Source: Anaerolineae bacterium
GTDB taxonomy: Bacteria > Chloroflexota > Anaerolineae > Aggregatilineales > Phototrophicaceae
Length of the DNA stretch: 32,103 nt
Direction: 5' to 3'
NCBI GenBank assembly: GCA_019912985.1
Contig: JAIOHN010000244.1
Span: forward strand, 1-32,103
The position numbers were made by a program, and so were the translations under genes. Below are positions 1 through 32,103 of this stretch, piece by piece (position 1 is the stretch's first letter; each line of letters opens with the position of its first letter). The notes beneath the pieces are model-generated. The model made no database searches. It was given only the letters and a program-made list of their open reading frames with translations, and had not been told where the DNA came from.

Positions 1-1644
1 CTCCATCGCCGCCAGCACGGGAATCAGCGGCAGTTCCAGTGTGTCCATCAACTTGACGAGTTCGGGCTGGCTGCTGAGTTCATCCTGCAGAAATGTGACA
101 CAGCGGAAGGTTACTGCGGCATCCGCCGCTGCGTAAGGCGCGGCCCTGTCGATGTCGACCAGGTCCATCGTAATCTGCTTTTTGCCCGTGCCGATTAATT
201 CGGTAATTTCAGTCATTACCACGGGCGGTTTGAGCCGGAAATTGGCGAAGTTCTTCAGCCCCAGAAATTTACTGCCCGGTTCGAGCAGCCATTCGGCAAT
301 CATCGAATCAAAACCGATGGGCTGCACGTCAATTCCGTAACGCTGCATCACCACCAGATCATAGTTGGCATTGTGGGCAAACTTGGGAATGTTCGGGTTG
401 GTCAGCGGTTCGCGCAGCGCATCCAGCACCGTCGAAAGCGAAAGCTGGTTGACCGCGCTCTCCATATCGAAGATGTCTCGCTCTTTGCGATGCCCTACCG
501 GCACGTAATAACCGGTCTGACCATCCACCGCCAGCGCGATTCCGACAAGATCCGCTGACATCTGGTCGGTGCTGGTGGTTTCAACATCAAACGTGATACC
601 TTCCGCCTGATTGAGCTGCTTGACCATCGCCTGCAACGCGGCTTCGTCCTGAACAATCACGGTATCAACATCAGGTCCTTCGGGCTCAGCCGGTGCGGCA
701 AATTCATCTTCATCCTCATCAGCACCCACGATCTGGAGCGTTTCCACTTCCAACTCAGGTTCAATGTAGACCCCACCCAGGCGCTCGGTAAACTGGCGGA
801 ACTCCAATTCACGAAACAGCTTGATCACCCGTTCGTGATCAAAGTCATGAGCAACACAGTCCGGCAGATTGATCTCAATTGGCACATCACGGCGGATCGT
901 CGCTAATTCACGGCTGAGATAAGCCATCTGCTCACCATCAATCAGCTTTTTCTGAAGTGAGCCTTTTAGATCATCAATATGCGCGTAAATCCCCTCGATA
1001 TTCTGATACTGCTGGAGCAAGGTCGTCGCCGTTTTCTGTCCCACGCCTTTGATACCGGGGATATTATCCGACGAATCGCACATCAGACCTTTTAAATCCA
1101 CCAGTTGCGACGGTTCCAGATCGAATTTTTCGCGAAACAGCGCCTCATCGTAGACGACATCACTCTCGCCACGCTGCGGCAGTTGGACCGTGATATGAGG
1201 TGTCAGCAGTTGCAGCAGGTCGCGGTCCCCGGTGATGATGTTGGTATTTACCCCCTCAGCCTCTGCCTGCTGAACCACAGTACCGATTACATCATCGGCT
1301 TCATAACCATCCAGCATCAGAATCGGGATATTGAAGGCTGCCGTCAGTTCAAAGAGGCGATCCAACTGCGGGACCAGCTCATCCGGCATCTTCTCGCGGG
1401 TGCCTTTGTAGTCGCTGAACAACTCATCACGCCCGCTCAACCCGCCATCGAAGCTGACCGCCAGATAGTGCGGCTGATCTTTTTCCAGAATATCCAGCAG
1501 CACGCGTGTAAATCCGAACACCGCGTTGGTGATTTCACCCCGGCGGGTGGTGAACCCCCGGCTGTTTTTCATCTGCAAGCCAAAAAACTGGCGATAGGCC
1601 ACAGCGTGACCATCAATGATGTAAAAGATGGGACGTTCTGACAT
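1..1644 (-). CDS. polA: DNA polymerase I, N-terminal 548 residues (partial)
   Basis: Replication and repair polymerase; only the 5' part of the gene is present and the polymerase domain lies beyond the left edge. The ATG at 1644 opens MSERPIFYIIDGHAVAYRQF, the usual start of the 5'-3' exonuclease domain. The 3'-5' proofreading domain follows. All three of its motifs look intact: Exo I as FDVETTSTD, Exo II as AHNANYDLVVM and Exo III as YAAADA. Many bacterial Pol I proteins have lost these residues, so this one is predicted to proofread. The visible part ends at ELPLIPVLAAME, the junction to the polymerase domain. A -10-like TATAAT on the minus strand (1684-1689) lies just downstream of the neighbouring dehydrogenase stop, but no good -35 is visible. 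Family assignment is firm. Confidence 0.95.
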   Translation of the reverse strand, partial: MSERPIFYIIDGHAVAYRQFFGLQMKNSRGFTTRRGEITNAVFGFTRVLLDILEKDQPHYLAVSFDGGLSGRDELFSDYKGTREKMPDELVPQLDRLFELTAAFNIPILMLDGYEADDVIGTVVQQAEAEGVNTNIITGDRDLLQLLTPHITVQLPQRGESDVVYDEALFREKFDLEPSQLVDLKGLMCDSSDNIPGIKGVGQKTATTLLQQYQNIEGIYAHIDDLKGSLQKKLIDGEQMAYLSRELATIRRDVPIEINLPDCVAHDFDHERVIKLFRELEFRQFTERLGGVYIEPELEVETLQIVGADEDEDEFAAPAEPEGPDVDTVIVQDEAALQAMVKQLNQAEGITFDVETTSTDQMSADLVGIALAVDGQTGYYVPVGHRKERDIFDMESAVNQLSLSTVLDALREPLTNPNIPKFAHNANYDLVVMQRYGIDVQPIGFDSMIAEWLLEPGSKFLGLKNFANFRLKPPVVMTEITELIGTGKKQITMDLVDIDRAAPYAAADAAVTFRCVTFLQDELSSQPELVKLMDTLELPLIPVLAAME

Positions 1645-1701
1645 CAATATCCGTCCTGTGGTGTTTTAGCGAACATCTGAGCGATTATAACGTAAAAATT
1701 G

Positions 1702-2850
1702 CTATAACGCCTGTTCGAGTATTCCCGCCAGTTCATCATGAGTCAGCGTGATTGGGTTGCCTTTCATACTGCTGGAACGTGCGCTCTTTTCGACGATCTC
1801 CGGGATCGCCGCGCGTGTGACACCATATTCTCCCAGCGGCGGAATCTCAAGTGCTTCGCCCAGTTCATGGACCCAGGCGACGACCTGCTCAGCACCCGGT
1901 GTGCCGGTCAGAATCTGCCCGATCTCATCGTAACGTTCCAGCGCGCGATTGTGCGGATCACGGTCACGCAGAGCATGAACATTCACCTCGGTCACAAACG
2001 GCAGCAGCCGCGCACACACCGCCCCATGCGGCGCGTGATACATCCCACCAAGCGGCCCAGCGAAACCATGCACGGCTCCCAGTTTGGCATTCGCCAGGGC
2101 CAATCCTCCAAACAGGCTGGTCAACGCCATATCTTCACGAGCGGCGTTGTCTTCGCCATCGTCGTAAGCGCGGCGCAGTGACCGGGCAGCCCGCGCCATG
2201 CCTTCGCGGCACAGGCTGTCCGTAAGCGGGTTCGCCAGATGAGTCACATAAGGTTCCAGCACCTGTGTCAGCGCATCCATGCCTGTATAGGCGGTCACAT
2301 TGGGCGGCACAGAATACGTTAGTTCCGGGTCCACCAGTGCAACACGTGGCAGCATTAACGGGCTGCGCAGGCTGACTTTTACCTTGTGCTCGTGCGAGGC
2401 CAGAACCGCGTTGCGCGTCACTTCCGCGCCCGTTCCGGCAGTCGTCGGAATCGCAATGACCGGCAGCGGTGGTTGGGTCAAAGGCTGCCCCTTGCCGATG
2501 ACTTCCAGATAATCCAGCGGTTCACCAGCATTGGTCGCCAGCGCAGCGATCGCTTTGCCGGTGTCGATCACGCTGCCGCCGCCCATCGCAATCACCAGAT
2601 CGCAGTCCGCTTGGCGTGCCTGTTTGATACCAGCCTGTACCAGTTCAACACTCGGCTCCTCAGTGACCTGAAAAACACTGTACGGGATGTGGCCTTCGTC
2701 CAGCAGTTCCAGCAGTGAGCTGGAACGGGTGACGGTCGTCGCCGTGATAACCAGCACCCGTGTTCCCATCTCCGCGACGATCGCGCGCAGATCATACAAC
2801 TTTCCCGACCCAAAGATAATGCGGCTGGCGGTCGCAAATTCAAAATTCAT
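1702..2850 (-). CDS. Iron-type (group III) alcohol dehydrogenase, 382 aa
   Basis: NAD(P)-dependent alcohol/aldehyde oxidoreductase of the Fe-ADH fold, full family length. The nucleotide-binding motif GGGSVIDTGKA lies at about residues 90-100, followed by PTTAGTGAEVT at 135-145. Metal ligands by comparison with FucO are D192, H261 and H275. The fourth expected ligand, the His of the usual DALTH motif, is Gln (MDALTQ, Q196). The His usually found four residues after H261 is Gly265. This variant motif may mark a subfamily with altered metal use. The start is supported by AAAGGA eight bases upstream. It is the last gene of the aldolase-kinase-dehydrogenase set, 33 bases after the kinase, so it probably reduces or oxidises an aldehyde or alcohol made by the aldolase. 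The substrate cannot be read from the sequence. Confidence 0.9.
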   Translation of the reverse strand: MNFEFATASRIIFGSGKLYDLRAIVAEMGTRVLVITATTVTRSSSLLELLDEGHIPYSVFQVTEEPSVELVQAGIKQARQADCDLVIAMGGGSVIDTGKAIAALATNAGEPLDYLEVIGKGQPLTQPPLPVIAIPTTAGTGAEVTRNAVLASHEHKVKVSLRSPLMLPRVALVDPELTYSVPPNVTAYTGMDALTQVLEPYVTHLANPLTDSLCREGMARAARSLRRAYDDGEDNAAREDMALTSLFGGLALANAKLGAVHGFAGPLGGMYHAPHGAVCARLLPFVTEVNVHALRDRDPHNRALERYDEIGQILTGTPGAEQVVAWVHELGEALEIPPLGEYGVTRAAIPEIVEKSARSSSMKGNPITLTHDELAGILEQAL

Positions 2851-2883
2851 TTTATAGTTCCTTTGTGCTCGTTTTGCACTGCC

Positions 2884-3828
2884 TTACGCGGGCTGGTAAG
2901 GAATAAGCTCGACCTCCTGCAAAAACCGGTCAATATCTTCCTTGCGACACTCCGCCGTGCCGGGCATCAGCACCACCGCCGTCGCGGCAGCAAAACCCAA
3001 ACGAATGCCTTCTTCAATCGGCTCACCGCGCGCAATCGACGCGGCCAGTCCTGCCAGCACGGCATCCCCCGCCCCGGCGACATTCAAGACTTTTTCCAGG
3101 CGAATGGGCGGGACACGGTACGCGCGGTCCGGTAGGACGGCTAATCCGCCTTCAGAGCCAAGTGTGATGATCGGGCAGGTGCCGTAACGCTCGTAGATTT
3201 CGCGTCCGACTGCGTAAGCCTCGTCAACCGTGTGAATGCGCCTGCCCGCAAACTGCGAGATTTCATCCTGATTAGGCTTCACATAATCGGGATGGCCTTT
3301 CAGACCAGCACTGAGAAATGGCTCGCTGCCATCGAAAATGACCGGGATATGACGCGCCTTCGCCAGCCCGATAAAATCCTCATAGAAAGACGGTTCCATC
3401 CCTGATGGTAGTGTGCCACCCAGCACCACCACCTCAGGCGATTCATCCAGCGCCTTGATGTAGCGCTCACGCAGCATGGGAACATGCTCTGGCTTGACGA
3501 TCAGCGTGGAGTAGGTGACGCTGGTCTGTTCCCCTTCCGCTTCGGACATAATCACGATATTGCGGCGCGAGGAGCCTTCAACCTCGACATAATCCGTCGT
3601 GACGCCTTTCGCTTCCAGCAGTTGCCGGCAGACCTGCCCTTCGTAGCCCGCAGCGAAGCCCAATGACAGGCTCGGCAGGCCCATTTCTCCTAAAATCCAC
3701 GACGCATCAATGGCCTTACCGCCCACACTGATGCTCAGGCGTGTGGCCCGGATGGTCGCGTCAAGCTTAAACTCAGGTACAAAAAGAATATGATCAATGG
3801 ATGTATTGGCCGAAACAGTAACAATCAT
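2884..3828 (-). CDS. PfkB-family sugar (phosphate) kinase, 314 aa
   Basis: ATP-dependent kinase of the ribokinase/PfkB fold, resembling the 1-phosphofructokinase and tagatose-6-phosphate kinase branch. The N-terminus (TVSANTSIDHILFVPEF) matches the TxNPaiD-type start of that branch. The substrate-binding GGKAIDASWIL is at about 36-46. The C-terminal PfkB signature NVAGAGDAVLAGL includes the catalytic base D255 and the GAGD anion hole. Length is normal. The gene starts only five bases after the aldolase stop, and its Shine-Dalgarno AAAGGA lies inside the last aldolase codons, so the two are probably translationally coupled. In this context it would phosphorylate a ketose or ketose phosphate before cleavage. 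It could instead act on another polyol or sugar acid; the exact substrate is unknown. Confidence 0.9.
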   Translation of the reverse strand: MIVTVSANTSIDHILFVPEFKLDATIRATRLSISVGGKAIDASWILGEMGLPSLSLGFAAGYEGQVCRQLLEAKGVTTDYVEVEGSSRRNIVIMSEAEGEQTSVTYSTLIVKPEHVPMLRERYIKALDESPEVVVLGGTLPSGMEPSFYEDFIGLAKARHIPVIFDGSEPFLSAGLKGHPDYVKPNQDEISQFAGRRIHTVDEAYAVGREIYERYGTCPIITLGSEGGLAVLPDRAYRVPPIRLEKVLNVAGAGDAVLAGLAASIARGEPIEEGIRLGFAAATAVVLMPGTAECRKEDIDRFLQEVELIPYQPA

Positions 3829-3833
3829 TGACG

Positions 3834-4520
3834 CTAGTGTCCTTTATACGGAGCCTGTGCCGCGGCCAGTGCCGCCCGCTGCTGTGCCAGCATATCCGAT
3901 GCACCCAGGGCTTGCTGTGCCATTAGAATGCAGTAGGCGTTGGTATCAAAGCGCTCCATCGCATCGAAAGCGGCGTCAATATCCTTGCCAATGAGAAAAA
4001 CGCCATGCCACGGCGCAATGACCCCGGCAGCGTGGTTGCGAATACGCTCTTCCTGGCCGCGAATGGTGGCGATAATATTCTTTGCCAGATCAACACTGTG
4101 CGCTGGCGCGTAATCAATACACTTGACATCACCAAACTTGATGTTGGCTTCCAGCACCGGAGGCATGGTCAATCCCATCGCCGCAAAAACCATCACATTG
4201 CGCGGGTGCGCGTGCATCACGCCTGTGCCATATTCGCCATATTCACGGTGTAACCCGAGATGCACATTCGACTCGCGCGAGATTCCGCCATCACCTTCCA
4301 GGATATTGCCATCCAGATCGACCACCAGCACATCGTCGGCGCTGATCTGCCATTGGCGTTTCTGGCCGGATTTGGTGGGCGAAATGCACACCAGGTCCCC
4401 CACACGGGCGCTGATATTGCCGCCACAGGCATCTGTTAAATGACGGTCGAACAGCATCTGCCCGAAGTAGGCGATGCGCTCCCGCATACGGTCTATCGCT
4501 TGATCTTTAACTCGATTCAT
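3834..4520 (-). CDS. Class II aldolase/adducin-family protein, 228 aa
   Basis: Zinc-dependent aldolase or epimerase of the L-fuculose-phosphate aldolase / L-ribulose-5-phosphate 4-epimerase family. The phosphate-binding GGNISARVGD and ISPTKSG motifs are present. Expected Zn ligands are visible as the HAH of MHAHPRN plus the His of APWHGVFLIGKD, and the catalytic Glu as SRES. Two ATGs are adjacent (4523 and 4520). The second sits six bases after AAGGA and is preferred. It is the first gene of the minus-strand set and is divergent from the RraA-type gene. In such families the products are usually dihydroxyacetone phosphate plus a short aldehyde, which fits the dehydrogenase two genes downstream. 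The actual substrate is not determinable here. Confidence 0.88.
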   Translation of the reverse strand: MNRVKDQAIDRMRERIAYFGQMLFDRHLTDACGGNISARVGDLVCISPTKSGQKRQWQISADDVLVVDLDGNILEGDGGISRESNVHLGLHREYGEYGTGVMHAHPRNVMVFAAMGLTMPPVLEANIKFGDVKCIDYAPAHSVDLAKNIIATIRGQEERIRNHAAGVIAPWHGVFLIGKDIDAAFDAMERFDTNAYCILMAQQALGASDMLAQQRAALAAAQAPYKGH

Positions 4521-4575
4521 CATTTATCCTTTTGAACAGTTTGAGCGAACACATTCCAATTGTAACGCGCTTCCA

Positions 4576-4610
4576 GCGACAGAATGTGACCAATGCGCTA
4601 TATTATGCGC
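4576..4610 (+). promoter_or_regulatory. Candidate promoter of the RraA-type gene with flanking repeats
   Basis: GCGACA (4576-4581), a 17-base spacer and TATATT (4599-4604) form a plausible sigma-70-type promoter. The -10 hexamer is bracketed exactly by two copies of ATGCGC (4593-4598 and 4605-4610), which could be half-sites of an operator. This is inferred from sequence only. Confidence 0.4.
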
Positions 4611-4634
4611 AGGATCACGGTAGAGGAACAATCT

Positions 4635-5333
4635 ATGGCAGAATCAATGAGCGAACGCCAGGAAATCCTGGAGCAGTACAAACATTTGCGTGTGGCGGAT
4701 GTCCGCGATGGTCTGGACTGGAACCTGATGTCACAGTTCGGCAGTGTCGAGCCGGAGATCCGTCCCTTGTGGCGCACGCGGGTCGTCGGCATTGCCCGCA
4801 CAGCACGCTACCTGCCCTTTGAGGGGCCAATTCCACCCATGGACTCCAACCAGTACACGGAATGGTCACGGCATTACTATCGCAATATCTGCACCTATCC
4901 CTGGGAGAATGACATCCTGCCAGGCGATGTCATTGTGATTGACCAGAGCCGCATCCATGCAGGATTACTAGGCTCGAACAACACGCTGGCAGGGGTCAAA
5001 AAAGGCGCGCGGGCGTACATTACTAATGGCGGCATCCGCGACACAGACGAGATCATTTTGCAAAAAATTCCGGCATGGTCGCTCTACAGTAGTCAGGGCA
5101 TGGTGCAGGGCCGCATTCAGTTTGATGCCAAGGATATTCCGGTTGCCATTGGCGGCGTCACCGTTCGACCGGGAGACATCATCGTCGCGGATGGCGATGG
5201 CATCATTGTTGTGCCACGCAAAATGGCTTTTGATGTCGCGCATTTCGCACAGCTTGAACTGACCAGTGATAAACAAAGCCGCCGCGCTCTTTACGAATCA
5301 TTAGGTATGGCGCTGGACGATACGGTGCTTTAA
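4635..5333 (+). CDS. RraA-family aldolase-like protein, 232 aa
   Basis: Member of the RraA / 4-hydroxy-4-methyl-2-oxoglutarate aldolase family, often mislabelled as dimethylmenaquinone methyltransferase. The core reads GARAYITNGGIRDTDEI; the Arg-Asp pair (R135, D136) is the one used for substrate and Mg binding in the aldolases. It is replaced in the E. coli RNase E inhibitor RraA, so an enzymatic role is favoured here. An ATG exists at 4593, but the ATG at 4635 has AGAGGA eight bases upstream and is taken as the start. It is divergent from the aldolase-kinase-dehydrogenase set, sharing a 114-base control region, which suggests a shared pathway of keto-acid or sugar-acid cleavage. The substrate is unknown. 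Confidence 0.82.
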   Translation: MAESMSERQEILEQYKHLRVADVRDGLDWNLMSQFGSVEPEIRPLWRTRVVGIARTARYLPFEGPIPPMDSNQYTEWSRHYYRNICTYPWENDILPGDVIVIDQSRIHAGLLGSNNTLAGVKKGARAYITNGGIRDTDEIILQKIPAWSLYSSQGMVQGRIQFDAKDIPVAIGGVTVRPGDIIVADGDGIIVVPRKMAFDVAHFAQLELTSDKQSRRALYESLGMALDDTVL

Positions 5334-5356
5334 GCGCCACACCGCATCACGTCTGA

Positions 5357-6640
5357 TCAATCCCCGGCAGCAGGAACGGGCTGCTGGCGTTGTGCCAGCC
5401 AGCGCACCAGATAAGACCACAATGCCAACGGGATCAGCGCGATAAACACAGTCCCCAATGCCACCAATCGCGCGTTTTCAACACCGACCGCATCAATCAA
5501 GCTGCCGTGGATGAGTGTGCTGGTCACGGTCGCCAGATAAAACGCAGCCATATCCATTGAAAAGACACGGCCCAGGTAGGCGTCCGGTGTGCTTTTCTGG
5601 ATAATGACGGAGCTGTAGGTCCAGTTCACAGAACCACCCATCGCCCGCAGGACTAATGCCAGGCAAACCAGCGCCAGGGTCTGCGCCAGGCCGAGACCCA
5701 CCCACGCCAGCGCGACCCATAGAAAACCGATGACGATCATCCGGCGCAGCGCAGGGACAGACCCATCGTGCAGCCGGTTGAGCACCAGCGGTCCCAGGAT
5801 TGCCCCCAGGCCAAAGGCGCTGTACATGATACCCAGCGCCAGCTGTTCACCATCCACATTTTCCCAGATATTCAGCGCGAATAATTGAGTCGCATAAATC
5901 GTCATCAGTGTATCAACATTGCCCAGGCTGGAGCCAAATTTCACCAGTAAGGTCGAAGCGATTCCCGGTCGGCGGCGCAAGAAGCGCAACCCCTCACGAA
6001 AACTTTTGTCGTCCTGATGGTGTTCATCACTACTTACCGCAGCGGCATTGCCTTTGTAATCCTTGATCTGGTAGATCAAGAGCGCAGCCACCAGGAAGGT
6101 GATCGAGTCTATCAGCAGGGCAACTTCCGCACCCAGCACTGCCCCGACCACGCCACCCACCACCGCGCCCAGCGCCAGCATGACCGACCATGTCACACTG
6201 GCTAATGTATTCGCCACCACCAGTGACTCGGTGGGGACAAGATTTGGGATCAATGCCGACTGCCCCGGCTCAAATACGGCGGACAGAATAAACTGAAACA
6301 CGGAAAGTAAATAAATCAACCACAGCAGATCCGCATTATGCGTCGTGGCGATAAAGCCAAGCACGACGATTGCCCGCAGCACATTGCTCATAATCAGCAG
6401 CAGTTTGCGATCAAAGCGATCCACCAGCACACCCGCAATGGGGCTGATCAACATGGGTGGGATAAAACGAGCCAGCAGCAGCCCACTTACTGCCAGGCCA
6501 GAGTTATTCGGGCTGTATTTGACCACCAGCACAGAGAGCACAATCGTAGTAAACCAGTCACCCAGCAGGCTGACCACCTGCGCCATCCACAGGAGTGAAA
6601 AACCAGGGTGATTACGTAAAAGGGCGATATATTTGGACAC
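5357..6640 (-). CDS. MFS transporter, EntS/macrolide-efflux-like, 427 aa
   Basis: Twelve-helix major facilitator protein of the MFS_3-type branch that includes EntS and macrolide exporters. The N-terminus (FSLLWMAQVVSLLGDWF) and the loop 2-3 motif GVLVDRFDRKLLL are typical. Two six-helix halves are separated by a charged loop (KDYKGNAAAVSSDEHHQDDKS). The start is GTG at 6640 with AGAAGG nine bases upstream. It faces the RraA-type gene tail-to-tail with only 23 bases between, so it is not in that operon. The branch is mainly of exporters, so import of the module's substrate is unlikely. What is exported cannot be inferred. Confidence 0.85.
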   Translation of the reverse strand: MSKYIALLRNHPGFSLLWMAQVVSLLGDWFTTIVLSVLVVKYSPNNSGLAVSGLLLARFIPPMLISPIAGVLVDRFDRKLLLIMSNVLRAIVVLGFIATTHNADLLWLIYLLSVFQFILSAVFEPGQSALIPNLVPTESLVVANTLASVTWSVMLALGAVVGGVVGAVLGAEVALLIDSITFLVAALLIYQIKDYKGNAAAVSSDEHHQDDKSFREGLRFLRRRPGIASTLLVKFGSSLGNVDTLMTIYATQLFALNIWENVDGEQLALGIMYSAFGLGAILGPLVLNRLHDGSVPALRRMIVIGFLWVALAWVGLGLAQTLALVCLALVLRAMGGSVNWTYSSVIIQKSTPDAYLGRVFSMDMAAFYLATVTSTLIHGSLIDAVGVENARLVALGTVFIALIPLALWSYLVRWLAQRQQPVPAAGD

Positions 6641-6721
6641 AGTATTAGACCTTCTGAAATTTGCCCTGCCAGTGTAGCAGGCGGTCTAGCGCTGTCACAA
6701 GTGTACAAAAGACCAGAAGCG

Positions 6722-6750
6722 TTGACAGGCAAGCTGTAGGGGACTAAGCT
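6722..6750 (+). promoter_or_regulatory. Promoter of the crcB-uppP pair
   Basis: A consensus -35 TTGACA (6722-6727), a 17-base spacer and TAAGCT (6745-6750, matching the most conserved T, A and final T of the -10) lie 34 bases before the GTG start of crcB. Confidence 0.5.
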
Positions 6751-6784
6751 AAGCGCCTTGCGAGACGATGTTATGAGGCTGTAA

Positions 6785-7171
6785 GTGGAGACGATTATCT
6801 TTGTGGGCATTGGCGGATTCCTGGGCGCGAATGCCCGTTATCTTCTGTCGAGCTGGATGACCTATCAACTGGCAGAAAACTACGAGATCACATTCCCCTA
6901 TGGGACACTTGCCGTCAATTTTATTGGCTCTGCGCTGCTGGCGTTTTTTATCGGGTGGGTTTCACGCCATGTCGAGCTGCCCGTCAACATACGCTTGCTG
7001 GTCGCGACTGGTTTTTTTGGTGCATTTACGACATTTTCGACCTTTGCCAATGAAACGGTCGCGCTGGCACAGCAGGGCAACTGGTTGGGCGCTGCCGGGA
7101 ACCTGATCGGCACCAACCTGATTTGCATCCTTGGGGTGTTACTGGGACTTGCGGTTGTCAGCCGCCTCTAA
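6785..7171 (+). CDS. crcB: Fluoride channel/exporter CrcB (Fluc), 128 aa
   Basis: Small four-helix membrane protein that lets fluoride out of the cell, working as an antiparallel dimer. The signature parts are all visible: GGFLGANARYLLS at the start, YGTLAVNFIGSALLAF in helix 2 (with the pore Asn) and GFFGAFTTFSTFANE in helix 3, which carries the conserved TTFSTF phenylalanine track. The length is typical for one dual-topology subunit. The start is GTG at 6785 with GAGG at 6775-6778. It is followed 15 bases later by uppP on the same strand, so the two are probably cotranscribed. I looked for a fluoride riboswitch upstream and did not find one. Confidence 0.93.
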   Translation: METIIFVGIGGFLGANARYLLSSWMTYQLAENYEITFPYGTLAVNFIGSALLAFFIGWVSRHVELPVNIRLLVATGFFGAFTTFSTFANETVALAQQGNWLGAAGNLIGTNLICILGVLLGLAVVSRL

Positions 7172-7186
7172 CATAGGAATATCGCT

Positions 7187-7999
7187 TTGATCGAGTACTT
7201 AAAGGTCATCATCCTGGGCATTGTCGAGGGTTTGACCGAATTCCTGCCTATTTCTTCCACCGGCCACCTGATCGTTGCCGCAGCCATCCTCAATTTTCAA
7301 AATGACCTCAACGGTACCTTTGAGATTTTCATCCAGCTTGGCGCAGTCATTGCGGTGATTATCTACTATCAGCGTGACCTGCTGACTCAGGCCCGTCGTC
7401 TTCCTCGTGATCGCAGTGTTCAGGTATTCTGGCTGGGGATTGTGATCGCCGTCATCCCGGCAGGCATCCTCGGTTTTCTGCTTCGTAACTGGATTAAAGA
7501 AGTATTGTTTTCGCCCGCAGTGGTCGCCATCTCGCTGATTCTCGGTGGCATAATTTTCCTCCTCACCGAACTCCGTCCACCCACAGCCGAAGAAGTGACC
7601 ACCGAGGATGTTGCCCAGGTCAGCATCAAGCAGGCGTTCATCATTGGCCTTGCCCAAACGATTGCGCTTATTCCTGGGGTCTCGCGTTCAGGTGCATCGA
7701 TTGTGGGCGGTATGCAAGCCGGGCTATCCCGCAAAGCCGCCACACACTTTTCGTTCTACCTGGCTATCCCCACCCTGGGTGGTGCCACTCTGTTTGAACT
7801 CATCACCAGCCTCGATACAATCAGCGCGGATAGCCTGTTCATGCTTGTGCTCGGCGCGATTGTTTCTGGAATTATCGCCTGGCTGTCGATTGGTTGGCTG
7901 CTGCGCTATGTCTCTAACAATACATTCGTTGTCTTTGGTTACTATCGTATCCTGGCCGGCATTGTGATCTTGATTTTGGTTGCTGCCCAGATCCTGTGA
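7187..7999 (+). CDS. uppP: Undecaprenyl-diphosphatase UppP (BacA), 270 aa
   Basis: Integral membrane phosphatase that recycles undecaprenyl diphosphate to the monophosphate carrier used for peptidoglycan and other envelope polymers. It can give bacitracin resistance. The two family signatures are present: EGLTEFLPISSTGHLIV near the N-terminus and PGVSRSGASIVGGM in the middle. About eight hydrophobic helices fit the family, as does the length. The start is TTG at 7187 with TAGGAA seven bases upstream. It sits directly behind crcB. Confidence 0.95.
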   Translation: MIEYLKVIILGIVEGLTEFLPISSTGHLIVAAAILNFQNDLNGTFEIFIQLGAVIAVIIYYQRDLLTQARRLPRDRSVQVFWLGIVIAVIPAGILGFLLRNWIKEVLFSPAVVAISLILGGIIFLLTELRPPTAEEVTTEDVAQVSIKQAFIIGLAQTIALIPGVSRSGASIVGGMQAGLSRKAATHFSFYLAIPTLGGATLFELITSLDTISADSLFMLVLGAIVSGIIAWLSIGWLLRYVSNNTFVVFGYYRILAGIVILILVAAQIL

Positions 8000-8047
8000 A
8001 AAATCCGAAGCGCTTGATACAAGCATGCTGAACACAGCAGTCAAATT

Positions 8048-8053
8048 TATAAT
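8048..8053 (+). promoter_or_regulatory. Consensus -10 box upstream of the hybrid kinase
   Basis: A perfect TATAAT in an AT-rich stretch 49 bases before the kinase ATG. No convincing -35 is seen at the right distance (best TGCTGA at 8026-8031), so only the -10 is claimed. Confidence 0.35.
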
Positions 8054-8101
8054 AAGATTGAGGAGAGACCGCAAAGGTTTTCACACTGCAAGGAAAAAGG
8101 C

Positions 8102-9211
8102 ATGGTTCACCTGGAAAAACGGAAAGTTTTGGTGATTGAAGATGAGCATTCGCTCCGCAAAGACATTGTCGAAATGCTTACCTTTGAGGGCTACGAGGTT
8201 TTTGAAGCCGAGCACGGTCTGGCAGGAGTCAGGCAGGCACGTCAGCACCATCCGGACCTGATTATTTGCGACATTATGATGCCGGAACTCAACGGCTATC
8301 AGGTCCTTGAAGAACTGCGGCGTGACTTTCAAACGCAGACGATTCCTTTTGTATTTTTAACGGCCAGCACCAACAAAGAAGACCGGCGGCGTGGCATGGA
8401 TGAGGGCGCTGATGATTTTCTGACGAAGCCTTTTAATGTCGATGATCTCCTCAACACCATCCGTGTGCGATTGGAAAAACATGATGAGATTATTCGCCGG
8501 GGGCGAGCGGAAGTAAGTTCGGCAATCATCCTCTCCATGCCGCACGAACTACGCACCCCCCTCACCGTGATCCTGGGCTTTGCCGACATCATCATGGCTG
8601 AGACCGATCATCTCACCAGTAACCGCACGCATGAAATGGCAAACAACATCAACAAAGCCGCAATGCGTCTCTATCATTTAGTTGAAAATTACCTGATTTT
8701 CGCCCAAATTGAGATTGCAGAAAACGATACCGAATTTATCGAGTCCCTTCAGGAAAGTCTTCCCTTCCAACCCAATGCCCTGGTCGAACTGGCTGCAGCG
8801 GAAAAAGCAGCGATTCACAAGCGCACACCTGATCTCAAACTCGAAATCACCGCTGATGCGACCGTAAAAATCCGCGAAGACCTCATGAAAAAGGTCATTG
8901 AGGAGTTGGTCGATAATGCTTTTAAGTTCTCACCGCCCGATTCCGAGGTCAAAGTGCTGCTCTATAACGACGAAGACAGCCTTTACCTGGTAGTGATTGA
9001 CCACGGGCGAGGGATGTCCAACGATCAGATTTCACGCGTTGGGGCGCACATGCAGTTTGACCGTAAACTCTATGAGCAGCAGGGTTCCGGCCTGGGATTG
9101 GTTATCGCGCTCCGCATTGCAGAATTGCACCAGGGCACATTAACCATTACCAGTGAACAGGATGTCTACACTGCCGTTACAGTCCGGCTTCCGCGCAGCT
9201 ATGAAGCATAG
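8102..9211 (+). CDS. Receiver-histidine kinase hybrid, cytoplasmic, 369 aa
   Basis: Two-component signalling protein with the receiver at the N-terminus instead of a sensor. Residues about 8-120 are a receiver with phosphoacceptor D57 (IICDIMMPELNG) and the conserved Lys109 in FLTKPF. A HisKA helix follows with H148 in the H-box (MPHELRTPLTVILGF). The HATPase domain has the N-box EELVDNAFKFSPP, the G1 box DHGRGMS and the G2 box GSGLGLVIALRIAE. There are no membrane segments or PAS/GAF domains, so its input is probably phosphorylation of its own receiver by another kinase. The start ATG has AAGGA upstream. It stands alone between uppP and a LysM lipoprotein gene; no partner regulator is adjacent. 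Confidence 0.92.
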   Translation: MVHLEKRKVLVIEDEHSLRKDIVEMLTFEGYEVFEAEHGLAGVRQARQHHPDLIICDIMMPELNGYQVLEELRRDFQTQTIPFVFLTASTNKEDRRRGMDEGADDFLTKPFNVDDLLNTIRVRLEKHDEIIRRGRAEVSSAIILSMPHELRTPLTVILGFADIIMAETDHLTSNRTHEMANNINKAAMRLYHLVENYLIFAQIEIAENDTEFIESLQESLPFQPNALVELAAAEKAAIHKRTPDLKLEITADATVKIREDLMKKVIEELVDNAFKFSPPDSEVKVLLYNDEDSLYLVVIDHGRGMSNDQISRVGAHMQFDRKLYEQQGSGLGLVIALRIAELHQGTLTITSEQDVYTAVTVRLPRSYEA

Positions 9212-9235
9212 TCTAGCGCTCATAAGCCGGATTGC

Positions 9236-9264
9236 TTGCCCATTAATCCGCATAATGGTAGACT
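9236..9264 (+). promoter_or_regulatory. Candidate promoter of the LysM lipoprotein gene
   Basis: TTGCCC (9236-9241), a 17-base spacer and TAGACT (9259-9264), 56 bases before the ATG. The match is moderate. Confidence 0.4.
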
Positions 9265-9320
9265 GACAGCATACTTGAAATTCGGACTTTCCAGCGCCTG
9301 CTGCTCGAGGAGGCTAATCT

Positions 9321-10220
9321 ATGCAGAGGTATCGATCACAACTGCTTCTGGCTGTGAGTTGTCTGGGGATTCTGCTCCTGGCAACAGCATGTTTCCAGAC
9401 AGCGGGTGAAAGCCTCAACGCGACCAGTGTTGCACAGGACTTCTCAACCCTTACACCCAGCCCTACGCTCGAAACCCAGGCCGGGGCTGAAACACCAGAA
9501 GTCACCGAAGCACTACTCCCAGAGCTTCCGCTTGACATCACTGAAGAACCCGGTTTTGAGACCATCCCGGATACCCCAACACCGGATCAGAACTTTTCAG
9601 TGCCGCAGCAGGACACAATTGATGACTCGGCCATGACCGCGACCGCGATTATTGTCACCGCGACCGCGCGTGCTGAGCAGGCCCTCACAGCCACGGCGCA
9701 AGCTGAACTTGGTCAGGGTGGCGGCGTCATTCCACCTGATAATTTCGCCAGCCCCACACCTTTTGTCCAGCCGCCGGCATTTGCGACCGCAACACCTGCG
9801 GTGCCAGTCTATCAGCCCACCGTTCCAGCCAACTATGTTCCGGGGCAGGACTGCATCCACGAGGTAAGAATCGGTGATAATCTGTTCCGCATTTCTCTGT
9901 ACTACGGGATCAGCATCGAGCAGATTGCTGCTTACAATGGCATCAGCAATATCCAGCTGATTATTGTCGGCCAGAAACTGGTTATCCCTGGCTGCGGTAC
10001 GACCGGCAACCCACCACCACCGACCTCCGTGCCGGGTACTTACCCGCCCTACCCAGGGAATCCCTATCCACCGAGCGGTCGTGTCCATGTCGTGCGGCAG
10101 TATGAGAGTCTGTTCCGCATTTCCATGCAGTACGGAGTCCCGATTCACACAATCGCAGCGGCCAATGGCATCTACAACATTAACTTGATCTACATCGGTC
10201 AACAGTTGATTATTCCTTAG
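9321..10220 (+). CDS. Lipoprotein with two C-terminal LysM domains, 299 aa
   Basis: Predicted to be exported and lipid-anchored. The N-terminus has a basic start, a hydrophobic helix and a lipobox-like LLLATAC, with the Cys at about residue 21. A long low-complexity region rich in Thr, Pro, Glu and Ala (about 25-170, including TATAIIVTATARAEQ) is the kind of linker often seen in Chloroflexota surface proteins. Two LysM domains follow, separated by a Pro/Gly-rich hinge. The first begins CIHEVRIGDNLFRISLYYG and the second RVHVVRQYESLFRISMQYG, the latter ending at the last residue (GQQLIIP). LysM binds peptidoglycan or other GlcNAc polymers, so this is likely a wall-binding protein without a catalytic domain. 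GAGGAGG upstream is a strong ribosome site. Confidence 0.88.
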   Translation: MQRYRSQLLLAVSCLGILLLATACFQTAGESLNATSVAQDFSTLTPSPTLETQAGAETPEVTEALLPELPLDITEEPGFETIPDTPTPDQNFSVPQQDTIDDSAMTATAIIVTATARAEQALTATAQAELGQGGGVIPPDNFASPTPFVQPPAFATATPAVPVYQPTVPANYVPGQDCIHEVRIGDNLFRISLYYGISIEQIAAYNGISNIQLIIVGQKLVIPGCGTTGNPPPPTSVPGTYPPYPGNPYPPSGRVHVVRQYESLFRISMQYGVPIHTIAAANGIYNINLIYIGQQLIIP

Positions 10221-10230
10221 GCTGTTGATC

Positions 10231-10761
10231 ATGGAAGAATCGATTACAGCCACGCGGCAGATCTTCAAAGGGCGTGTAGTGGATTTAAAAGTCCACGAAG
10301 TACAAATGCCCGATGGCGAGAAAAGTCGGCGTGAGTTGGTCCACCATCCCGGCGCGGTGGCGATTGTCGCGATGGACGAAGAAAAAAATGTCATTCTGGT
10401 GCGCCAATTTCGCATTGGTGCGGGCAAGCCGCTTTACGAAATCCCGGCGGGTATTCTGGAAAAGGGTGAACCGCCGGAAAACTGTGCTATCCGTGAATTG
10501 CAAGAGGAAGCCGGGTACAAACAGGGCCATCTGGAACTGTTGTCCGGTTTTTATACCGCCCCAGGCTACACCACGGAATTCATTCATGTTTATCTGGCAA
10601 CCCAACTGACCGCGTCACGGCTGGCGGGTGATAAAGATGAATTCGTTCAATCGGAAAGCCTGCCACTTGTCCGGGCGCTGAAAATGATCGAGGATAGACA
10701 GATCGAAGATAGCAAGACAATCATTGGTTTATTGCAGACAGCGCGCCGCCTGGGCCTCTAG
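10231..10761 (+). CDS. NUDIX hydrolase, ADP-ribose pyrophosphatase type, 176 aa
   Basis: Hydrolyses nucleoside diphosphate-X compounds, most likely ADP-ribose. The complete Nudix box is seen: G, five residues, E, seven residues, then RELQEEAGY, running from GILEKGE to EEAGY. EIPAG directly before it and the downstream GFYTAPGYTTEF are typical of the ADP-ribose branch. An upstream in-frame TTG at 10225 is possible; the ATG at 10231 is preferred, but neither has a strong ribosome site. It begins ten bases after the LysM gene stop and may be cotranscribed with it. Confidence 0.88.
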   Translation: MEESITATRQIFKGRVVDLKVHEVQMPDGEKSRRELVHHPGAVAIVAMDEEKNVILVRQFRIGAGKPLYEIPAGILEKGEPPENCAIRELQEEAGYKQGHLELLSGFYTAPGYTTEFIHVYLATQLTASRLAGDKDEFVQSESLPLVRALKMIEDRQIEDSKTIIGLLQTARRLGL

Positions 10762-10768
10762 CGGACCC

Positions 10769-10798
10769 TTGTCGCTGATACTGTACACATGCTATAAT
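10769..10798 (+). promoter_or_regulatory. Promoter of rplS
   Basis: TTGTCG (10769-10774), an 18-base spacer and a perfect TATAAT (10793-10798). The expected transcription start is near 10805, giving a leader of about 60 bases before the rplS ATG. Confidence 0.65.
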
Positions 10799-10823
10799 GC
10801 GCCCACTTTCGTAAGACCATGTC

Positions 10824-10847
10824 ATACGCCCACGGGCGTATTTTTTT
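10824..10847 (+). terminator. Intrinsic terminator/attenuator inside the rplS leader
   Basis: ATACGCC (10824-10830) pairs perfectly with GGCGTAT (10835-10841) across a four-base loop, and is followed at once by seven T. It lies between the rplS promoter and its ribosome site (GAGAAGGG, 10848-10855). It could end NUDIX readthrough, but any transcript from the rplS promoter must also cross it. Confidence 0.7.
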
Positions 10848-10864
10848 GAGAAGGGCAAATCCGC

Positions 10865-11212
10865 ATGAAAAACATCTTAGAGACCCTCATTGAAGAAACC
10901 GAAGATCGTGGACATCCTGAACTGGCGTCCGGCGATACGGTTAAAGTTCACGTGCGCATTGTTGAAGGCGACCGTGAGCGTATTCAGATCTTTCAGGGTG
11001 TGGTGATCCGCTTGCGCAAAGGCGGCAACGACGCCAACTTTACCGTGCGCCGCATTGCGAGCCATGGTATTGGTGTCGAGCGTACCTTCCTGCTCAAGAG
11101 CCCGCGCGTCGAGAAGATTGAAATTCTTCGCCGCGCCAAGGTTCGCCGCGCTCAGCTCTACTACCTGCGCGATCGTCGCGGTAAGGCCGCACGCCTCAAG
11201 GAGCGTCGCTAA
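10865..11212 (+). CDS. rplS: Ribosomal protein L19, 115 aa
   Basis: Component of the large ribosomal subunit at the 30S-50S interface. The full family pattern is present, including [50 protein letters not shown] and the basic C-terminus [20 protein letters not shown]. Length is normal. GAGAAGGG upstream is the ribosome site. Unlike the common arrangement it is not preceded by rpsP, rimM or trmD. It has its own promoter and a terminator-like leader, and is followed three bases after its stop by a peptidase C26 gene. Confidence 0.97.
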
Positions 11213-11215
11213 TCC

Positions 11216-11971
11216 TTGCAGCCGCTGATCGGCATCACCACGCACTTCCTGCCCATTGATGCAGGAGGGCGTCCCTACCATCAAAGTTATGGCCGCAATG
11301 CGCTGGCGGTTGAACGCGCAGGCGGCCTACCACTTTTGATTCCATCCGGCCTTCAGTTAAGCAATCTGCGCCAGATTTATGAGCGCCTGGATGCGGTGCT
11401 TATCCCTGGCGGTGGGGACATCAACCCCGAATGCTACACGAGCGAAACCCACAACACGGTTTATCGCGTGGATGATGCACGAGATCAGAGCGAAATCGCC
11501 CTGGTGCGTTGGGCGGTCGAAGATAATCGTCCCCTGTTTGGCATCTGCCGTGGCAATCAGCTCATGAATGTGGCTTTGGGCGGCACGCTCACACAGGACA
11601 TACCCTCACAGATCGAAAGCGACATCAAACACGATTACTCTCGCAAAGACATCCCCTACAACCATCTGGCACATCCTATCACGATTATGCCGGATAGCCG
11701 CCTTGCCGGGATCATCGGCAGCACGACCCTTACGGTGAACAGCCTGCACCATCAGTGTGTCCAGCAGCTGGCACCCGGTTTGCGGGTGACCGCGCAATCA
11801 CCCGATGGCATTATTGAAGCACTGGAAATCCCCGGGAAACAATTCGCACTCAGCGTGCAGTGGCATCCTGAAGATTTGCTTGATGATCCGACCATGCAGG
11901 CGCTGTTTGACGCGTTTGTCGACGCTGCCCGCGATGCGTCAACCCGCCGCGCGGCTGGCCTCTCCGCGTAA
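11216..11971 (+). CDS. Gamma-glutamyl-gamma-aminobutyrate hydrolase-like peptidase (C26), 251 aa
   Basis: Class I glutamine-amidotransferase fold used as a hydrolase; PuuD and related enzymes cleave gamma-glutamyl bonds. The nucleophile is C111 in FGICRGNQLMN. The other triad members are H217 and E219 in SVQWHPED. The VNSLHHQCV and PDGIIEALE stretches are typical of the PuuD family. The start is TTG at 11216, three bases after the rplS stop. AAGGAG inside the end of rplS (11198-11203) is the only ribosome site, so translation is probably coupled to L19. No polyamine genes are nearby, so the true substrate is open. Confidence 0.88.
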   Translation: MQPLIGITTHFLPIDAGGRPYHQSYGRNALAVERAGGLPLLIPSGLQLSNLRQIYERLDAVLIPGGGDINPECYTSETHNTVYRVDDARDQSEIALVRWAVEDNRPLFGICRGNQLMNVALGGTLTQDIPSQIESDIKHDYSRKDIPYNHLAHPITIMPDSRLAGIIGSTTLTVNSLHHQCVQQLAPGLRVTAQSPDGIIEALEIPGKQFALSVQWHPEDLLDDPTMQALFDAFVDAARDASTRRAAGLSA

Positions 11972-12012
11972 ACAGACTCCATTCCAATTCAATTGAAGCA
12001 GGTTTCGATGGA

Positions 12013-14277
12013 TTATGCTGTCGGCTGTTGCAGCGCGCTCTTATCTTCGATCAAGACCCGCTTGGCATTTTCGGGTGGCACCACCGGCAGCAGGATATAA
12101 AAGGTTGTGCCTGGACAGGTTTCGATATTATGTCCGCTGCTCTTGGCCCAGATTTTGCCACCGTGACTCTCGATCACACCTCTGGCAATGGTCAGCCCCA
12201 ATCCCGGTCCGGCTCCCATGAACTTATACGTCCCGGTGGAGTGCAGGCCAGGGTCATAGGCACGATAGAATTTCTCAAAAATCAGCTCCAGATTTTCCGG
12301 CTCAATCCCGACCCCGGTATCCGAAATAGCGATCAAAATCTGCTGGGTTTCGCCATTATTGGACACAGGATTTAGACCGGCGTTGATCTCAATTCGGCCC
12401 CGGTCCGGCGTGAACTTGATGGCGTTCACGACGATATTGCGAAAAGCCTGCACCAACCGCTGCATATCGGCATAGATCGTTGGCAGACCACGCAAACCAC
12501 GCGCGGAGAGCGACAGTTTGCGCTGGTTCAGCGGGTCGGTCAGCGGCTCAATTGCCATACGCAGCACGCTTTCCGGCGAGGTCTCTGTGAAGCGCAAATC
12601 CATCGCATCCACATCCAGCTGACTCACAAACAGCATGTCAGAAAGCAGTGTTTCCGTACGTTCGGCTGCTTTGCGCAGGTTGGCGACCATCCCCGCAATC
12701 TGATCTTTATCCAGCATCCCCTGTTCGTTCAGCGCATCAAGAATATCCGTATAGCCGCGCATCTGTGCCAGCGGCGTGCGCAGCTCATGGCTGGCAATCG
12801 TGATGAAATCTGTCTTGACGGAGTCGAGCTTTTCAAGCTGCTCGTTGGCTTCTTCCAGATCAGCATTGAGCGCCAGCATGGTCATATTGAGATGGCGCAA
12901 ATCCGCCACCGAGCGCGCATTGCGTAGTGCGACACCAGTCTGGTCGGCCATTGTCGCCAGCAGTTCAAGATCATGCTCGTAGTAGGGTGCGTCGCTGACC
13001 TTGGGGCCGCACATCAAAATGCCAAGCAGCACTTCATCAACGATAATCGGTGCATAAGCACTCATTTGCAGACCATGGAAAAACATACGCTCTTCCGCTG
13101 GCAAATCCGCAAACTGCGGATCACGCTCGATGTCGAACTGCGCCAGCGGCAGCTTACGAACCGCCAACTGCTGATAAATGCCGCCCGAACGCGACATATA
13201 GCCTCTGGTTTCTTCTATATCGGGGAATGCCGGGCTGTTCATCAACACCAACTGCACGCGATTACTATCCGTACTGGTATCGTTGACCAGCAGCATCCCT
13301 GAGCGCCGCACTGCCATCACAGTGTTGAGCGTCTCCGAAGCAATTTCCAGCAGTTGATTGAGATCAACCGAACGTGAGACCTGCTGGCTGTAGCGCCGGG
13401 CAGCATGAGTAGGGTCTACCTTGTACAAACGCCGCAGCAGATGACCGATCATCTGCGAGATGATCACGTAGAGCGTCCCCGTCAGCGCCGCCAGAAACAC
13501 CCACATCAACGTACGTTCCTGAGTGTTCGCGATGCGTGATGTTTCCGCCACATTCAGCACCAGAAAAATCACTGCGGCGGTGATCGTCGCCAGCACGATG
13601 ACGCGTGCTGCTGTGGTAATCCCAAGCCGAATATCAAATACGCGGTAAGAGGTCAGGCCATACACTGCACCGCCTACCGTGGTCACCAACATGAGCATCC
13701 CTGCCAGGAACACCATGTATGATCCGCTGATCGCCAGCAGCACGCCCACCAACAGCCCGGCGGTATTCAGCACCCAGAACAACGCCCGGTTAGCGACTTC
13801 AGGCAGCGCTGCCACATAAAACCCGTAGAAGGCCACACCGAGCAAAACCAGCGTGGTAATCGCCAGGCCGGACAGCATCAGGGTGCCAGTAATATCAGGC
13901 GTCGCGAAAAATTGCAGCAGCCAATCCGGTTGGCCGATGAGGACGTTCTCGGTCAGCGTACCAGCCAAAGCCAGTGCGATCACCCAGACGCTGCCCAATA
14001 GCAACCACCAACGTCCACCACGATTGAAAATATCCCGTATGATCACCATGCCGTAACAGGTGACCAACGCCGCCAATCCAACAATCAATCCGGTCGTGCG
14101 CTGCGAACCCTCAAGCGGCCAGAAATACACTGTATTGACCACGACCGCCAGTACAATCGATAGCATCAGCCAGAACAGACCGGATCGGATTCGCTTTCGG
14201 CGTAGTTGACTATAGATCGCCAACATCAGCAAAACGACGATATTGACGATGATAATGCCGCCGATTAATGAGTCCAT
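12013..14277 (-). CDS. Membrane histidine kinase with GAF domain, 754 aa
   Basis: The N-terminal 280 residues form about eight hydrophobic segments with short loops, a membrane module rather than a classical two-helix sensor. A GAF-like domain follows (about 310-450, ending LELLATMADQTGVALRNAR). After a coiled coil (LEEANEQLEKLDSVK) comes HisKA with the H-box ASHELRTPLAQMRGY. HATPase has the N-box FRNIVVNAIKFTP, G1 DTGVGIEPENL, F-box IFEKFYRAYD and G2 GPGLGLTIARGV. No receiver domain is fused and no response regulator is adjacent. It follows the AlbA-type regulator gene by 19 bases on the same strand, so they are probably one transcript. The signal sensed is unknown. Confidence 0.92.
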   Translation of the reverse strand: MDSLIGGIIIVNIVVLLMLAIYSQLRRKRIRSGLFWLMLSIVLAVVVNTVYFWPLEGSQRTTGLIVGLAALVTCYGMVIIRDIFNRGGRWWLLLGSVWVIALALAGTLTENVLIGQPDWLLQFFATPDITGTLMLSGLAITTLVLLGVAFYGFYVAALPEVANRALFWVLNTAGLLVGVLLAISGSYMVFLAGMLMLVTTVGGAVYGLTSYRVFDIRLGITTAARVIVLATITAAVIFLVLNVAETSRIANTQERTLMWVFLAALTGTLYVIISQMIGHLLRRLYKVDPTHAARRYSQQVSRSVDLNQLLEIASETLNTVMAVRRSGMLLVNDTSTDSNRVQLVLMNSPAFPDIEETRGYMSRSGGIYQQLAVRKLPLAQFDIERDPQFADLPAEERMFFHGLQMSAYAPIIVDEVLLGILMCGPKVSDAPYYEHDLELLATMADQTGVALRNARSVADLRHLNMTMLALNADLEEANEQLEKLDSVKTDFITIASHELRTPLAQMRGYTDILDALNEQGMLDKDQIAGMVANLRKAAERTETLLSDMLFVSQLDVDAMDLRFTETSPESVLRMAIEPLTDPLNQRKLSLSARGLRGLPTIYADMQRLVQAFRNIVVNAIKFTPDRGRIEINAGLNPVSNNGETQQILIAISDTGVGIEPENLELIFEKFYRAYDPGLHSTGTYKFMGAGPGLGLTIARGVIESHGGKIWAKSSGHNIETCPGTTFYILLPVVPPENAKRVLIEDKSALQQPTA

Positions 14278-14296
14278 CCCAACTTGGTCCCGGTTA

Positions 14297-15673
14297 TCAT
14301 TTTAGAATGTAGTATGTACCCTTTTTTGAGCCGACCTTGAGCAGAATACCCTGCTCGACCATATCCACCAGGTCGAGACGCAGCGTTTCCGCTGAGACAC
14401 CCTGGCACAAGCTGCGATACTCGCGATTGGTGATCGAGCCGCTCTCACGAATATACTGCAAGGCGCGTGCCTGGCGGTGATTGGTATTTCGTGACCAGGC
14501 GGGTGCGCTTGGTTTCTCGCGGGCATTGTACAGTGTGACCGCGAAGCTGTAAGGCCGCGCATCGAACATGGGTGGCTTGTGTCCAGCCTGTTGCATGACT
14601 TCCATCATGCGGTCGATACCTAACCCCAGTTCTTCGATGTAACCCCACTGGAAGAGGCCATTCACAATGCGCGGATTGCGGCTGAAGTGCTCGTCAACGA
14701 TATTCTCCACCGTGATGAAACCCGGCAGCCCACCCGGTGAGATGACTTCCAGCCGGTCGGAGTACATGCGAATTTCAATCCGGCGGCCTTTCAACCGGTA
14801 ATCCCGATGGCAGACGGCGTTTACGATCGCCTCACGCACAGCAAACTGCGGGTACTCGTAGGTTTCTTCCCGCTCCAGGCCTTTTACCACCGCGCTCACA
14901 GCCATCTCACTCCAGATGAGATTCCATGAGGCTTCAATCACTTTGGAAAGCGGCCCGGTGATTTCCTCGCGGCGGGAATATCCGGCCAGGCCGTTCTCAC
15001 CACGCGGGGTCTTGCCTACAAATTTCGCAAACACCACACTGCACTGCGGCAGCCAGTGCTGCGGATACTCGCTGAACAGCAGCAGCCCCATTACTGTGGG
15101 TTTGCCATCGGCATTCACCGCGCCAACTTCCAGCAACAGGTCGTCAATTTTGCCATTGTAAGGGCGTTTCGTTCGCTCAGCACGCTTCGCCAGATATTCA
15201 TCCAGCATCTTGCGGCTGAAATCATTCTTGGATGCGCCCGGCACCACCTCGGATTCGAAGTCGCCGGTACTTTTGGCGCTTACCAGCTTGAGGATTTCCT
15301 GGCCGCCCAACGGTCGATTTTTCGCGCCACTGCGGATCAACACGCGTCCATCAGTTAAGGCATGCAGCTCAATACTGCGCGGCACCCGCAGCGAATAGAC
15401 TGAGGAGCCATCCTCGTCAATCTCCACCTGCTCCCAGCTCCCCAACACAACCGGCGGGTTGCAGCTGGCATCAGCATCATTCAAGGCCTTTTCAAACTTC
15501 TCGGTCTCGATTTTGCTGGTAGGTTTTCCCTCTTCATCCAGCCCGACGATCAACGTGCCGCCTTCCGTGTTGGCAAAAGCCACCATCGTTTCCGACATCA
15601 AACGAGGATCCGCTTTTTCCAAAAAGGCCACTCTGGGACCTGGACCAGATTTTATAAGTTCTGTGTTCGACAT
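14297..15673 (-). CDS. AlbA_2/Schlafen-type predicted transcriptional regulator, 458 aa
   Basis: The N-terminal AlbA_2 (Schlafen-like) domain shows ETMVAFANTEGGTLIVGLDE, the usual hallmark. The middle holds a HATPase_c_4-like domain with REAIVNAVCHRDYRLKGRRI, followed by VISPGGLPGFITVENI and NPRIVNGLFQWGYIEELGLG. The last 70 residues look like a winged helix (ITNREYRSLCQGVSAETLRLDL). Proteins with this layout are usually called ATP-dependent DNA helicase RecG-related or putative regulators; helicase motifs are absent here, so a DNA-binding regulator is the better reading. A 16-base perfect palindrome lies 28 bases upstream of its ATG and could be its own operator. It is followed by the membrane kinase gene. 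Confidence 0.85.
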   Translation of the reverse strand: MSNTELIKSGPGPRVAFLEKADPRLMSETMVAFANTEGGTLIVGLDEEGKPTSKIETEKFEKALNDADASCNPPVVLGSWEQVEIDEDGSSVYSLRVPRSIELHALTDGRVLIRSGAKNRPLGGQEILKLVSAKSTGDFESEVVPGASKNDFSRKMLDEYLAKRAERTKRPYNGKIDDLLLEVGAVNADGKPTVMGLLLFSEYPQHWLPQCSVVFAKFVGKTPRGENGLAGYSRREEITGPLSKVIEASWNLIWSEMAVSAVVKGLEREETYEYPQFAVREAIVNAVCHRDYRLKGRRIEIRMYSDRLEVISPGGLPGFITVENIVDEHFSRNPRIVNGLFQWGYIEELGLGIDRMMEVMQQAGHKPPMFDARPYSFAVTLYNAREKPSAPAWSRNTNHRQARALQYIRESGSITNREYRSLCQGVSAETLRLDLVDMVEQGILLKVGSKKGTYYILK

Positions 15674-15700
15674 TGGTTTTTCTTAGAAGTTAATATAAGT

Positions 15701-15716
15701 GGTGCTGGACAGCACC
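15701..15716. promoter_or_regulatory. Perfect inverted repeat, candidate operator
   Basis: GGTGCTG-GA-CAGCACC, seven-base arms with a two-base centre. It lies in the divergent region between the AlbA-type regulator and the radical SAM gene. No T-run follows on either side, so a protein-binding site is more likely than a terminator. Confidence 0.5.
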
Positions 15717-15792
15717 ATCATTATCACTGGGTGACTACGCATCTGAACAGACAGGTATTCTAACATACATTGACAGGTCGCGTACATCAGGT

Positions 15793-15821
15793 TTGATCTT
15801 CCTAATTATCCTGATTATACT
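15793..15821 (+). promoter_or_regulatory. Promoter of the radical SAM operon, probably leaderless
   Basis: TTGATC (15793-15798), a 17-base spacer and TATACT (15816-15821). The predicted transcription start falls at about 15828, the first base of the radical SAM ATG. There is no Shine-Dalgarno sequence before that ATG. Confidence 0.5.
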
Positions 15822-15827
15822 GGTAAT

Positions 15828-16880
15828 ATGGGTGCCAGACATTTGTTAAATCTGGCAGGCAACCGCCTGCAAACGCTGCCGCTGGTCGTCCTCTATCTGA
15901 CCGACGGCTGTAACAGCCGCTGTATAACCTGTGACATCTGGCGCAATCCCCGACGCAATATGTCGCTGTCCCTTGTTGAAGAGATTACCAACACGTTCGC
16001 CGACTTAGAGGTGCGTTGGGTGTTGCTCAGTGGTGGCGAAGCCATGCAGCATCCCGACTGGCCGCTGATTGCGCAGCGCTGCCGGCAGGCCGGGGCGCAT
16101 GTTATGCTGCTCACCAATGGGCTGCTGCTGCGCCGACAGGCTGACGCCGTGCTTGAAAATGTCGATGAGGTCATCGTCAGCCTGGATGCAGGCACGCCAG
16201 CGACATATGAAGCTATTCGCGGCGTGGATGCGTTTGACCTGGTGCTTGAGGGCATCCGTGCCGTCCATGCTGGCGGGCTGCCTGTGACCACGCGCACCAC
16301 GGTACAGCGAGCTAACTATCGCGAAATTCCACAAATTATTGAGATCGCCAGCCAGGCCGGTGCCGATCACATCAGTTTTCTCACCGTGGATGTCAGCAGT
16401 CTTGAAGCCTTTGGCCCACGTTTCACAGCCGACCCGTCGCTAATGATTATGCCACAACCCAACACGAACGATCCATCGACCAGCGCCCTCGATGCCAGCG
16501 ATATTGAGCAGTTAGCGCACATTCTCGATGAAGTGGAGCAGCGCTTTGCGGATTTTTTTGCCAGTGGCCGCATTGCAGAATCCCCTGCCAAGCTGCGCCG
16601 GATGCTCGGTTATTTTCGCGCCCTGCTTGGAGAAGGCGATTTTTCGCCGCCACGCTGCAATGCGCCTCACTTTAGCACTGTGATCGAAGTGGATGGTACG
16701 CTGCGCCCCTGCTATTTTCTACCTGCCTATGGCAAAATAGAGGGTGCTCCGCTGCCTGCCGTACTCAATGGAGATATCGCACAGACTCTGCGCCAGGCCT
16801 ATCGCAGCGGCCAGCGACCAGAATGCGCTCGCTGTGTGTGTCCGCTTTACAAAGGCCCGCGCACCTTACTGCGCATGTAA
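15828..16880 (+). CDS. Radical SAM protein with SPASM/twitch-like C-terminus, 350 aa
   Basis: The 4Fe-4S cluster motif CX3CX2C is C28, C32 and C35 in TDGCNSRCITCDIW. WVLLSGGEAMQHPDW is the GGE motif that contacts SAM. A second cysteine set, C277, C295, C333, C336 and C338, at the C-terminus (RPCYFLPAYG and ECARCVCPLYKG) fits a twitch or SPASM auxiliary cluster, so the enzyme probably modifies a peptide, lipid or carbohydrate. No precursor peptide is evident. A -35/-10 pair places the transcription start on the ATG itself. Its stop abuts the ATG of the next gene (16881), and a SAM methyltransferase closes the operon. The substrate is unknown. Confidence 0.88.
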   Translation: MGARHLLNLAGNRLQTLPLVVLYLTDGCNSRCITCDIWRNPRRNMSLSLVEEITNTFADLEVRWVLLSGGEAMQHPDWPLIAQRCRQAGAHVMLLTNGLLLRRQADAVLENVDEVIVSLDAGTPATYEAIRGVDAFDLVLEGIRAVHAGGLPVTTRTTVQRANYREIPQIIEIASQAGADHISFLTVDVSSLEAFGPRFTADPSLMIMPQPNTNDPSTSALDASDIEQLAHILDEVEQRFADFFASGRIAESPAKLRRMLGYFRALLGEGDFSPPRCNAPHFSTVIEVDGTLRPCYFLPAYGKIEGAPLPAVLNGDIAQTLRQAYRSGQRPECARCVCPLYKGPRTLLRM

Positions 16881-17405
16881 ATGATGTATATTCTAATTCC
16901 GTCTTTGATTTGTCTCATTTTTTTAATCCGCACCGTCTTGATTATGGCGGGGATGCTGAAAGGCCCCGTGCTGCAAACATTTGAAAAATACGGGGATACA
17001 GAAAATATTTACCATCCTCTGCCCTCACTGCTCTTCTGGAGCGGGATTATGATCGTGTTCATCAGCCCGATTATCGCTGAGGCGCTGGTCACCAGCACCA
17101 CCAATATTGCCATGCCGGGTTTTATGATGATCCTCGCTGCCTATCTGGTGGTCACCAATCCGCAATACGTGCGAGAGCATCCTAATATCTTCTTTATTTA
17201 CCCGCGCTGGTATCATGAACTGCGCGCCCGCACCTCACGCTATGAGCGGCGGCGTATCGCCTATAAGTGGCTATGGCTCCCGCCCCGTTTGCGTTTGATC
17301 TACAGTAGTAGTGATCGTGCCTTCAGCCAATGGGCTGACCTGATCATTATGACGACCACGGATATTGACGAAACACCGACTGACCGTATTGTCTCGGATT
17401 ATTAA
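16881..17405 (+). CDS. Unrecognised membrane protein with basic tail, 174 aa
   Basis: I do not recognise the family. Three hydrophobic segments are visible at about residues 1-24, 48-70 and 75-95. They are followed by a strongly basic, aromatic cytoplasmic tail (YPRWYHELRARTSRYERRR, then WLWLPPRLRLIYSSSDRAFS). The ATG directly follows the radical SAM stop with no gap, so translation is very likely coupled; a second ATG three bases on is equally possible. It probably works at the membrane with the radical SAM enzyme and the methyltransferase, but this is inferred from gene order only. Confidence 0.75.
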   Translation: MMYILIPSLICLIFLIRTVLIMAGMLKGPVLQTFEKYGDTENIYHPLPSLLFWSGIMIVFISPIIAEALVTSTTNIAMPGFMMILAAYLVVTNPQYVREHPNIFFIYPRWYHELRARTSRYERRRIAYKWLWLPPRLRLIYSSSDRAFSQWADLIIMTTTDIDETPTDRIVSDY

Positions 17406-17456
17406 CGCAACGACGATGCCATCCACAGCGTATAGGGTAGCAAAGGAGAAATAACC

Positions 17457-17660
17457 ATGTCGATTGTCTTGCTACCTTTCCGTATCGTATGGGGTTTGTT
17501 GGCCTTAATCCTCAACATCGGTGGGCGGCTGCTGGCGATTATCCTGGGCCTGGTGCTGTTGTTGATTGGCGCACTGCTCACGCTGACCGGTGTGGGGGCG
17601 CTGTTCGGCGTTCCCATGTTGATACTGGGTTTTGCACTCATCTTACGAGGCTTGTTCTAA
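17457..17660 (+). CDS. Small hydrophobic membrane protein, 67 aa
   Basis: Almost wholly hydrophobic, with two predicted helices (about 6-40 and 45-64) joined by a Gly-containing turn, and Arg residues near both ends. A very good ribosome site (AAAGGAG, eight bases before ATG) supports real translation. It sits 51 bases after the 174-residue membrane protein and ten bases before the methyltransferase start. No conserved motif is recognisable. I considered a peptide substrate of the radical SAM enzyme, but it has no leader/core layout and no Cys, so a membrane subunit is more likely. Confidence 0.7.
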   Translation: MSIVLLPFRIVWGLLALILNIGGRLLAIILGLVLLLIGALLTLTGVGALFGVPMLILGFALILRGLF

Positions 17661-17670
17661 GGATAATCAC

Positions 17671-18333
17671 GTGCTCGATCGTATTCGCCATCTATTACCC
17701 ACTATCTCGCTGAAAACACTCACCAGCATCGAAGCCTACGACCAATGGGCGACAACGTACCCACCACGTGCGCACAATGTATTGATGTCATTAGAAGAAG
17801 ATGCCATGCTGCGCCTCATGCCAACACTGGCAAACCAGCGTGTGCTCGATCTGGCCTGTGGCAGCGGGCGCTATGGGCGACTGGCACTGGAACAGGGTGC
17901 AAAAAGCGTCACCGGCCTGGATAACAGCCCTGCCATGCTCCAGGCCAACCAGCATGGACAGCGCGTGCTTGCCACCGTCGGAGCACTGCCCCTGCCACAG
18001 AACTGCATGGATATTATCCTGTGTGGGTTGGCGCTTGGCCATCTTCCCTCGCTGCTGCAACCGCTGGCGGAAATTGGCCGTGTGCTCAAAAGTGGTGGGA
18101 TCGCCCTTATCAGCGATTTCCACCCGTTCGTGTTTTTTAACGGCGGGCAGCGCACCTTTACCGGGCGTGATGGTCGAGTATATGCGGTCGAGCATTATCC
18201 GCATCTCTACGCGGATTATCACAATGCAGCGATGGCCGCAAATCTGTTGATCGAAGGGGTGCTAGAGCCAGTGCTGGATAACGGCAGCGGGGAAATCCCT
18301 ATTATTCTGGCGCTGCGGCTGCGAAAACTCTAA
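17671..18333 (+). CDS. Class I SAM-dependent methyltransferase, 220 aa
   Basis: Rossmann-fold methyltransferase of the UbiE/Methyltransf_11 type. Motif I is RVLDLACGSGRYGRLALEQG, motif II is VTGLDNSPAMLQAN, and GLALGHLPSLLQPLAEIGRV matches the post-motif region. An upstream in-frame ATG at 17632 would overlap the previous gene. The GTG at 17671 has TAAGGA seven bases before it and is preferred. It is the last gene of the radical SAM operon. Methyl acceptor unknown; small molecules or lipids are usual for this branch. Its 3' end overlaps the convergent small membrane gene by four bases. Confidence 0.85.
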   Translation: MLDRIRHLLPTISLKTLTSIEAYDQWATTYPPRAHNVLMSLEEDAMLRLMPTLANQRVLDLACGSGRYGRLALEQGAKSVTGLDNSPAMLQANQHGQRVLATVGALPLPQNCMDIILCGLALGHLPSLLQPLAEIGRVLKSGGIALISDFHPFVFFNGGQRTFTGRDGRVYAVEHYPHLYADYHNAAMAANLLIEGVLEPVLDNGSGEIPIILALRLRKL

Positions 18334-18560
18334 TGAGGCCGGTTGTGCGTGATGAGAAAATAAATGCCCAGAAGCGCAGTAATGATGGCTGGCGGCACAC
18401 AGAAGGAAACCAGCAACCGCGCAAGTTGATCAATGCCGGTGTTGCCCAGCACAATCCACAACACGATAAATAAAATAATCCCACCAACCGCCATAGCGGC
18501 GGCAATGATCGTGGCGCGTGAGATGGTTTTACGGTTGAAGGGATTTGGTGTCTCGCTCAT
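18330..18560 (-). CDS. Small two-helix membrane protein, 76 aa
   Basis: Unrecognised family. A polar N-terminus (MSETPNPFNRKTISRA) is followed by two hydrophobic helices, about residues 17-40 and 48-70, ending in a short polar tail. The stop overlaps that of the methyltransferase gene by four bases in a convergent arrangement. It may follow the 117-residue membrane gene on the same strand (gap about 50 bases). Composition and the helix pattern favour a real protein; function unknown. Confidence 0.6.
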   Translation of the reverse strand: MSETPNPFNRKTISRATIIAAAMAVGGIILFIVLWIVLGNTGIDQLARLLVSFCVPPAIITALLGIYFLITHNRPH

Positions 18561-18608
18561 GTGGTCATTATATACGAATACGCACGGGGACAGTAGGTTT
18601 AATCAGGC

Positions 18609-18956
18609 TCATCGCTCCAGATAATCAATAAGCCGTTGAACTGTGCGCTCACTCTCGTTCGGCCCCTCTGGCGCGTCAATTTGTAAGACCACCTCGGCCC
18701 CTTCCGCCAGTTCGGAAGGTTGATCGTCGACCTCAGCACTCGTCTCAACAGGTTCCAACTCAGCAGGGGGCACCAACGGGTTGACCACGACAGGCACTTC
18801 GACTACTTCCTTTGAAGACGTCTCCCGTTTGATTTCATAAGCTGCATCCGCCCGCCGTCTACGCAAAAATGACAACAGCCCGATCGACCCTACAATCAGC
18901 AATACCAGAACAGCGAATCCAAGAACGACTGCTAATAACGATAGATACGGTGACAT
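18609..18956 (-). CDS. Single-pass membrane protein with acidic tail, 115 aa
   Basis: Unrecognised. One N-terminal helix (LAVVLGFAVLVLLIVGSIGLL) is followed by a basic stop-transfer RRRR and then an acidic, Val/Pro/Glu-rich region of about 80 residues that looks mostly unstructured. Two in-frame ATGs exist (18962 and 18956); GGAG lies nine bases before the second, which is preferred. A possible 35-codon ORF ends on the first ATG in an ATGA overlap. Function unknown; a scaffold or tether at the membrane is only a guess. Confidence 0.6.
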   Translation of the reverse strand: MSPYLSLLAVVLGFAVLVLLIVGSIGLLSFLRRRRADAAYEIKRETSSKEVVEVPVVVNPLVPPAELEPVETSAEVDDQPSELAEGAEVVLQIDAPEGPNESERTVQRLIDYLER

Positions 18957-18958
18957 GA

Positions 18959-19066
18959 TCATGCGCTCCGCTTGACTTCAGGCGGCTTCATTGTAACCAT
19001 GGTATTACGGATGCTCAATAGCAACGAGGTCATGACGAAGAGCGTAAAGAAAAGCAGGCCCGCCAT
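18959..19066 (-). CDS. Possible 35-residue membrane microprotein
   Basis: A short ORF beginning MAGLLFFTLFVMTSLLLS, i.e. one hydrophobic helix followed by a short basic tail. Its TGA overlaps the upstream ATG of the next gene (ATGA), a classical coupling arrangement. Against it, the start lies inside the glnS terminator hairpin and there is no strong ribosome site. An internal ATG (MTSLLLS) would remove that conflict but shorten the helix. Low confidence. Confidence 0.3.
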   Translation of the reverse strand: MAGLLFFTLFVMTSLLLSIRNTMVTMKPPEVKRSA

Positions 19067-19084
19067 CACCCGACAGCGAGCCTG
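19043..19084 (-). terminator. Intrinsic terminator of glnS
   Basis: On the minus strand CAGGCTCGCT pairs with GGCGGGCCTG (ten pairs including two G-T), with a ten-base loop, then CTTTTCTTT. It begins eight bases after the glnS stop. Confidence 0.75.
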
Positions 19085-19091
19085 TAAAAAG

Positions 19092-20819
19092 CTAACGATT
19101 CTGCGCTTTCTGCAACTTCGCCCATTCATCGCGCAGGGTCACGGCGCGATTGAACACCAACTTATCCCCTTTCGTGTCAGGGTCCACACAGAAATAACCC
19201 AGGCGCTCAAACTGATAGCGGGTGCCCGGTTCTGCATCGTTCAGGCTCGGCTCCACTTTGCAGCCTTGCAGCACTTGCAGCGAGTCGGGGTTAATGTAAT
19301 CGGTAAAATCCTTACCCTCTTCGACATCATTCGGGTTGGCGACCGTAAACAACTGCTCATACAAACGTACTTCAGCATCCAACGCCTGCCCAGCGGACAC
19401 CCAGTGTAGTGTGGCCTTGACCTTGCGACCATCTGGCGCATTGCCGCTGCGGGTTTCGGGATCATAGGTGCAGCGTAGTTCTACCACATTGCCATCCGCA
19501 TCTTTAATCACCTCATTGCAGGTGATGAAGTAGCCGTAGCGCAGCCGCACTTCACGCCCAGGAGCAAGCCGGTAGAATTTTTTCGGCGGGTCTTCCATGA
19601 AGTCATCCTGCTCGATATACAACTCACCTGAGAAGGGTACGGTTCGGGTTCCAGCATCCGGGTCTTCGGGATTATTGACCGCTTCCATCTGCTCGACCAG
19701 CCCCTCAGGATAATTGGTGATGACCACCTTGAGCGGATTCAAAACCGACATCACACGCGGCGCAGTGGCATTCAGGTCCTGGCGCACGCAATATTCGAGC
19801 ATCCCGATTTCGGCGGTGCTGTTACTTTTGGCAACTCCTAACAGCTCACAGAAATTGCGGATCGAGGCTGGAGAATAACCGCGCCGCCGTAAGCCGGACA
19901 GGGTAGGCATCCGGGGATCATCCCAGCCACGCACATAATTTTCCTTCACCAGCTTGATCAGTTTACGCTTGCTCAAAACCGTGTGAGACAGGTTCAAGCG
20001 TGCGAACTCGATCTGCTGCGGGTGATAAATTCCTAGCTCGTCCAGAAACCAATCGTACAGCGGGCGATGATCTTCAAATTCCAGCGTGCAGATTGAATGG
20101 GTAATGCCTTCAATCGAGTCAGATTGCCCGTGCGCCCAATCGTACATGGGGTAAATATGCCACTTATCGCCTGTGCGCGGGTGCGGCGCATTCAGGATGC
20201 GGTACATGACCGGGTCACGCATGTTGATGTTCCCCGATGTCATATCCACTTTAGCCCGCAGCACATGCTCGCCTTCTGCAAATTCACCATTGCGCATACG
20301 CTCGAACAGGTCGAGGTTTTCCTCAACAGAGCGGTCACGGTAAGGGCTTTCCTTGCCGGGTTCGGTCAATGTCCCGCGATACTCGCGGATTTCATCCGCA
20401 CTCAGACTATCTACGTAAGCTTTGCCCTTCTTGATAAGCTGGATCGCCCATTCGTAAAGCTGATCAAAGTAGTCCGATGCGAAGAACAGCCGGTCTTCCC
20501 AGTCAAACCCCAGCCAGCGTACATCTTTCTGGATCGAGTCGATGTATTCCTGTTCCTCTTTGGTGGGGTTGGTGTCATCAAAACGCAGATTGTATTTACC
20601 ACCGTAAGACTGGGCGAGGCCAAAATTAAGCCAGATGGACTTGGCATGGCCGATATGCAGGTAGCCATTTGGCTCTGGCGGGAAACGCGTGTGAACCCGG
20701 CCATCAAACCGTCCCGTCCGGTTGTCTTCGTCGATAATATCCTGAATAAAATGGGTGCGGCCAGCAGCTTCCTCGCTGTCTGTCTCCGCGTCAACGTGAT
20801 TCTTCAGTTCGTCTGACAT
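19092..20819 (-). CDS. glnS: Glutaminyl-tRNA synthetase, 575 aa
   Basis: Class I aminoacyl-tRNA synthetase that charges tRNA-Gln with glutamine directly. The N-terminal catalytic core has [16 protein letters not shown], with HIGH at 55-58, and [14 protein letters not shown], a GlnRS hallmark. The KMSKS loop is [11 protein letters not shown]. The C-terminal anticodon-binding beta-barrels follow. There is no extra YqeY-like tail; the length is close to the E. coli enzyme. AAGGAA upstream of the ATG is the ribosome site. The presence of GlnRS means the organism need not rely on GatCAB for Gln-tRNA-Gln. Its tRNA substrate is encoded 4.6 kb away in this window. Confidence 0.96.
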
Positions 20820-20868
20820 AACCTGTTGTTCCTTGTGACTCTGTCAGTGTTTATCCATAGACTCTATA

Positions 20869-20886
20869 GGCGCGGCATCCCGCGCC
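20869..20886 (-). promoter_or_regulatory. Stem-loop at the predicted 5' end of the glnS mRNA
   Basis: GGCGCGG and CCGCGCC form a perfect seven-pair stem over a four-base loop. An extended -10 (TGTTACACT on the minus strand, the hexamer at 20892-20897) lies just upstream, so the stem would be at the extreme 5' end of the transcript. Confidence 0.4.
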
Positions 20887-21008
20887 CGCTAAGTGTAACA
20901 CAACCTTGATTTGGCGAAAGGCGGCTGTTCACTTAAACATCCGTTAAATTCATCCAGTCTTAATAGATTTATAGAAGCACATTCACACATCTTCTGATAA
21001 AGTATAGG

Positions 21009-21039
21009 AGCCGTTTTGCCGAACGAGCCGGCAGCGGCT
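21009..21039 (+). promoter_or_regulatory. Stem-loop in the desaturase leader
   Basis: AGCCG (21009-21013) pairs with CGGCT (21035-21039), and inside it GCCG pairs with CGGC. A short T-run with interruptions follows (TTTTCATTT). It resembles a weak terminator or leader element, 32 bases before the GTG start. The rest of the 20820-21070 gap holds only AT-rich promoter-like sequence with no clear -35/-10 pair on the plus strand. Confidence 0.4.
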
Positions 21040-21070
21040 TTTCATTTCTATAGCGGAGTACAAGATTAAC

Positions 21071-22147
21071 GTGACCGTTACGACCAACCAGCGTACCACT
21101 CAGACTGAGAAACCTGCCTGGCAGCAGGCCGTTCGCCACTACCAACATTCCGACACATGGACCAGCGTCTGGCAGATTTTTAACAGTGTGGTCCCCTACT
21201 TTGTGCTGTGGTACCTGGCTTATCGCAGTTTAGAAGTTTCATACTTGCTGACACTGGGGATAGCCTTATTTGCCGGGTTATTTGGCATGCGTATTTTCAT
21301 CATTTTCCATGATTGCGGGCATGGCTCCTTTTTCAAATCTCGTCGTGCCAATAATATCGTTGGTGTCATCACGGGTATAATCACCTTTACGCCATACTAT
21401 GCCTGGCGGCAAGCGCATGCGGTTCACCATGCCACTGCTGGTGACCTTGACCGGCGCGGTACCGGAGATATCTGGACCCTGACTTACGACGAGTACAAAA
21501 CACTGTCACGCTGGAAGCAGATTTCCTACCGTCTCTATCGCAATCCGTTCATCATCTTTGTGATCGGCCCTGTGATTGACTTCGTCATTTTGCAGCGCCT
21601 GCCCTGGGTTTGCGCATCCGATAAACCGCGTGATAAGAACAGTGTCGCCTGGACGAACCTGGCACTACTGACCATTGCGATCGTCATGAGTCTGCTGATT
21701 GGCTGGAAAGAGTATCTCCTGGTTCAGATCCCGATCATCGCCATGGCATCCTCGATTGGCGTATGGCTGTTCTACGTGCAGCACCAGTATGAGAACACCT
21801 ATTGGGAACACCATGAAGATTGGGACTTCGCCACCGCTGCCCTCTATGGCAGTTCCTACTTCAAACTGCCGAAAGTGCTCCAATGGTTTAGCGGTAATAT
21901 CGGTTTTCACCATATCCATCACCTCAGCCCCCGTATTCCCAACTACAAGCTTGAAAACTGCCACAACGAAAATGAAATTTTCCAGGTTCAGCCATTGACT
22001 CTGCGCGCCAGCATCCAATCGATGCGTATCCGTGTCTGGGATGAAGACCGTCACAAAATGATCGGTTACTATAAACCCGGTGAGGAACATGGCGAGGAAC
22101 ACACCGAAGAAGCCCTCTATCCACTCGAGCCGAACCTGGGAGCGTAA
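21071..22147 (+). CDS. Membrane fatty acid desaturase (acyl-lipid type), 358 aa
   Basis: Di-iron membrane desaturase that introduces double bonds into acyl chains of lipids. Three histidine boxes are visible: HDCGH (80-84), HAVHH (116-120) and HHIHH (280-284, within GFHHIHHLSPRIPNYKL). Pairs of hydrophobic helices lie before the first box and between the second and third. Length and box spacing match the delta-12/omega-6 type. The start is GTG at 21071; GCGGAG about 10 bases upstream is the ribosome site. It is preceded by a leader with a stem-loop and may be temperature-regulated as in other bacteria, but nothing in the sequence proves that. Confidence 0.93.
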   Translation: MTVTTNQRTTQTEKPAWQQAVRHYQHSDTWTSVWQIFNSVVPYFVLWYLAYRSLEVSYLLTLGIALFAGLFGMRIFIIFHDCGHGSFFKSRRANNIVGVITGIITFTPYYAWRQAHAVHHATAGDLDRRGTGDIWTLTYDEYKTLSRWKQISYRLYRNPFIIFVIGPVIDFVILQRLPWVCASDKPRDKNSVAWTNLALLTIAIVMSLLIGWKEYLLVQIPIIAMASSIGVWLFYVQHQYENTYWEHHEDWDFATAALYGSSYFKLPKVLQWFSGNIGFHHIHHLSPRIPNYKLENCHNENEIFQVQPLTLRASIQSMRIRVWDEDRHKMIGYYKPGEEHGEEHTEEALYPLEPNLGA

Positions 22148-22165
22148 ACGCTCAAGGGCGACTAC

Positions 22166-22204
22166 GTCTGCAACCCTTCTCGACGCAGAGGAGGGTTCGC
22201 AGAC
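22166..22204. repeat. Strong inverted repeat without T-tract
   Basis: GTCTGCAACCCT pairs with AGGGTT-C-GCAGAC (twelve pairs, one bulged C), with a further short TCT/AGA pairing in the loop. It lies 19 bases after the desaturase stop. No T-run follows on either strand, so it is not a classical terminator. Confidence 0.6.
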
Positions 22205-22288
22205 CAGCGAGGTCATAGGCAAGCAAATATCCCTGCTTTACAGTACAATAACTTAGAATATACGTTCTATGTACTGAGGGGAATGCCC

Positions 22289-22762
22289 ATGACAGCCGAT
22301 GACTTCCGCAAACTATACGAATATCACTTTGCACGAAACCGAACGATCTGGGATCGCTGCATCGTCCCACTTAGTGACGAGCAGTTCACTCAAAATCTGG
22401 ATTACTCGGTCGGTTCGCTGCGCAATCAGATGGTCCACATGCTGAACATTGATGATCGCTGGTTCTCTGGCCTGCGCGGTGAAGCGATTCCTGACTTCCT
22501 CAATCCAGTCCACTTTCCGAAGCGCTCCGCCATTCGTGAACAATGGGATACCGTAGAAACCCATATGCGCGCCTATCTTGACCAACTTACAGATAATGAT
22601 CTTCAAGGTTCGCTTGGCGATCTAAAAACCTGGGAAGTGTTGTTCCATGTACTCAACCACGGCACCGATCACCGCGCGCAGGTACTGGCGATGCTCCATT
22701 TAATCGGCGCGCCGACCTTCCCGCAGGACTACGTGTATTTTGCCTGGGGCAAGGATGTATAG
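22289..22762 (+). CDS. DinB-family metal-binding protein, 157 aa
   Basis: Four-helix-bundle DinB/YfiT-like protein. The three His ligands of the family are visible: one in QMVHMLNIDDRWF and two in HVLNHGTDHRAQVLAML. Members include thiol-dependent transferases, but most are unassigned. An ATG at 22283 is only one base from GAGGGG; the ATG at 22289 is seven bases away and is taken as the start. A weak -35/-10 pair (TTTACA at 22237, TATACG at 22259) suggests its own promoter. Substrate unknown. Confidence 0.88.
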   Translation: MTADDFRKLYEYHFARNRTIWDRCIVPLSDEQFTQNLDYSVGSLRNQMVHMLNIDDRWFSGLRGEAIPDFLNPVHFPKRSAIREQWDTVETHMRAYLDQLTDNDLQGSLGDLKTWEVLFHVLNHGTDHRAQVLAMLHLIGAPTFPQDYVYFAWGKDV

Positions 22763-22765
22763 CAT

Positions 22766-23605
22766 CTAGACTCGACGCAGCAGCGCCCGGTACTTACCGG
22801 GTGAATGGCCGCACAAATTTTTGAATGCCACATAGAAATGACTGAGGGTGTGAAATCCGGCATCCAGTGCAATATCGGTCACACTGACATCCGTCGTCAA
22901 AAGCTGCTGCTGTGCATAAGCAATGCGACGCTGCGTTAAATAATCGGTAATGGTCACGCCAAAAGCACTCTTGAAAGTGGACATGGCGTAATTCGCATTG
23001 AGGCCGACCTGCGCCGCCACATCGCTGGCGCTAATCGACTCCTGAAACTGCTCGTTCATTACACGCGCCATTTGCTGCGCTTTGACTGGCACCGTCAGAC
23101 CATCATCAACAGGCGTATGTTCCGTCTCAGAGGGCCACAGGAGCGCGCAGCGATAGAGAAAAGCCTTTATCTCCATCAGCGCGATATGGCGATGCCCCAA
23201 TGCCGCATCCGCATACCACTGCCGGAACATCGCATCAGTATAAGTGAGCAAGCTGCGATCGGTGCTGCAAAACATCGAACCGGAAAGCAGCGCCAGCACA
23301 AAATCCTGCGGCAGCTCCCAGCGGAGCACCTCGCTCATAGGGATCGTGACGATACCCATTAAGGCGTCCACCGTGCAATCGACAAGCTGGTGTGGCACAG
23401 CCCCCCAGAAAACCGCATGTTCATGAGTCTGAATCTGAATGTGGCGACCGGCATGGGTATAAGTCACGCTGCCGCGCTCGATGAAATTCAGCTCAAGCTC
23501 GTTATGGCGGTGCGGTGGCATATTCTCCCCAACTGGAGATTTGCCGGACCATACTCGGAAGCCGTGGGTTTGCAGCGCAACCGGCTGTTTAAGATTTTGG
23601 ATCAT
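22766..23605 (-). CDS. AraC-family transcriptional regulator, 279 aa
   Basis: The N-terminus is a cupin-like sensor domain (PPHRHNELELNFIERGSVTY) and the C-terminus is a two-helix-turn-helix DNA-binding domain (ISASDVAAQVGLNANYAMST and VSVTDIALDAGFHTLSHFYVAFK, then GHSPGKYR). An open frame continues upstream to 23734, but its extra residues look like untranslated AT-rich DNA. The ATG at 23605 follows GGTGGGG and opens MIQNLKQPVAL. It is divergent from the PhyH-type gene with a 109-base gap, and its convergent partner DinB ends only three bases away. By position it is the likely activator of the dioxygenase gene; effector unknown. Confidence 0.9.
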   Translation of the reverse strand: MIQNLKQPVALQTHGFRVWSGKSPVGENMPPHRHNELELNFIERGSVTYTHAGRHIQIQTHEHAVFWGAVPHQLVDCTVDALMGIVTIPMSEVLRWELPQDFVLALLSGSMFCSTDRSLLTYTDAMFRQWYADAALGHRHIALMEIKAFLYRCALLWPSETEHTPVDDGLTVPVKAQQMARVMNEQFQESISASDVAAQVGLNANYAMSTFKSAFGVTITDYLTQRRIAYAQQQLLTTDVSVTDIALDAGFHTLSHFYVAFKNLCGHSPGKYRALLRRV

Positions 23606-23624
23606 AGCCCCACCTGAGAATACA

Positions 23625-23657
23625 GGAAAAATATAGCAATATACCGGACGTTTTTCC
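23625..23657. promoter_or_regulatory. Inverted repeat in the araC-phyH divergent region
   Basis: GGAAAAA (23625-23631) and TTTTTCC (23651-23657), centres 26 bases apart, with TATA-GCAA-TATA between. It is placed where an AraC-type regulator would bind. Only sequence symmetry supports it. Confidence 0.4.
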
Positions 23658-23714
23658 AGTGATGTGCCTCTATACTGATAAACGCAAAAATTATAGATAA
23701 AGGGGTATATTCTG

Positions 23715-24542
23715 ATGCTGACCGATATGGACATTTATTTATTTGACCTGCGCGGTTATCTCATCCTGGAAAATGCGCTGACGCAGGATGAAGTTGCCGC
23801 CCTGAATGCGGGCATCGACGCAATCCCGCCGATGAAGCATGGCGAGTGGTTTGGTTACATTCAGTCACACACCTTCGGCGATGACGAAGGCACCAATTTG
23901 CAGCAGATCTACGAAGCGGGCGAACCCTTCGAACGTCTCATCGACCATCCTTCATGGATTGACAAAGTAAAACATTTTGTCGGCGGTGAAGGCACTTTCG
24001 ATTACCATCACGGCCCGCTCTTTATCGACGAAAACTTTGCCAATCTGCGCGGCCCCGGCGAGGCTATCGGCCTGCATTCCGGTGGACATACCGGCGTCAA
24101 GCGCAACCAGTTTCGCTTCCACAATGGCCGTTTTCAATGCGGTCAGGTCAACATCCTGATCGCGCTGACCGATATTGGCCCCGGTGATGGCGCGACCATG
24201 ATTATCCCCGGCAGTCACAAAGCCAACTTTGAAAATCCTGATTTTGAAAAGCACCGCATGGGCGGCGAGGAATCCTCTGTAGATAATGTCACTGGAGCGA
24301 TTGAAGCACAGATGAAAGCCGGAGACGCCCTGCTGTTTGTGGATGCCATCTCACATGGATCGGCCAAGCGGGTGAATCCCGGTGAGCGCCGCATCGTCGT
24401 CTACCGCTACGGGCCTTCCTGGGGCAATTTCCGTCACGGCTATCAGCCCTCGCCGGAGCTGCTGGAACGGCTGACACCGGAACGCCGTAAGATTGTCCAG
24501 CCGCTTCAAATCCTCCCGCGTGAGCCGCAGAAGCAGGTTTAA
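23715..24542 (+). CDS. Phytanoyl-CoA dioxygenase (PhyH)-family protein, 275 aa
   Basis: Fe(II)/2-oxoglutarate oxygenase fold. LIALTDIGPGDGATMIIPGSHK and GDALLFVDAISHGSAKRV match the PhyH core; the distal His is H214 and the 2OG-binding Arg is R225 or R226. The proximal HxD motif reads LHSGGHTG: H121 is present, but the Asp position is Gly123. An HxG triad is known from 2OG halogenases, though many unassigned PhyH-like proteins also depart from HxD. The start ATG follows AAGGGG. It is divergent from the AraC regulator and ended by a terminator. No partner enzyme is adjacent, so substrate is unknown. Confidence 0.85.
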   Translation: MLTDMDIYLFDLRGYLILENALTQDEVAALNAGIDAIPPMKHGEWFGYIQSHTFGDDEGTNLQQIYEAGEPFERLIDHPSWIDKVKHFVGGEGTFDYHHGPLFIDENFANLRGPGEAIGLHSGGHTGVKRNQFRFHNGRFQCGQVNILIALTDIGPGDGATMIIPGSHKANFENPDFEKHRMGGEESSVDNVTGAIEAQMKAGDALLFVDAISHGSAKRVNPGERRIVVYRYGPSWGNFRHGYQPSPELLERLTPERRKIVQPLQILPREPQKQV

Positions 24543-24565
24543 CCCCTCAAACAACTCGTATTTTC

Positions 24566-24599
24566 AAGAACTCGTTCCATGTGGGCGAGTTCTTCATTT
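24566..24599 (+). terminator. Terminator after the PhyH-type gene
   Basis: AAGAACTCG (24566-24574) pairs perfectly with CGAGTTCTT (24586-24594) over an 11-base loop, followed by a short interrupted T-run (TTCATTT). Confidence 0.6.
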
Positions 24600-24619
24600 A
24601 CAGTCCCAGACGTGATTGA

Positions 24620-24648
24620 TTGCATATTCAGCGCATTCCGTTTATAAG
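24620..24648 (+). promoter_or_regulatory. Promoter of the TPR gene
   Basis: TTGCAT (24620-24625), a 17-base spacer and TATAAG (24643-24648), 30 bases before the preferred ATG. Confidence 0.5.
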
Positions 24649-24677
24649 TGACGGGTACCCGGTTTCAGGATAATCCT

Positions 24678-25355
24678 ATGAGCGATCAAGATCAGCTTTC
24701 TCGAATACCATTAGACAGGCTTCTGCAAGAGGCATTTCACGCTTTTGACAATGACCGCCTGGATGAGGCGGAAACTCTTTACCGGCACTGCCTGCACCGC
24801 CTGAAAGATTCAGATGACACCGATACCTATCACCACGCCCTGCACATGCTTGCCTTCGTCAGAAGCCATCAGGGAGATTTTGATGAGGCACGGCAAATTT
24901 ATCAACAATTGCTGGATGCAGCACGCCAACGAGAAGACCAGCAAGCTATTTCAATCAATTTGCATCAACTGGGCATGGTCGAAAGATTAGCCGGGCAATA
25001 TATCCAGGCACAGCAACTGTTTGAAACTGAATTCCAACATCTAAAAACTCACCTGCCGGATTTTAACCTGGGACTCTCAGCCAACGCCTACGAGCGGGCC
25101 TATGCCCGTCTTTTACAGGGTGATGTTGTCAGCGCTGAATCTGTGATGATGGAGGCATTGGACTATGCTGAAGCCGGACAAGATCCGGTCTGCAAGGCAT
25201 GTGCATTACGCGGAATGGGCGAAATCCACCTTGCCAGACAGAACAAACAGCAAGCACAAGACTACTTTGCACAGAGCGCTGCCGCTTTTCGGATGGTGGG
25301 CGATGATAAGGCCGCATTGCAGGTCGAGCAAATGTCTATCGCAACCACGGAATAA
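24678..25355 (+). CDS. Tetratricopeptide-repeat protein, 225 aa
   Basis: Helical-repeat scaffold with about four to five TPR-like units, e.g. ALHMLAFVRSHQGDFDEARQ and LHQLGMVERLAGQYIQAQQL, and a last unit GMGEIHLARQNKQQAQDYF. There is no signal peptide, membrane segment or catalytic domain, so it is a cytoplasmic protein-protein adaptor. A GTG at 24648 would extend it by ten residues, but AGGAT eight bases before the ATG at 24678 favours the shorter form. It stands alone between two terminators, and partners are not evident. Confidence 0.85.
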   Translation: MSDQDQLSRIPLDRLLQEAFHAFDNDRLDEAETLYRHCLHRLKDSDDTDTYHHALHMLAFVRSHQGDFDEARQIYQQLLDAARQREDQQAISINLHQLGMVERLAGQYIQAQQLFETEFQHLKTHLPDFNLGLSANAYERAYARLLQGDVVSAESVMMEALDYAEAGQDPVCKACALRGMGEIHLARQNKQQAQDYFAQSAAAFRMVGDDKAALQVEQMSIATTE

Positions 25356-25384
25356 CGTTGAGAATGCTGAACGCGCAGCAATAA

Positions 25385-25416
25385 AAAAACCAGCGACAGT
25401 AATGCCACTGGTTTTT
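25385..25416. terminator. Bidirectional terminator between the TPR gene and tRNA-Gln
   Basis: AAAAACCAG (25385-25393) and CTGGTTTTT (25408-25416) form a perfect nine-pair stem with a 14-base loop, with T-rich tails in both directions. It ends the TPR transcript and lies just beyond the 3' end of tRNA-Gln on the other strand. Confidence 0.85.
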
Positions 25417-25420
25417 ATTG

Positions 25421-25491
25421 CTGGGGGACCTGGATTCGAACCAAGATTAACAGGGCCAGAACCTGCCGTTCTGCCGTTGAACTATCCCCCA
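25421..25491 (-). tRNA. tRNA-Gln (anticodon CUG)
   Basis: A complete 71-base cloverleaf. The acceptor stem is TGGGGGA with TCCCCCA and discriminator G. The D-stem is GTTC/GAAC. The anticodon stem GCAGG/CCTGT holds loop TTCTGGC with anticodon CTG, which reads CAG. The T-arm is CTTGG-TTCGAAT-CCAGG with one G-T pair. CCA is not encoded. The weak T1-A72 first pair is typical of bacterial tRNA-Gln. Confidence 0.95.
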
Positions 25492-25505
25492 ATGGGATGC
25501 GCAGT

Positions 25506-25534
25506 ATCTTAGTATACCTTGCCCTTTATTTCAA
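25506..25534 (-). promoter_or_regulatory. Promoter of tRNA-Gln
   Basis: On the minus strand TTGAAA, a 17-base spacer and TAAGAT, placed about 14 bases before the first tRNA base. Confidence 0.55.
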
Positions 25535-25676
25535 GACCTTTTTGGTGCCAAATGGTTTTTGTTTCACTTACTTTGGGTGTATCATTGTAATTATACTTAA
25601 CATAACACTCTCCCGTACTTTGCCCTCCCATAGATCATCGTACCCCTTATGCATTTACTGGTTCAGGAACTTAGCC

Positions 25677-28415
25677 ATGTACAGAATACTTATTCAAAGA
25701 TTGTTTTTAGTGGTCGCTGCTGTGTGTTTTTTAGCACCCGCAGCGATCATTTTAGCCCAGGAGGAAACTGCAGAACCACTCCCGACTGTGACCGATACCG
25801 CCACAGATCTCCCAGAGCCAACACAGGCACCACCGACAGAAACACCGCTGCCCACTGAAACCTTATCGCCAACTGAAACTGCCACCAGTATCCCCACAGC
25901 ATCCATGACACCGGAGGCAGAACGCACAGCTGAAGCTACTATGCCGCCCCCTGTTAGCTCGGATACGCCATCACCAACATCTCTTCCATCACCACAGCCC
26001 ATCCAACGTGGTGCAGCCCTGTTGCCGTGTGTCCCTATCAGTTTTGGCAGCCCTGCCACACAGCAGTCACTCTCGACAGATGAAGAGGGTTGTTTTACCT
26101 TCTCTGGCAACATTGGCGATGTCATCCGCGTCGAGATCACGGTCGTCAGTGGCAATTTTGGCGACCAGACTTTAAATCGCCCCAATTCCACAACCCTTGA
26201 TAGCACGATTTTTACGGAGGGTACCTATACCTTAGACGCGGATGGTACGCACACCCTGATTGTAGATCCTTCTGGAAGCAGCTCGCTCAATTATGATGTG
26301 CATATCCAGCGCCTGAATAACCCGGTGGGCTGTACCGCTTTGAACTTTGGCAATCCGTCTACGCAGCGCACAACCGCTGTGGGCGATGTCGAATGTTTCA
26401 CCTTTTCGGGCAACGCTGGTGATGTGATTCGTGTCGAAGATACCGTCATCAGTGGTAACTTCGGCGATCAGGAGATCGCTCGGCCTGATGGCAGCACACT
26501 CGACAGCAGTATCTTTACTGCGGACACCTATATTCTGGATGCGACCGGCACGCACACGCTCATCATTGATCCCGCTGGCACCAGTTCGCTCAACCACCGC
26601 ATCCACATTCAGCGCTTGAACAATCCGCTCACCTGTACCGCCCTGAGCTTTGGCAATCCATCCACACAACGTACCACCGCTGTCGGCGATGTGGACTGCT
26701 TCACGTTCTCCGGCACCACAGGTGATTTCATCCGGGTCGAGGTGACCGTCCTCAGTGGTAATTTTGTGGATCAGGAAATCGCTCGCCCGGATGGCAGCAC
26801 GCTTGACAGCAGTATCTTTACTGCGGACACCTACATTTTGGATGCCACTGGCACGCACACGCTCGTGATTGACCCCGCCGGGACCAGTTCGCTGAATTAC
26901 CGTGTGCATATCCAGCGCTTGAACAACCCGCTCACCTGCACAGCCTTGAACTTTGGCAATCCTTCGACACAGCGCACAACTGCCGTGGGTGATGTGGAAT
27001 GTTTCACCTTCACCGGCAATACTGGCGATATTATCCGGGTTGAGGAGACGGTCATCAGCGGTAATTTCGCCGACCAGGAGATCGTTCGGCCTGATGGCAG
27101 CACACTCGACAGCAGCATCTTTACTCAGGATACGTATATCCTGGATGCCACTGGCACCCACACCCTCCTGATTGATCCATCTGGTACCAGTTCGCTCAAT
27201 CACCGCGTCCATATCCAACGCTTGAATAACCCGGTGGGTTGTATCGCGCTGGGCATTCCAGGCACCTCCGCCACACAATCAACCAGTGTTGGTAATATTG
27301 GTTGTTTCACGTTTTCAGGCACATCGGGCACGGAGGTTCAGGTTGAGATCCTGGTAAACAACGGCAATTTCGCCGACCAGGAAGTGACTCGTCCTGATGG
27401 CACCACGCTCGACAACAGTATCTTCCGCGATGAAACCTATACGCTCGATACCACTGGCACCCATACCCTGCTGGTGGACCCATCTGGCACCAGTTCGCTG
27501 AGTTACCGTGTTCGTCTCACCTGCGCTTCATGCCCGCCGCCGCCCAAACCACCTGGCCCGCCAACACTTCAAACACCAGCGAACAGAGCTTCTCTCAACG
27601 ACAATACGCCAGCGTTTGCGTGGATGGCGGTGATAGATGCCACCAGCTACCAACTACAGGTAGACAATAGCTGCAATTTCAGAAGCCCGGAGATTGATAC
27701 TGCGCCAACACCATCCACATTCACGGCAACCACACCACTGCCGGATGGGCGTTACTGCTGGCGTGTGCGCGGCATCAACGCAGGCGGTGCCGGTCGCTGG
27801 AGCCGAAAGTGGCGTTTCACAATCGACACGATTGCGCCAGACGCACCGCTGCTCCGATCCCCCAAAGCAGATGCGGTTTCGAGCAACGCAAAACCAAGAT
27901 TGATCTGGCGATCTGTGCGTGGTGCGAAAACTTACCACCTGCAAATCGACAACGAACCGACGTTTGCCAACCCGCTGATTGTGGACGAAAGTGGTTTGAG
28001 ACGCCCGCTCTACCGGTTAACGGAGGCGCTGCCGCAGGGCACTTATCACTGGCGCGTTGTGGCGATCGATGCAGCCGGTAACGAGAGTGTGTTCAGCGAA
28101 GTGCGGATGTTTTCAATCAACATCATGCGCGCACCACGAGACGGTCAGACGATTCGATCATCGAAACCCGTGCGGGTCAGTTTCAAATGGAGTCGTGTGC
28201 CGGGTGCGCTGGGTTATGAGCTGGAAATTGCCACCAGCCCGGCCTTTGGCGGCACCGTAATCTACAGCGTGGAACTCACACGGCCAAACCACCGTTTACC
28301 AACTGTCTCGGCGCTGACGGATGGCACCTACTACTGGCGCGTCAATCTAAACCTCGGCAGCGGCTTAGTCGATTCACCATTTTCTCGAATGTTTATGATC
28401 GTGCCACGGTCGTAG
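25677..28415 (+). CDS. Secreted repeat protein with five PPC-like and three FN3-like domains, 912 aa
   Basis: The ATG at 25677 (AGGA nine bases upstream) opens a clear signal peptide with likely cleavage after IILA (residue 28). The open frame upstream is not signal-like. Residues 30-115 are a Pro/Thr/Glu-rich stalk. Residues 118-615 are five tandem repeats of 101 residues, the last slightly shorter, each with a Cys at positions 1 and 22 and blocks such as GDVIRVE, RPDGSTLDSSIF and GTHTLIIDP. They resemble beta-sandwich PPC (pre-peptidase C-terminal) domains. After a Pro-rich hinge (CPPPPKPPGPP) come three fibronectin-III-like modules, each with a YxWRV strand. No catalytic motif, sortase signal or membrane anchor is seen. 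A surface or matrix adhesin is likely. Confidence 0.85.
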   Translation: MYRILIQRLFLVVAAVCFLAPAAIILAQEETAEPLPTVTDTATDLPEPTQAPPTETPLPTETLSPTETATSIPTASMTPEAERTAEATMPPPVSSDTPSPTSLPSPQPIQRGAALLPCVPISFGSPATQQSLSTDEEGCFTFSGNIGDVIRVEITVVSGNFGDQTLNRPNSTTLDSTIFTEGTYTLDADGTHTLIVDPSGSSSLNYDVHIQRLNNPVGCTALNFGNPSTQRTTAVGDVECFTFSGNAGDVIRVEDTVISGNFGDQEIARPDGSTLDSSIFTADTYILDATGTHTLIIDPAGTSSLNHRIHIQRLNNPLTCTALSFGNPSTQRTTAVGDVDCFTFSGTTGDFIRVEVTVLSGNFVDQEIARPDGSTLDSSIFTADTYILDATGTHTLVIDPAGTSSLNYRVHIQRLNNPLTCTALNFGNPSTQRTTAVGDVECFTFTGNTGDIIRVEETVISGNFADQEIVRPDGSTLDSSIFTQDTYILDATGTHTLLIDPSGTSSLNHRVHIQRLNNPVGCIALGIPGTSATQSTSVGNIGCFTFSGTSGTEVQVEILVNNGNFADQEVTRPDGTTLDNSIFRDETYTLDTTGTHTLLVDPSGTSSLSYRVRLTCASCPPPPKPPGPPTLQTPANRASLNDNTPAFAWMAVIDATSYQLQVDNSCNFRSPEIDTAPTPSTFTATTPLPDGRYCWRVRGINAGGAGRWSRKWRFTIDTIAPDAPLLRSPKADAVSSNAKPRLIWRSVRGAKTYHLQIDNEPTFANPLIVDESGLRRPLYRLTEALPQGTYHWRVVAIDAAGNESVFSEVRMFSINIMRAPRDGQTIRSSKPVRVSFKWSRVPGALGYELEIATSPAFGGTVIYSVELTRPNHRLPTVSALTDGTYYWRVNLNLGSGLVDSPFSRMFMIVPRS
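26028..27521 (+). repeat. Five tandem 303-base coding repeats
   Basis: The repeat units start with a Cys codon at 26028, 26331, 26634, 26937 and 27240, always exactly 303 bases apart with no indels. Units 2-4 are the most alike, and units 1 and 5 are more diverged. The fifth ends early at about 27521. Confidence 0.9.
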
Positions 28416-28425
28416 CATAAAGTAA

Positions 28426-28448
28426 AAGGGGCGCATAAAGCGCCCCTT
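28426..28448 (-). terminator. Intrinsic terminator of gltX
   Basis: AAGGGGCGC and GCGCCCCTT form a perfect nine-pair stem over a five-base loop. On the minus strand it is followed by TTTTACTTT. It may also stop transcription of the convergent repeat-protein gene. Confidence 0.8.
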
Positions 28449-28458
28449 CGAGGATGAA

Positions 28459-29970
28459 CTACTGCTGGGAAACGCGCTGTTTGGCGAGGACATCAATCGC
28501 CAGTTGAATGCGGCGCAGTGACTCCGCCTTGCCCAGGATTTCCATCGTTTCAAACAAGGGCGGCGAGACACTCTGCGCCGTCACGGCGACTCGCAGCGCG
28601 CCAAACAACTGCCCCGCCTTCAGCCCCAGTTCTTCAGCCAGGGCGCGCATCGCCGGTTCAGTGTGATCAAACGCAAAACTTGACAGTCCACTCAGGTGCG
28701 CATGGGCAATTTCCAGTGCATGGAGCGTACCGGCAGCATCCATTTTTCGTGGGATGAGATCCTCCACCGATGGCGGCGAAAAGTCCTCACGGAAGAAGAA
28801 TCCGGCAAGATCCACCACATCATTGAATATTTTGATGCGTGTCCGCACAATCGGCACGATTTGCAGCAGCGTGCTGTCATCCACCGTCAGCCCGGCACGC
28901 TCCAGCGGAGTTCGTAAGTGTGCCGCCAGTTCCGCATCGCTCATCTTCTCACGGATGTAAACCCCGTTCAGCCAATCCAGCTTTTCAATCGGGTAGACGC
29001 TGTTCGCCGGGTTGATGCCCGTGCCATCAAAGCGCGCGATGGCCTCCTCGACACTGAAGACTTCCCGCTCATCGCCAAAATTCCAGCCGATATTCGTCAG
29101 GAAATTCACCACTGCCGGGGCATAATAACCGGCCTCCTGGAATTCTTTGGTCAGCACCAGAACCTGCTTACCATCCTCGCTAAAACCGGCATGACGCTTG
29201 CTCAACTTGCCTTTGCCATTGGGGTTCAGCAGCACAGGCAGATGTGCATAAACCGGCATTTCCCAGCCAAACGCCTGCCAGAGCTGGTAATGCAGCGGCA
29301 GTGATGGCAGCCACTCGATGGAGCGTGTCACATGGCTGATTTCCATAAGATGGTCGTCGATAATGTGTGCCAGGTGATAGGTCGGGAAGCCGTCCTCTTT
29401 CAGCAGGATCATGTCGGAAATCGTGCTGTTATCGAACTCGACTTCACCACGCACCAGATCCTGCGCGATCGTTTTCCCACTATCTGGCGCTTTGAAACGG
29501 ATCACCGGCTTGCGGCCTTCAGCGATGAATTTTTCCTCCTGTGCCGGAGTCAGCTCACGGTGACGGCCATCGTAGCCCGGCGGCAATTTCTTCGCCTCAC
29601 GCTCGGCACTAATCTGCGATAGCTCTTCGCGTGTGTCATAAGCACGGTAGGCTTTGCCCTGTTCCACCAACCAGTTCGCCCACTGCTGATACAGATCCAA
29701 ACGCTGCGATTGGGTGTAGGGGCCATAAGGGCCGCCTTTATCCGGGCCTTCATCCCAATCCAGGCCCAACCACTGCAACCCATCAGTCACAAGCTGCAAA
29801 GAGCCTTCGATATAGCGCTTTTGGTCAGTATCTTCAATTCGCAGAATAAACTGGCCGCCGTAATGCCGGGCTAGCAGCCAGGTAAAGAGCGCCGTCCGCG
29901 CGCTGCCAATATGCAGCGGCCCTGTCGGACTGGGCGCAAAGCGGGTGCGAACAGGCCGTGCTTCAGTCAC
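28459..29970 (-). CDS. gltX: Glutamyl-tRNA synthetase, 503 aa
   Basis: Class I synthetase that charges tRNA-Glu. The N-terminus has RFAPSPTGPLHIGSARTAL with the HIG-type first motif; LRIEDTDQKRYIEGS and the second motif GKLSKRHAG (KMSKS-type) follow. The C-terminal helical anticodon-binding domain completes a normal length. The start is GTG at 29970, ten bases after AAAGGAG. It follows rodA by 31 bases on the same strand and ends at a strong terminator, so it closes the minD-minE-rodA-gltX row. As glnS is also present, this enzyme is expected to be of the discriminating type that does not charge tRNA-Gln. Confidence 0.96.
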   Translation of the reverse strand: MTEARPVRTRFAPSPTGPLHIGSARTALFTWLLARHYGGQFILRIEDTDQKRYIEGSLQLVTDGLQWLGLDWDEGPDKGGPYGPYTQSQRLDLYQQWANWLVEQGKAYRAYDTREELSQISAEREAKKLPPGYDGRHRELTPAQEEKFIAEGRKPVIRFKAPDSGKTIAQDLVRGEVEFDNSTISDMILLKEDGFPTYHLAHIIDDHLMEISHVTRSIEWLPSLPLHYQLWQAFGWEMPVYAHLPVLLNPNGKGKLSKRHAGFSEDGKQVLVLTKEFQEAGYYAPAVVNFLTNIGWNFGDEREVFSVEEAIARFDGTGINPANSVYPIEKLDWLNGVYIREKMSDAELAAHLRTPLERAGLTVDDSTLLQIVPIVRTRIKIFNDVVDLAGFFFREDFSPPSVEDLIPRKMDAAGTLHALEIAHAHLSGLSSFAFDHTEPAMRALAEELGLKAGQLFGALRVAVTAQSVSPPLFETMEILGKAESLRRIQLAIDVLAKQRVSQQ

Positions 29971-30001
29971 AACGCATATTCTCCTTTACTCAAATGAGGA
30001 A

Positions 30002-31099
30002 CTAAATCCGACGGCGGCGGGCGATGACGCTCTGCGCCAACCCGATTCCAGCCATCGTGGATAGCAATGAAGTACCGCCAGAACTAATAAATGGCAGAGT
30101 CAACCCGGTCACAGGCAGCAGCCCGAGATTCATCCCGATTGACGTCACCGTCTGAAAAAAGATGAAGGCCGCCACACCATAGCAGATCAGGCTGCCAAAA
30201 GGATCAACCGCCGTGCGCGCGCCATGTAAAATGCGAATCAAAACCACCCCGATCAGCCCCATCACAAGCGAGCCGCCAACCATGCCAAACTCTTCTGCGA
30301 TCACGCTAAAGATGAAGTCTGTATGACGCACACGCAGGAAGCGGCCTTTATTCTGTGAGCCTACCGAGTAACCTTTGCCCACGGTGCCGCCAGAGCCAAT
30401 GCTGATGAGCGCCTGCCGGATGTTATAGTAACCGGCTTCATCACTCTCAGGGTTAATGAATGTTGTGATACGCTTCTGCTGATACTCCGCCATCTGTGAC
30501 CAGATCAACGGTGCGGAAACCGTCAGCACCAGCGCAAACAAAGCGATATGTTTCAATCGCAGCCCTGATGCCCAGATCATCACCATCCAGATCGCCGCAA
30601 ACACGGTGACCATACCCAGGTCTGGCTGAATAAAAATCAGGAGCGCAGGAATACCCATGTGAACCAGCGAGGCAAAAATCGTTGATAAACTGCCCACATT
30701 CTGATAATGAGTCGCGAGGAAATGACCCAGCGTGATGATAATCAGCACTTTTGCCACTTCTGACGGTTGGATACGAATGCCGATGTTGATCCAGCTTTGT
30801 GCGCCAGCGTCACCCTCAACACCCAGGAAAAACACCATCACGAGCAGCACCACCATAAGCAAATAAAGCCAGGTATGCAACCCATTGAACAGCCTGTAGT
30901 CCATGAACGACAGGGCAAGCATTAATGCCAACCCAACAAAAGCAAATTGAATTTGATCTGGAACACGGCTGATTAGCGCCGGATCAATAGCACCCTGCGT
31001 AGCACTACGAATCATCAGGATGCCGAAGATGATCAGGAGAATAGTGATCCCAAACAGGACGTAGTCAAAACGTTGCCAGATACTCTCGGTACGCGTCAT
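30002..31099 (-). CDS. rodA: RodA/FtsW-type peptidoglycan glycosyltransferase, 365 aa
   Basis: SEDS-family membrane enzyme that polymerises lipid II into glycan strands, together with a class B penicillin-binding protein. About ten membrane helices are present. The family motifs include RIQPSEVAKVLIIITLGHF, the loop HTDFIFSVIAEEFG with the catalytic Asp, and LLPVTGLTLPFISSGGTSLL. RodA rather than FtsW is suggested by QNKGRFLRVRHTDFIF and by the short N-terminus. The neighbours are minE upstream and gltX downstream. A separate promoter is seen just before it. Confidence 0.93.
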   Translation of the reverse strand: MTRTESIWQRFDYVLFGITILLIIFGILMIRSATQGAIDPALISRVPDQIQFAFVGLALMLALSFMDYRLFNGLHTWLYLLMVVLLVMVFFLGVEGDAGAQSWINIGIRIQPSEVAKVLIIITLGHFLATHYQNVGSLSTIFASLVHMGIPALLIFIQPDLGMVTVFAAIWMVMIWASGLRLKHIALFALVLTVSAPLIWSQMAEYQQKRITTFINPESDEAGYYNIRQALISIGSGGTVGKGYSVGSQNKGRFLRVRHTDFIFSVIAEEFGMVGGSLVMGLIGVVLIRILHGARTAVDPFGSLICYGVAAFIFFQTVTSIGMNLGLLPVTGLTLPFISSGGTSLLSTMAGIGLAQSVIARRRRI

Positions 31100-31128
31100 A
31101 CCCTGTACTCGCTCTAATCAGGGCAGGC

Positions 31129-31157
31129 ATTATACCGAAAGCCCAGTTAGAATTGAA
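31129..31157 (-). promoter_or_regulatory. Promoter of rodA-gltX
   Basis: On the minus strand TTCAAT, a 17-base spacer and a perfect TATAAT, about 30 bases before the rodA ATG, in the 73-base gap after minE. Confidence 0.55.
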
Positions 31158-31172
31158 CCCCTGCCTCCGCGC

Positions 31173-31496
31173 CTACTCCGGGGGTTCGAGAGGGTCTTCG
31201 GCAGTATCCGCCTCGGGGTCATCACTTTCAATACCCTCGACAGGTCGGGAAAAAGGGATTTCCGCCACCAGTAAGCTGTCACGCTGCCGCTGCTGAAGCG
31301 CAATATCCACATTCTCCTGGTCGATTTTGACATACTTGGAAATCACTTCCAGGATTTCCTGCTTCATTGCTTGCAATTTCTCCGGCGGCAGATTGATACG
31401 ATCATGTAACAGGATGAATTGCAAGCGTTGTTTCGCGGTGGAACCACTTCCCTTATTCCCACTACGACCCAGCATCCGGTCGAAGAATCCACTCAT
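31173..31496 (-). CDS. minE: Cell division topological specificity factor MinE, 107 aa
   Basis: Drives MinD off the membrane so that the division inhibitor oscillates or is excluded from midcell. The N-terminus MSGFFDRMLGRSG is the short membrane-targeting helix. KQRLQFILLHDRINLPPEKL is the anti-MinCD region, and LEVISKYVKID with VDIALQQRQRDSLLVAEIPF is the topological domain. The last 20 residues are an unusual acidic tail. The frame is open upstream to 31532, but the ATG at 31496 has AAAGGA seven bases before it and gives the standard N-terminus. It follows minD by 16 bases. Confidence 0.92.
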   Translation of the reverse strand: MSGFFDRMLGRSGNKGSGSTAKQRLQFILLHDRINLPPEKLQAMKQEILEVISKYVKIDQENVDIALQQRQRDSLLVAEIPFSRPVEGIESDDPEADTAEDPLEPPE

Positions 31497-31512
31497 AAGC
31501 TCATCCTTTGGG

Positions 31513-32103
31513 CTAACTATTTCCTCCGGCAAACAGTCGTGCCAATCGTTGAAATAGGCCGCTACTGTTTTCCAGGTTCATGAACGGCACTGTCTCGCCA
31601 TTCAAGCGGCGGGCAATATTTCGAAAGGCTTGACCGGCGCGGGAGTTTTCGTTGAGTGATACCGGGACACCACTGTTGGATGCTGGCACCACGGTTTCAT
31701 CCTCAGGGACAATACCCAGCAAACTAATGGCGAGGATGTCTGTGACATCACCCGCAGAGAGCATTTCCCCTTTACGGATCATATCCATTTTGACGCGATT
31801 CAAAATCAACCGTACCGGTTTGTCTTTATGTTCTGCCTCCAGAAGGCCAATAATACGATCGGCATCCCGCACCGCAGAAACTTCCGGGTTCGTCACGATG
31901 ATAATTTCATCTGATGGTGCAACCGCATTGCGAAAACCGCGTTCAATACCAGCCGGGCAGTCCACTAAAATAAAGTCTGTCTCCGCCCGCAGCTTATCCG
32001 CCAGCTGAATCATATCTGCCGGGCTGACAGCCGTCTTGTCCCGCGTTTGAGCCGCTGGTATCAGATACAACTCCGGGAACTGCTTGTGCTTGATCATCGC
32101 CTG
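31513..32103 (-). CDS. minD: Septum-site determining ATPase MinD, C-terminal part (partial)
   Basis: Membrane-associated Walker-type ATPase that recruits MinC. The right edge cuts off the N-terminus with the P-loop. Visible are FILVDCPAGIERGF (the Walker B region, VDCPAGIE being diagnostic), the conserved NRVKMDMIRKGEMLS and LLGIVPEDE. The C-terminal amphipathic helix GLFQRLARLFAGG binds the membrane. It is followed by minE. minC is not in the window and may lie upstream beyond the edge or be absent. Confidence 0.94.
   Translation of the reverse strand, partial: QAMIKHKQFPELYLIPAAQTRDKTAVSPADMIQLADKLRAETDFILVDCPAGIERGFRNAVAPSDEIIIVTNPEVSAVRDADRIIGLLEAEHKDKPVRLILNRVKMDMIRKGEMLSAGDVTDILAISLLGIVPEDETVVPASNSGVPVSLNENSRAGQAFRNIARRLNGETVPFMNLENSSGLFQRLARLFAGGNS

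Follow-up and report, generated by a model that had tools for sequence, protein, structure and literature searches.

The window, that is, the whole stretch of 32,103 nucleotides analysed here, comes from a 7.28-Mb metagenome genome whose named relatives are Anaerolineae. Four open reading frames follow one another on its plus strand, separated by gaps of 0, 51, and 10 bases, as an earlier first-pass annotation had described. These encode a radical SAM enzyme of 350 amino acids (rSAM, or F0; 15828–16880), a 174-aa three-helix membrane protein (M174; 16881–17405), a 67-aa hydrophobic protein (M67; 17457–17660), and a class I SAM methyltransferase (MT, or F1; 17671–18333). The MT begins with GTG at 17671, the start that agrees with the homologues; an alternative TTG is found at 17632. 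To the left, the minus strand carries a SLFN_AlbA_2/HATPase_c_4 protein (AlbA; 14297–15673), which marks the left edge of the syntenic block. AlbA is found at this locus, divergent from the rSAM, in most members of the family (f1), with identities mostly of 75–86%, which is unusually high. To the right, the gene for a conserved 76-aa membrane protein (p76; 18330–18560, minus strand) converges on the MT gene, overlaps its stop codon, and forms the right edge of the unit. It is conserved in more than 20 loci; in one genome (G037), where rSAM and MT are 200 kb apart, it goes with the MT, and it also remains where the rSAM and MT have been lost. A search of the locus against Rfam gave no match.

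A promoter-like site is present on the plus strand at 15793–15821. Its −10 element, TATACT, stops 6 bases short of the ATG of the rSAM. Of 40 homologous loci, 20 have a matching box in this position, compared with 1.8% at ATGs in general. The arrangement suggests that the rSAM start of the unit is leaderless and opens a transcript of its own. That roughly half of the rSAM loci have a TATACT-like −10 so close to the start codon also suggests that leaderless transcription is common in the family.

The first-pass annotation rightly recognised both enzymes. The rSAM matches Radical_SAM (PF04055) with an E-value of 1.3e-20 and 74.6 bits, against a gathering score of 29.5, which places it in the superfamily, and it lies above the cutoff for SPASM (PF13186; 27.4 versus 21.5 bits), although its homologue in genome G301 falls below the latter. 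The CX3CX2C cysteines, C28, C32, and C35, are invariant (56 of 56 homologues), and so are the five C-terminal cysteines to which the annotation had drawn attention: C277, C295, C333, C336, and C338, arranged as CX12GX4C...CX2CXC. A canonical SPASM domain has seven cysteines, CX9-15GX4C...CX2CX5CX3C...C. With only five C-terminal cysteines the rSAM does not fit this seven-cysteine motif, and its C-terminus is, as judged from sequence, a truncated, twitch-like SPASM. The AF2 model has a pLDDT of 85.7. Orthologues at 56–73% identity occur in 40 other genomes of family f1; therefore, the rSAM is more than a chance reading frame. None of the curated NCBIfam families was above its cutoff for this protein. 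It was rejected both as an equivalog of BlsE (TIGR04466; 55.5 bits, cutoff 400) and as an HpnH adenosyl-hopene transferase (TIGR03470; 46.9 bits, cutoff 225).

Two observations on the rSAM loci of relatives may be added. Immediately upstream of the rSAM, L043, L044, and L102 (near L047) carry a gene for a phosphoribosyltransferase (PF00156). In addition, a contig titled "Bacteroidetes bacterium" (L033, JAPUDW010000040.1) carries an rSAM 65% identical to that of the window in a locus syntenic to the Anaerolineae family, and is probably mislabelled or misbinned.

The MT matches Methyltransf_11 with an E-value of 5e-17. Assignments to BioC, UbiE-MenG, and DVU_1556 were rejected, the scores of 47, 46, and 64.6 bits being set against cutoffs of 185, 158, and 155, respectively.

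For the two proteins encoded between the enzymes, no family scored above cutoff. The model of the 174-aa protein has three long helices, at residues 2–23, 46–69, and 73–92, in agreement with the first-pass annotation; what had been called a basic tail, however, is a conserved four-helix domain in which P108, W110, T118, E122, R124, W130, L131, F148, and W151 are invariant. The protein and its homologues combine three TM helices with a helical domain bearing RTxRxERRRIAYxWLxLP...D..F..W.D. A sequence profile of the protein gave no match in PDB or Pfam, and a fold search against PDB gave a best E-value of about 2, again no match. With its homologues, M174 makes up an apparently undescribed family.

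Do the four genes belong together? On the earlier reading the four make up one operon, with the membrane proteins as partners of the enzymes and a membrane-bound lipid or peptide as the substrate that these modify. The tight spacing favours this reading, and the 174-aa gene does adjoin the rSAM in 36 of 41 rSAM-positive genomes, so that the expected co-occurrence of membrane gene and rSAM in relatives is in part borne out. The converse does not hold. The 174-aa gene is present in 80 of the 98 genomes of the family, and 41 of the 98 have it without rSAM, MT, or two further genes described below (F20 and F12a). Among those 41, wherever the locus was read, the gene's position is mostly unchanged, with AlbA on one side and, on the other, p76, GlnRS, or the gene that follows these. 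The presence of the 174-aa gene shows no correlation with that of the rSAM (p 0.07), and on a 37-row tree of the neighbouring AlbA protein, which yields six independent contrasts, none or one of the six is concordant. Close relatives illustrate the point: of two genus-mates, G039 has rSAM-M174-M67-MT and G038 has M174-M67 only, and of two close sisters, G023 has rSAM-M174-MT and G026 has M174 only. The opposite case is seen in L032, L064, and L046, in which the MT follows the rSAM directly with no 174-aa gene between them. As for the 67-aa gene, it was seen at three rSAM loci only (the window, L054, and L062), and it persists in L119 after loss of both enzymes. A synteny unit of rSAM, M174, and MT was accordingly rejected on the strength of the 41 enzyme-less genomes, and we regard the four-gene operon with membrane partners as very improbable. 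The 174-aa and 67-aa proteins are long-standing neighbours at the locus and stand apart from the pathway to which we assign the enzymes. The membrane-bound substrate had been deduced from genes that are independent of the enzymes, and this part of the earlier reading falls as well. Tight operon spacing alone can thus mislead: here the membrane genes are bystanders, and one has to look to other contigs for the true partners.

The two enzymes themselves are a different matter. In the 98 genomes of family f1 the rSAM is found in 41 and the MT in 43; both are present in 40, the rSAM alone in 1, the MT alone in 3, and neither in 54 (Fisher 1e-22, a value which, as throughout, is uncorrected for the relatedness of the genomes, many of them fragmented MAGs). 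Several of the discordant cases sit at contig ends. In five genomes (G031, G032, G033, G037, and G052) the MT and rSAM are unlinked, on another contig or 200 kb apart, yet both are kept. On the AlbA tree the rSAM changes seven times, and the MT changes in the same direction in five or six of the six contrasts (median p 0.03, which with six contrasts is at the edge of significance). Because the two genes are present or absent jointly, even where they are unlinked, a functional link between rSAM and MT, kept or lost together, is supported.

The wider company of the enzymes becomes visible outside the family. Distant rSAM homologues, with 35–46% identity, lie within larger clusters, both in further Chloroflexota and on a contig from Bacteroidia (L048). 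In two genomes from another family of the same class as the window, G424 (L103) and G301 (L104), the cluster is colinear and reads F17-F0-F12a-F12b-F13-F12c-F1-F20-Wzx flippase; in G301 its eight genes occupy 8873–17873 of L104. F12a, F12b, and F12c are three B12-binding rSAMs, F13 is a second class I methyltransferase, F20 is an amidohydrolase, and F17 is a nucleotidyltransferase-like protein, the last so called from an hG[GS]...DxD-like motif in its sequence and not from a family match. F1 of these clusters has full-length homology to the window's MT, at 41–47%, and other MTs match it only partly. Most of the eight-gene set is also found together in L111 and in the Bacteroidia contig. In the class sample, outside family f1, F12a is present in 15 of 17 rSAM-positive genomes and in 49 of 351 others (p 9e-11). 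Among curated families, the pathway proteins passed cutoffs at the superfamily level only (Radical_SAM, SPASM, B12-binding, Amidohydro_1, and Methyltransf models), and a literature search on the gene cluster found no paper describing it.

Within family f1 the same genes occupy no fewer than four separate loci: rSAM with MT; F20 with F12a, often with F12b, F13, and a flippase; F12c alone; and F17 alone. The second of these, locus B, has F20 beside F12a, followed in many genomes by F12b-F13-Wzx-PMT-GT4. In L043, L044, and L047 an F13-type MT, not F1, stands directly after the rSAM, and this is an independent link of the rSAM locus with locus B. In family-wide profiles of the 98 genomes, which covered rSAM, MT, M174, F20, and F12a, the amidohydrolase F20 was found in 41; F20 and the rSAM occur together in 37, the rSAM without F20 in 4, F20 without the rSAM in 4, and neither in 53 (Fisher 6e-18). 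F12a was found in 47, and the corresponding counts with the rSAM are 35, 6, 12, and 45 (Fisher 2e-10). F12c and F17, each at its own locus, were looked for in 18 chosen genomes: all 11 pair-positive genomes have them, and none of the 7 pair-negative ones does. A reading of the F12c and F17 loci in the family, made to look for additional members of the pathway, showed no shared neighbours of a pathway-like kind. Besides the rSAM and MT, the window's own genome yielded only F20 (on contig C725), F12a, F17, and F12c, the last as a fragment at a contig end. Neither F12b nor F13 nor the flippase was seen there, and the picture is incomplete because the contigs are short (C725, 6.6 kb; C427, 6.4 kb; C872, 11.9 kb). 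There are exceptions to the pattern: G007, G008, G044, and G057 have rSAM and MT without F20, and several pair-less genomes have F12a (G019–G022, G053, G040, and G041). Some of these, not all, are fragmented MAGs. The five pathway genes profiled in all or part of the family largely share one presence/absence pattern, and the same phyletic pattern was found in independent lineages for MT, F20, and F12a in the 98 genomes and for F12c and F17 in the 18 chosen.

Could such a pattern arise among genes that are merely correlated, through lifestyle or a large surface-glycan repertoire, and lost jointly by genome reduction? Phylogeny is a confounder here, as a single genus (g22), with genomes of 3–5 Mb, accounts for 33 of the 54 genomes that have neither enzyme. 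The concordance nevertheless holds both at 5 Mb or more and below, and three large genomes (G038, G058, and G059; 5.6–6.8 Mb) are without all of the tested pathway genes. Moreover, in another family these genes form one colinear cluster, and most of them stand together in the Bacteroidia contig. We consider mere correlation rather unlikely.

Taken together, it is likely that the rSAM and MT both act in a single conserved biosynthetic pathway, which comprises about eight genes, scattered in family f1, and from which the membrane proteins are independent. The pathway is apparently undescribed. Its rSAM would generate a 5′-deoxyadenosyl radical at the C28/C32/C35 cluster, the five C-terminal cysteines may hold an auxiliary Fe-S cluster, and a small substrate would be oxidised or rearranged. 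The MT would methylate an intermediate of the same route, and the B12-dependent rSAMs could add C-methyl groups or rearrange carbon. The product, most probably a modified sugar or glycolipid unit, would be made in the cytoplasm, flipped to the outside, and attached there to a surface glycan.

What is made is a matter of inference, and a modified, exported sugar or glycolipid is our best guess, favoured because the rSAM matches BlsE and because of the neighbours. The pathway genes usually lie near a Wzx-type flippase and glycosyltransferases, and the neighbours that recur are glycosyltransferases, O-antigen-ligase-like proteins (called from sequence), and flippases. These same neighbours weigh against the main rival to a sugar or glycan, namely that the same pathway leads to a membrane lipid of a hopanoid-, quinone-, or tetraether-like kind. 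For a lipid it can be said that F12a and F12b score best against BchE, HpnJ, and a "lipid biosynthesis" model (TIGR04072), though far below cutoffs, and that the MT is weakly BioC/UbiE-like; in the loci read, however, no lipid or acyl genes were noticed alongside. A lipid product is therefore unlikely in our judgement, if less so than the remaining candidate, a two-enzyme RiPP system whose precursor would be the 67-aa protein or another small ORF. A SPASM-type rSAM with a small ORF nearby is what such a system would present, and Foldseek also matches SkfB and SuiB. Yet the rSAM gave no match to the PqqD/RRE domain that is usual in RiPP maturation systems, and the 67-aa gene, as described above, was seen at only three rSAM loci and outlasts the enzymes. 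No conserved precursor was noticed in the loci read, and we hold the RiPP reading to be very improbable.

It is tempting to go further than the sugar or glycolipid product itself and to propose, tentatively, a new pathway with four rSAMs (one SPASM-type and three B12-dependent) in Chloroflexota and at least one Bacteroidia contig, which would make a new, multiply modified surface glycan or glycolipid unit and whose genes have been dispersed to at least four loci in one Anaerolineae family, where they are gained or lost largely as a unit. As a whole this proposal is quite possible, though short of probable. An enzyme set that combines three B12-rSAMs with a SPASM rSAM, in Chloroflexota that have been little studied and are for the most part uncultured, would probably yield an unusual molecule. 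An odd four-gene operon has in this way become a testable hypothesis with eight named genes, for which the close sister genomes G039/G038 and G023/G026 provide natural keepers and losers, and for which the G301 and G424 clusters are ready-made for expression.

How do these enzymes compare with known systems? In domain make-up F12a and F12b are like the B12-binding rSAMs of hopanoid/ladderane/BchE type, HpnJ (TIGR03471), TIGR04072, and BchE (TIGR02026), which are their best-scoring models; F12a nevertheless falls short of the cutoffs for HpnJ (138.8 bits versus 577.6) and TIGR04072 (128.6 versus 360), and no hopanoid or ladderane genes were noticed beside F12a or F12b. For F0 of G301, the SynChlorMet proteins ScmE and ScmF (TIGR04250/04251) are among the best curated models, at about 65–67 bits against a cutoff of 400. 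The best PDB match of the window's rSAM is BlsE (7vob), by sequence (8e-19) and by fold (E-value 3e-14, TM 0.64/0.68). BlsE is the cytosylglucuronate decarboxylase of blasticidin S, which decarboxylates a sugar nucleoside (PMC3715490). The two proteins are of similar size and share the radical SAM fold, but their identity is 22%, BlsE has GGEP where the rSAM has GGEA, and no blasticidin-like gene context was seen; the similarity reflects mostly the common radical SAM fold. With the SPASM/twitch enzymes PqqE, SuiB, SkfB, and anSME, the rSAM has in common the fold and the CX12GX4C first half of SPASM, and it differs from the seven cysteines of canonical SPASM in having five C-terminal ones, which end in CX2CXC.
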